DNA from: Yamagishiella unicocca
Taxonomy: Eukaryota > Chlorophyta > Chlorophyceae > Chlamydomonadales > Volvocaceae
NCBI GenBank assembly: GCA_003116995.1
Contig: BDSL01000082.1
Coordinates: 423,088-487,087, forward strand
DNA: 64,000 nt
Reading direction: 5' to 3'
Shown here: positions 1-64,000 of the stretch, piece after piece
How the letters are laid out: every line of letters starts with the position of its first letter
How positions within the stretch are numbered: the first letter of the stretch is position 1
Notes under the pieces: model-generated
Told to the model about the DNA's origin: nothing
The model's database searches: none
The model's input: the letters and a program-made list of their open reading frames with translations, nothing else
Made by a program: the position numbers and the translations under genes

Positions 1-3000
1 GCATGTACCTGCCTTAAAGCACCCCGGGTGGGTCTTGAGAGGGTCTCAGATGCTTCAGGGGCAATCGCTTTTGCTCCCACAACAGCCCCCTGCCACCGTA
101 CTGTTCGTCGGACTCAACTCCCCACCCTCAACACACACCCCGCACATCTCCTGGCGTAGGACAAACACGCCATCCAAACACGACCACGAGGATGAAGAGG
201 CAAAGCTGCTGCCCACCAGCAGCGCGTCTGCTGCCCCCGCCGCAAATGGCGCGGCCGAGGAATCCCACGGCTCGTCCCAGGGTGCCAAGGCCCCCAGCAG
301 CAGCTCCCACGGCTACGGCCCGCACAGCGGCATGCTGGAGAGCATTGCCCACTCGGGCCTGGTCTCATGCTTGCTCCTGAAGCGCCCCGCCCTGCTGCAA
401 CACCGCCTGGTGCTTCGGTCCGTGGTTGAGTTCGGCTGCCTCATGGCCTGGTACTTCTTGGCGGATCGTACGACACTGCTCCCGGAGGGGCCCAAGGACT
501 ACAGCCGTGACCTGTTCGTGTTCCTGTTCGTGGTCCTCACCTCTGTGGCCGTCTGCAGCTCGCTCTCGACGTTCAAGATGCCGCTACTGCTCAACCGCCC
601 TCAGACGGAGGAGTGGAAGGGTTGGATGCAGGTCCGGGCGTGGGTGTGGGGCTTGGGCGTGACCTGGAGGGCCTGGGAGAACGGGGGGGGGCGAGTGCCT
701 TTAGGTTAGGACTCGCGAGCTGACTGAAGTGCTCTCGAGGCGAAAGGGCACATCCGGCTGTGCGTTATGCATATGAGGGTTGCGAGGGCCGGAGGAAGCG
801 ATCTGGAAGCGGCCAGAGATCGATCTGGAAGCGGTCAGGGTCTTATGCGCCGCGTTGCATGAGCGACCTGAAGCACGACGTGGCCCTGTACGGCATGGCC
901 CTGTACGACTCAATTCCGTCCGTCCGCGCCATCTCTCCCTCCTGGCCGTACCAGGTTCTCTTCCTACTGTACCACTACTTTGAGGCCAGGGAAGCGTACA
1001 ACGCCATTCGCATCTTCATCGCCGGTTACGTGTGGATGACCGGCTTCGGCAACTTCTCCTACTACTACAAGACGGGCGACTTCTGCATTGGGCGGTGCGT
1101 TTCAAACCGTGCACCTGCGCCGGGGTGTTGGCGAAGGGAAGGAAAGCGTCTCTGGCTGGGTGGTTTGGCGGGAATATTAATCGACGCTTCTGAAGTACCC
1201 TGGCAAGGTATGGTTGGGGTGTGTCGCCGCAACGGCTGAATAGAGGCAGGGAGGGATGCTTCCAAGAGGATCATCCAAGGTGAAAAGATCATCAAAGGGA
1301 GCCATCCAAGGTGAAAAGCCAAGCCGTACGCGACGAGGCAACAATGCAAATGCAGAAGCTGGGGCAAACTGCTACTCGGTAGCTTACTAAAAACCGCCGC
1401 CGGGTGTACATAACGCGCCTATGCGGAAACTAAGGGCGAGACTGGTGACATCCTTCCAGCGTCTGCTGTACTGTTGCCGACCCAGATCGCCCGTGCTGGG
1501 ACTGCGGGGAGTTCTTTCGGGACACAAACAGAGGCAACGGCTAGGATCGAACCGTAGATCTTTCTGCACCTGCTCACCCGATGCCTCCGTCCTCATCTCG
1601 TTCGCGCCCTCCTCGCCCCTCGCCACACTTCGCCGCAGCTTTGCCCAGATGTTGTGGCGCCTCAACTTTCTGGTCTTCTTCGCTTGCGTCGTACTGCGCA
1701 ACAGCTACATGCTGTACTACATCTGCCCCATGCACACAATCTTCACCGTCTTCGTGTATGCCGCGCTTGCCATCGCGCCGCAACTCAACCAAAATAACGG
1801 CTGGCTGATGCTCAAGTGAGGAAGCCTCTAGCTGGCTGCGCCATGGGTGGGGGTTGGATGGCCGACTGCGGCGGCCAGGCCGTGGGTGGGGGTTGGATGG
1901 CCGATTGGGGCTGCCAGGCCGTGGGTGGGGGTTGGATGGCCGACTGGGGCTGCCAGGCCGTGGGTGGGGGTTTGGATGGCCGATCGGGGCGGCTAGGCCG
2001 TGGGTGGGGGTTGGATGGCCGACTAGGGCTGCCAGGCCGTGGGTGGGGGTTGGATGGCCGACTGGGGCTGCCAGGCCGTGGGTGGGGGTTTGGATGGCCG
2101 ATCGGGGCGGCTAGGCCGTGGGTGGGGGTTGGATGGCCGACTAGGGCTGCCAGGCCGTGGGTGGGGGTTTGGATGGCCGATTGGGGCGGCCAGGCCGTGG
2201 GTGGGGTTTGGATGGCCGATTGGGCCGGCCAGGCCGTGGGTGGGGGTTGGATGGCCGATTGGGGCGGCCAGGCCGTGGGCCTTGATGCTCATCAGTTGGC
2301 ACGCGAGGGCAGTTTAGGTAGCTAGGGCTGCCTCTTGGCATCAGCTTTGGCGGGAGGACGGTCTGTATTCGGGAGGGGTTGTGGGGCAAGGTAGGAGGCA
2401 GCGCGCAAGACAGGGGGCCGTTTGCGGCGCGCGGACTCAACGCACCTGGCGATGACCCATGGGTCGGCACCAGTTATGAGGTCCTCGGGCGGGGAGGGGG
2501 GTGGCGTTCAGGGCGACCAGCGAACCGTCGCCGTGCGCTAAAGGGTTTTCGCCCACTCCGTAGTACGGCCTGAATCCGTCGCGTGGCGCAGCCCCTGGAG
2601 CAACCCGTTGTGCCGCCGCCCTCCCCGTTGGCCCCCTGCCCAATGCCAGGATGGCGCTCTGTTTCGTGTTCATCTACGTGACGTGGGACCTCAAGGTGGT
2701 CTTCTACGCCATCTGGAGCCCCTTCTCCTGGCTGCTGGGGTACACGGACCCGCGCAACCCCTCAGACGACGTCATGCACGGTGCGTGGCGCTCCTAGGGT
2801 TTTGATGCAGGCAACGGTGAACCGACCTGAGGAGTGCGTGGCGGATGGATCGGGGACGTGTGAAGGATGGAGGAAGGCGTGTGAAAAAGGGCAAAGGCCA
2901 AGGGGCGTTGGACGAGGAAACGGGCAATCGGCAAAGGAGTGCGCGGCGTGGGCGAGGATGGCGTTGGGCGTGCTGCTGTGGCCAGTGGCAGGGCGAACGG

Positions 3001-4969
3001 CGATGTGTGTGAAGTGGCCAGGTCCGGTCGAGGATTGAGGATGACCGATCCAGCAAGTGGTACAACTGGAGCACGCCGGAGCCGAAGGACGTGTCGGCCG
3101 CTGCTGGGGGGAAGAGGGCGGGGGGAAACAGGGCGGGGGAAACAGGGCAGGGGGATGGGCCTAGGCGCTGGCCTCCGTGCACAGTACGGATAGGCGGGCG
3201 GGTACGGATTCCATCGCGCTGATGCGGGCCTTATGACCTGCCTGCTCGCCCTCGGGTGCGCCCTCCGTGTGCTGCAGAGTGGTACTTCCGGTCCTCCCTG
3301 GACCGCTACGTTTGGATCTACGGCATGCTGTGCGCCTTCATCCACCCCCAGGTGTGCAGTTGTCCGTCGGTTAGGTTGGTTGGTTGGTTGGGTGAGACGC
3401 GTCGCGTCTGACTCCTGACTTACACCGACACTGACACGTGGGTGGACCACACCTGGAGCTAGGCAGCTCCCCTGAATGCGGGAGCAACCGTCGAGCAACG
3501 GTGTCAAAACGCTTCGCCACCACCTACCCCTGGGCAGTACACAGGTTTTCCATGCAAGCTACCCCTGGGCTCGCTCTGCGCCTTTGCGGCTGACACTGCG
3601 CGACAACTTGAATGCCGCCGGGGCTCAGTCGCAAGTAGTTGCCTTTCCTGGCCATTGTAATGCCATGTGCCCGCTATGGGTAATTGAAGCCCAGGCATGC
3701 CCGGCCCTCCGCCTTCCCCCCCACCCCGAGCCTAGCAACTGTAACGGCCCAACCAACTTAACGCCCCCCTCCGACAACGTGCAGGCTGCGGCCGTGCTCA
3801 AGTACATTGACGAGATGCCCGTGATTCGCCGCTACACGGTGCGATCAGTCATCCTGGCGGTTTGCGGTGTCCTAGCCTACGTCTACTACAGTACCATCTA
3901 CGTGCTGCCCAAGTACGACTATAACGCCGTACACCCGTACACGTCGTGGATCCCGATCACGCTGTGGATCATCGTGCGGAACCTGACGCCCCTGGAGCGT
4001 ATCTACCACCTGCGCCTGTACGGCTGGCTGGGCTGCATCACGCTGGAGACGTACATCTCGCAGGTGTGTACGGGCAGCGGATGAGGAAAGCCCCCCGTCG
4101 TGGACACGGGCACCATTGAGGCGCAAAGCGTCCAGCAGTTAGTTGTACGAACATGCCGTGCCAATCGTGCGTGCCGTTATTCTGTGGTTATGCCTCCGGA
4201 GGAACCAGTGGAATTTGCTCTGCAAAGGGACAATGGTACGGCAGCTAGAGAGTGACGCTGCGGGGGAGCTCTTTCCGTATCGGCAACACCGAATCCACTT
4301 GCAGCGGCGCCACTTTGTCCTCGGCTGCCGGGGAGCTGTGTACGAATGAATGATCGTGCGTACGACCCTGACACCACTCCCCGCGGACGCCTGGCCTGCC
4401 CTTTTGTTCCCCGCAGTTCCACGTTTGGATGAAGTCCTCGGTCCCCAACGGCCAGCCCAAGGGCCTGCTGGTGCTCATCCCCGGATACCCGCTCCTCAAC
4501 TTTGCGCTGGTGTCCGCACGTGAGTCCCTTTTGTGCCACCGTACACTGTCTACTCAAACCCCCTGCGGCACAATCATTTTGCACGTGGAGGGCCCACCCA
4601 CCGTCCAGTCCCCAGAAATAACCCCCGACACCCACATCCACCTCCGAAATAATATCTTTGGTAGATCCTGCTGCAAATGTTGCGAAAATAGGTTACGATA
4701 GGTCCGTGTGATGCACTATTGCCCTGCTGCCCGCGCTCCTCTGTTCCGCAACAACTTCTGTATCGTGAGACGCACCACCTGCCGCCGTGCCCGCGCGACC
4801 TGCAGTGTACGTGCTGGTGAGTCACCGGCTGTTCGACCTGACCAACGCGCTGAAGAACGCTGCCGTGCCGCACTCGAACAACTCACTGCTGCTGCGCAAC
4901 GTGATCATGATGATTGTCACGGGCGCGGTGCTGTGGTCGGTGGTGGCGGTGGTATACTCGGCGGTGTGA
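1..4969 (+). CDS. Cas1p/RWA-type O-acetyltransferase, 3' part of gene (5' end outside or unclear)
   Basis: Multi-pass membrane acyltransferase of the Cas1_AcylT family (plant RWA, fungal Cas1p, animal CASD1), which supplies acetyl groups for polysaccharide or glycan O-acetylation in the Golgi. Exons inferred from splice sites and continuous phase: about 159-631 (start uncertain), 955-1094, 1639-1815, 2650-2780, 3278-3351, 3785-4063, 4417-4519, 4806-4969 with stop TGA. Diagnostic family stretches include [78 protein letters not shown] and [18 protein letters not shown]. Many hydrophobic segments fit the roughly ten-helix fold. The first visible exon opens with a Ser/Ala-rich hydrophilic stretch before the first helix. 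No SGNH esterase domain, as in CASD1, is visible; it could lie upstream of the window. Family call is strong; the substrate is unknown. Confidence 0.9.
1844..2283. repeat. ~39-bp minisatellite in RWA intron
   Basis: About eleven imperfect copies of a 39-40 bp G-rich unit built on GGGTGGGGGTTGGATGGCC and ending CCAGGCCGT. The array lies in the intron between exons 1639-1815 and 2650-2780. It creates spurious open frames on both strands because the unit is close to a multiple of three. No coding role is supported. Confidence 0.9.
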
Positions 4970-7499
4970 GGGGCGAGCCCAGCCCCCGGCCCCGTAATCC
5001 GCATGATGGCCTAAACTGGGACATGGCTAGCGGTTAAAAGGTTTGTTCCGAGTGCATTGCCATCGAGTAATAATGGTGGCTGTTACAGTGGGCCTCAGAC
5101 GGTATGGAAGAGCCATCGCGCGCAGCCGGCGCATCACGAGCGCTCGCATCGGTAGTGTCGGCATAAGATTGCCAAGGCGAGGGGGCGCCCAAACTTGGAC
5201 GACTTGGTGCTACTGTACCGTGATCTAGAGATCAGCCGACTTCGCTTTGCCAGCGCTGGCGAAGAGCAGAGCCCGTCCAGGGCGGCGCACTAGTTAGGAA
5301 GGTTGGACTCGTCTCCAGACGTTACTACATTATGTGGACGGGCCCTGCTTGACCGGCCGCATCCTTATGCAGCCCGACGGTATGCACTGCTGCTTGTGGC
5401 ATTAGGCACTGGCAGTGACTTTGTTGTGAACCATGATGGTTATGCCGGGACTCGGCGGCTGGGGAACCTTGGAGTGACCTTCGGTGGACACCTGAACAAA
5501 CAAAGCTATGTTATGGGTTACACGTATACCCAGGAGGCAGGCGTCTGGGGTCATTGAGGGACACCAGTGTCGGCCGTTTTGGCTTGTGACGAGGAGAGCA
5601 TGCGCGCGACTCGACGAGCAGGTTTACGGCATGTGGTGAACGGATTGTGATCCACAAGCTTGCCCAAGGAATACAGGAAGTGGTTTGCGTTGTCATGGAT
5701 TGGTCGAGGATGGATGAAAAAGACAACTAACTACAGTAACTAACAACTGACTGCCGTACAGCAGTTGGTTGTGATGACTGTAAAGAGTTTCACTTTTTTC
5801 CGATGAACTCTACCTAGCTATCTGATTGTTTATCTGTCTGCCTGCCTATGTGCCTCACTGTCTGGATGCAGGGGCTTGCTCACCGACACAACTTCGATTC
5901 CTTTTGTGTCCCTGCCCCCTTGTGCGCGGGGAGGGGAGAAGGACGTCGGTGGGAGAGTCGGAACACTTCGTCTCCTTCAATGTCCGGCAATGTCCGGCAA
6001 TGTCAACTTCGTCTCCTTCAATGTCCGGCAATGTGCCCCAAGGTCTTACCTTGTGGTCTCGAAACCCATTATTTAAAGTACTAATACCCGACGGAGGTCG
6101 GGCGGCAGGGGCTCAATCGAAGAGGCTGTCCTGCTCGCCTGCTATATGAATGGATTAACGTAACCGTTACAACAATGAATGGATTAACGTTACAGTTCAT
6201 TCGTCATTGCATACACCTACACCGACGCAGCGCGCTCGCTTAGGAGGCGCCGCGCTGGAAGCGACCCTGCGAGGTTGGGCTACCGTGCTAATGGCCCGTC
6301 TGCAGGGGGGTACAACAGCTCGCGCCCAGGATACGGTTCCACAGCGGGTGGAGGTAATAGTAATAACTACAGCCGCATGTTACATGGACTATTGGAATTC
6401 CACTAGCACTAGGGTAAACCAACGCAGGTACGCTTGGCAGCCCTGACGGGCTGCCAGGGCCGCCTCAGCGGCGATGCGCCACCATGACGTACGCAAACTC
6501 AGCGAACGCGTGACGAGAAATTGGGCACGCGTGTTAGGGAGGGCGCGACGGTTGGGGCATCGCCGCCATGGCTGACAAAACGTGGCGCCCCCGCGCACAA
6601 TACTCAATATACACACGGGTCGTAATCCGTCTTGTACGGATGGCACTGATAACCCGCCTCGTACGGACGCCACGGATAACACAAAATAATAGGCCTGGAT
6701 CGTTGCACAGAAGCCCGGCTTGCTCGCTCCGGCCTGTACAATACGTAGTGTCCCTAGAGCTGAATGCGAAGGGGGGCTGCTTCCGACAAAATTGCTTCTC
6801 TGCGCCATCGCTCCAGCTTACCTCTCTTCTGGTCAAGATGTTAAGTCAGCGCGGCCATCCAAACCGTCTAGAAGGGCTTAGGGGTGCCCATGACTAATGC
6901 ATCACTCTGCAGGTGTCACACCGGCGTTCCGTCCACCGCTACACGCCACGCCGCTGGCCCCCAGAGCCAGGCGTCCTAAGCTGCACACAGCACCACACCG
7001 ATCCACACATTCCACAGCCTACAACAGGCGCACAAAAAAGGTTCACCTTTTCGCGTCGAATAGCGCGGCGGTCGCGTACGCCCTGCCGATACGCTCTTCA
7101 TTGAGACGCTGTGTACGCGCATTGCTACTTGCAATCACAGAGCCCATATTTGAAGCCCGCAGCCCGCAGCCATACCATATGTCACCAAACACACACACAG
7201 TCAGCAAACAGGCTTCACACGCCTGTACGACAAGCACGTGCGGCGCTCGCGTGTCCTCATGACGGGGCGGCTCCACAACAGTGCGCCGCCCCTGCTGCTT
7301 AAAGGACATCCTCCTGTGCAACATGTAAGGCAGTGGCGTCATAAACCAGCCGTCTAGACAACAGACAGACAGACAGACAGACAGACAGCTGGCCTCCGCG
7401 GCGACGTCTTTCACCGCCTGCTGCGGTGTCGTCAAAGCAGCCGCAGCCGCAGCCGCGACCGGCCGCTGTGTCCCACATGGCTACCGCTCCAGTCGCCTC
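4970..7499. other. Intergenic region between convergent RWA and XDH genes
   Basis: Holds the 3' ends of two converging genes; no convincing coding signal. Visible items: short direct repeats of CAATGTCCGG (about 5976-6035), a duplicated GAATGGATTAACGT with a nearby AACGTAACCGTTAC palindrome (6146-6200), and an (ACAG)n microsatellite (7361-7388) just beyond the XDH stop. A TGTAA at about 5778 could serve RWA but is about 800 bp past its stop. Confidence 0.6.
7361..7388. repeat. (ACAG)n microsatellite
   Basis: Seven perfect ACAG units, located about 110 bp past the XDH stop codon, so probably in its 3' UTR. Confidence 0.9.
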
Positions 7500-10400
7500 T
7501 CAGCAGCTTATCTTAGGCCTGCACATGGGGAAGAACACGGGCATCGTTGGGGCGGGGCATTGAAGATGCCGACATATAGGTGGCGCGTCACCTCGCGTTT
7601 GCCACGGATGCCATGCCGCCACCGCGACCGCAACGGAGCAGGCGGCCATGCCGCCCCACCCACCTGATGTCGTGGCTCGCGTACGGCAGCACCACCTCGT
7701 CCGAGCACAACAGGCGCAGGCGTTCCGGGGTGGCGGGTGCGTCCAGGATGAAATAGCCGCTGAGGCCGGCAGCCTGGCGGGCGGCGTAGAGCGCCTCCTG
7801 TGGGGTGCAAAGCGGGTTTGGGTGGGGCCGGTGGTGTGGTGGTGAGTGCCGGGTCTACTGCTGGTCAGGGGGGTGTGCGTCAGGAGGGGAGCGAGGTGCC
7901 GACCCAAAAGGCATCCCGGAACTTCTGAAACGAAACGAGGTGTCAAGATGGAAGGAGCGGTGTGGCGGAGTGGCCGAGGGAAGGTGTACAGGGTTGCGAG
8001 GCTTTGCGGGTAGGCAGGAAAGGGCGTTTCGCGGTGCCACCGGGGGGACCCGTCGCGGCATTCGCGCAGGCGCAAGAAACGTTTTAGGGACACACGGCGT
8101 GCCGTCTGTCTTACCTTGAGAGCGAAGAACACCGATGCGCCCAGGTGGAACGGCGGCTCGCCGACGGCCTGCGGACGGGGCGCAAAGGACAGGGCCCAAA
8201 GTTCGTGATGTTGGTGGCCACGCCAGCGACCAACCAAGGGACTGGTAGGTAAACGACCTCGCGGATGCGTGGTAGGGGGGCAGAGAGCGGCGCGACGTGG
8301 CAGGTGCTATGCACTCGCCGTACACCGGCCCTTCTCTGGGTGCCGCGCCAGGGAGACCTGGGTGGGTGGCTGGGCACTTAAAAGGGTGACAAGGGCTGGG
8401 CGGGTGGCGGTGGCCGGGCCGGGCCGACACACCTTGGAGGAGTGAACGGCGCGCACGTTGGGTGCGTTGGTCAGCAGCTGCACCCGGAAGTCCACTGGGA
8501 TGTCGTTGACGGAGGGGATCTTGTAGGTGCCAGGGCCCTTGGTGAACAGATGGCCGGGGCGGATCCAAGGGTGTTGCCTGCGGGGCGGGGCGGGGCGGAA
8601 GGGATGAGAGGGTGACGTAGTTGTGGAATGCACGGCGCCGGGGCGCGAACCACCTGGCGAGATGATGTGCCCATTGCACCGCGCCTGTGAGCTTCAGGCG
8701 GCACGCTATTCGTGAAGATGACTGCACCGACTGCAGGGCTCGTTCCGCGGACCCCGAATGACAAGCAGGGTGCGTGACAAGGACGTCCAGGCGTCCGGAA
8801 AGCAGGAAGGAAGGTGTCCCTCCCAGGTCCCAGCCCTCAACCCAGCCGCGCACGGCCCGCTGCTGTCTCCAGCAGCAGCAGGCCGCACCGCCAAGGAGCC
8901 CCTCAGGCCGACGCAGGCCTAGAAGACGCCCTCCTGGCCGCCACCCCACTCACTTGTCGCCCCACATCAGCTCCTCAAGCACCAGCCAGCCCATGCCCTG
9001 CACGAAGCCGCCCTCCACCTGCGCGGGGAGACGGACGCGAGGGTCGGGTCTCCCGTGTGTTTCGCCCCCGACCGGGATCGAAACACCAGACACGGCACCG
9101 CAACAAAGCGCTTTGTGGCGAAACTTAGCATATGGTACTTTGAGAGAGGCGTACGCGCACAACTACAACCTGCGCCGCCGCGCCTGCCGGCAACGCATGG
9201 CCGTACCGGTAGTCGATAAAACGAAGATAACCCACATGGCTGCTGCTGCGTACCCACCTGCCCAATGTCGATGGCGGGGTTGAGGGGGTTACCCACGTCC
9301 ATCACCAGGTCGGACCGCAGGACCTGCATGTCGCCGGTCAGCACGTCGATCTCCACCTGCGGCAAAACACAACGCGAACGGCGACGAGAAAGCATCGGAC
9401 CGCGGAATCCCAGCAACAAACCCAGCGACGACGACACGGTTGCCGCCGGGTAAGGGAGGCTAGGGCTAGCTTAAGCAAAGTCGAAAATTTGGACATGGTA
9501 AGTAGGTGCGGTGCGAACGCCCTATGTGCTCCGGGCGGTATCTTAACTTCTTAACTCCTTAACTTCTTAACTTCTTAAGCCGCGGAGCTGGCGGACCCGA
9601 GAGACCGACGACCCACCTCGCTAACGGCGGCTCCGAAGCAGAAGTAGTTGAAGGGCCGCGACCCGCCGAAGCCCGTGATGTCGGGTGTGGAGTAGAAGCC
9701 ATGCGCCGACAGGTCCACTCGGTCCAGGTAGGCGGCGTTGACGACTTCCTTCCAGGTGCCGCCCGGCAGCTTGGCCCTGGATGGGGGCCGGGGGGTGGCG
9801 AGGAAACCCGTCTACACGACATAGAAGAAAGAGGAACACTAGGGGACAACCCTAGCGGGAGGAGAGCTGGGAGCTAAGAACGGTGGCGCGAGCGGCAGTG
9901 GGGTACCAGAGTGCGGGCGCGGCGTTGTGGAAGGGGGGATCCAGGGGATGGCATATACAGCAACGGGAGCCGACCACCGGTTGAGGGAGATTTGAACTTT
10001 GACCAGAAAGGGAGCCGCAAGCACCAGCACCGGGCGGCAGGAAGCACGCGCACCTGTACGGCGCCAGGCGCTCGCTCAGCTGGGTGCACGCGTCCAGTAC
10101 GGCACCGCCGTACATGTCGGAGGAGGCCGAGGCGGCGGTGGGCGATGCGTTGGGCACCTTATCGGTGGAGGTCTCGCTGATGAAGACCTTGGACAGCGGC
10201 ACGTTGAGCGCCTGGGCCGCCACCTGCAGAGGGGCGGGTCGCGGCGCGGCGCGAGCCGCACAGGGGGTGCTGAGATGTGCGTACGTTTAATAACAAGTAA
10301 ACGATGAGAGGGAAATTGTTTCGGCACTAGGCGAAAGTTTGGGTCACAAAGCGGCAACAGAAGAGATGAGAGGGTGGTTGTGTCGGCATACGGAGCAGAA

Positions 10401-13400
10401 TGCACGCCCCTACTCGCGTTCCTTCCTCCACTCTCCTGCGCAGCCCGCACCACACCAGCCCACCCTTGCTGTTGTCTTCTCACCCTACAGCCCTAACTGC
10501 TCTTGCCCGCCCTTGCCTTCTCGCCTCCTATCCCACTATCCTACCCGCTGTTGCCCCCCCCTTCGCACGTTCGTTGATACCAATATCCTACTACCTTAGT
10601 CCTGCACATAAATAATTCTCGACTCGCCTCCTCGCCCTACACGGCAGCCTACCTGCGCCATCTTGGTGTGCAGCCCCTGGCCCATCTCCACGCCTCCGTG
10701 CGTCACCAGCACGGTGCCGTCCAGGTAGACGTGCACCAGCGCACCCGCCTGGTTGAGGAACTTGGTGGTGAAGGAGATGCCGAACTTGGTCGGGGTGGCG
10801 GCGAGGCCGCGCTTGCGCCACCTGGAGCCGCAGGCGAGGGTCGGCAGTTTGGCAACGAATTTGGCAATGGGTTTGGCAACGAGTTTGGCAACGAGTTTGG
10901 CAACGAACTTGGCAATGAATTTGGCAACGACTTTAGCAACGAGTTTGGCAACGAGTTTGGCAACGAGTTTGGAGCCCGTGATTGATTGCTCTCGGGACGC
11001 CACGCCCCCGTCATGAAATTTCTTTGCGTCATTTCAGCCAGGCGCGTGAGCCTGCGCTGATGGGTGCTGAGACAGCAAGTCGGCAGGCATCCTGCGTGTG
11101 GGGCTTGGCACTACACGGCTGCGTATACCAGTACACAAACCATTGCGCTGTTTCCCCCGCCATCCTCACCACCGTCCCTAACTTCCATATCCGAACACCA
11201 CTGCCTCCCGCCAACCGCACTCTGCGCCGAGCCCAGACCCAATCGAAGCCCCAATCCAAGCCCCAATCCAAGCCCCAATCCAAGCCCCAATCCAAGCCCC
11301 AATCCAAGCCCCAATCCAAGCCCCAATCCAAGCCCGCACCTGTTGGCGCGGTTGTACTCGGCCACCTGCTCCTGTCGCTCGCTGAAGGCCGACGACGACA
11401 GCGCCAGGTCCCAGCAGGCCCGGGCGCGGCAGTGCTCCATCACCTGGCCAAAGTGCGTCACGTCGCCTTCGTTGTACATGTTGAGGGAGCGGACCTCCAC
11501 GTCGCTCTTGCCGATCGTCTTGGCGATCTGGGGACAAGGAAACAAAGGCAGGCAAGCGGGCGCACGAGCGGGGCGTGGGCGCAAGGCGGTGGTGAGACCC
11601 CAATTACCGGTAAACGCGTTGAGGTCGCTTTCTCAAGAAAACAAAACGTCAGAGGCGGAATGGCCGCAGTCGTTGTTCGCTTGTTCCCTCACCGCACCGT
11701 CCGCTCCCCGGTTCCTCGTCAGCGCGGGGGCATGCATCTGCTTGTGTCGTGTCTACTTCGCCATCGGAGTGTGCGTGCCCCTTCAACACAGACCTTGAGC
11801 CAGGAACACCACAGGCAGACAGACTTACCTGCTCAATCCACATCTCTGCGAACATAAGCCCCTGCGGTCCGCCGAAGCCCCGGAAGGCCGTGTTGGAGGC
11901 TTGATGGGTGCGGCACATGTGGCCGCGGACGCGCATGTTGGGGACCTGAGAAGAGGGCGGTGTTACGGAACGGACGTGGGCGGTTGCGGAACGAATAAGA
12001 GAGGTTACAGCCCGGAGAGTGGGGCCACAAACGAGTGCAGGGAAGAGGTGCAGCGTAACGAACGGATGATCCTTTGAATGTTTTCATCATTTTGGAGCGG
12101 GTTTTTAACTGGGTCCGCTGGTGCAGCTTCCGGGGCTGGACGACGCCACAAGAGCACCGCCGCCTCCACTGGAAGGAAGGAAAAGCTGACAAGGAAGCCG
12201 TGTAGAAGCAGTAACAGCAGAGCTTGGCGTCGTCCTCCTGGCTGGCTTGCCCGCCTCCCCCTTCCCCCCATCTCGCGCCCTCTCTCCCCCCTGCCCACCA
12301 ACAACACTCCCCTCGACGAGTAAACGGGTCTTTTTTGCAACCCAGGTCTCCAGCATGCATCTCAAAACGTCTGTTCTAAACGGTTTTTTCTGGCATCCAC
12401 GGGTCTTCCTCGAACCCCCTCACCTTGTACACGCAGTCGCTGTGCAGCAGCGCGCGGTCCATGATGGAGTGCGACAGGTCGTGGCTGTTGCCGGCATTGT
12501 TGTACAGGTCCAGCTCCGCAGCCAGCACGCGGCCGTCCGCCGTGAACCCCACCTTGTAGGTGGCCAGGAAGGCGTGGCGCTGACCTGCGGGATCAGGGAA
12601 CGAAAACCGGTGGACCGACTACCCGAAGAAAGGAGGCGTCACGAGCTGGAAGGAGGGCCTCGAACAGGCGTTCTGAGGTTGGGGTGGGACCAGGGCGGGC
12701 GGCGGTCCGGCGAACTCTCGCCCCAGCACCGTGGTATTTACCCACCCTGGGTGATGTACCCACCCTGGGTGAACCCAGGGAACGCACGGCGACCCACCCA
12801 CCCGTCATCTGCATGTCCTCGTCGCGGTCCAGGCACACCCTCACGGGGCGGCGCAGGTGGTAGGAGGGCACTGCGGCGGCGCAGTGGATGAATATACCGC
12901 GGGTCTCCTTGCCGCCGAAACCGCCGCCCAGGCGCTTTGTCTGTGACCGGGAGAGGTGATCATGGAAGGGGGATTGGCGTAAGGACCCGGTTACACGATA
13001 TGGGTACAATAGCTGTCACATTGTGTCTTTGGATACATGGACGCAGGCGCATGCTAGAGCACTTGACTTGGCTACCCTCCAAGGCCAGGAGACCAGGGTA
13101 CGGTAGGTTGGGTTCGTGGATAGGGGGAGGCAAAGCCACAACCACAGCCACGGCCTGGCCTGCAAGCAACCATCGCCCTACGAGGCCCCAGCCGTATGCG
13201 GTGCGTGTGTACTGTACACCATATCGGAATGCATTACGTTTGGTTCTTTGATACGACGGCGCGAGGCCGTGAGTCGGTGGGTCGCGCACAGCTGTTGGAG
13301 CCGAGCGCCTCCTCCGCGCCCCCCGTGTGACGCTTTTCCTTTCCTGAAACGTGTCAGCGCTGCCCTTTGTGGCCTAACAAGGAAATGACGCGTGTGGACT

Positions 13401-16400
13401 TTTCGCCGTTCTTTGTCCTAGTTGTACGCCTACAGCGCTACTGTGTCGCGACTCGGGCGGGGGTCAGCCTGACGGGCCCACCTTGGAGACGACCTTGTGG
13501 GCGGGCACGCCCAGGACCATCGCAACGAACTTCTGGTGCTTGGCGGGAGCCTGCACGGGTGGATTGGGGGCCGTGTTGAGGAGAAGGCAACGGCCAGGGC
13601 AAGCCGCACGCACTGCTTGGGCTCATCCAGCGTAAGAGGCAGACAGCGAGGGGTCAGCAGTAACGACGGACAACCTACGCCTGCCAAAAGTACTAGTCAA
13701 AGCCTGGCTCCCGACAAGCCCTAAAACCCCCCGCCAGAACCACCCTAGCCCACCCCCACGCAGTCCAACCCAAGGCGTGTCTGCCCGCCCCCACCTGAGT
13801 GGAGCTGTACAGCGTGAACTCGTCGTTCTCATGCGGGATGACCACGCAGTTGTTGGGCTCCAGGTAAAAGTGCTCCTGGCCGCCGACCTGGGAGCAGGTG
13901 GGAGCAGGTGGGAGGCGGTGCGAGGCGGTGCGAGTAGATGTGAGCCGGGGTGAGCCGGGGTGGCCGGATGGTGTTTTTGCGTACACTCACCGTAGAAGAC
14001 AAATGGTACATTCAGCTGTACCGCTTCCCCGCTGTTGCTTCTTCTTGGCTTTCTTTCTCTCTCTATGTCCGCCAGCGGGATTCTTCTGAGCGGTCCCCCT
14101 TTGCCTCGTATGACCAACACGCTTTGCCTCGTATGGCCAACACGCTTCCCTACGCGGCCCCCTCCTGACCTTGTAGGTCCCGGTGATGACGTGGTCGCAC
14201 TGCGACCAGGTGGTATCCACATCGCCGCACTCAAGCTGTCGGGAGGGAGGAGCGGGACGAGCGGAAGGACATTAAGTCAAAGGAAGCCAACCCTGAGGTT
14301 GACTCGCGACGCACTACGGGTAGTTTCAACACTGTGGAACTACCCCCTTACGGGAACCTAAAGATCACTTTCGAGATATCCCAACTAATTAGGATAAGTT
14401 AGTAGGCAAGTCAGGCCGTTGAACGCCCGTTGCCCAATGTGCGTCTGCGTCTGTGTCAGGGAAGGGCTGCGCCTAATCCGCGCAGCACGCGGCTCGCCAC
14501 AAGTGTGTGGCAAACCCACATCACCTCTGCAGACACGCCCTCGTCACCCCGCACACCTTGCCCTTGTAGTCGTCGTAGAAGGAACCCGCCTCGATGGCCT
14601 CCTCAATGGACATGATGGCGGGCAGCTCCTCGTAGCTAACCTCCACCGCTCGGGCGCCGGCGCGCGCGGCGGCCTCCGTCTCGGCCACCACAATGCCGAT
14701 GACCTGCGAACATTCGAGTTAAAAAGCAGGGTCAGCCCGGTAGCTTTGGCGGTCTGCGAATCGCAGCCGGTTAGGCTGCACATTGGTAGGAAGCACATTG
14801 GTCATAGACCATATCACCCCCCTGGATGCACTCCACCGTACCTCTGATCCCATCCTGCTCAAACCCATCCACAGCCCCCCCCCCCCGCCCCCTGCCGCGC
14901 CTCTCCGCTGGACCACCACCTTCACCGCCCTCGGTTTGTTGGCCGCGGGTTCGCGGATTCTCTTATACCCCCCCGGGCCCACCTGTGCGCTCGCTGTCGC
15001 CTCGCTCCCCCCACGAGGCGGTTTGTCGGCCGTCGGTTCGCGGAACCTCTTATTACCCCCCCCTCCCAGCCCACCTGGCCCACGGCGGTGACCTCGCTGA
15101 CCGCAAACACCTCCTCATCGTGCCAAACGGGCCCGATGGCGTTGCTGCCGGGCACGTCCTTGGCGCTGTAGAAGCCCACCACCCCGGGGATCTGCGGCGT
15201 GGCAGCGGAGGGGGGCGTAGAGACGCGTGTTGGGTTTGGCAGCCGAAGGGAGGGCGGCAGGGCGGGCGAGGAGCTTTGCGGCCACCCCTCCCTAGAGGGA
15301 TGGCATCTGCACTGCGAGCGCGTCCCCGGAACCTCCTCCCACCCACGCATCCTCACACGGCCATGACCGATCGTGAACCAATCTTGCCCCGTGTTCCCCC
15401 CCCTTCGCCGCCGGCCCCAATCCCAGCGCCATCCCCTCACCTGCAGCGCAGCCGCAGCGTCCACCTTGACGATACGCGCGTGTGGCTTGGATGACGTCAC
15501 TAGCGCCCCCACCAGCCCGTCCTGCGTCAGCTTGATGTCGTCCGTGTACTGCGCCTCACCGCTGACCTGCGAGCGTACGGACGGGCGGGTGCCCCGGAAC
15601 CTCAGTTGCTCACGCAGGCGTATGTTGGGAGGCCTCAGTCCACACCCCGAGAGATGGATTCCTCCTTGCGCACCACCCGCGTCTGACATGAAGGAGTGCG
15701 AATGTGCTTAATGGCGCTTCCATCCGCGCCCGCCTATTCTCATTGCTGCTCAGAATACTCCAGACCTCCGAAGTGACCCCCCGGTCAAGTGACCCCGGGT
15801 ATTTTTCTCAAACCCCCCGCCCCCCCGCCCCCACCTGCAGCTCCGCCGCCATATGCTGGTGCGACTGACCCACCACCGACACCGTGTCGGGGGTGGCGGG
15901 TGCCTGCACGGGAAACACGTCAAGCACGACACACACGGGACAGCGAGCGACCGTTGGCCGATGGCCGTGCCCTTCCTCGGCAGGTTGGTAGGGGTTTGAA
16001 CACGTGCAGCGTTGCCTTGGGGTCCACAGGTGGCGCTGCCCGCTACGGGCCGGGGCGCACGTGTCGAGTATGAGCTAAGGGTCTTGGGGGAGTTCGTGCG
16101 TCAGGGCAAAGCCAACATGTGCGTCAGAGCGAAGCAAACACTGCAACAATGAACTAGGCGAGGAACAGGCCGCAGCCGTGGGCCCCGCACTTCAAGGTCC
16201 TGGGGCGGGGGGGCGTACCTCGGCTTCGCCGTGGAACTGCACGCCGTGCGCTGGGTGGCGGTCGTACGGCTTAGCGGCGGAGCGGTAGTCTGCAAGGGCG
16301 GGTCCAGGGAGGGCGCGGCAGAGGTGAGGGTCAGCGAGCGGCAGGGGTGCGTGACAGCCGGAACTCCCAGGCGGATGTTGTCCCGGGCTGACGGGCCAAG

Positions 16401-19400
16401 GCCCCCTACCCTATCGGGTATATGCATTGTCCCGGCCGACGGCACAGGCCGCATTCTTGTCAGCTATAACAGCCATACTGACACGCGTTCCTTTCCGACT
16501 AGGGAGCTGAAGCCAACCGCCAAAGACCGGTGCGTTCGAGGATGCCGGTACCAGGGTCGTGGGTGGCTAGGTGGTGGCTTACCTGCTGGCAGGTTAGCCT
16601 TGTACGCCGCTTCGGTGTCAGCCTGGTGGACAAGCCATCGACCCGGGACGTGAGGATAAGGGACAAGAGCAACGTCACGTTGGTGCCGCGGCGCGGCGCT
16701 TCGAAGCAAGCATGTTTGATACGGGACAAGAGCAACGTCACGTTGGATGCCACGGAGCGGACCTTCGAAGCAAGCATGTTTGATCAGGGACAAGAGCAAC
16801 GTCACGTTGGTGCCGCGGCGCGGCGCTTCGAAGCAAGCATGTTTGATACGGGACAAGAGCAACGTCACGTTGGATGCCACGGAGCGGACCTTCGAAGCAA
16901 GCATGTTTGATCAGGGACAAGAGCAACGTCACGTTGGGTGCCGCGGCGCGGCGCTTCGAAGCAAGCATGTTTGATACGGGACAAGAGCAACTTCACGTTG
17001 GATGCCACGGAGCGGACCTTCGAAGCAAGCATGTTTGATACGGGACAAGAGCAACGTCACGTTGGATGCCACGGAGCGGACCTTCGAAGCAAGCATGTTT
17101 GATACGGGACAAGAGCAACGTCACGTTGGATGCCACGGAGCGGACCTTCGAAGCAAGCATGTTTGATACGGGACAAGAGCAACGTCACGTTGGATGCCAC
17201 GGAGCGGACCTTCGAAGCAAGCATGTTTGATACGGGACAAGAGCAACGTCACGTTGGATGCCACGGAGCGGACCTTCGAAGCAAGCATGTTTGATACGGG
17301 ACAAGAGCAACGTCACGTTGGATGCCACGGAGCGGACCTTCGGAGCAAACGCGTTTGCTTCAACCTCCAAGGACCCCACGCCATTCTCGGCACCGGACAG
17401 CACTGTCAGCATGTCCGTCAGGTGCCTCAGTCTGAGTTCCTTGTGTAAAAATCGGTTCCCCCCCCCTGGCACAAGGTGCAGGGTGAACCCTCAGGGGTCG
17501 ACGAGTTTGGAGCTGCACACTAATGCTCCTGAACAGAGGATTCAGCTGCAAAGAACGGAACACCGGGTCACGAGACGACCACAGCGTTCACTGCCCGCTT
17601 CCTCCCTTGCTCCCTCCCACGCTACGTGGCCAAGCAAGGCCGTGTCCCGCCGCACCTCCAGCTTCAACGCGGCGTGCACAAAGAACTTGAAGATGAAGGA
17701 CGCCGCCAGAGCGCGTCGGAACTCCACCTTGCCGCCGGGGGCGTTGTCGGCCATCACCACGTCCTGCCGCACGGCAGCCAGGGCCGCCTGTCCAGCCGGA
17801 GTGCCACGGGAAGGCAAGGCGGGCAGGCGGTGAGGCAGGGAAGCAAGCCATGGGGTTGGCCAGGGCCCGAGGCAGGGGGCGCGGGGCCGGGGTCCCGAGG
17901 CAGGGGGCCCGGGGCCTGAGGGGGGGAAGGCCAGGGCCTGACGACTAGAGTGCTCTGGTCTCGATGCCAAACTGGCGGCGATGGCTTGCGACGCCGGCCG
18001 CGCTTGGGAGCACAAGATCCCAGTCGAACGGTAGGAACGGCGCAGCGTGTATTAGCGCTGACGGCAAGGCATATGCAGTGGTGGTCAGGCCGGCAGCTCC
18101 TCTTTTCCTTGGCTCCGCTGTCCACCCTGATTTCTCTTATCTGCTATACTGGACCCGCTTTCAAGAATCGAATCCCAATCCCGCAACATCAGCCACGCAC
18201 CTGCAGGGTGTCTTGGTCCCACGGCTTGCCCACCAGAGCAGCCGCAACCGCCGGCGCCATAACGGCGCGGGCCGCCACGCCGCCGAAGGCAACCTCCGCT
18301 TCCTCCACCACCCACACGCCCTCCGAGGCGCCGGGAGCCAGCTTGACACGCATGCCTGTTGGCAACGCAATACGGGGTAGACACATACATAGTCGGTACA
18401 TACATAATAGGTACATACATAATCCAGTGTAACGTCTTCGCCTTCTCCTTCCCCTTCTCCTTCCCCTTCTCCTTCCCGTGTCGTCACACGGCTTCCCCTA
18501 AACCCGCTGCCCCCCGGGCGCCTCACCCGCGTTGACGATGGCTATGTCATCCTCGCGGCGCGGGCTCTGCTTAAACTCCTTGACGTACTCGTTGGGGCGG
18601 GTGAAGGGCAGCAGCACCTTGTACAGCACCTCGTGAGGGCGCAGGTCCACCTGCCTGCGGGTGCGGAGAGGGAGGGAGGGGAAGGGACAGGAAGGGATTG
18701 TTGTTGGGGCGGGCAAAGGAAGGCAAGGGAAGGGGATCGGATCGCGCGAACGAACTGGGTCAGGCACATCCAGCGCGTTGGGGCGCCTCCTCCCCACGCA
18801 GCGTCGGACGAGGCTCCATAGTCCGGCCCCAAGGAGGCTCCATAGCCCGGCCCCAAGGAGGCTCCATAGCCCGGCCCCAAGGAGGCTCCATAGCCCGGCC
18901 CCAAGGAGGCTCCATAGCCCGGCCCCAAGGCGGAGCACTTGCCTCCAGGGGCAGCCGACCTCACTAATGTGCCCGGCGCATCCCGGCTCGGGGCGCGGGG
19001 AGTTACAGGCGAATCCGCGAATCCACGGCCGACAAACCAAGGCGGTGAAGATGGCGGTCCAGGAGAGACGGGGGAGGCGAATAGACGGAGCGGAGGCGCG
19101 AGAGGGGCCGCGCGGGGACCGGAGGATTGGCCTCACCTGTATCCCACGAAGAACTCGGAGGCGCGGACGCTGCGCTCGCCGGAGTCCTTGCCCAGAGCCA
19201 CAAAGGTAGCCCCCGCCGCCATCCACAGCGGGTTCAGATCGGAGATGGGCGAGCCGGTCACGATGTTGCCGCCCAGCGCCGACACGTTGCGGATCTGGTT
19301 GCCCGCAAACCACCGCAGCTGGTTGACGACGGCCTCCATGGCTGAAACCTCGTGGCGCGGTCGGCTGGCGATGAGGCCCTTGAAGGCGTTCGTCATCCGC

Positions 19401-22400
19401 GTCAGCGTCACCGCCGCGCCGATCTCCACGCCGCCATCCGTCACCGTGATCTGCGGCGCCCGGGTCGCGTCATCGCACTTCGTGAGTGCGTAAGTGCTTG
19501 TGTGCGTAAGTGCTTGAGTGCTAGAGTGCGTAAGTGCGTAAGTGCGTAAGTGCTTGTGTGCTTGAGTGCTTGAGTGCTTGAGTGCGTAAGTGCTTGAGTG
19601 CTAGAGTGCTTGAGTGCGTAAGTGCTTGAGTGCTAGAGTGCTTGAGTGTGTAAGTGCTTGTGTGCTTGAGTGCTTGAGTGCTTGAGTGCGTAAGTGCTTG
19701 TGTGCTTGAGTGCTTGAGTGCGTAAGTGCTTGAGTGCTAGAGTGCTTGAGTGCGTAAGTGCTTGAGTGCTAGAGTGCTTGAGTGTGTAAGTGCTTGTGTG
19801 CTTGAGTGCTTGAGTGCTTGAGTGCGTAAGTGCTTGTGTGCTTGAGTGCGTAAGTGCTTGTGTGCTTGTTGCAGGTCAATACCTGCTGCGCCAAACTAGC
19901 CAAATTCCACGCCACGGTGCCTGGCCCTGATCGTGCATCCGGCCATCCCTGGATTCTCGTGCCGGTACTCGATTGATACCACCACCTAGTTCACTCTCAT
20001 GTCAGTCCAGTTCAGTCTTGCACCGGGTTTATCCGCACCCCAATACCGCCGCACCTGGTCCATCCGCGCCAGAGTACCACCGCACCTGGTTCATCTCCTT
20101 GACGTGAGTGGGCGCAATGATGACGGGATAGTTGGCGTTCTTGAACTTCATCTCGATGCCCACCTCCGTATTGCCCACCACGAGCTTGGCCGCGGGGTGG
20201 GCCGCCTTGAGCTCCAGCAGCTGCTCCAGGGTGGCCGGGCGATGCCACGTCACGTTGGGGCCTGCGGCGCGTACGGCAACGGAGGAAGCGACAGCCGCGG
20301 GTCGCAAAAGGCAGGACGGGGCGGATGACCCAAACGGATTGGGTGGATCAGATCCTACCGCATGATGCCCCCAACACGCTTTTGGATGGGTAAGAGACGT
20401 TTTCCGTACTACACGGTTTTATCGTATACGGGTTATTCGTATGCGTGTCCATGGTCTCGTGGTTTTATAGGGAGGTGTAACATATAGTGATTTCCTTCTG
20501 CCCCGCCTCACCAGGCATGGCCATGTGGAAGGCGGGGCGCTTCTTCAGCTCGGGAGGGAAGATGGGCTCGCAGCTGGGACGCGCGGGCGCCGCGGCGGCA
20601 GCAGCAGCACCGGGCGTCTTCTTGCAGCAGTTCGCTGCGCCGCAGCCATTGGCTGCGGTGCCACAGCCGTTGGTGGCGGCGCCGCAGCCGTTGGTGGCGC
20701 CGTCGGCCTTGGCAGTGCAGTCGCATGGCATGCCCGTGGAGGGGCAGACGCCGGCGGCGCCGTTGGCGGGCGTGGAGGAGCCGTTGCTGGCGCCGGGCGC
20801 AAGGCCCTTGCTGGCGGCGATGGCCTCCTCCGAGTAGGCGGCTGGGTCGGTCTTGGCGAAAGTCTTGAAGGCGTCCAGGATGGGCCGGTAGCCGGTGCAG
20901 CGGCTGGCCGGGAACAGGGTGGGTGGGCAGGCAGGCATGGGGGGAATCGGTATTTAGGATTGTGTTTAGGATTGCTTTCGGACGTGTTTGACGGTAGGCC
21001 GGTATTTGAAAGACCAGGCGTGCGCAGAAAGGTCCTGCGCCGCAGGATTCAGGAACATGTTGAGGAACCTGCAGGGCAAGTGGCAGCCCATCCGCGCCAC
21101 TTCCCAAGACCTCGGCAGCTCCTGTCTTAAAAAATGACATCTACCGCAGTCTTCTGAGTCCCATTTACGGGTGCGGCCAACCCTTCCAAACAACTCTTGA
21201 GCAGCCTGCCACGCCATCACGCCATGCCCTACTGCGCGCTCGCATGTGCAAGCTGACGCCTTGGGGAGTCCTGCACCTCCCAGGAACGTCTCTCAGGATC
21301 ACTTGCAGCATCCAGACCATAGCTGGGTCAAACGGCCCATCTGCTCACTTGGAAGTGCAGCAAGCCCCTACGCCAGCCCACGTCCGCCAGGTGGCCTATT
21401 AGCCCTTACCACACTGGTAACCCGTACGCTACCCTGGGCGTATGCTTGGTGGTATAAAGGCCAACCCAACCTGGCACCCCAACGGCATTGGCAAGGCAAC
21501 ACGCCATGTTCGTTGAGACTATTGAGGGCCGCGCATCTGAGGGGCTGCCATGACCCATGTGTTCGTACGGCGTGGCCACCTGCTCTATGGCGATGGCGCC
21601 TGTCCATCCCTTCCAGCAGCCCAGACAACCACTTTTGCCCTTCCCGCCTCTTGCAGCCCACGGTTGGAAGGCCTGATCCCCCCATCGAGACCTCCCTCCA
21701 CCACGTGCTCACGACGCACCACAGGTTGCCCCCCAGCGCGTCCTCAATCTCCTCCTCGCTGGGCGGCTCCTCGCACGAACGCAGCAGACTGTACATGGAC
21801 ATGACGAAGCCGGGCGTGCAGAAGCCGCACTGCGAGCCGTGCATCACAGCCAGTCGCTGCTGGACCGGGTGCAAGCCCTCGCGCACGTTACCGAGGCCTG
21901 GGGCCCGAGAGGGGGGGTGCAATGGGGTTGAAGTCAGGGCGCTAGGTGGGGAGGGGCGTCGTACGGGGACTGGCTGCCGGGATAGGGGACTTCTGTCGGG
22001 TGTGCGGTTGGGGGGGAGGCATGCCTAACGGTTGTTGTCAGCTTGGCGTAAGGAAGTATTGAGTTTGCGTTCGCGCGTCGACTCCTATGAGCCCGCGACC
22101 CGAGGCGCGGCATGTGTAAGGATTATCGTCCCCGCGCTTGTCGGTGCGGAGCATGCACATTAGGTAAGGGCAGCGACCAACACGATCAGGCGCAACCCAC
22201 ATGTATGAAAGTACAGTTGTAATTTCGACATACTGCAGGGAGTTGGTGCAAGGTTGACCGGATCTTGGCAGTAACAGCCAACGCAGCATGCATACGCGGC
22301 AGCGCGCCACGCGTCGAACCGTCGAGGCGACTAGCGCCGCCCAAATTCCCAGCCCACCTTCCACGGTGACGACCTGCATTCCCTCCACCGCATACAGCGG

Positions 22401-22865
22401 GCAGAGGCATGCATTAGCCGACCGGTGGACCGCACGGCCGTCCTCCCAGTGCGACAGCATAACGGTGCAAGCTCCACATCCTCCCTCGCCGCATCCCAAC
22501 TTGGTGCCCTTCAAATTATTTTCTGCGGTTGGGGGACGGTTTGCTGAGTCCAGGCCACGCCAGTGCCACATGAAGCCCGTGTTGGAGTCATAGCATCCTC
22601 ACAGGGTGGCCACCAGTTTCAAAAGCTTGCTGCCGATCAATTCCTTCCACATTCCAGATCAGAAGCATGTGCTGTAACTCCGGATAGCGATCGCGTCCAT
22701 ATTTGGGGAAACAACTTGCATAAACCTTCCACTCCGTTCGCCGGCGGCCTCACCCCTCAGGAATTGTAGCAGGGTCGTCTCGCCTTGACCGGAGGGCAGA
22801 ATGTAGCGTTTGCCGTTGATGTAACAGATAGGCTCTGTAGCCCCAGGCATATCCGCCGTCACCAT
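7500..22865 (-). CDS. XDH: Xanthine dehydrogenase, complete 31-exon gene
   Basis: Molybdo-flavoenzyme that oxidises hypoxanthine to xanthine and urate with NAD+; purine catabolism. Exons in coding order: 22865-22754, 22522-22358, 21897-21720, 20903-20512, 20261-20086, 19450-19137, 18654-18527, 18355-18201, 17787-17656, 16622-16583, 16289-16219, 15903-15835, 15566-15441, 15191-15075, 14703-14557, 14235-14170, 13887-13795, 13550-13482, 12940-12802, 12584-12424, 11945-11829, 11527-11340, 10821-10653, 10223-10054, 9776-9617, 9356-9258, 9018-8954, 8577-8433, 8168-8115, 7797-7664, 7518-7500. They sum to 4170 nt (1389 aa) with every phase matching. First 2Fe-2S ligands C48/C53/C56/C78; second C116/C119/C152/C154. 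FAD-site motif GNTEVG near 312-317 and LGGNI near 400. Mo-site residues equivalent to bovine E802, R880 and E1261 are E862 (GGKE), R940 and E1325 (AVGEPP). The C-terminus RPKISC is typical of the family and is not an SKL-type peroxisomal signal. Exon 10 is only 40 nt. The Fe-S/FAD linker is unusually Cys-rich. Confidence 0.97.
10847..10975. repeat. 12-bp tandem repeat TTTGGCAACGAG in XDH intron 22
   Basis: About ten near-perfect copies of a 12-bp unit right beside the acceptor side of exon 10821-10653. Because 12 is a multiple of 3, it yields artificial repetitive open frames. Confidence 0.9.
11243..11335. repeat. 12-bp tandem repeat CCAATCCAAGCC in XDH intron 22
   Basis: Seven to eight perfect copies ending within a few bases of the donor of exon 11527-11340. 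It is unrelated in sequence to the other 12-bp array at the far end of the same intron. Confidence 0.9.
16660..17345. repeat. 63/64-bp minisatellite in XDH intron 9
   Basis: About eleven copies of a unit starting GGGACAAGAGCAACGTCACG and containing CTTCGAAGCAAGCATGTTTG. Two sub-variants exist: one with a GATGCCACGGAGCGGAC core and one with a GTGCCGCGGCGCGGCG core. They alternate in the first part, then the first variant becomes uniform. It fills most of the intron between exon 17787-17656 and the 40-nt exon 16622-16583. Confidence 0.93.
18824..18932. repeat. 24-bp tandem repeat in XDH intron 6
   Basis: Five copies of GGCTCCATAGCCCGGCCCCAAGGA-type units in the intron between exons 19450-19137 and 18654-18527. 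Confidence 0.88.
19478..19870. repeat. Degenerate 8-bp repeat (AGTGCTTG/AGTGCGTA) in XDH intron 5
   Basis: About 390 bp of AGTGCTTG, AGTGCGTA and AGTGCTAG octamers with some longer-period order. It lies between exons 20261-20086 and 19450-19137, close to the acceptor of the latter. Confidence 0.9.
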
Positions 22866-24537
22866 GTTTTAGGGCTGCAAAGCCTCACACACGCAAAGTG
22901 GCAGGCCTTGCCCCTTAAGGATTAGCGGTCACTTGTCTAGAGGCAATTGGAAGAGGCTTAAAACGGAAGTGTGGTCCCCGTGCATCATATGCAAAGGACG
23001 GTTGTATGCCAACCGTTCGACTTTGGAGCTGTGGTACCTTTCGTGCAGTATATCGCAAACTCATTCAATATGGCATTTGAAAACTATGATAGCAGCTGCA
23101 CCTTTCTTGCGGGCCAGGATGTGCGTCGTCCAAGCTGACCCAACGTGTAAAAACGCTCACAGGTTTCCCTTTCGCTCATCATAATAAACATATATCGCTG
23201 TAAAACCTGCGCGCTCGATTTGGGTTACGCATTGAGCATTCCAGCTGCTGGTCTTACCATTTGTCACAGTGGGACGCCCATGGACGCCCCGATGCCCCCC
23301 CGTCACCTGATCCCACACTTCCCCACCGCCTTCCAACAAGACGCCATCGCTGTCCTGCGGCACCGCTTTATTTATTGGGTATTACGCTGGTAAAATGCTT
23401 GGGCATGCCCTCTTCCTTCGCGGCCTGCCCTGGCCTACCCTACATCTGGACTACAAGTTTTCTGTCGATGGCAATTGTTCATTTGTCCTCTCTCCCTACA
23501 TCCTGTGGTCCGTGATTAGAAGTGGGGGAAACTGAGTGAATGCAGGAATGTTTTGGCGACTGGGACCTACTGGTCCGGAATTGTGGGTGGTTGAGGCAAG
23601 TGCAGCGTTCACCGTGATGGCACGTCGGCGATGGTGCAGGGTATAGGGTCCCTGATGCTGCCCTAGCCTGCGACATATGCATGCTCGTTCGTGATGTGGT
23701 TTGGGGAATGCACCCCAGGTTGCGAGCAGTTTGGGCAGCCAGCCCATGCCGGTCCTGTGGTGTCCTGCTGGAGCGGCTGGAGCCTCGCCTACAGCGCACA
23801 AGCTCCATGAGCGCCTACAGCCGCTACAGGCGAGCTGAAGGTCGAGGTACGTGTTTGCAGGTGGGAAGGATAAAGGACGGGGAGGACCCACCACCACCTT
23901 TCGCTTGAGCGTGCCAGGGTCCTTGCGTTATGATCTAGTCAGCAGCCCCAATTCCAGCCGCAGACCCAGGCATGGCCCGTCGATGTCAGGCCAGTAGGTG
24001 ACTAAACAAGGCTCATGTTTTGTTCGGTCTCAGCACGAAGCCTGCTCGTAGGGTTCTGCGCGTGAAAGACTGATCGTTAAGATGGGCATTACATGGCACG
24101 ACAAAACCCTCAGGAAGGCTCCAGCACCACTTGCCCCTTCTTGCCCAACCCCGTACACGCGGTGACCTTTGAACTCAATGCGCTAAACTGGGTATGAGCC
24201 GCCCCCCAGCAAATCGAGGCGGTAGATGCCAGGAAAGGAGGCGCAGTCGTGTGATTTGCGAGTTGGCCTCGCCGTACTACATAGCCACACCCAAATATAG
24301 CTAATGAATAACCAGGCGTCACTGGTTATTACTCAGCTGCATGCATTGGAGTTGGGCACTGAGGCCTCCATATGCTGGTACCTGCCGTTCATCATACTTT
24401 GTCTTTTGCAAATATGCCATAGGAATTGGAAGCAGATGTAACACAAATATACTGAAGAGAACACATTTTATTGCCCACGGCGTTCCTTTTTGGTCGCATC
24501 GTCAGGTCCGTTGACCTGAAGATAAAGCACGCTAAGC
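22866..24537. other. Spacer between divergent XDH and ENTH-adaptor genes
   Basis: About 1.67 kb between two outward-facing start codons. Base composition is visibly less GC-rich than the exons and no coding signal is convincing. It must hold both promoters, possibly shared; I see no motif I can name. Confidence 0.6.
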
Positions 24538-27500
24538 ATGGCGCGCGTCATTGAAGCGGTGCAGATTTTCAAAAAGGTGGAGGATGTGACGGCAGCCAAA
24601 GATGACCCGTCGCCAGGTGAGTGCGAAGCATCCAGCGAACGCAATCGGAGAGGCACAGAAAGCGTGCGCGCGGGGGCCCTTTAACGCATTGGAAAATGTC
24701 TTCTGAATGCATGTACCTTCCACGGGATGGGCCGCATTTGCGTTGGGTGTATTTTGTGTTGACCGCGGCTGCTCGTGCCCGCAGTGTACCTGATGGACGA
24801 GTTGGCGGAAATGGCGCGTACATCAGCAGAATCATCGGAAAAAATCGCCGACAGGGTTGCAAAACGGCTGCAAAACAAGTCTCCCGTCACCAAGTTCAAG
24901 GTCGGTACCGTGCGGTGTATGGCAAGCGCAACCCCGCTTGTGCGAGCTTCCCCATGTGCACTCCTTGCCCCCTTATCCCTAACAATATTTGCCTCCTTGC
25001 TTCAGGCCTTGCGGCTCATCCGCCATATAGTCAACAAGGGATGCGGCCATTTCCAGCGGGCTATGCAGCGGCACGCTAATCTGGTCAGGTGCGGTCATGG
25101 CGCAGTGGGATGCGATATGTCGGCTCCAGCATGCAGGAAGGAGCATAGTTGATATGGGTTTCTTGACCCAGGTTCGGGCATGTCGAATGTGCCGTACGAC
25201 CGGGAAGCGGCTCCAATTGGTCCACATATATAACCTGCCGTGCGTTTGCCACGACCGCAATGTATGACCCAGTATGTGGCTGTGAGCGGCCCGGTTGCGT
25301 GTCCATGGCGAGTTGGACAGATCAGATATTAGGCAGGGCATTGGCTATAACGTCCGCACGGTGCTCGGAGGAGCACACTGAGTGTGCCGATATGGTCTTC
25401 TTCACCGTTGGATTCCATCCTTACCCTTACCTAACCCAAGCGCCTGGTTCCGCCCATACTAGGGACCTCACGCACTTCAAAGGGGAGATGGATCCCTACA
25501 AAGGTGACACGCAAAACCAGCGTGTCCGCGATGCAGCTAAGGAAGCGTCGGAGGCGCTGTTCAACACCGTTATGGCGCAGCCTGTGAACAGCCTGGGGGT
25601 GGGTCAGGGCAGGGGAGCGGAGCGGGCCGGGTCCATCGATGTTGGGGGTACCACGGCTTCGCGCCGGAGCTTTCCGGAGTGGGAGCCGAGGTGCATGCAT
25701 GCAAGATATATCGGCATCGCATGGAGTGGGTGCGCCAGCCGGCTACCACGTCCTTGCAGTTTCATACCCTCACCCTGCCACACGCTGTTTTGTACAGTGC
25801 GTTTCGCAGCCTGCCTCTGCCCATTCGGGCATAGCGATCGCGTTGTTGCTTCCTCCCGGTCCGTGACTTGCCGATCCGCGATATCCACCCCGAACACTTT
25901 CCGGGGTCGAACCCACAGAGTCGGATCCAAGGCTTCGGGAGCAGCGCGGCGCTCGCCCCGTCGTCGAACAGCAGCACCCACGGGGCCAGTGGAGGCGGCG
26001 GAGCCGCCAGCGCTGGCGCTGCGTCGGCGTCATCCAGCTCGAAGATGACGGGCTTCGGCAGTGGCAGCTACACGGCACCCACGGCGGCCAACAGCGGGAA
26101 CGGGGGCAACGGCTTTGGCGGCTTCGGGGGCTCGCAGCGGGTGAGGGTAGGGCGGAAGCTGTGGGCTGTGGGTTGGGACTATTACCGGTACGTGCGAGGG
26201 CCCATGCATGTGTCAGTCAAACAAACACACCCAGCGACCGCAGAAAGGGCCCAACTTCGCATAACACGCGATGCAAGAAGTGACCGCATCCGGTGCGCGC
26301 CAGGATGCTACTCGCATAGCGAACATCCAGAGACCCGGAAGCTACCCGGCTTGACCGCTCCGAGGTGCAGCACCGTGGCTGCGTCGGAAACAACCCGGCA
26401 ATGCTCCTTCCATACTTACTGACGGGCTTAGCCGATGGGCCCAGGCCGTGGCGTACAGTACTCCGCGTCCCTGGCCCAGTCGTGAGTCCTCCCTTGCATA
26501 GTCATCCTCTTTGTCCATCTCAGTTGGCGTGCATGGTGTGGTGGCTGGCTGCGGCAACACTGACGTTGCCACTCCGGCTTGCCCTTGTCCGCTTACGCCT
26601 GGTGGCTGCGTACCGGCCTCCTTAGGGCGTCAACCGGCCATTGACCGGCGGATATGGCGGCGAGGCGGGCACGGGCGGTGCTGGGCCCAGCTCCACTGGC
26701 GGCTATGGTGCCGGCACTGGGTACAGCGCGCCTCCGGTTGCGGCCACGGAGGTGCTGGGGTCGGAAGAGCACATAGTGGACAGCGTGTGCACGCCTGGAG
26801 GTGGGTGGGTCGGTGCGGGTCCGAGGGCTGTGCCTGGGTAGATGCTTGGACGGGGTTGGGGGTTTATAAGCAGAATCCGCAAATCAACGGCCGACAAACT
26901 GAGGGCGGTGAAGGTGGTGGTCCAGAGGAGAGCGGGGTTGGCGGGGAAGTCGTTGGGGACGCAGTGCGGGGGGGAAAGGGACTGTCAAGGGGTCGCAGTC
27001 ACGAGCGATTTGTGGCATTGTCTCTTGCATGTTGCGCGGTATCCACCTCTTTTAGGCGAGGGTTATGGCCAATTACTTGCTGCCCGCGCTGCCTGGCCCC
27101 TAACCACCGTTGCCCGCTCTCGCTACCTCTTTCCCGCCAGGCCTGCGCCTGGCTCCCGACCCGGATGACCTGCGCCGCTTCGTGGAGGCGGTGGGCAGCT
27201 TGGACGGGCTCAGAGTGGCGGAGTTGCTGCGAGACAAGATGGTGGGTGCAAAAACCTGCCAATGGACCAACGGACTTCCGGCTCGGCGGGAACGAGCGGA
27301 GGGTGCGGCGTAGGTCCGGTCTTCTTTCCTCCTCGCGCGTTGCTACCCGCTTACGATGTTGTCAGTAGTGGCCTATTGCGTGCAGTGTTCTCGTGCCTTC
27401 AGGCCCTTCCTGCCTGGTTTAATGTGCAGTCTTGCCGCAATACCGACTGCAACGTGCCGTGCTCCGTGTTATGGTCCGCAGGACGGCTCCGGAACCTGGC

Positions 27501-30500
27501 AGCAGCTGCTGCGGTCGCTGTATGCATTGGAGTCGGTGCTGCTGCAGGGCGCTTCCCAGGTGGGCTAGGCGATAAAAGAAGGGGCAAAGACGGACGGCAA
27601 ACTCTTGTGTTGGGTCGTGCGTGGCGGGCGCGCCAAGCGACGATTGCATTGCGGATGCCGGTACTGATAGGGCAGGGCATGAACGCCGCTTACATCCATA
27701 CGTCAATGTAGGAGCCGTACACCCGTGTTTGATCCTGCGACACCATTACGCGTAGGCTGACTGACGCATAGCGCACGCAACTTACGCAGTCCACCCAGCA
27801 GTCCACCCACGTGTCCACCCACGTGCCCACGCACTCGCTTTTCAACCTCCCCAGGCATGCGGCGAGATCGCAGTGCTGTTCCAAAGCGACCCGGGACCGG
27901 TGCAAGCAGCAGCGGCACACACGCAGGCTGCTGTCCGCGACCGAGCGGCTCGCGTCCTGAAGCTGCTGCTAGGGGACGACAAAGCGGCTGCTGCGCCCCC
28001 TGCAGCTGCGTTGGCGCCGCCGGCGCCAGCGCCGCCGCCGCCTGCGGCTGACCTGCTCGGCGGGCTGGACATGCTAGGTACGCCGTTGCCCCGGGCCTGT
28101 AGGCATAAACCACATGCAGGTTTAGCTCAGCGTGGGGACGTGGGGAGGCTCCAGCTACCCGCCTCCACGGACGTTACGCAGCAGGTTGTTTGACTCGCGC
28201 ACTCCGATCTGCTGTTGCTTCCATAACCGCAGGGAGCCCGGTGCGTGGGGACTACAACGGGTCGCCCACTCAGCAGCAACAGCAGCAACAGCAGCAGCAA
28301 CAGCAGCAGCACCGGCCGCCGGCGGCTGCATCGACCGGGGGCGGCGACATGTTCTCCGGCCTGGCGGTGCCAATGGCGGCGAACCCGGCGCAGCAGGTAG
28401 GCGTTACCTATTTTGTGCCAAAAACGAAAGGGAGGAAGCCGTACAACATGGCAGTATTTGCGGAGGCGCACGGAACACGGAAGGGCGTAAGCAAACAGCT
28501 TTCCAAAATGGGGCGCTGAAGCATACAACGTTAACATCATGTGTGCGAGCGCATTGTGGTGGCGCGCATGCACGCATTACCTTGGTATGCGGCGTATGCA
28601 GCCAACTGGGACAAGCTGCTCATGTGCGTGGTTCCGCTGCTGTACTGGGGGCCGTGGCCTTTCCTTACGGTTGCAGCCTCGCCTATCTTGGAGCACACGC
28701 CCATCCGCAATCCTGTCTGCTGTCCTCCGCAGGCCTTCGGCTCGCAATATCCGCAGACGGCCGCTGGCCCCGGCGCGCATCCTGGCTACCCCCCAGCTCG
28801 TCAGCAGGCGCAGCAGGCCCAGCAGCCACAGCAGCAGTACCAACAACCACAACAGCACCAGCAACCTCAGCAGCAATACCAGCAACAACAGCACCAGCAA
28901 CCTCAGCAGCAGTACCCGCAAACACAACAGCACCAAGTGCATCAGCAGCAGTACCCGCAACAGCAAACACAGCAGCAGTACCAGCAACAGCAAACACAGC
29001 AGCAGTACCAGCAACAACAACAACAGCAAACGCAGCAGCAGTACCTGCAAACACAACAGCAACAGCACGGTCCCTCCCAGGCGCCAAGGCCACCCTTGGA
29101 TCCTTTCGGCGTAGATGTGCTGCAGCCCTCGCCCATAACTTCGAGTGCACCATATGCGCACCAACATTTGCAGGCGCCGCAAGAGCACCAGCAGCAACAA
29201 CAACAACACCGGAATCCGCAGCAGCAGCAGCACCAACAGAACCAACAGCAGCTGTACGGACAGCCCCAGGCTGGTGGTGGTGGTGGCGGTTCTGGAATGC
29301 CGTTGCTGGGGATGGCACCCGGTCCCTCGTACGGCTCTGTATCTCAGCCTGTCGTGCCATCGCCAGCGGCACGCAACGTGGGAGCACCACTGGATGACAT
29401 GTTTGCGGACATGAACCTCTCGGGCGCTGCTCCGGAGCGGGCAGGCGGAGGTGGATCGGGCGCCGGAAATCCATACGGAGTTGCAAGCAACCCTGGAAAC
29501 CCGTACGGCGGTGGCCCGGGCAACGTGTACGGCGGTGGCCCCGGCAACGTGTACGGCGGTGGCCCGGGCAACGTGTACGGCGGTGGCCCGGGCAACGCGT
29601 ACGGCGGTGGCCCGGGCAGTGCGTACGGCGGTGGTCCGGGCAGCACGTACGGCGGCGGAGTGGGTGGTGGCATGGGCAGCAGCGGCGCTACGATGCCGAA
29701 CGCATACGTACCTAGTCACATGCCTCCCAACGCCGGTGTCTCGCAGGCAGGTTTTCAGGGGGCTCTGCTGGGCGTACTGCGTGCAGCTGCTGTGACCAGA
29801 GGCTGCCATACAGACGCGCGGGTTATGCTTCAGAATATGCGTCAGCGGTCCACCTCTTACCGGTATCTCCACGTGTGGAGGGTTGTGCCGAGAGACTTCG
29901 TGTGGCAGTGTTAGGCGGTTGGAGGTTGTCACATTGGAACTCATCCCTGCTGTGTAGTCACGCTGCATAAAGCCATGATTCTCAACCGATAAAGACCCCT
30001 CCCTTCCGCCACACGCCCAGGCATTCGCGCCTAGCAGCAGCGGCGGTGTCGGTACGCCAATAGCCGCAGGCACGCAGTACGGCGCCCCGCACGGCGGGTC
30101 GGGCTACGGCGGTATGGCGCAGCTGCAGCCTCAGCCTCAGCAAATGGGCAGAGTGGCTCCGCCTGGTCACGCAGCCGATGGCGGCGCGGCCAACCTACTG
30201 GGCGGTTTCGACCATCTTGTCCCGGGGCCTTCAGCCTCGGGGCCATCGAACGGGCCCGGGATGGCTGGAATGGGTATGAGCGCGGCTGCATCGACTGGCG
30301 GCGTAGGGATGGGCAGCGGCGGTGGGGGTGGAGGTGGAGGTGGCATGATGGTGGGACCCGGTGGCCAGGTGCGATACGTGGCAGGAGGACAGCCGCCTCT
30401 CGCCATGGGCTCCGGAATGGGTGCAATGGGCGTAATGGGGGCGTCAATGGGTCAGCAGCAGCACGGCGTGGGGGGAATGGGGCAGCCGGGAGCGATGCAC

Positions 30501-30665
30501 GGCGGCTGGCAGCAGCAGCAGCAGGCCTATCCGGCGCAGCAGGCCTATCCGGCGCAGCAGGCCTACGGCCAGCCCCAGCAGCAACAAGTCGCAGGAATGG
30601 CGGCGCAGCAGCCCCAGCAGCGTGGCCCGGCCGCGTTTGACTTCGTAACCGACCAGTTCAAGTGA
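24538..30665 (+). CDS. Tepsin/MTV1-like ENTH-domain adaptor protein
   Basis: Predicted AP-4/trans-Golgi coat accessory protein related to animal tepsin and Arabidopsis MTV1. Exons: 24538-24616, 24785-24900, 25006-25088, 25463-25598, 25919-26140, 26626-26800, 27141-27241, 27482-27559, 27855-28077, 28233-28396, 28733-29746, 30021-30665; total 3036 nt, 1011 aa, all phases consistent. The N-terminal ENTH-like domain (about residues 25-145) shows VYLMDELAEMA, RLQNKSPVTKFKALRLIRH, and FKGEMDPYKGD followed by an amphipathic helix. Then come SRIQGFG, a Gly/Ser linker, and a second helical domain (HIVDSVCTPGGLRL onward, about 245-400). The rest is disordered: a polyQ run, long Gln/Tyr-rich repeats, GGGPGNVY octapeptides, and short LLGGLDML, LLGGFDHL and FDFVTDQFK motifs that resemble AP-4-appendage ligands. 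The last intron appears to be GC-AG. Family call is good; AP-4 binding is inference. Confidence 0.85.
28272..28306 (+). repeat. CAG/CAA repeat coding for polyglutamine
   Basis: In-frame CAGCAGCAACAG run giving about 13 consecutive Gln within exon 28233-28396 of the ENTH adaptor. Confidence 0.9.
28800..29075 (+). repeat. Gln/Tyr-rich coding repeat
   Basis: Irregular in-frame units such as QQQYQQQQTQ and QHQQPQQQY in exon 28733-29746. The unit is about 27-33 bp with frequent CAGCAGTACC and CAACAGCAAACA blocks. The composition resembles prion-like or condensate-prone regions. Confidence 0.88.
29503..29658 (+). repeat. 24-bp coding repeat, GGGPGNVY octapeptides
   Basis: Seven consecutive copies of a 24-bp unit starting GGCGGTGGCCCGGGCAACGT. 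Frame is kept in all copies and substitutions change only the last residues (NVY, NAY, SAY, STY). Confidence 0.92.
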
Positions 30666-32294
30666 GAGAGCGCACAGTACACGACTAGTTATGAGTGCGA
30701 GAGAAAGAGAGCGCGCTGGATTACGCGGGTCACTGCGGGCGTCGGACAGTTTCTATGAGGGAAGGGAGCGGGCCGCCCAGGCCGAGTTGCGCCTGCTGGG
30801 TAGCGGGCGCTGCTTCGCACGGGCTTCACGCCGCTCGATCGCCTTGGCATCCTTGCGGCCTGGCCGCGTTCGGGAACAAACGGAACCGTGGATTTCAACC
30901 CCCCATGTTGGACCAGCCTGCCAAACCTTCGGCTTCGGGTGCTTGAAGCATCTGGTGTGGTGGGCGCTTGTTGCACGGTGCTGGGGATGGCAGGGAATGG
31001 TTTGAGCTCCATCCTTCTTTCCCAAACAATACGATGGCGTGGCCCTCGGCCAGGCCTTTGGCTACTGTATTGGTGGATGTTGCCGCCACCGCTCTGAAAA
31101 ATTGTACGGCGGCCGTGTCCAGATGAGTTGGGATGGGTCCTGTAATGGCTATGGACCGCGCAGATTGGCTGGCCGCTAGCCGGGAGGAGCACTTCCACTG
31201 AGCAAGCATGGGATGTGCGCCGTGAAGCTTCCGTTAGGAAATGGAGGTTCCGTATGCTCGCAGGCCACTCAACCTTGGCGATTCGCTAGATTGCGCCATT
31301 GGTAGCTGGTTCCGCGTTGGTTAGGCCTACATCTTCTGCTAGCAAACACGCATGCACCAGACGCATGGCGGCTTGACACACAACCGCCTAAGGACAAAAC
31401 AAATATATTATGGGCAGGAAAACATGGAAGAACCGACCCGGATACGAACACGTCTTAAGTCAGGTATCGATCCGACGTACGGACCCTCAGGACAAGACCT
31501 GCATTGTCGAATTGCCAATAAGCAAGCACCATAACCCATCCGAAGCATCCTGCATATCAAGGATGAGTTCGAACGAGCAAGCAGGCCACCTGCAATTTCG
31601 GCAGGGTGAAGTGCAGCTCCTCGTAGGAAAAAGGGTTTAGAAACCCTGGACGGAAAACGCGCTAATCCAGCGACATCATAGGTAAATCACGAAAGCATTT
31701 TCAGCTTTCTTCTAGCTCGGCCCTAAGCCGCTGTTCTCTGAAGAAGCCCCACAATTGCATTCTTCCCAAGCCGCGTTCCAAATACCAGCCCAGCCTACCA
31801 AGTGCCGTACCCTGCGTTTCACTAACCGCCGCCGATGCCGGGCGTCCAGTACAACGAGTCTCGTATCATCACCACCATCCAAGTGCCCCCCGCCTTCAAC
31901 ACCTATCTTCTGCATTACCACGGCCTACCTGCACCGACCGCCGGCCCATAAAAAGCGAGTTGCCCGGCACGCCCCGCAGGCTGCCGCCGTCATTACCACA
32001 TCACGCATGCCATCCTGCCGGGCCTCGAGCTCCTCAACACCTCAGGCTCTTTAACACCCCAGGCTCGTGAAGCCTCAACACCAATAAATTGTAGCGCCAG
32101 CAGAGCCCAGCAAAGCCGCATGCCATGCACCTGAAGCTGTGAAGCACCTCTAGCAGTGGGGCGGCTGGGCTTCCCCCCGTTCCGCAGAACAGCGCTCTAC
32201 TGCCGTCGGCTTCCCCCCGCTCCGCAGAACAGCGCTCTACTGCCGTCGGCTTCCCCCCGCTCCGCAGAACAGCGCTCTACTGCCGTCGCAGCGC
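30666..32294. other. Intergenic region between convergent ENTH-adaptor and LRR genes
   Basis: No coding signal that I trust. A TGTAA near 31140 is a possible poly(A) signal for the upstream gene. The right end holds a 40-bp triplicate that runs almost to the LRR stop codon. Confidence 0.55.
32168..32288. repeat. 40-bp tandem repeat, three copies
   Basis: Three nearly identical 40-bp copies beginning GGCTTCCCCCCGCTCCGCAG and containing AACAGCGCTCTACTGCCGTC. The last copy ends about 7 bp from the stop codon of the minus-strand LRR gene, so the array forms the start of that gene's 3' UTR. Confidence 0.92.
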
Positions 32295-35200
32295 TCACAT
32301 CACCAGCTGCCCCGGCAGGCCCTTCTGCACCATCAGCGCCTGCACCGCGCGAATGGCGTCGTCCGCCCAGGGTGGCGCCTGCGGCCACAGGTGACGTACA
32401 TAGGGGGACGTACATAGGGGACGTACGTCAGGCCAGCGAATTTCGTACAGCGCGGTAGGGGCACTGAATCCTCATGCGTCACGTCTGGCTTTGGATGCTC
32501 CACCGCTTGACGGCGACTGCGCTTCCCAAAAGCCCTCGCCGCGCAAGCCAACCCACGAAGCCGTCTGTCCGAACTAGAAACCCGCTCGGATCGCAGATCC
32601 ACCGCAGCCGCCATCCCGCCATCCCGCGCCCGGTTCCTGTCTGACCACCAGCACTCCACGGAACCGCGTTTTTCGGAAGTGGAACGGCACCGTGTTGGGT
32701 GCCCTGTCGAGACGACAGACAGGCACTACGGGACACACCCACGGAACGCACCTGCACTCGCTCGACGCGGACACGCTTCAGGCCGGCCTCCCTGGAGCTC
32801 GTGCCTGGGGCCAGAGCCGAACCGGCGCTCGATCCCGAGCTGGGGCCGGAGCCGGGGTCGGGGCCGGAGGCCGGGGCGGTGGCGCAGGCGGGATGCAGTG
32901 CGGCCGCGTGCGCAAACAGCATCAGCAGCGCCGCCTCGGCCGTCTCCTGGTGGCAGTTGGTTATGCGCAGGCTGATGCGCACCTCCTCCAGGGAGGGCAG
33001 GGCCGCCAGGCAGGGCAGCGCGGCCATGGGGAACCAAGAGGTGCGCAGGTCGAGGAGCTGTGTTCCGTGTTAAGCCGCGGCGACCCGACGCGTCGTGTGA
33101 TGCGGCGGTCGACGAGGGGCACAAGGCAGAAATAGAGGAGCTGTACGTGAGCAAGGCCGTTTATGCGTGGTCGTGATTGATGAGGGGCAGGGCCGCGTGG
33201 CATGATGCGAGGTGGGGCTCGACCACGGACGAGGGGCGTGCCGAGGACCGGCTGGCAGTGTACCATGATCTTTCCCACCACACCGGTTCTCAACCCTGGT
33301 CGTTTTCTACAGCCACGCAGCCGTCTTCTTGTTGCTGCGGCTGCTGTACTTAGTAATGCTGCTCCTAAAAGCCCACACTGAGTCAGTCTTCTTCGTTGAG
33401 ATCCGCCCCCAACCACCTCAAAACACCCTCGTATTACAGCCCCTCGACCCAAAACCTTTCCGCCCGGCCGCCCTCACCTTCAGCGCAGGCAGCCCCTCCA
33501 CCAGCCCCAGCAGGTCCCTCATCCCGAGGGTCACGTCCATCAGCCACAGCTCCTCCACCCCCAGCGCCGCCAACGCGGGAAGCCAGCACGCGTGCCCGTC
33601 CGGTTGCCCCTCCGGCGGCAGCAGCCGCCCCTTGCCCGCATCCTGCGACACCACCACCACGCGCTGGCGCGTCCCCGCAATGCTGACGCGGCCAGCGAGC
33701 AGCGCCGCCGCCGCCGCCACCACCGCCGGCGTGTCTGGAAGCAGCCGGTTGGGACTGACGACGACGGCGGCGCCGCCGTCGGGCGGCGCCGCCACGTCGC
33801 GAACGTTGAACGTCAGTGCCGCACGGGGCGACTCCCACAGCAGCCGCGTCGTGACGATGACGCGCAGGGACGGCGGCGCCCGCAGCGCCGCCAGCTGGCG
33901 TGGCGAGGGCGGCCTGGCAAAGTGCAGCTCCTGCAGCTCCGGCGGCAGCGCGAAGCAGCCCAATAGCGTCCGGCAGGACGTCGAGGAGGCTGCCGGAACG
34001 CCGCCTCGCGGCGGCGGCTCCTCAGCCTCCGCCTCGGCCGGCGGCGGCGGCGGCGCCGGCAGCAGCACGCCTCCCAGCTTGAGGTACGTGAGCGCTGCGA
34101 GGGCTGATAGGTCTTTGGCCCACAGCTGCATGCCGGTGCAGTCCAGGCGGCGGAGGCCCGGCATGCAGCGTAGGGCTGCCGCCAGGGCGGAGCGCTGCTC
34201 AGCGAACGCGGCGACCCAAAAGCGGAGGTCCTGTCGTCGTCGGCGGCGGCAGTGGCAGTGGCAGTGGCAGCAATGGTAGAGCCCCCGCGGTAAGGGATAT
34301 GTTACCGTAAGGCGAGGCGAGGGCGTGACGCGGTGCGTTGTGGTGGTGGGGCGAGAGAGCTAGGGGTGGACGTGGTGAGGTGGCGTAGGGGTTTACAGTA
34401 TGCATCCTCACCGAGTGGTCTCGCCGCTCTCATCGTGTACCGTGTGCTGCGATTGCATGTGACCCAGCTCGACCGGTGCCCAACCCGTGTATAACCCTTC
34501 CCTGTCCTCAGCGACGCACTTCTTACGATCATTTCCATTCGTAGTAAAGCTACGTAAACCTCTGACGAGTTTTCCCTCCTCCCGTCCCCGACTGACCTGC
34601 CTGGCAACCCCCGCATCTGCATCCTGCCGTGCTTTTAACCGCCGCCCGGCGATACCGGTACGGCACATCTCCCGTGCCCGTGCCCAAGGCCGCTTCCACC
34701 AACCGCACCTGCACGTTCAAGAACGAGAACGACTCCTCCCGATGGTAGCACTCGGCCAGCTCCAGGGAGAGCTGCGTGAGGCCGGTCAGCGCCGACAGGG
34801 CTCGCAGCATGGAGGTCTGCTGGCGCAGGTGGTCAGAGGTCAGGCCGCGCCCTCCTCGGAGCACCAGAGACCGCAGCCCAGTCACGGCCGCCACGGCCTT
34901 GAACATGGCGGCCTCGTCTGCGCATCAGGCCGGATGTGGACCTCGTCCTTAGTTGTGCAGGGTGTCCATGGCTCATTGCGTCCTCCCTGCTGTCTCCCGC
35001 TTGCGCCCAGGACAAGCCGGCTTCGCAAACGTTTCCGCTACACCGCGCGGGGTCCATGTTCACGTTCGCCTAGGAGTCGCAGCCGATATGGACATAGCCG
35101 CCGAAGGTCGACATACGGCCTACAATTTTTCCTCGTCCAAGTTCTCCGGCATGCATCTCCAAACGTATATCCCAAACGTTTTTCCTTCGTGCACGGATTT

Positions 35201-36704
35201 TCCTTGCAATCCGCACCCTCCCTCACCCCCCCCCGCACCCGCACTCGCACCTGCCATGCCCTTGGGGTCATCTTCCACGAAGCCCATGTCGAGCTCCAGC
35301 GACTCTAGGCTTGTGCACATAACCAAAGCCTGCGGCGGCATCGGAGGCGGCGGCATCGGAGGCGGCGGCAGCGGCGGCAGCGGCGGCAGCGGAGGCGGCG
35401 GCAGCGGCGGCATCGGCAGTAATGGAGGCGGCAGCGGCATCCCCCCACGACCTACCAATGCAACGGGCCCCTCAACCACTCCACCCCCTCAAAGCGCAAA
35501 CATCCCAAACCCCGGAACTGACTCCCAACCAACGCCGACCTGCAGCACCAGCGTAGGCCAGTGGTCTACCCGCAACAGCTCCAGCCTTCGTAGCCGGGGG
35601 CCAGCAGCAAGGAGCAGAGCGACGGCTGAAAAGGCGTGAGCATCGTGACCGCGGTCGTACTCCAAAACGTCGTACGCGTCGGGGAATTTGACGCGCAGCA
35701 GCGCCAGGGAGGGCAGCGAGGCGGGGGAGAGGGCGGCTGCGACGGCGGGTGTGATGGTGGTAAAGCCGCTGAGAGACACGGAGGTGAGGGCGGGGCAGGC
35801 CAGGGTGGTGATCACAGCGAGCCTGTGGGGGGGAGGGAGGAGGGAAGGAGGGGAGGGAAGGAGGGGTTTTAGGGTTTAGGGGTTGCAGGGTTAAGAATTG
35901 GGGCCTGAGGGGGAACGGCGGGTTCTGGGCGCTGGGTGCGCGAGGGCAACAGCGCATCCCCCTCCCCCCGTCAGCTGGACCTCCCGAACGCTGGCGGCGG
36001 CTGGGCGCTCGCACCCGCACATCTGCACCCACGTCTGCGGACCTAACCACCATGTACCGGGTGCGTGGCCCAGCGCGCCGCCGCCTTTTGTCGTACTTTG
36101 GGATTCCGCCACCCTGACAGCACCTGACAGCTCGCAGCGTCACCGCGCGCTAGGGCCCCTCCTTAGGCTGCCTCGAACGAGCGACCCAAATGAGAGTGTA
36201 GCGGTGCTGCGAAGAAGTGCGACGCAACGAGCATGCCCGTTCTGCCTGGCCCACGAATTACACGCGTGTGGGTCCCTTTCCGTACCCTCACGGCTCTGCC
36301 AGTACTTACGTCTGCTGCTCCCGGACGTCGAAAGCGTCCTCGTCATTGTCGTGGGACAACACGACCATCTGCGGCCTGCATCCCCGCAGGATGGCGCTCG
36401 AAAGGCTGGCGGACAAGGCTGCAGGTGACAGGTCCGCCACGGGGTCTCCCTCCTCCGCAGAACCCAGCATAACGCGCACGCATGTCCACAGCCGATCAAA
36501 AAGTGCGCGTCCTTCGCGGGAGCAAGTCCGGATGGCACGCCGTGAGTCCGTGTCGAGGAATCGCCACGCGACTGTCGCGACCTTCAAGAAGGCTGTCGAC
36601 GCCACGGCATCGACAGGCGTGGAACTATCAGGCCTTATCAAAGGTGTCTCAGTGTTTATAGTAAGCCGCTTCGTGTCCCGGTCTGGTCCTGCCGTGTCCA
36701 ACAT
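32295..36704 (-). CDS. Leucine-rich-repeat-like (F-box/LRR-type) protein
   Basis: Seven exons: 36704-36310, 35822-35540, 35329-35251, 34917-34667, 34230-33478, 33057-32752, 32378-32295; 2151 nt, 716 aa, all phases match, with a strong GTAAGT donor on exon 1. The N-terminal 130 aa include a helical segment (FLKVATVAWRFLDTDSRRAI, then RALFDRLWTCVRVML) that looks like the degenerate F-box-like start common in algal LRR proteins. Later exons carry irregular LRR signatures: CPALTSVSLSG, GPRLRRLELLRV, CTSLESLELDMG, TGLRSLVLRG, TGLTQLSLELAEC, MPGLRRLDCTG, ALTYLKLGG, GVEELWLMD, LPSLEEVRISL. Pro/Glu- and Ala/Ser/Gly-rich loops interrupt the repeats. Likely a protein-interaction or ubiquitin-ligase adaptor; the partner is unknown. 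A GGC-rich stretch at 35340-35430 is the intron next to the third exon, not coding. Confidence 0.8.
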
Positions 36705-38777
36705 AGAGGAAGCGGCAATTTTCCTACAGCTAATAATGATTCGCGGCGTATTGTACTCTGCTTCTAAGAATGAAAAATGTAAAGAAATTAGGAAATTAGG
36801 AAATTAAAGAAATTAGGAAATTCAACCGCCTTCTACAATACAATAAAGCGACCAACATTCGTAAATTGACGCCTGTAATCCATGGCAACCACGCCTGCCA
36901 TCTTCCGAAATCAGCGTCAGCCCGGCTCCCGGCATCAGCGTCGACTTCGTACAGGAACGATGCAAGCAGTTGTGAGTATGCAGGTGCGAAACCGTTTGGT
37001 CAACTGCACCCATAATATCTGCCTTTGTTACTGCGCCGCGATCGGTGAAACATCAGATACCGGTACGCAAATGCGCTGACAATTTCATTGACCATGCTGC
37101 CTCTTGCGAATCCATTTTCCACGGCGCTGCTATCTCAAATACTCTACCTGGTGACTCCCTTATGAGTGTTTGTAATGGTGACGGCGGCGGCAGCGGCGAT
37201 GGTGGAAGTGGTGGATATGCACGCCGAGGCGGGAGCGGTCGGCGGTCTGGGGGCAGATGGCAGCAGCACGCGCCCGTCGTGGCGGCAGTATGGTGGACGC
37301 GCCCGTCGTGGCAGCGGTCGGGGTGTTGATGGTTGGGCAGATGCAGCGGTGACGGAGAGCGGTGAGGGTCCCGGATAGGCACCGGGGTGGGTTGCAACAT
37401 GGCCACGCAGCGGGCTTCCCTCCACCTAGGATATGAAGTGCCACGCAGACAATCATCGGGCAGACTGTATCTGACAGATAGGGTGTTGTATCATGACCTT
37501 AACAGAAAAGGTCTCGCGAGCAGATGTAAGACAGATCTATCATGAGTCATGATACAACATAGGGCAGACGAGCATCTGCGGAGTCAAGCTGCGCGTATGA
37601 CGTATCGAGCGTGGGATGGACGGCGCGGCGACGAGTGAGACCCACCTGACCCCTTGGTTACCGTTGCCTATAACGATTTCCACTTCGCTTTGGTTATCAG
37701 CTCATCCCACTTGGTTCGGTTGCAGCGTCGCATTGCAAACGAAGAACTTGCCCGCCGCATGCCGGAGGCGCCGCAGAAAGAGCAAGGGATCCATTGATGG
37801 ACACCAGTATGGCGACACGTTACCGCGCAAAACAGAATCGGCATCGAGACTGCTCACGGGCTCAGGTTCCATCCTTACTACTTAAGACCCACTCTTACGA
37901 TCAAATTCTGTACGAACACCGTACTGCGTTCGCAGTAACCTGACTTACCGCAACGACTGCACGCCTCATTTCATAGGCTGCGCTGGCGACATGATAGCAA
38001 TAATTATAGTATATACTTGTTTCATAGCGGCATGTTCAAGCTCTGCACACCATGGACGTCCTGCCGAATCGTCACGTATTCACTTTGCATCATCGGTCAA
38101 CGCCATAGCGCGAATCCATTAAACACGTTCTTTTTGATGAATCGATCAGATCAGAACGTTTGGAGGCAAATGTGCAGGCTTTTGCGTCACCCTCCGAAGC
38201 CAGGGACGAGCTCCGTTCGCTGCAAGTTCCGGACCTTCCGCTACAGGGCAGAATGATGGCACATGGCGGCAAAGCAGTATCACTCTCAAAGCTAAAATGC
38301 AGTTCCCAAACTTACGGAAGGACCTTGTACGCTTTTTAAGCCTAGCATGTTTCCTAGACTACGCCGCCAAATACTAGCAATCCCGCAATTCCGCAATTCA
38401 GTTTTGCTGTAGAATGCCTCAGCAAACTTGTTTAGCATCGCGAGGCGTGACGTCGACCTCCCGCGTCGGCAAAGCGTCACGCTGTACAACTGGGCACCGT
38501 CGGCAGGTTCCTTGTACGCAGGCGCTCACATCTAGGTAAGGACTGTAATTTTACCGGAGTGATTGCACCTGCCACCTCAGCAGAAAAGTGCGACTCGTCT
38601 TTGCGACCTCTGGCGCTATGCGTATACATCGGGCAGCCGATCGTGCGTAATACGTGCGTGCCGATTACAATTATTCGTGGTGAACTCCCGCGCGCCGACG
38701 CGTTTGGGTTCATGCACGGCGGGGCCCAGGTCAACAGCCCGGCCGTCCATTCCTCCACCTTTTGCAGGAGTCGTACG
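36705..38777. other. Spacer between divergent LRR and HAD genes
   Basis: Contains an AAATTAGG-type repeat (36785-36826), a GC-rich GGCGGCAGCGG stretch with long but unsupported open frames on both strands (37170-37380), and a short inverted repeat (37484-37559). No gene recognised. Confidence 0.5.
37484..37559. repeat. Perfect 14-bp inverted repeat
   Basis: TGTTGTATCATGAC at 37484-37497 pairs perfectly with GTCATGATACAACA at 37546-37559 across a 48-nt loop. GGGCAGAC also occurs as a direct repeat outside both arms (37459 and 37562). This could be a miniature fold-back element or an RNA hairpin in a 5' region. Confidence 0.75.
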
Positions 38778-41672
38778 ATGACTCTTGCTGTGCTTAAAGG
38801 TGTCCTATGCGACCTTGACGGGGTTGTCTATGGGAGCGGAAGCGCATCGGTAAGCATGCATGAGGGCATTTGCGGGCTTTGGTCTTTAAGGGCCTCCACG
38901 GACAGGGGTGTATTGCACACCACAATCCGTTGTGCAATGTATTTTGTACGTTCATGACACGAACCCTAGCGCGCTGGCAAAAGGTGGTATCCTTGCGCAG
39001 CCGACACACAAACGGAGTGTGTCTAATGCCACATTTTCGGCCTCATGTCTATGCCGTGTATGTGCCCTCGCATTACCGTGTAGGCCATCCCTGGGGCAGC
39101 GGAGACCCTGCGGTACTTCCGAGAACGGCAAATTCCTTGGCTCTTCGTCACGAACACGAATACAAGGTCACGAGCGGGTGAGTCCCTGAAGGCCGACTAC
39201 ACTGGAAGGCGGTGTGGTCGATGCCGCCGGGCAGTGGACCCAGGCCCCTCGGGTACTGACACTTGCACACCGCGACACATCGGGCGTTTTGAATGTTGGC
39301 GATGTTGGCCCCCCCATCTCGGTGTCGCTTTTTTTTCTTTTTGGCCCCCCCGTCCTCGGTGAATCAGCGGGCAGTTCCTGCCGACCTGCCTGCTTAACCT
39401 CCTCACTTATGGACGCTTCCTGTCGTGCTCGGCGAAGGCCTGGCGGCCAGGTTGCGCGACATGGGAATCCCCTGCACCACCGACGACATCGTTAGTCCCG
39501 CAAAGCTGGCGGCGGACTGGCTGCGAGCTCACGACGCGGGTGCGCGCGGACAAACCGTGTGTGTGTATCGGGGGAACTGGAGTGTAAGACAGACACGATT
39601 GAGGGATATACACAGAAAGAGGAATGCGTGGAGCGGGTACACATGTACGTGCCGTACATGTGTACCACAAATCGCAAACATCATGTGTACGGCGTAGCTG
39701 GGTAGGCACGCTGACGAGCCGTTGGTCGCGTCCGACACGCCGCAGGGCCCGTGGCGCTCTTTGTGGCTCCGGAGCTAGAAGTCGAGTTTGAAGGCATCGC
39801 GCGTCTGCCTCCCGCCGCCGAGTCTGGCGCCGCAGCCGTGGTGATCGGCGATATGGGTCTGGACTGGAACTACAACACGCTCAATCGCGCCTTCAGGTAG
39901 CCAGGCCCGCCCCCTGAGTACCCTTCACTCGCACGCACCTTGGGGTGGTTCCTGGCGTGCACTGCACTGCAGGGCAGACGGCCCTACCCAAGCAACCTGG
40001 GTCCTTCGTATGTCGTGTGCGCGTGGGGATTCCCGCTTCCTGGTGTGCTCTTCATGGCACTCCTTACTGACCCACGGTTCTTCCCCCTCCCCGGGTCAGG
40101 TTAGTGATGGACGGGGCGTTGCGAACGGAGGCTGGGCAGGTCGCCGCGCGCCCCGAGCGCGGAGGTGCTAGGAGCGACCCGCAGCAGCAGGAGCAGCCCT
40201 GCTTGGCGGAGGACGCCGCCGCGGCGGCCATTGGTGCCCGGGACGAATGGCGGTCGCCGCAGGTGGCGACGGGTCCCCTGACGTTGATATCGTTGGGCAA
40301 GGGACGGTGCGTGCGGGGCTGCGCGATAGCGTTTGTGGGAGGCAACGGTTGTTGGATTGAAAAATAATGTGCAATACCCGATGTCCTGCCACGCGAGGCG
40401 CGTAGCTGATGTCACTTATTTCGTCCGCAAAGCTGCCGACATGTTTTCCAGATCGGATTCCTTCGCGCGCCGTCGTGGGTCGGTGGGCATCCTTGACCGC
40501 CCTTAACCATAAGGCCCTCTGCGCGCAGGTACTACAAGGACACCGACGGCTACAGCATCGATGTGGGTCCCTTCACGGCCGCGATCGAATACGCGTCTGA
40601 CAACAAGGCGGTAAGGAGGGACAGGGACGCTGACCCAGTTTGGGCGAATCCTCCAACGTGCGCCGGAACCCTCTGGTCGGCAGCATGCTTGATCCTGTCC
40701 CCACCTGCAATCTTCCAAAGTCCGCGGACCCATCACCTCCCTTACTTGCTCTCGCCAGATTGTCCTGGGAAAACCGGACCCGCTCATCTTCTGCATGTCT
40801 GCTCAGAGCCTGGGCCTCAAGCCCGACGAGGTGAGGATGGGGGGACTCCCTGGGTGCAATGCCAATATGGATTGGGCAATGAAGCCGCCGAGCTATGAAA
40901 GGGTGTATGCACCAGGTCCCGGAGCTGTTAAATAACGTTTTTCCTCGTTACATGGTGCTATGGCTGCGCTGAGCTCGGTCCTTCGCGTGCTGCATTCCTT
41001 TCCTCTTCCCCTCCCTACACCTAGCCTGTCAGTTGCTTTGCCTCCTGTGTCGGAACACGCGTTCCTAAGATACCCCTCCCCACCCCGACCCGACCCGCTG
41101 GGGGTCCTTGTTGGGGTTCGTCTGGGCATAGCAGCCGGGCAACTAAATTCAACCTCCGGCTGAATATAAACCTAAACCAAGTCCTTCAGCATGAAATCCA
41201 TACCAGTATAGGTACCAAACATTTCCTAATCGGTTTTACTCCGCAGTGCCGGCCTACAGGTTTCCTCTCCAACCCCTACCCTACCCGATCCTTCCAGGTC
41301 GTCATGATCGGCGACGACGTACGGGGTGACGTGGGCGGCGCCCAGGCCGCCGGCCTCGTCGGCGTGCTCGTCCAAACAGGCAAGTTCCGTGAGCACGACC
41401 TGCACGTCGGCGTGACCCCCGACGCGCTGCTGCCGTCCATCGCCGAGTTCCCGGCCTGGTGGGAGGCGCAGCGTCGGAGAGAGGAGCAGGAGCGGCAGCA
41501 GGAGGAGCAGGAGCAGCGGGTGCAGCAGGAGCAGCGGGTGCAGCAGGAGGAGCGGGAGCAGCGGGAGCTGTTGCAGGGGTCGGTTGGCATGGGGGCACAG
41601 CTGGCGCCGCTGCTAGCGCCGGTGGTAGCGGTGGGGCAAAGTCGGTCGTCACTGGCTACCGTCGGTGCATGA
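38778..41672 (+). CDS. HAD-superfamily hydrolase (HDHD2/LHPP-like, subfamily IIA)
   Basis: Predicted phosphatase. Exons: 38778-38849, 39084-39177, 39438-39539, 39746-39896, 40100-40306, 40529-40610, 40759-40830, 41298-41672; 1155 nt, 384 aa, phases consistent. All HAD motifs are present: I, CDLDGVVY with nucleophile D12 and D14; II, TNT at 47-49; III, K241 in [26 protein letters not shown] with D266/D267. The type IIA cap lies between motifs II and III, and [15 protein letters not shown] is a typical cap segment. Two extras relative to the short human enzymes: a roughly 50-residue hydrophilic insert with PQQQEQP in the cap (about residues 150-200), and a C-terminal Arg/Glu/Gln-rich tail ([13 protein letters not shown], likely coiled coil) followed by a Leu/Ala/Val segment. 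The substrate is not predictable. Clear family assignment. Confidence 0.92.
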
Positions 41673-41819
41673 GGACTCGTGCGGTGGGCTGCTACCCCTG
41701 CCGCGCGGTGCGTGTTTTTGTTATTTCACCTCATCTTCATCTTGGGCGGGTTGTGGGGGCCCGGCGCGACAGTCGAGCAGGTGCCACCGTTCTCGCACAC
41801 GAACAATGGTGTATATTAG

Positions 41820-41824
41820 TGTAA
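41820..41824 (+). promoter_or_regulatory. Candidate TGTAA poly(A) signal of the HAD gene
   Basis: TGTAA, the usual volvocine polyadenylation signal, 148 bp after the stop codon. Confidence 0.55.
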
Positions 41825-44038
41825 AGTGCGGTAAGGCCCGCCTGCCCAAGACTACATCAGGAAAAGGGGAACGCATCAAGAAATGGACAATCGTGTGCCG
41901 TATGGTTTTCTTCTCTAGGAGATAGCGGGGTCGTGCACGCATACGTATCAAAAGGTAGTATGTTCGTTACATGTTACCGTTAGTACGAGGAGCGACCCTT
42001 CCATGCACTACTTGGTGGTTGAGGCCTGGGTTCTAGTCGTCTACTCTTTAGACCTACATAGTAGTACAGACTCGGCGGTGGGTCAACCGCGCCTCCGGAC
42101 AATGCTGCCATCCACGTTCTTGGTGGGACCCGGGAGTCCCGACCTAACCCACGGTGTTTTTTTAAAGTGCCGCTTATAACGGAAAGTTGTTGGTTGGACC
42201 TTCCCATGGAGACGGCCGTCAACAAATGTCTGTGGCACAAAAGTAAATGGTTGCAGGGTAATGGCGGCACCCGACCCACGATTTTGTTGTTAGCGGAAGA
42301 GTACGATAGGACAGTTGCTTGAGTGAGTGCATGGTGTGGCTCGGTTTTGGGCCGTTTTAATACCTGGCGGCTGGACGCGGATGCTATGGCACTTAGGCAT
42401 TCATCTCAGGGTAAGCCCGTGCCTTGACAGTTGGCGGCGCAATGCCAACCGATCACTTGGACCCCGGTCGCGGGGTGCCTTGGGTTCGCATTGCGTGTTC
42501 CTCAACCTCGATATCTCTCGTCAGGAAGGCCCAGCCGCCCGTGCAACATTTGGGTTTGTGCTGCCACGGGCGTGTCCTGCGATGTGTGTTGCAGCGGTTG
42601 TTCTTTGCCGTGTGTGCGCAAAAAAATCTTACGCACGACACAATGTAGGTAGGCCTCGGACAGGTCAATGACAATGGAATGGGGCGTATGGAGTTCGAGG
42701 TCACCGGAAGATTCAGTGTTTGCCGGAAGACTTTACCAGAAGATTTTACAGAAGATTTTGCCGAAAGATTTTGGTGGGTGTCCTTGCTGCAATGGGGGTA
42801 TCAGCGTCAATGCTCCGGTTTGCGGCGAGCAATTCCCAAAACCTAGGCGGGGACTGGTAAGGATTCCACCACCTCAGAATTTCCAAGGAATGGTTGGAAT
42901 TACATATGTTCAGACCAGTACGTGCACGTTTGTAAGGCATGCAGCGTCCTTGGTTTCTCCCCACGCCGATAGGCATTTATAAGCTTGGCCCTGATTGACA
43001 TGGTGGGAGCGGCACACGGCACCTCCCTGAGGGGCCAGAAGCACCCAGTGCAGGACAACCCCTGTCGGGACGGTATGCAGTGGTGTTCCATGCTCATGGG
43101 CGTGGCCAACATGCCTGGGGTTACAAGTACCGTAGGTTCATCTGTCGGTGTATCGAACAAGTTATGCCTCTACGTGTATATCACTCCGCTCGCGCCGCCG
43201 CTGCAGTCCCAACCACTGGCACGGCTGCCGCAAATATTGCCACAAGCCCTGCCACACCCGCTATATGATGGATATAATTTATCATCTGCCTCTCGGAAGT
43301 ACGTCACAGGTGGTTGCAATGGGTGGAAGAGGTAAGAGAGGAAGACAGGGGCAAGTGAGCAAACGCATAGCAGAGGCGAGAGTAAGGAAAGAGGAAAAGC
43401 GCAGCAGCAACCCTGCGTCGTGCTCATCTTGCAAAGCAACATCGCAGACACGCTGAGCGCAAGGAGCACGATCCATATCCATGGCGACGAGTCCGCAGGT
43501 GAGAGTCCTTCGTCCCCAACGCATTGCAACCGAAAGGCAAGCATACCGTAAACGACGGCGGCATCAACATGTGCTAACAATTGCCTCCCAAACTGTCGTT
43601 GGCTTCAAACGTTCAAAGTGTGGCGCCTAAGCTGTATAAAAAAATACCTATACCATTAAATTTACCTGCCTCCCTTACCATGCAAATCAATTACATAATC
43701 AACCGCCCCAGAAGGCTAATATCGTACTTCGTGGCATAATGCTGTTTTAGCAAAACCTACTCCGCGCCTAATCTAATTCACTCCGCTTGCACCTTCATCC
43801 TAGTTACGCACCGCTAGCCGTCCTTTCCCCTCCTCACCAACCACCGGTAGTCCCACAGCGGGCCACATCGTCCATCGCTGCAGCATGCTTTGTGCTGTCG
43901 TCGTCACGTTCCTATTGTTGTCTCCACCGCCCCTCTTCTATCTCCTCCACCCCATCCGTTCTATCAGACCGCCGATGGCGCAACGAAACGAATGCCTGTC
44001 CGCAAGGCTACGACCACTGCCGCAAAAAAACCGAAACC
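41825..44038. other. Intergenic, with one coding-looking fragment
   Basis: Between the HAD gene and the minus-strand low-complexity gene. AGAAGATTTT-type short repeats at 42725-42775. An open plus frame at 42985-43335 starts ALIDMVGAAHGTSLRGQKH and continues NPCRDGMQWCSMLMGVANMP. This has the feel of a real but isolated exon or transposon fragment; I do not recognise it. Confidence 0.4.
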
Positions 44039-46550
44039 CTACGATGCCACCTCAGCCGGGCTCGGCAATCGTACTTTCCGAAGGAGCTGGCCGGTCCGCA
44101 CCGCCCAGACCCGGGGACTAGGAAGCCCCCAGCCCGTGTGGCCCGTAATCTCTGCACCCGGCGCACGATGCGCCCCCCACGAGCCTCTGCCACTGCACAC
44201 CCCACCAGCGGCCGGGCCCCAGTCGGCAGCGCCGGCACCAGCGTGGTAACCCGGTCGCGCAGCGGAGGACCCGCGAGCATGATAAGCCGCCACCAGCTCC
44301 CCCGCCGGAAGCTGGACTTCCTTCCGCTTCAGCTCCTTCTCGTCGTGACCGCCCTGCCAGCCGTTACTACCCCCAACTACAACGCCTCGATTACCTCCTT
44401 CGCCCCGGCCCGAGCCCCATGTAGGCCTCTCCTCCTCTTCTTCAGCCGCCAACTCACAACGCCTGGCTGCCATGGACGACGGTAGCCCCGCCGCCGCCGC
44501 CTTGCCGACATCTTGAAGCCCCGAGCACCCGGAACTCGCCAGGTCCCTCGGCGAGTCCTGTGATTCCATTTTGCCAAGTGACTTGCTCAACACCGCCTCT
44601 GCGCCGGGAACCTCCGGCGTCTCTGAGTCCCCCAACACCGTGCTGATGGGCAGGCTGAAGAGACTCCCCACGTCGTCGCTGCTGCGGCACCCACGGTCGC
44701 TGCTGCTGCTACTGCACGTCGTCTTGCGCGCGGCGCTGATACTGTCGCTCAGGGGCCGCGACGCGCCCCTGCGGTCCCAACCTGACGACACCGGCGCGCA
44801 GCACGCCCGTCCCCTGCTATCGTTGGCCGTTGGCGACGTGTGCCGTCGCCGAAACAGCCTCCGTGACGCCTCCGGACTGACCTGCACAATAGCCATCGTG
44901 TCATCGACCTTATCTGCCGTGTAAACCAACAGATCCGCCCGCTTAGGGCTTCTTCGGGGAACCACGGGGCTGCTCATTCCGCCGCCGCAGCCACCGGCCT
45001 TGCTAGACAGGGTGCCGCTCCGCGGCGCGGAGTCCCGCGCTTCCGGTCTGACATCCAGCAGCCGTGGAATGGTCGCCGAAGCCGCGCCCTTAGTAGCCGT
45101 GGTCTGCTTCTCGACTGAGTCCAGGCGGGCCATAGGTGGAGACGCGGTCGCCTTGGAGTAGCCGGTGCCCGCAGCAGCCTCAAAGGCGGCCAACAAGCCC
45201 CGCCCACGATGCGCCGTCTCGCTGACGCTGACGGTGCTGCTGCTGACATGCCCGGAGTCGGAGCTGCATGTGCTGCTTGCACAGCCTTTCCTTTGCGCCG
45301 GCGGGTCGACTACAACAGCCGGGCCAACCGCCGCTGCTGCTGCACCAGCAAGAGGGTGCGCAGCGGGCTGCCCCGGGGGGATGGGTAGCACCGGACGCAG
45401 CGCGGTGTCGCCGGCAGCGCCAGACCTGACCGGGTAGGCCTGCGTCTGATGCCGGATGCCGCCGGCGCTACCGCTTGCGGAGCCCACAGCGGTCATCCGC
45501 CGGCGCTCTAGCATCACACGCATCTCCTCGAGCACCTGTTGCAGGGCGCCGGCCGCGGTGATGGTACCGTGTGGAGCTTATAGTGATAGATAATGGCCTG
45601 GCGCGTACGGCTGTTGCCATACACCCTCCTGCCGACATGGCTGTGGAGAAACCACCTTCCCTTCCGCCCCACCTGCTTCCCCCAGATTGCAAACGGAAGT
45701 CAAACCTTACGTTGACAAGGAAACCTGGCATCCGCAAATACACGTCTACGCCATAAGTCTCAGGTTGACTCACCTCCACGCCCTGGACTTGTCCGCCGCC
45801 ATTGACCTCCGGCCGACTTGCGCTGCGCGACCCTCCTTCCTCCGAGCAGCCGCCAACACGGGGATTCAGCGGTGACAACACCGACTGCAGCGCCTCCAGG
45901 TCGACCTTATGCGTCCGTACCTCACACGGCACGAAAGGCGGCTGCGCCAGCCGGCCGTCTGCGGTGAGCATCACCCTAGGGGCCACCGCCGCCGCGTGCA
46001 TCGCCGCCGCCCGTGCCGCCACGTCGGATCGCGGCAGCAGCGCCCGACTGACCGCCGCCACCCTTGCGCAGGCGCTGGAGGCCGCGCTGCGGTGTCGCAT
46101 CAGGTCGCACGCCGGGTCGGTGGTGCTGGCGTAACGGGCGTTGAGCGCGGGTGATGCTGCTGGGGTCTTGGCCGCCAAGTTTGTGGGCATTGGGCTGTAT
46201 GAAACCGCAGCTATCGCCGCCATAGAATCGACTGTGGGGGCGGGACCTGGTCGAGACCGGGACCAAGCCAACTGTTGGTCGCCCCCGGATGAGACGTAGT
46301 GGAGCTCGTGGGCTGCCGAGGAGGAGCTCTTGCGGCTTAAGATGCGCTGCAACAGGCAGCTGCTGATAGCGCGTAAGGAGTGGCAGGCGCTACTGGGCCT
46401 GTTGTGTGGCGAGCGGGGGGAGGCGGCGTTCGGCGGCGTTCGGGCAGGAGCACAGCTTGAAACGCCGCAGGAGGCAAGGCATGCTGGCGATGTGGTCACG
46501 AGGCAAGATGATATTGAGCTAGGTGGATAGAAGGTAGCTGCACAGGTAAT
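44039..46550 (-). CDS. Low-complexity protein of unknown function (two exons seen)
   Basis: Two exons joined in phase 0: about 46550-45774 (acceptor CTTCTACAG, donor GAG|GTGAGT) and 45535-44039 (acceptor CTGCAACAG, stop TAG). About 757 residues, Ser/Ala/Gly/Arg-rich, no domain recognised. Ordered-looking pieces are KVDLEALQSVLSPLNPRVGG, VLEEMRVMLERRRM (short helix) and RADLLVYTADKVDDTMAIVQV. The true first exon is not identified. The reading phase would also allow this block to be the C-terminal tail of the kinase just upstream (exon 47476-47371 ends in phase 0), replacing that gene's short last exon. Open reading and splice sites support coding; function unknown. Confidence 0.55.
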
Positions 46551-47007
46551 CTGTAGAAGCGGAAGGCATCGCGTGGAACCCCACCAGAACACAACAGGCC
46601 TGTAACCTAGACATCACCACACGCACTACACCTGGCCGCGAGTGCCAAATATATGACTGCATCAGCATCGAAAGCAATTGGCAAGGGTATCGCCTGGGCC
46701 CCTTGAATGGTGCATGCTGCTGCCAGCCTAACACATACGCACGTTCGCCTGGCATTATCCTCGTCGCCGCTGTCGTGGTTGCCCGAGGCGTTCCCCAGCA
46801 TCGCCACCGCGGGCTGCTGCCGGTGCAACGGCGCTAGCCGACAAAGGCGGCGGAGGGCCTGCGGATTCAGCACATAACGCGCGAAATATAAATAGGGGGA
46901 AGCGGACCTGCGACAGCAACGGCAGGAGATTACGGCAAATGCGAGGCCTTGGAACGCTGTGTGCGATGTAATTACTGTTCCTTCATTTATTGACGCGCTT
47001 GAAGCTA

Positions 47008-49306
47008 TTATGACAGTTCCCCAAACGTGATGCACACCTTCGAGGCGCTACACGGACATCCCCAGTCGGACCGAATCAGGGGACGGGTAAACTGCTGCAG
47101 TATCGTGTCGGATGCACCGAGCGCTGCTGCAGATGCGGCAGGCGAAGGACCCCGCTGGAAGACCGGTGGGAGACCCAACACACTGCGCCTTCCCTTACTC
47201 CGCGGAATGAAGGTAACTCAATTGGGGCAAGGCACATATCCCTCATTCCCTCATTCCGCAGCACATATGAAATAAACCCACTCCGCGTCATGTATGAAAA
47301 ACATCCAGCCCAGGTAGAGGCCTCACTCCGCGCATGAATACGCGGAAACCAATTAATATTAATGCCTTACCAGCAGCCGCTCCATATCCGGCCCTAGCTG
47401 CGGGTATCGCAGCGCCACAGCAGAGAACGCCCGGTCGCTCGGATAGTCCCCCGCCAGCACCTGCATCAAGCTCCACCTGTCGATGGGGCAGACTGGGCGG
47501 TTTATATACGGAAAGAAAAGGGATCGCGCATACTCGATGCGAGTGCGGAAGGAAGGGACCAGTTGGCAAACACAGTATTTGCGGATCGTGGACAAGGGGA
47601 GCCTAATCACCCGGCATGATGACATTACGGTGTGCTCGCAAATCATGCCCTTATCCCAACCACGCACCTCTTCTCCGGCTGAGGGTGTAATAAACCGCGG
47701 ATGAGGGTCCTGGCTGCGCGGGGAATTCCGGACAACGGCCTGCAACCATAAACGAAGTCGGCCGCGGCTTCTCGGGACGACGGGGTGGAGGCGGGCTTGG
47801 CGAGCACCGTCCGCTATTAGCAACGGCGTCATACAAGGCATCGATGGGGGCATATGGCGATATGGGTAATCCGTAACCAATGACCACGTTTCCGGAGTCG
47901 CGACCCAGCCATTGGCTGCGACACCTCAAAGGCTGCTGCCAGCTGTCCTTGCCTATCATTGAGCATCGGCAGTGAAGGAGACCAGGGACAGCTCGTCTTG
48001 AGCGACGGATTTCCTCACTACCCCCAACCCTACAGCTCGCATCCACGGGTCTTCCTCGAAACCCCTACAGCTGCTGTTCATCGCGAGTCGCGGTCCGAGG
48101 GATTTACCTGAAGCGGACATGCCCCTTCAATACGGCATTCCGTACGAGCGCCAGCTGCTCCTCTGCGGGCAGTGTAGTCAGCTCGAGCAGCGAGCGGGAG
48201 CTGAAAGGCCAGGTGTGCAGCCCGTGCAACATCTGGTACAGCGTCACGCCTAAAGCCCACCTGGAAAGGAACTCCAACGAGGAGACACAGTAAAGATGTA
48301 GGCTGAGCATGGGTTTTGCAAGGAATGCTGTTGGCCTTGAACCGCTTTAGTGTGAGGGTGCGCCTTGTTTGTACTTGAATCATGGGTTTGCGGTCGAGCA
48401 TGCATTCCTTGTCCATTGATAAGAACCGTAACACCCATCATACGACGGTCATAGTGCTCGTTTCCCCCAGCCCTCCACACGCATATCCATACAAGCCCTT
48501 TGCCCACGTATTCCTACTGAGGCAAGAGGGTATTAGGAGATGTAAGCTGTGGAGAACCGCTGGGTTTAGTGCGGGCCAAGGCGCCCGACCCGCTTCCCCG
48601 CTTTCCCAACTTCGCCACACCGTACGCACCAGTCAGCAGCGTACCCCTCGTCTATGTTATTGAACATGTGTGGGGAAAAATAAAGTATCGTGCCACCATT
48701 GATGCGTGCCGAGTCTGTAGCCAACCGAGAGAGGTTGAAGTCACACAGTTTTATCGCCCCGTCCTGACCAAGCAGAAAGTTGCTTGGTTTGATGTCCTAC
48801 ATCCAAGCAAAAAAAGTAAGCTACAGGCCTCGCTGCAACAAAAAATGTGTGTAAGCACCTCAGAGACCCGGAGCGCTGCTCATACCTGATGTATTATGGC
48901 ACGACAATGCAGCTGTGCCAAGCAATTTAGCATCATTACAACATCTTGTTGGGCTCTCAGCCCAGCCGAGTCGGCCAGTCGCTGTCAACGAAGGAGAGGG
49001 GATTGTTTTAAAAGGAGCAGGGAAGACGCCGGCCCGACGGCACATTGAGCTTACCTGGCCTGCTAACTTTAGAAGGACATCGTTCAAGCTACCTTGACAA
49101 AGCTCCAATAGAAGCGCGGTGCGTTGTAGCGAGGCCGTTTGGTCTGCCAGACGCCCATAGAAACCGACGACAGTCGCACTAGCGCCGAGGACCTCCAGAA
49201 CCTCAATTTCATTTTCAGCTGCCCTCAGGTCAGCAACAAGCTTTACAGCATATTGATCGCAAACTCTGAGCACCGTGGCAAGACCTCCACGGCCAAGAAC
49301 GGACAT
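47008..49306 (-). CDS. Protein kinase with atypical catalytic motifs
   Basis: Six exons: 49306-49055, 48981-48886, 48796-48630, 48260-48108, 47476-47371, 47154-47008 (the last is the least certain); 921 nt, 306 aa, all phases fit. Kinase landmarks: Gly loop LGRGGLATVL (third Gly replaced by Ala, residues 4-13), catalytic Lys K22 in YAVKLV, a helix-C Glu in ENEIEVLEVL, catalytic loop IIHQDIKPSN (HQD instead of HRD, D117 and N122 kept), CDFNLSR at 134-140 (DFN instead of DFG, D135 kept), YFSPHMF at 155-161 where APE is expected, and DWWALGVTLYQML in subdomain IX. The metal- and base-binding Asp residues remain, so activity is plausible. The start is the first in-frame ATG and sits only a few residues before the Gly loop; an upstream exon is possible because an acceptor-like CTTATAG precedes it. 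Confidence 0.8.
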
Positions 49307-50352
49307 TCCTTGTGAATGCCGCAAAAACTATAAGTAAAGCATGCTCTACAGTCCTAGTTTATGTAAGGCTTTAGCATGGCTATTTACGTGTTGTCAATAT
49401 GATTTTGGGTTGCGTGGCCTGCTCCTATTTTCCCGTTCAGCGGTGCCGGTTGCACCCATGCGCACCGTAGCCCGGAAGAATATAAGCAAATCAGCTAATT
49501 CCTGCTGCGATATTTCCTTGCTTGTGCATCACGGGCCTGAGCATGCCCGCGTGTTTTACGAGCTCGGATTTAACGTTGTACGCCTGTTCGCAGCGGCCAA
49601 CTGTAGTGTTCCTGCAGCCATGCCGCCTCACATACTTAATGGCACACGAAAAAACACATAGATTCTGCACTCCGTGTTACCAACATTTTCTGTGTTTGCA
49701 AGGTTAACTACTAGGCCATTGAACGCACACATTCCAGCTCCCGGGCTCGAAGCCACAACTCTGTCACAATTCTGTCTGCTGAAGTGTAACACTACTATCG
49801 GGGAGGCACCTGTCGGACTTGAAATGCAATGGCTTTTGCCGGCCGATGCCGGCCAATTCAGCGATATCGATAACTTCCCCTGAGACCCTGCTTACCCCGG
49901 TTCTGACAACGGTGCTGCGTATGAATAGAAATGCCACATATTTACGTCATTTGATCGCGTATTCTCCCTGATGTTTGCGATCGGGTGGTGTGAAGCTGTG
50001 GTTGTGGCGGGGACGGCCAGGGTTTTGTCGGTAATCGCCATGAGGGTCAGGTGGCTGTGTGTCCTGGTCCCTCCGACCCGTGTAAGTCGTAAAATGTGGA
50101 TTCCAAGGTAACCCAATGTGTAACTGGGCTGAGCCTGATCCTGCCTCATCCATCCATCCATCTATCCACAATCATCCCAACACATGATGTTCAGGGCCTA
50201 TGATGTGCACATGATGTGCACTTGCGACAGATATACACACAGATTAGACATGCTGCCCTTTAGGAAGCTTCGCCACAGGGGACCCATCAGCACAAGCTTG
50301 TAAAGACCAACCAGTTTTGAGTACCCTGCTGTGCACGCCTAGCTGCCGATAC
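49307..50352. other. Region without a recognisable gene
   Basis: Lower GC than the exons. Several short open frames, none with family motifs. A CATCCATCCATC microsatellite lies at about 50147-50165. Confidence 0.45.
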
Positions 50353-50491
50353 CTGCTCCAATGTCCGCCAGCAGAGTATCTGGATTGAGGAGCTCAGCGT
50401 ACTCGACTAACACATAGTGAATACGGGCCATAGATGCTGGTGTAAGTGAGCCATACAAACCATCACAGCCCTTCCCACCGCCGCATTTGCG
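50353..50491 (-). pseudogene. Exon-like fragment of a SAM-dependent (DOT1-like) methyltransferase
   Basis: Minus-strand block flanked by a good acceptor (CCTTACTTGCAG) and a donor (GCAG|GTATC). It encodes a 46-residue piece with GGGKGCDGLYGSLTPASM and, at its end, LLADIGAG, which looks like the glycine-rich motif I of class I methyltransferases; the preceding YGSLT resembles DOT1-type proteins. I could not find convincing neighbouring exons on either side, so this is either part of an unresolved gene or a remnant. Assignment tentative. Confidence 0.35.
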
Positions 50492-50660
50492 CTGCAAGTA
50501 AGGACTACGTATTTCAATTTTAGTGGATGCCAGGGAAACTCAGCCATCACATGCCTCAAGCAATACGTCTGTCGCGAATTCAAAAGCATGCGAAATCGGA
50601 ACTTCCTTGTATGCTCCTTACCTCGCACGAATTCAGACGCAGCCCAGCAGTTTTAAGTAT

Positions 50661-50960
50661 CTAGGCTCGTCGCTCCTTCCGCCACCACCCCTCCAGGCGC
50701 TGCACGGCCGCCTGTGCGACCATGCCGTCCTTGCCCTGGACATAGTGAGACTTCCACACACGATGAGAGTTGCCCATGGCAGTCGCATCTGCATGAAGGT
50801 GCATCAAGCACTGCTTGCCTGACACCACAGACCCTCCAAGAAGCCTGAGGTTGTTGCCCCTGCAGCCCCACCGAGTGCACCCCTCGAAGGTGCAAGCCAC
50901 CGTACCAGGCACCGTCAGTGTGCCGATGCAGCTGAGGCGGATGGTGCGCCGACGGAGATA
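50661..50960 (-). other. Possible coding fragment, Cys/His-rich
   Basis: Minus-strand open frame ending at a TAG at 50661, with CTFEGCTRWGCRGNNLRLLG and then HADATAMGNSHRVWKSHYV. The Cys spacing suggests a small zinc-binding module such as those in volvocine transposon-type proteins. Unrecognised otherwise; it could be a remnant from the same unit as the neighbouring methyltransferase-like piece. Confidence 0.25.
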
Positions 50961-51016
50961 CTTGCTCACGTGCAGGGCGAGCGGGTGTGGGGGGGGGCTT
51001 GCACGCACACACGCAG

Positions 51017-51351
51017 GTTTCATCGCCATCCTGCCCTTCCAGGAGAAGACAACAATGCTTGTGGCTTGCGGTAGCCGCTGGGCTGTCCACTTGGCGGGAA
51101 GCAGGCAAGAGAAGGACAAGGTAAACGAGGAGGAGATTGCGGCTGGGATCCCAAAGTGGACTGTGCCAAGATTGCTCATGGAGCCGGGGCAGCTGGTGCT
51201 GCTGGATGGCAACATGGTGCACGCTGGTGACGTCGGCGTGCCAGGGCAGACGTCTGTTCGCCTGCACTAGTATTTTATGAAGCAGCCGCTGGATAACGCC
51301 ACGTACCCAATCACCATGCTGGGCAAGGTTTTCGCGTCACTGTTCAAGTAG
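51017..51351 (+). pseudogene. 2-oxoglutarate-dioxygenase-like C-terminal fragment with in-frame stop
   Basis: After a good acceptor (CACGCAG) the plus frame reads FIAILPFQEKTTMLVACGS, then LLMEPGQLVLLDGNMVHAGD and TSVRLH. This is the pattern of the distal His and 2OG-binding Arg in double-stranded beta-helix dioxygenases (LxxDGxxxHAG...R). A TAG at 51268-51270 interrupts it, and the same frame continues sensibly (YFMKQPLDNATYP, then LGKVFASLF) to a second stop at 51349-51351. No upstream catalytic domain is identifiable, so it is probably a decayed gene or transposon passenger. The domain call is by pattern only. Confidence 0.4.
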
Positions 51352-51460
51352 TGGTGATAGAGCTGAGGTACCACCGGTGTAGGGCCAAAAATCTAAACAT
51401 ATTCTTTAACCTAAAAGCATTAGATAGTTACATAAAAGCAATATGAAAGATTGATGTTAA

Positions 51461-52135
51461 GCTTAGCATTTCACCCGATATCAAATGGTCTCTCCCGAGA
51501 CCATCCCACCAGTAACCGGCACCGGTAACCGGGCAAGTGGCCAGTTACTCAACCGATAGGCTCCTTGGAACAAATGGACGCTGAGGCCCGCGATTGCAGC
51601 TCTAGCATCATCTTCAGCTGTTATCAGTGTATTTTTATAAATTGTAACCACCTGACAAGCAAGACGGCTACCTGTGCGTATGTTGCATGTTTGCAACAAT
51701 ACAGCCTTTCAAACTTGATATATGTTCTTGAATCTTAAAGCATTAATATATCCTCAAAACGGCGGGAGCTTAGCATGACGAAAGCTTAGCATTTGACCCG
51801 ATATCAAATGGTCTCTCCCGAGACCATCCCACCGGTAACCGGCCCCGCCGGTAACCGGGCAAGGGGGACAGTTAGTGCGAGTGGTCCGTTACTGGGTGGC
51901 TGACCAACCGGGGGCCGGTTACCGGGGCCGATTACCGGCCCCGGTAACCGGGCAAAGGGGTCGGTTGGTGGGAGGGGTCTGTAACCGGGTGGCATGCCTA
52001 ACTGGTCGGTCCAATTACCGGCCCCGGTAACCGAGTAAGGGGGTCGGTTACTGGGATGGGTCGGTTACCGGGCGGCTGGCCAACCGGGGGCCGGTTAGAG
52101 GGGCCGATTACCGGCCCCGGTAACCGGGCAAAGAG
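51461..52135. repeat. Cluster of fold-back GGTAACCGG-rich repeats
   Basis: A block of about 50 bp (GCTTAGCATTT, then CGATATCAAATGGTCTC and GAGACCATCCCACC) occurs at about 51461-51515 and again at about 51784-51835. It contains a perfect 8-bp palindromic stem ATGGTCTC/GAGACCAT. After the second copy follow roughly three imperfect ~100 bp units centred on ATTACCGGCCCCGGTAACCG (about 51931, 52015 and 52107). No coding capacity. The look is that of a non-autonomous fold-back or miniature element. Confidence 0.7.
51917..51949. repeat. Perfect 14-bp hairpin, 5-nt loop
   Basis: GGTTACCGGGGCCG (51917-51930), loop ATTAC, then the exact reverse complement CGGCCCCGGTAACC to 51949. Confidence 0.85.
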
Positions 52136-52621
52136 GGCAAACCGGCACCAAACCGGGGCAAGTACTCCCATAGGGCTGTACGTGCACATGCTTGTCAGTG
52201 GGGCACAGACGAATTTTGTAGATTGTTTGTTACGAATTAATGTTTTCTTGAATTATGGTGGGCGGGCTTCCCGAGGCAGTGACCGTATCGGTTGACCGGG
52301 CATAGGTGAACCGGGCGCCTCTTCCACACACACGGACAGATTCTCACAACCACACTACCAGGTCAGCCAACCTGTTTGGCAAACGGCCCGGTAGGTCGGT
52401 ATCCTGGTGGCAACCGAGGGTATGTGCCATAGGGTTCACTGCTATGTATGTTCTTTGCCACTGATCTTTCCACTGTGGCTTTTTAGTGCCTCATGGGTAT
52501 TTGTCTTTAACCAGAGCCCAGACCAACATGGCGGGAGTGTAAAAAGCAAGGCAGCACCATTGAGTGTATGTACCTGTATCAACAGCTATACATAGCACCT
52601 ACAAACTGTAACTACTACCTC
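52136..52621. other. Unannotated spacer before the tRNA array
   Basis: No gene or repeat recognised apart from scattered GGTAAC/ACCGGG remnants up to about 52320. Confidence 0.4.
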
Positions 52622-52751
52622 CTAGCTGTTGCAACAGAAGCATAAACCTGTGGCATGTACCAGAGTCGGGAGCCTCTACCTGTGGCAAACACCTGTAGCA
52701 GGTACCCCTCTACCTGCTGTAGCAAAAGCAACAGGATTATTGCCAGCATCA

Positions 52752-52825
52752 TGACATCACCCAGTCTTGATCTGGGGACCTCTTGTGTGTTAAACAAGTG
52801 TGATAACCATCTACACCATGATGTC
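52752..52825 (-). tRNA. tRNA-Val (AAC), unit 1
   Basis: 74 nt including discriminator A. Perfect 7-bp acceptor stem GACATCA/TGATGTC, D arm with GG, anticodon stem CTTGT/ACAAG, loop TTAACAC (anticodon AAC; U32 variant shared with unit 4), T arm CCCAG-ATCAAGA-CTGGG. A box TGGTGTAGATGG and B box GATCAAGAC fit Pol III consensus. No encoded CCA. Confidence 0.88.
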
Positions 52826-52941
52826 TTCCATTGACCTGGATCATCACCCAGGTGGCCAACTACTAGCCATCCCTTTCCAGGGTCTCAGCTTGTGATCTGT
52901 GCTGACCCACATGCTTGATCAGCACACCCAGCATGACCCCA

Positions 52942-53015
52942 TGACAGCACCCAGGTTTGAACTGGGGACCTTTCGCGTGTGAGGCGAATGTGATGACCAA
53001 CTACACCATGCTGTC
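52942..53015 (-). tRNA. tRNA-Val (CAC), unit 1
   Basis: 74 nt including discriminator A. Acceptor stem GACAGCA/TGCTGTC fully paired, anticodon arm TTCGC-CTCACAC-GCGAA (anticodon CAC), T arm CCCAG-TTCAAAC-CTGGG, conserved D-loop GG. A box TGGTGTAGTTGG, B box GTTCAAACC. No intron, no encoded CCA. Confidence 0.92.
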
Positions 53016-53552
53016 AGAACCCAGAGGAACACGTCCATCTTGGCCTATCTCCCAACTGTGAGGTTTCGGCTTCGGTCCCGACTGCCTGGTGCTCCTGCGG
53101 GAGCTTCCTTTTTGCTCCTTTTCAGTTCGGGCTGGGTGCTGGTCTGGTGTGGGAGGAATGTTCTTGGGTGTCAGGTGGGAGGCTTCTGTTCGACTTTGTG
53201 AGGTGCTCTACTACGTACTCTGATTACTCTGATCGAGGGGCTGCTTGAAATAAATATGGGCGGTATATATACTGCTTATAGGGGGCCCATTTAGGCTACT
53301 TCCCCCTAGGTGGTTGATGCCACTGTTTGTTCTCTGGTACCTTTGTCGGGGGGTTTTGGTAAAGTGTGTACCTTAGCAACAGCCTGCTGCTGTAGCATCT
53401 AGCTGTTGCACAAGCCTGCAGCACCTACCAGAAGCATAAACCTGTGGCACGTACCAGTAGCAAAAGTCGGGAGCCTCTACCTGTGGCAAACACCTGTAGC
53501 AGGTTCCCCTCTACCTGCTGTAGCAACAGCCACAGGATTATTGCCAGCATCA

Positions 53553-53626
53553 TGACATCACCCAGTCTTGATCTGGGGACCTCTTGTGTGTTAGACAAGT
53601 GTGATAACCATCTACACCATGATGTC
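53553..53626 (-). tRNA. tRNA-Val (AAC), unit 2
   Basis: Same structure as in unit 1 but anticodon loop CTAACAC (C32), the common form in this array; all stems paired. Confidence 0.9.
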
Positions 53627-53742
53627 TTCCATTGACCTGGATCATCACCCAGGTGGCCAACTAATAGCCATCCCTTTCCAGGGTCACAGGTTGTGATCTG
53701 TGCTGACCCACATGCTTGATCAGCACACCCAGCATGACCCCA

Positions 53743-53816
53743 TGACAGCACCCAGGTTTGAACTGGGGACCTTTCGCGTGTGAGGCGAATGTGATGACCA
53801 ACTACACCATGCTGTC
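53743..53816 (-). tRNA. tRNA-Val (CAC), unit 2
   Basis: Identical in sequence to the unit 1 CAC gene; cloverleaf intact. Confidence 0.92.
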
Positions 53817-54349
53817 AGAACTCAGAGGAACACGTCCATCTTGGCCTACCACCCAACTGTGAGGTTTCGGCTTCGGTCCCGACTGCCTGGTGCTCCTGCG
53901 GGAGTTTCCTTTTTGCTCCTTTTCAGTTCGGGCTGGGTGCTGGTCTGGTGTGGGAGGAATGTTCTTGGGTCTCAGGTGGGAGGCTTCTGTTCGACTTTGT
54001 GAGGTGCTCTACTATGTACTCTGATTACTCTGATCGAGGGGCTGCTTGAAATAAGTAAGGTCGGTATACTGCTTATAGGGGGCCCATTTAGGCTACTTCC
54101 CCCTAGGTGGTTGATGCCACTGTTTGTTCTCTGGTACCTTTGTCGGGGGTTTTTGGTAAAGTGTGTACCTTAGCAACAGCCTGCTGCTGTAGCATCTAGC
54201 TGTTGCACAAGCCTGTAGCACCTACCAGAAGCATAAACCTGTGGCACGTACCAGTAGCAAAAGTCGGGAGCCTCTACCTGTGGCAAACACCTGTAGCAGG
54301 TACCCCTCTACCTGCTGTAGCAACAGCCACAGGATTATTGCCAGCATCA

Positions 54350-54423
54350 TGACATCACCCAGTCTTGATCTGGGGACCTCTTGTGTGTTAGACAAGTGTG
54401 ATAACCATCTACACCATGATGTC
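54350..54423 (-). tRNA. tRNA-Val (AAC), unit 3
   Basis: Loop CTAACAC, all stems paired; identical to unit 2. Confidence 0.9.
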
Positions 54424-54539
54424 TTCCATTGACCTGGATCATCACCCAGGTGGCCAACTAATAGCCATCCCTTTCCAGGGTCACAGCTTGTGATCTGTGC
54501 TGACCCACATGCTTGATCAGCACACCCAGCATGACCCCA

Positions 54540-54613
54540 TGACAGCACCCAGGTTTGAACTGGGGACCTTTCGCGTGTGAGGCGAATGTGATGACCAACT
54601 ACACCATGCTGTC
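54540..54613 (-). tRNA. tRNA-Val (CAC), unit 3
   Basis: Identical to the other CAC copies; cloverleaf intact. Confidence 0.92.
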
Positions 54614-55146
54614 AGAACTCAGAGGAACACGTCCATCTTGGCCTACCACCCAACTGTGAGGTTTCGGCTTCGGTCCCGACTGCCTGGTGCTCCTGCGGGA
54701 GCTTCCTTTTTGCTCCTTTTCAGTTCGGGCTGGGTGCTGGTCTGGTGTGGGAGGAATGTTCTTGGGTCTCAGGTGGGAGGCTTCTGTTCGACTTTGTGAG
54801 GTGCTCTACTATGTACTCTGATTACTCTGATTGAGGGGCTGCTTGAAATAAATATGGGCGGTATACTGCTTATAGGGGGCCCATTTGGGCTACTTCCCCC
54901 TAGGTGGTTGATGCCACTGTTTGTTCTCTGGTACCTTTGTCGGGGGTTTTTGGTAAAGTGTGTACCTTAGCAACAGCCTGCTGCTGTAGCATCTAGCTGT
55001 TGCACAAGCCTGTAGCACCTACCAGAAGCATAAACCTGTGGCACGTACCAGTAGCAAAAGTCGGGAGCCTCTACCTGTGGCAAACACCTGTAGCAGGTAC
55101 CCCTCTACCTGCTGTAGCAACAGCCACAGGATTATTGCCAGCATCA

Positions 55147-55220
55147 TGACATCACCCAGTCTTGATCTGGGGACCTCTTGTGTGTTAAACAAGTGTGATA
55201 ACCATCTACACCATGATGTC
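55147..55220 (-). tRNA. tRNA-Val (AAC), unit 4
   Basis: Carries the U32 loop TTAACAC like unit 1, one of the markers of the duplicated three-unit block. Confidence 0.88.
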
Positions 55221-55336
55221 TTCCATTGACCTGGATCATCACCCAGGTGGCCAACTACTAGCCATCCCTTTCCAGGGTCTCAGCTTGTGATCTGTGCTGA
55301 CCCACATGCTTGATCAGCACACCCAGCATGACCCCA

Positions 55337-55410
55337 TGACAGCACCCAGGTTTGAACTGGGGACCTTTCGCGTGTGAGGCGAATGTGATGACCAACTACA
55401 CCATGCTGTC
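55337..55410 (-). tRNA. tRNA-Val (CAC), unit 4
   Basis: Identical to the other CAC copies. Confidence 0.92.
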
Positions 55411-55947
55411 AGAACCCAGAGGAACACGTCCATCTTGGCCTATCTCCCAACTGTGAGGTTTCGGCTTCGGTCCCGACTGCCTGGTGCTCCTGCGGGAGCT
55501 TCCTTTTTGCTCCTTTTCAGTTCGGGCTGGGTGCTGGTCTGGTGTGGGAGGAATGTTCTTGGGTGTCAGGTGGGAGGCTTCTGTTCGACTTTGTGAGGTG
55601 CTCTACTACGTACTCTGATTACTCTGATCGAGGGGCTGCTTGAAATAAATATGGGCGGTATATATACTGCTTATAGGGGGCCCATTTAGGCTACTTCCCC
55701 CTAGGTGGTTGATGCCACTGTTTGTTCTCTGGTACCTTTGTCGGGGGGTTTTGGTAAAGTGTGTACCTTAGCAACAGCCTGCTGCTGTAGCATCTAGCTG
55801 TTGCACAAGCCTGCAGCACCTACCAGAAGCATAAACCTGTGGCACGTACCAGTAGCAAAAGTCGGGAGCCTCTACCTGTGGCAAACACCTGTAGCAGGTT
55901 CCCCTCTACCTGCTGTAGCAACAGCCACAGGATTATTGCCAGCATCA

Positions 55948-56021
55948 TGACATCACCCAGTCTTGATCTGGGGACCTCTTGTGTGTTAGACAAGTGTGAT
56001 AACCATCTACACCATGATGTC
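55948..56021 (-). tRNA. tRNA-Val (AAC), unit 5
   Basis: Loop CTAACAC; same as unit 2. Confidence 0.9.
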
Positions 56022-56137
56022 TTCCATTGACCTGGATCATCACCCAGGTGGCCAACTAATAGCCATCCCTTTCCAGGGTCACAGGTTGTGATCTGTGCTG
56101 ACCCACATGCTTGATCAGCACACCCAGCATGACCCCA

Positions 56138-56211
56138 TGACAGCACCCAGGTTTGAACTGGGGACCTTTCGCGTGTGAGGCGAATGTGATGACCAACTAC
56201 ACCATGCTGTC
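56138..56211 (-). tRNA. tRNA-Val (CAC), unit 5
   Basis: Identical to the other CAC copies. Confidence 0.92.
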
Positions 56212-56744
56212 AGAACTCAGAGGAACACGTCCATCTTGGCCTACCACCCAACTGTGAGGTTTCGGCTTCGGTCCCGACTGCCTGGTGCTCCTGCGGGAGT
56301 TTCCTTTTTGCTCCTTTTCAGTTCGGGCTGGGTGCTGGTCTGGTGTGGGAGGAATGTTCTTGGGTCTCAGGTGGGAGGCTTCTGTTCGACTTTGTGAGGT
56401 GCTCTACTATGTACTCTGATTACTCTGATCGAGGGGCTGCTTGAAATAAGTAAGGTCGGTATACTGCTTATAGGGGGCCCATTTAGGCTACTTCCCCCTA
56501 GGTGGTTGATGCCACTGTTTGTTCTCTGGTACCTTTGTCGGGGGTTTTTGGTAAAGTGTGTACCTTAGCAACAGCCTGCTGCTGTAGCATCTAGCTGTTG
56601 CACAAGCCTGTAGCACCTACCAGAAGCATAAACCTGTGGCACGTACCAGTAGCAAAAGTCGGGAGCCTCTACCTGTGGCAAACACCTGTAGCAGGTACCC
56701 CTCTACCTGCTGTAGCAACAGCCACAGGATTATTGCCAGCATCA

Positions 56745-56818
56745 TGACATCACCCAGTCTTGATCTGGGGACCTCTTGTGTGTTAGACAAGTGTGATAAC
56801 CATCTACACCATGATGTC
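56745..56818 (-). tRNA. tRNA-Val (AAC), unit 6
   Basis: Loop CTAACAC; same as unit 3. Confidence 0.9.
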
Positions 56819-56934
56819 TTCCATTGACCTGGATCATCACCCAGGTGGCCAACTAATAGCCATCCCTTTCCAGGGTCACAGCTTGTGATCTGTGCTGACC
56901 CACATGCTTGATCAGCACACCCAGCATGACCCCA

Positions 56935-57008
56935 TGACAGCACCCAGGTTTGAACTGGGGACCTTTCGCGTGTGAGGCGAATGTGATGACCAACTACACC
57001 ATGCTGTC
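56935..57008 (-). tRNA. tRNA-Val (CAC), unit 6
   Basis: Identical to the other CAC copies. Confidence 0.92.
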
Positions 57009-57541
57009 AGAACTCAGAGGAACACGTCCATCTTGGCCTACCACCCAACTGTGAGGTTTCGGCTTCGGTCCCGACTGCCTGGTGCTCCTGCGGGAGCTTC
57101 CTTTTTGCTCCTTTTCAGTTCGGGCTGGGTGCTGGTCTGGTGTGGGAGGAATGTTCTTGGGTCTCAGGTGGGAGGCTTCTGTTCGACTTTGTGAGGTGCT
57201 CTACTATGTACTCTGATTACTCTGATTGAGGGGCTGCTTGAAATAAATATGGGCGGTATACTGCTTATAGGGGGCCCATTTGGGCTACTTCCCCCTAGGT
57301 GGTTGATGCCACTGTTTGTTCTCTGGTACCTTTGTCGGGGGTTTTTGGTAAAGTGTGTACCTTAGCAACAGCCTGCTGCTGTAGCATCTAGCTGTTGCAC
57401 AAGCCTGTAGCACCTACCAGAAGCATAAACCTGTGGCACGTACCAGTAGCAAAAGTCGGGAGCCTCTACCTGTGGCAAACACCTGTAGCAGGTACCCCTC
57501 TACCTGCTGTAGCAACAGCCACAGGATTATTGCCAGCATCA

Positions 57542-57615
57542 TGACATCACCCAGTCTTGATCTGGGGACCTCTTGTGTGTTAGACAAGTGTGATAACCAT
57601 CTACACCATGATGTC
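57542..57615 (-). tRNA. tRNA-Val (AAC), unit 7
   Basis: Loop CTAACAC; cloverleaf intact. Confidence 0.9.
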
Positions 57616-57731
57616 TTCCATTGACCTGGATCATCACCCAGGTGGCCAACTACTAGCCATCCCTTTCCAGGGTCACAGCTTGTGATCTGTGCTGACCCAC
57701 ATGCTTGATCAGCACACCCAGCATGACCCCA

Positions 57732-57805
57732 TGACAGCACCCAGGTTTGAACTGGGGACCTTTCGCGTGTGAGGCGAATGTGATGACCAACTACACCATG
57801 CTGTC
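57732..57805 (-). tRNA. tRNA-Val (CAC), unit 7
   Basis: Identical to the other CAC copies. Confidence 0.92.
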
Positions 57806-58338
57806 AGAACTCAGAGGAACATGTCCATCATGGCCTACCACCCAACTGTGAGGTTTCGGCTTCGGTCCCGACTGCCTGGTGCTCCTGCGGGAGCTTCCTT
57901 TTTGCTCCTTTTCAGTTCGGGCTGGGTGCTGGTCTGGTGTGGGAGGAATGTTCTTGGGTCTCAGGTGGGAGGCTTCTGTTCGACTTTGTGAGGTGCTCTA
58001 CTATGTACTCTGATTACTCTGATCGAGGGGCTGCTTGAAATAAATATGGGCGGTATACTGCTTATAGGGGGCCCATTTGGGCTACTTCCCCCTAGGTGGT
58101 TGATGCCACTGTTTGTTCTCTGGTACCTTTGTCGGGGGTTTTTGGTAAAGTGTGTACCTTAGCAACAGCCTGCTGCTGTAGCATCTAGCTGTTGCACAAG
58201 CCTGTAGCACCTACCAGAAGCATAAACCTGTGGCACGTACCAGTAGCAAAAGTCGGGAGCCTCTACCTGTGGCAAACACCTGTAGCAGGTTCCCCTCTAC
58301 CTGCTGTAGCAACAGCCACAGGATTATTGCCAGCATCA

Positions 58339-58412
58339 TGACATCACCCAGTCTTGATCTGGGGACCTCTTGTGTGTTAGACAAGTGTGATAACCATCTA
58401 CACCATGATGTC
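58339..58412 (-). tRNA. tRNA-Val (AAC), unit 8
   Basis: Loop CTAACAC; cloverleaf intact. Confidence 0.9.
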
Positions 58413-58528
58413 TTCCATTGACCTGGATCATCACCCAGGTGGCCAACTACTAGCCATCCCTTTCCAGGGTCACAGCTTGTGATCTGTGCTGACCCACATG
58501 CTTGATCAGCACACCCAGCATGACCCCA

Positions 58529-58602
58529 TGACAGCACCCAGGTTTGAACTGGGGACCTTTCGCGTGTGAGGCGAATGTGATGACCAACTACACCATGCTG
58601 TC
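58529..58602 (-). tRNA. tRNA-Val (CAC), unit 8
   Basis: Identical to the other CAC copies. It lies only about 75 bp from the LINE junction, so its natural upstream (5') flank is replaced by retrotransposon sequence. Confidence 0.92.
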
Positions 58603-58675
58603 AGAACTCAGAGGAACATGTCCATCATGGCCTACCACCCAACTGTGAGGTTTCGGCTTCGGTCCCGACTGCCTG

Positions 58676-61600
58676 GTGGACCTGATCGCTTCTGGCCGGC
58701 TGGTGGCAGCGGCCTCACCACTGCTCCCTGGTCTCGCGGGTGATCAACCTGCAGTTGCTGCTTCCTCCCCCCCCTCTCGTTCCCTGTCACCGCCGCCCCG
58801 CTCACCGTCCCCTGGGCCGGCCGCCGACGCGGGTCCCTCCGCCGCCGCCGTGTCCGTGGCGGCGGCCTCGGGGGTGGCGGCCTCGGTGGCGGCGGCCGCC
58901 GCGGCCGCGGCCGTGGCGGCCACGGCGGCGGCGGTAGCCTCGGCCGCCACGGCGCCCCGTGGTGGGGACGCCGCTGCGCCTCCCCCCGCCGCGGCGGCCC
59001 TGGAAGGGGCCGGCCTGGCCGCGGCTGACCAGCCTCCGGCGGTCCCGGCCGCATCCTCCTCCGCAGCGGGGCGCCTCGCCACCTACTCCTTCACCTGGCT
59101 GGGTCATCGCCTGCACCTCACCAATGTTTATCTGCCCGCTAGTAGCTCGGCTTCACGCGCTGCTTTCCTCCAGCAGCACCTGGCGCCTGTGCTGGCGACC
59201 AGCACCCCGGGCCAGCATGTCCTAGCCGGCGACTTCAACTTCGTCGCTGGCCCGTGGGACAGCAGTGCGGGGTCGGCGCGAGTGGTTCGCGACCGCCCTG
59301 CCGCTCGGGTCCTCGCGACAGTGGGCCCGTCGTTGGCTGATGTGCATCGTGAGCGCTTCCCCACCAGCACGGATTACACCCACCTCTACTCCGCCCCCTC
59401 CCCCGGTGGTTCCCGCATCGACCGCATCTATGTGTCCCGCTGCCTCCTCCCCTTCGTGGCGGGCTCCGCCATTGAGCTGGGCTCGCCTTCCGACCACCGC
59501 GTCCCCTGCATCCAGCTGCTGCCCCGGGTTCCTGCCTCGCGCGGCCCCGGCCTCCGTCGCACCCGCATGGCCTTCTCTGGCCACCGCGACCTCAAGGATC
59601 AGCTGCAGGCCTGGCTCGACGCGGCGTTCGCGGCCATGCCGGCTGAGGGGGAGCACGCTGCCCTGCTGGCGTGGTGGCCGGGCTTCAAACGGCGGCTGGC
59701 GGCGGTGGCGGCGATTCTCAATCGCACCGCTCGCTCTCGGCGCCTGGCCTCGGGCGCGCAGGTGGAGGCAGCCCGAGCCGCCTTGCGGGCGGCCCACCTT
59801 GCGGCCGCGACGCCGTCGGCGGCGCCCGAGGCCGTGGGTGGTGTGGTGGCCGCCCAGGCTGCCTTGGCGGTGGCCTTGCGTGTGGCGGCGGCGGGCGAGG
59901 CCGCCCGGGTACGCGTGGCGTGGGTGCGCGAGGGGGAGCGCCCGTGCCCCGCACTCACCGCCATGATTCACCCACCGCGGTCGTCCCAGGACATTACCGC
60001 GCTGCGCGACGCTGCTGGGCGCCTCGTGACCGACCCGCGCCAATTGCCCAATGTCGTCGCTTCTTTCTGGGAGCGCATCAGCTGCCTGCCGTCAGGCCTG
60101 GACTCGGCGGATCAGCAAGCGGTTCTGGCAGCTGTCGACGCCCACTCTACTCCGATCTCGCCCGATCTTCGCCCCGAGTTGGGCTCCATCGCAGTCTCAG
60201 CAGCGGAGGTGGCGCGGGCCCTGCAGCAAGCCAAGCCTGGCACGTCCCCAGGCTGGGACGGAATCCCTGTGGATCTCCTCCGGACCTACAGTGGCTGCTT
60301 TGTGCCGGCACTGGCCCGCCTTTTCACTGCTATCGGCCATCTGCGCGCCGTCCCGACGGGTTTCCTGCAGGGTGTTATATCCGTCATTTACAAGGGCCAT
60401 GATGCGGACCGGGCGGCGGCCGGCGCCTACCGCCCCATCACCCTGCTCTGTACTGATTACCGCATTCTGGCGAAGGTCCTCGCCAACCGCCTCAGCCCTG
60501 GCCTTTCCGCCGCCATCCCCCTCGAGCAGTCCGCCTTCCTCCCCGGCCGCTCCATTGGCGCCAACACCCGCTTCCTTCGCTGCCTCCCCCCCCTCCTACA
60601 CCAGCAGCAACGGAGTGCTCTCATCGCCTTCTTGGATTTCGCCAAAGCTTACGACACCATTGACCGCTCCTTCCTCTTTGCTGTCATGGAGCGCATGGGT
60701 GTTGGGGCCGGTTTCCTGGGATGGACGCAGCTCCTGTTGGGCCGTACAGTGGCCATGGCGTCCGTCAACGGCTACATCTCCCGCTCTGTCCCTATCCGGG
60801 CCGGCGTCCGGCAGGGCTGTCCCCTTGCCCCGCTCCTATACCTCTTCGTGGCCCACGCCCTCCTCTGCTGGCTGAAGCGGCACGGTGTTGGCGTGCCGCT
60901 GGCCCCGGCGGACCCGGCCAGCCTGGTTACCGGCGTGCAGTTTGCTGATGATGCCCAAGTCGCGCTCCCAGATGCAGCTGCAGTACCGCCATTTATCGCC
61001 CTCATGGCCGCGTTTGCCCGCGCCTCTGGCCAGCACCTGAATCCCTCCAAGGTCGAGCTGCTGTGGGCTGGTCGCCAGGTGGCGCCGGCGCTCGCCGCCC
61101 CGGCTGCCGTCCTTGCCGCTGCGGTGGCGGCCGTCGCCGCCCCTGCCGCCGCGTGGACCGCTGCGGGCGGTGCCGCCGCTTCACCCGCCGCCCCGAGCGC
61201 CGCTGCTGCCGAGGCGCCGGTGGAGGCCGCCCCGGCAGGCGCTGGCGCCGCCGCCGTACCTCCTGACGCCCCGGCCGCCGCCGCTGCTGCCGCTGCGCCG
61301 GTGGCTGCCGCCCTGGCCGCCGCTGCTGCTGCCCCGCAGGCGGCTGCCGCCCCGGCCGCCGCGGCTGCCGTGGCGCCGGCGGCTGCCGTCCTGGTCGCAG
61401 TGGCCGCCGAGGCGCTGGCGACCGCCGGTCCGGCTGCCGCCGGTGGTGCTCCTGGGGCGGCCGCGGGTGCCGCGGCCCCCACGGTGCTGACGACCGCAGC
61501 CCCGGCCGCCGCTGGCGCCGCCGCAGCGTCTCCCCCGCCTCCTGACGCCCCAGCCGTCGCGGCCGTCACTGCCGCCCCCACTGCCCCGGCCGCCCCAGCC

Positions 61601-63689
61601 GCTCCAGCCGCCCCAGCCGCCCCTGCTGGCGCCGCCAGCTCCCCCGTCGCCCGTCACCCGCCTCGCCTGGCGCGCCCACCAGGGCTGGCTCGCCGCGGTC
61701 GTCGGCGTCGTGGCCGCGGTGCTGCAGCTGTCGTGGTCGTGGGCGCCCTCGCCGCAGCCGCTGGCGCCCTGGCCGCCCCGGGTCCCTCCACGTCGCCGTC
61801 CCTTGCCGCCACCGCTCCCGGGGTGCCTCGCCCCTCCCCTTCTCCCCCGCCCCCTGCCCTCGCTGGCCTTCGGATCGTGCCCGCTGCGGTGGCGCTGGGC
61901 ATCCCCTTCACCAATCCGCCTGCCGCCCCCGTCCTCGATTGGGCGTCACGGATGTCGGAGGCCCGCCGCCGTCTCCAAAAGATCTCCCGCATGGCCCTGT
62001 CGATGTTCGGCCGTGCCACTGCGGCTGCAGCTTATGCTCTCCATATGGCGACGTACCACATGGAGCACTCGGGCTGCCCGCCGGCGGAGGTCCTTGCTGG
62101 CATCATGGCCTTGTCGCAAAGCTGGTGGATCGGGAGCTAGGGCCCTGATGACGCCCAGCGCCGTTTCACTGGTGTCCCCCTCCGCCTGCTCTCCGGTCAT
62201 CCACCATCGGCGGCTTCGGTGTACTGCCCTTCGGCTGCATGTCCTCAGCCGGCATGCCAAGTGGAGCCTGACGGTCGCCCGCTCCGCGCTGCAGCCCCCG
62301 GCTGCCCGCGCGCCGTGGGTCCGGATTGCGGTCTCCTTCCTCTCTACCCTCCACCCTGCTTCCGCCCGCTGGCCGTCACCACAGCTCGCCCGGATGGCCC
62401 GTGGCTCGGCGCCCCCTTAAGCTTGCCCCCGGACATCCACCGGCTTGCCACGAGCCTCGGTCACCTCCCCCCCTGTCTGACGTCGCGGACCCCCCCCTGG
62501 AGCCGGGCGTCTGGTGCTTCAACGCGCCGCTGTGGGGCAACCCGCTCCTGCCCAACGCGGGGGCGCCGGGCCGGCGGCCGGGGTTGGAGGCTATCCATGG
62601 CCCCCTCACCATGTGCCGCCGCCTGCTGACCGTCGGTGACGCCGTCCGGGTGCAGGACGCTATGACCGCGTTTGAGGTGGAGCGCGCCCATGCCCTGGCG
62701 ACGACGCCGGGCATGGCCATCTTCAGCCGGCTGGCTGAGCGCTGGACGACGCTCGTACGGCACGAGCTGGCGCCCTCCGAGCTGGCCATGGGTGCGCTCC
62801 AAGATCGCATCGCGGCGCGGGCTGCGGTGGCCGCTCTCCTTTCTGACATCTCGCCCGCATGGCTCGCTGCTGCTCGCCTGGCGCCCGATGGCCCCGCCCC
62901 CCGTCGCCTGACGAGGTGGATGCTCTCCTCCTTGCTCGCCTGGGGTGGCGGCTGGGTGTGGACGCCGTGCTGCCCCTCACCTCCTTCACCGTCAAGCTGG
63001 GCACCCTGCTCCAGGCGGCGGAACTGGAGCGCCCCAGGCAGGCCTGTCATGCGGCGTATGTGCGGGAGGCGCTCGGGCTGTCCCCTGCTGTGGCTGCCAC
63101 GCCCGAGGCGGCCCTTGTGGCGTTACGCGCGGTATGGCGGCGGTTGTGGAAGCGTCTTAAGTGGGAGCCGCGGTGGAAGGAGGTCCTCTGGCGGCTGGCG
63201 GTTGACGGGGTGCCCATGCCGGGCTCCTCTCACCTCCCGCTGGTCCCACCCGAACCGTGTGCTTGCGGCTGTTACCCCGCTGCAGCGGGTGTGGCCGAGT
63301 CGCCGCGCTTCCATCACTTTTGGTCTTGCCCCCTCGTCCGCCCGCTCTGGGATGAACTGGAAGTCTGCTGTGGGTGCGGGGTCACGCGTGAGCATGTGTG
63401 GTTGTGTGTGTCGCCGGATCCGACCACTGTGCTGCAGTGTGTGTGGGATGTGGTGGCGTTGGCGGCGCTCAACGCGATGGAGTGGGCGCGCCGGTACATA
63501 CACTCTCATCGGCTCTCCGGCACCACCCTCCCTGCTGCTATGCGTTCTGGCCTCCTTGCTAAGTTCTGGGCCTTGCTGCGGGACTTTGCGGGCTTGGGTT
63601 TGCCCCGCAAGGACTGGGGTGACGTGGGGGTGGACCACCCATTTTTGTTCGTAACCGGGGGTCGGCTCATGTGCGCCGTGCCGCCCTAG
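58676..63689 (+). pseudogene. LINE ORF2: endonuclease/reverse transcriptase, frame-broken
   Basis: Open from 58676 to a TAG at 62138-62140. Order: Ala/Pro-rich start (to about residue 130); second half of an exonuclease-endonuclease-phosphatase domain (LTNVYLP, GDFNFV, SRIDRIYVS, SDHR); reverse transcriptase from about residue 510 (AYRPITLLCTDYRILAKVLA, SAFLPGRSI, FLDFAKAYDTID, GVRQGCPLAPLLY, and active site FADDAQ near 760); an Ala-rich insert (about 795-1060); the RT thumb region (GLRIVPAAVALGIPFTN, then RRRLQKISRM). Beyond the stop the coding signal jumps among frames near 62.21, 62.36, 62.47 and 62.91 kb. The last frame reaches 63689 and includes a zinc-knuckle-like CACGC followed by RFHHFWSC, as in other LINE C-termini. 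The N-terminal half of the endonuclease is missing, so this copy is non-autonomous. Confidence 0.88.
61060..61860 (+). repeat. Ala/Pro-rich low-complexity block inside LINE ORF2
   Basis: About 265 codons dominated by GCN and CCN (GCCGCCGCTGC, GCCCCGGCCG and similar), in frame, lying exactly between the RT palm (LNPSKVELLWAG) and the thumb (GLRIVPAAVALG). In related LINEs these two segments are nearly adjacent. Confidence 0.8.
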
Positions 63690-63982
63690 CTAGCCTGCCT
63701 TGGATGCTGTTTGTTCTTTCGTTCTTTCTTTCCTGGTGCCACCTTTGCTGGTTCGAGATACGAGTGGTGCGGGTGATGGGCAGGTGCCAATGGGGGCTTT
63801 TGTGGTGGTTTTGACGCGTAAGGGTGGCCTGCATGGGGCCGTGTCCTGCCGTCGCTTGTGCTGACTTTGCATGATGCTGTTTGCCTGCTGTTGCCCGTAC
63901 CCGACCTTGGTTCCGTGTCTCTTCCGCAGTGCTTTCCCGCCGGGATAAGGGCGGGTGCCGCCTGTCGTGCGGCCACTGTAAC

Positions 63983-64000
63983 GCGGTCTCTCTCTCTCTC
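63983..64000. repeat. (TC)n microsatellite at window end
   Basis: At least eight TC units; possibly the 3' tail of the LINE. Truncated by the window edge. Confidence 0.7.

What the first reader, a model, noticed from the sequence alone, without database searches (positions are those of the whole stretch)
52622..58678. Tandem array of 16 intact tRNA-Val genes as paired CAC/AAC isoacceptors in a ~797-bp unit
Each of eight units holds one tRNA-Val(CAC) and one tRNA-Val(AAC), both minus strand, 190 bp apart start to start. All acceptor stems are fully paired, with consensus A and B boxes. The CAC copies look identical and the AAC copies differ only at position 32. Two different valine isoacceptors amplified as one cassette suggests a dosage mechanism or a repeat that uses tRNA promoters. 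Clustered tRNA genes are known in volvocine algae, but a valine-pair satellite of this kind is not something I know to be described.
Basis: partly seen in the sequence, partly recalled or inferred. Interest (0 to 1): 0.82.

Follow-up and report, generated by a model that had tools for sequence, protein, structure and literature searches.

The report
Tandem array of paired valine tRNA genes
A green-alga genome carries a long head-to-tail array of two kinds of valine tRNA gene, which form their own lineage with intact folding, lack the usual nearby stop signals and may be made as joint precursors; such tRNA arrays are known elsewhere, so this is a good new example rather than a new kind of thing.

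Summary
Confirmed. Sixteen intact minus-strand tRNA-Val genes (8 CAC identical, 8 AAC with two alleles at position 32) lie in 797/801-bp units. The array continues on four other contigs: about 118 Val genes, against 6 CAC, 6 AAC and 2 TAC found outside. Most likely this is one tandem tRNA-gene array (probably between the ends of contigs C82 and C91), grown by unequal exchange, whose genes form their own lineage under cloverleaf selection. Array CAC differs from dispersed CAC at 10 sites: 8 form four compensated stem pairs, none breaks a pair. Array AAC shares the array CAC T stem and most of its acceptor stem and lacks the intron seen in 6 of 6 dispersed AAC genes, so it looks like an anticodon-switched sister. 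The array genes lack the near T-run that 11 of 12 dispersed CAC/AAC genes have; in seven of eight units the only TTTT is 87 nt after AAC, so CAC and AAC are probably co-transcribed. At 58679 a LINE, probably 5'-truncated, is inserted into a unit; whether it prefers tRNA arrays stays open. Expression is untested. Precedents: Entamoeba arrays, Arabidopsis SYY cluster, a bryophyte ('Cpu').

The parts
52635..58678 (-). Tandem array: one partial unit (positions 345-797) and seven full 797/801-bp units, plus 11 bp of a ninth cut by the LINE
   Evidence: blastn of one unit on the window, spacing
52752..52825 (-). tRNA-Val(AAC) copy 1 (T32 allele)
52942..53015 (-). tRNA-Val(CAC) copy 1
53553..53626 (-). 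tRNA-Val(AAC) copy 2 (C32)
53743..53816 (-). tRNA-Val(CAC) copy 2
54350..54423 (-). tRNA-Val(AAC) copy 3 (C32)
54540..54613 (-). tRNA-Val(CAC) copy 3
55147..55220 (-). tRNA-Val(AAC) copy 4 (T32)
55337..55410 (-). tRNA-Val(CAC) copy 4
55948..56021 (-). tRNA-Val(AAC) copy 5 (C32)
56138..56211 (-). tRNA-Val(CAC) copy 5
56745..56818 (-). tRNA-Val(AAC) copy 6 (C32)
56935..57008 (-). tRNA-Val(CAC) copy 6
57542..57615 (-). tRNA-Val(AAC) copy 7 (C32)
57732..57805 (-). tRNA-Val(CAC) copy 7
58339..58412 (-). tRNA-Val(AAC) copy 8 (C32)
58529..58602 (-). tRNA-Val(CAC) copy 8
54259..54262 (-). The only TTTT on the minus strand of this unit, 87 nt after AAC (example; one per unit, first T at 58251, 57454, 56657, 55860, 55059, 54262, 53465, and at 52727 in the edge unit, there 24 nt after AAC): candidate shared Pol III terminator
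54647..54937 (+). About 290-bp stretch of the unit (example copy) that is 77-85% alike in the C12 Phe/Cys/Pro unit and at single places in C74 and C64: fragment of an older dispersed repeat
   Evidence: (40 of 205 candidates scored)
58679..64000 (+). LINE (endonuclease + reverse transcriptase), probably 5'-truncated, inserted in the ninth unit; runs to the contig end

Best explanation
A nuclear tandem tRNA-gene array. Shown: 797-bp units each with one intact Val-CAC and one intact Val-AAC gene, repeated on five contigs; array genes differ from the dispersed Val genes by compensated stem changes; no T-run lies between the two genes. Inferred: a Val-CAC gene was copied beside itself, one copy switched anticodon to AAC (no intron; anticodon stem re-paired), the pair was amplified by unequal crossing-over, and the genes stayed under selection for the tRNA fold. 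If transcribed, Pol III reads CAC then AAC as one precursor of about 350 nt that ends at the TTTT 87 nt past AAC and is cut into two tRNAs. The array probably fills the gap between the ends of C82 and C91 and has collected LINE insertions.
For: Cloverleaves. Extent: pattern hits 36+87=123 genome-wide, reversed-pattern control 0; 100 listed, 5 of these outside array contigs; all 65 exact hits of the AAC pattern are listed: 59 in the five array contigs, 6 outside. Lineage: dispersed CAC to array CAC = 10 differences, 4 compensated double changes plus 2 unpaired, 0 broken; array CAC to array AAC = 14, 4 compensated plus 6 unpaired, 0 broken; of 200,000 random sets of 10 changes none gave 4 or more compensated pairs with none broken. 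Intron: inserts of 14-20 nt after the anticodon in 6 of 6 dispersed AAC genes, none in the array AAC. Constraint in the array, 56 units: tRNA genes 2 of 148 sites with substitutions and 1 indel event, spacers 36 of 649 and 46 (Fisher, substitutions alone, 0.031; two-gene mask slid round the unit: 10 of 797 placements as low; much the same without 7 probably redundant units); 23 units of the two long contigs: 1 and 0 against 34 and 8, Fisher 0.012, 27 of 797. Terminators: 11 of 12 dispersed CAC/AAC genes have T4+ within 0-11 nt, the 12th at 40 nt; array CAC 277 nt and AAC 87 nt in 7 of 8 units, 214 and 24 in the edge unit.
Against: No expression data. The missing near terminators could equally mean weak or no productive transcription. 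Array AAC departs from array CAC and dispersed AAC in the T loop at 54, 59 and 60. Rfam's fast filter misses the array genes but not 4 of 4 dispersed CAC genes given. The within-array constraint is modest (about 0.01-0.03) and sites are linked; the compensated changes may predate amplification. Array AAC shares with dispersed AAC two anticodon-stem pairs that CAC lacks, so conversion is an alternative to a plain anticodon switch. One CAC copy is damaged (68 nt, L018). Small contigs carry many 1-bp indels, likely sequencing error.
Confidence: 0.55

Rival explanations
1. An inert satellite: once-functional tRNA genes amplified and kept alike only by unequal exchange and conversion, now silent in heterochromatin, as the Arabidopsis SYY cluster is in most tissues.
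For: No near terminators; LINE insertions; a damaged copy; units so alike that recent homogenisation could explain the intact genes; SYY is silenced in most tissues (PMC12308677 abstract).
Against: tRNA genes vary less than spacers in the same units; stems intact in all 16 window genes.
Confidence: 0.35
2. Gene dosage: the array exists to supply Val tRNA for codon demand.
For: About 118 array genes against 14 found outside.
Against: Private sequence rather than copies of the dispersed genes; both isoacceptors raised equally; other arrays hold Lys-CTT and Phe/Cys/Pro. Codon usage was not measured here. [quoted passage not shown]
Confidence: 0.1
3. A tRNA-derived SINE or other mobile repeat using tRNA promoters.
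For: Internal A and B boxes are present; one stretch of the unit is a fragment of a dispersed repeat.
Against: Among listed hits the array-type genes lie only in five contigs, all tandem with a fixed period; two separate complete cloverleaves; ARAGORN finds no tRNA beside the repeat fragment in C74 and C64 (L044, L045).
Confidence: 0.03
4. Assembly artefact: repeated placing of one or a few real units.
For: Array contigs end inside the array; the C893 units before the LINE match C82 (4 of 7 compared pairwise: 0 mismatches, one 1-bp indel), so C893 probably overlaps C82.
Against: Units carry distinct variants in a partly 3-unit pattern, and 23 full units sit in two contigs of 445 and 487 kb. 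Third and fourth units before the LINE differ between C82 and C941 by 4 and 6 substitutions.
Confidence: 0.04

Closest known systems
Entamoeba tandem tRNA arrays (PMC2652664, passages read)
   Same: Head-to-tail units with several tRNA genes, near-uniform units; E. invadens [FVV5] holds two Val isoacceptors (CAC and GAC).
   Different: There almost all tRNA genes (E. histolytica) are in arrays; here dispersed genes for the same isoacceptors remain and the array genes are a separate lineage.
Arabidopsis SYY (Ser/Tyr/Tyr) tRNA cluster (PMC12308677, passages read)
   Same: Tandem cluster with gene variants sorted apart from the dispersed set; tandem duplication origin.
   Different: Ser and Tyr rather than two isoacceptors of one amino acid; chromatin state and expression known there, unknown here.
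Multi-tRNA tandem units in the bryophyte coded 'Cpu' (PMC12652284, passages read), incl. Val-AAC/Glu/Phe on Chr02
   Same: Cassette of different tRNAs repeated many times.
   Different: Different combination; array-versus-dispersed divergence not addressed in the passages read.
tRNA gene clustering in Volvox carteri (1051 tDNAs, 41% clustered) and Chlamydomonas reinhardtii (336, 56%) (PMC2888827, passages and section 6 read)
   Same: Heavy tRNA clustering in the algal group to which this genome probably belongs.
   Different: No Val pair array is described in the parts read.

Membership tests
Functional eukaryotic tRNA gene (Pol III type 2) | Complete cloverleaf with paired stems and A/B boxes | tested here: met
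   RF00005 64.1 and about 55 bits; pairs listed (one T-T at the end of the D stem, as in the dispersed genes); boxes read from the sequence, consensus recalled
Functional eukaryotic tRNA gene (Pol III type 2) | T-run shortly after the gene | tested here: not met
   277 nt (CAC) and 87 nt (AAC) in 7 of 8 units, 214 and 24 in the edge unit; 11 of 12 dispersed CAC/AAC genes within 11 nt
Functional eukaryotic tRNA gene (Pol III type 2) | Transcribed, processed and charged | not testable with these tools
   no RNA data
Tandem tRNA-gene array | Near-identical head-to-tail units each carrying tRNA genes | tested here: met
   56 units aligned over 700 bp or more, 93.7-100% identical to the reference unit
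Entamoeba-type genome-wide arrays | Almost all tRNA genes of the genome lie in arrays | tested here: not met
   14 dispersed Val genes; other tRNA hits spread over many contigs, 63 of 3122 candidates scored
Entamoeba-type genome-wide arrays | Short tandem repeats between genes | tested here: inconclusive
   degenerate 26-bp repeats in the spacer
SYY-type clustered tDNA | Cluster genes distinct from the dispersed set | tested here: met
SYY-type clustered tDNA | Epigenetic silencing with tissue-specific release | not testable with these tools
   no methylation or expression data
tRNA-derived SINE | Dispersed copies | tested here: not met
   array-type genes in five contigs only among listed hits, all tandem

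The most novel reading that the evidence does not exclude
The array is a private tRNA-Val system: a CAC/AAC pair that arose by anticodon switching, has evolved apart from the dispersed genes with compensated stems, and is read as terminator-poor dicistronic precursors, perhaps only in certain cells or stages.
Probability: 0.25. Interest if true: 0.65.

Novelty: new member of a known kind. Interest (0 to 1): 0.42.

Why it matters
Why genomes keep large tandem tRNA arrays is open. Here the array genes can be told apart from the dispersed genes by sequence (10 of 74 bases for CAC; 20 of 74 for AAC, which also lacks the intron), so tRNA-seq in this alga could measure directly whether an array contributes to the tRNA pool. 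The intronless AAC gene is also a likely case of anticodon switching inside an array.

Tried and rejected
For: LINE pieces occur in the Val, Lys and Phe/Cys/Pro arrays; one C91 junction lies about 13 bp from the C82 junction in the unit; of 20 sampled 3' flanks (401 bp each; 20 of the 46 matches listed), 4 carry weak tRNA-like stretches (29.3-35 bits), and 2 of these 4 also hold 178 bp identical to the C12 unit. Against: the element is abundant (526 first-look candidates, 40 scored); ARAGORN finds 0 tRNAs in 20 of 20 flanks; the other C91 junction lies elsewhere in the unit. The 20 flanks are not independent: by mutual similarity they form about 11 groups.

LINE as owner of the array (units as 5' monomers): rejected; the open frame runs back into the unit, only the second half of the endonuclease profile is matched, and the array resumes after the LINE in C893 and C941.

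Known RNA family in the shared 290-bp stretch: none, only tRNAs up to E=10. Val-TAC as parent of the array genes: sequences look unlike (by eye). A first TAC pattern gave one hit that I do not take for a Val-TAC gene; a second gave the two genes. Whole-genome tRNA census: the RF00005 search scored 63 of 3122 candidates, so Val genes were counted by patterns; a gene outside them would be missed. Ten of the 27 listed reading frames of the window left of the array were scanned: no Pfam match. A paper search with six terms found nothing. Volvox africanus (Thai strain, 141.0 Mbp, 129 contigs; PMC10291315 passages) does not fit this genome's numbers.
Full report
What is there. The window is the last 64 kb of contig C82 (487,087 bp) of a 133.4-Mb genome in 1415 contigs. 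Sixteen tRNA-Val genes, all on the minus strand, lie at 52752-58602: 8 CAC, one sequence, 64.1 bits; 8 AAC, two sequences, 54.9 and 55.5 bits. CAC and AAC starts are 190 bp apart in 8 of 8 units, and units repeat at 797 or 801 bp. Rfam's fast gathering mode returns nothing for the array but finds 4 of 4 dispersed Val-CAC genes given to it; the permissive mode finds all 16.

Extent. The same unit fills C893, C941 and C1388 (10-15 kb each; C893 and C941 with a LINE) and the end of C91. ARAGORN counts in the pieces read are C82 16, C893 22, C941 22, C1388 24, C91 33, 117 in all; one more probably spans a piece boundary and one AAC in C1388 is seen only by the pattern. The pattern total is 123 (100 listed), of which 5 listed hits lie outside the array contigs. 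The AAC pattern has 65 exact hits, all listed: 59 in the five array contigs and 6 outside. These are not all independent genes: the C893 units before the LINE match C82 (4 of 7 compared: 0 mismatches, one 1-bp indel), and C893 and C941 match after it (4 units compared: 0 mismatches, one 1-bp indel). In C82 the array runs off the right end, and C91 turned round has the same orientation, so the two are probably the edges of one locus with the small contigs between (inference).

Outside the array I found 6 Val-CAC, 6 Val-AAC and 2 Val-TAC genes. The 6 AAC genes carry inserts of 14-20 nt after the anticodon, which I read as introns; because of them ARAGORN named only 1 of 6 as Val-AAC, while RF00005 matches 6 of 6 at 48.6-49.2 bits. 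The CAC gene on C77 has a 15-nt insert there too and no RF00005 match at E 0.01. Search by pattern can miss variants.

Lineage and constraint. Against the dispersed CAC gene, array CAC has 10 differences: three compensated pairs in the acceptor stem, one in the T stem, two unpaired bases, none broken. Array CAC and array AAC differ at 14 sites: four compensated pairs (one acceptor, three anticodon stem), six unpaired, none broken; they share six of seven acceptor pairs and the whole T stem. Array AAC differs from one dispersed AAC gene, intron removed, at 20 sites. Of 200,000 random sets of 10 changes none gave four or more compensated pairs with none broken. So the array genes diverged while the cloverleaf was kept. 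Array AAC shares with dispersed AAC two anticodon-stem pairs that CAC lacks, so conversion of the anticodon arm is an alternative to a simple anticodon switch.

Within the array (56 units aligned over 700 bp or more) the tRNA genes carry 2 substitution sites and 1 indel event in 148 positions, the spacers 36 and 46 in 649; without 7 probably redundant units the figures are 2 and 1 against 36 and 43; in the 23 units of the two long contigs they are 1 and 0 against 34 and 8. Sliding the two-gene mask round the unit, 10, 10 and 27 of 797 placements are as low. This is moderate support for selection after amplification.

Transcription. 11 of 12 dispersed CAC and AAC genes have a run of four or more T within 0-11 nt and the twelfth at 40 nt. 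In the array, the first such run is 277 nt after CAC, beyond AAC, and 87 nt after AAC in 7 of 8 units; in the edge unit it is 214 and 24 nt. A joint CAC-AAC precursor is the simplest reading; weak transcription is the other. Co-transcription of closely spaced tRNA genes in Chlamydomonas is recalled (Cognat and others 2008, not read here). In the C12 array the Pro and Cys genes likewise have no T-run in the 44 nt between them in the three pairs seen.

Surroundings. At 58679 the unit is cut by a LINE (endonuclease and reverse transcriptase), which runs to the contig end. Only profile positions 116-225 of the endonuclease are matched, so the copy is probably 5'-truncated. The same junctions occur in C893 and C941, with 0 mismatches to C82 over the LINE, only indels; the two units before it also have 0 mismatches between C82 and C941, but the third and fourth differ by 4 and 6 substitutions. 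So this is one insertion, either duplicated with part of the array or assembled more than once. C91 has LINE 3' ends at two further unit positions, one about 13 bp from the C82 site. Whether the LINE prefers tRNA arrays is open: ARAGORN finds 0 tRNAs in 20 sampled 3' flanks, but 4 of the 20 hold weak tRNA-like stretches of 29-35 bits, and the flanks form only about 11 groups. About 290 bp of the unit is a fragment of a dispersed repeat found also in the C12 Phe/Cys/Pro unit, C74 and C64.

Other arrays in the genome: Lys-CTT on C132, mostly at 3.03-3.07-kb steps (16 genes in the pieces read), and Phe-GAA/Cys-GCA/Pro-AGG on C12 at 2.55-2.87-kb steps with one longer gap (5 Phe, 3 Cys, 4 Pro in the pieces read). 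Tandem tRNA arrays are therefore not limited to Val here.

Species. Size and contig number are close to the Yamagishiella unicocca plus-strain assembly (134,234,618 bp, 1461 contigs, N50 666,310; PMC6123790 passage; GC 61.0% in the column with 1461 contigs of the table passage of PMC8226300); window GC is 60.6%. This is an inference, not an identification.

Known or new. Tandem tRNA arrays with several genes per unit are known in Entamoeba, including a unit with two Val isoacceptors (PMC2652664, passages), in Arabidopsis (PMC12308677, passages) and in a bryophyte coded 'Cpu' (PMC12652284, passages); heavy tRNA clustering is known in Volvox carteri (PMC2888827, passages and section 6). In the listings of my searches (20 of 73 papers, 20 of 56, 8 of 8, 12 of 39; titles and starts of abstracts) I saw none that describes this Val pair array. 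I rate it a new member of a known kind; the pair's separate lineage and missing terminators are its unusual points.

Noticed in passing
L020-L022, L027-L031 (G000:C132:99000-179999): Tandem array of tRNA-Lys(CTT), mostly at 3.03-3.07-kb steps, 16 genes in the pieces read, with a LINE 3' end inserted in it.
   Followed up: partly
L023, L024 (G000:C12:614000-633999): Tandem array of tRNA-Phe(GAA), Cys(GCA) and Pro(AGG) at 2.55-2.87-kb steps; no T-run between Pro and Cys in three pairs seen.
   Followed up: partly
G000:C702:8562-9686; L049, L050, L053, L048, L056, L060: LINE 3' ends repeated close together, LINE body soon after a LINE 3' end in 2 of 20 flanks sampled and short LINE tail pieces in 4 more: nested self-insertion, as described for Zepp elements; PMC8226300 (passage) reports no evidence for ZeppL in Y. 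unicocca or V. carteri.
   Followed up: partly
L054, L059, L057, L066: tRNA-like stretches of 29-35 bits (RF00005) in LINE 3' flanks, one beginning within 20 bases of the LINE end, two copies about 200 bp apart in L054 and L059; not called by ARAGORN. Possible SINE or decayed tRNA repeat.
   Followed up: partly
L037-L042: All six dispersed tRNA-Val(AAC) genes have a 14-20-nt insert after the anticodon and the same acceptor letters, with an A-G mismatch (pairs checked in one gene).
   Followed up: partly
L025 (G000:C65:483000-491000): Small cluster of tRNA-Gly(GCC) and tRNA-Lys(CTT) genes, some directly adjoining.
   Followed up: no
G000:C22:856666 and C22:858129: A dispersed Val-CAC gene lies about 1.4 kb from the start of a matched LINE 3' end.
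   Followed up: no
window 51500-52130: GC-rich repeats of the kind CCGGTAACCGG left of the array.
   Followed up: no
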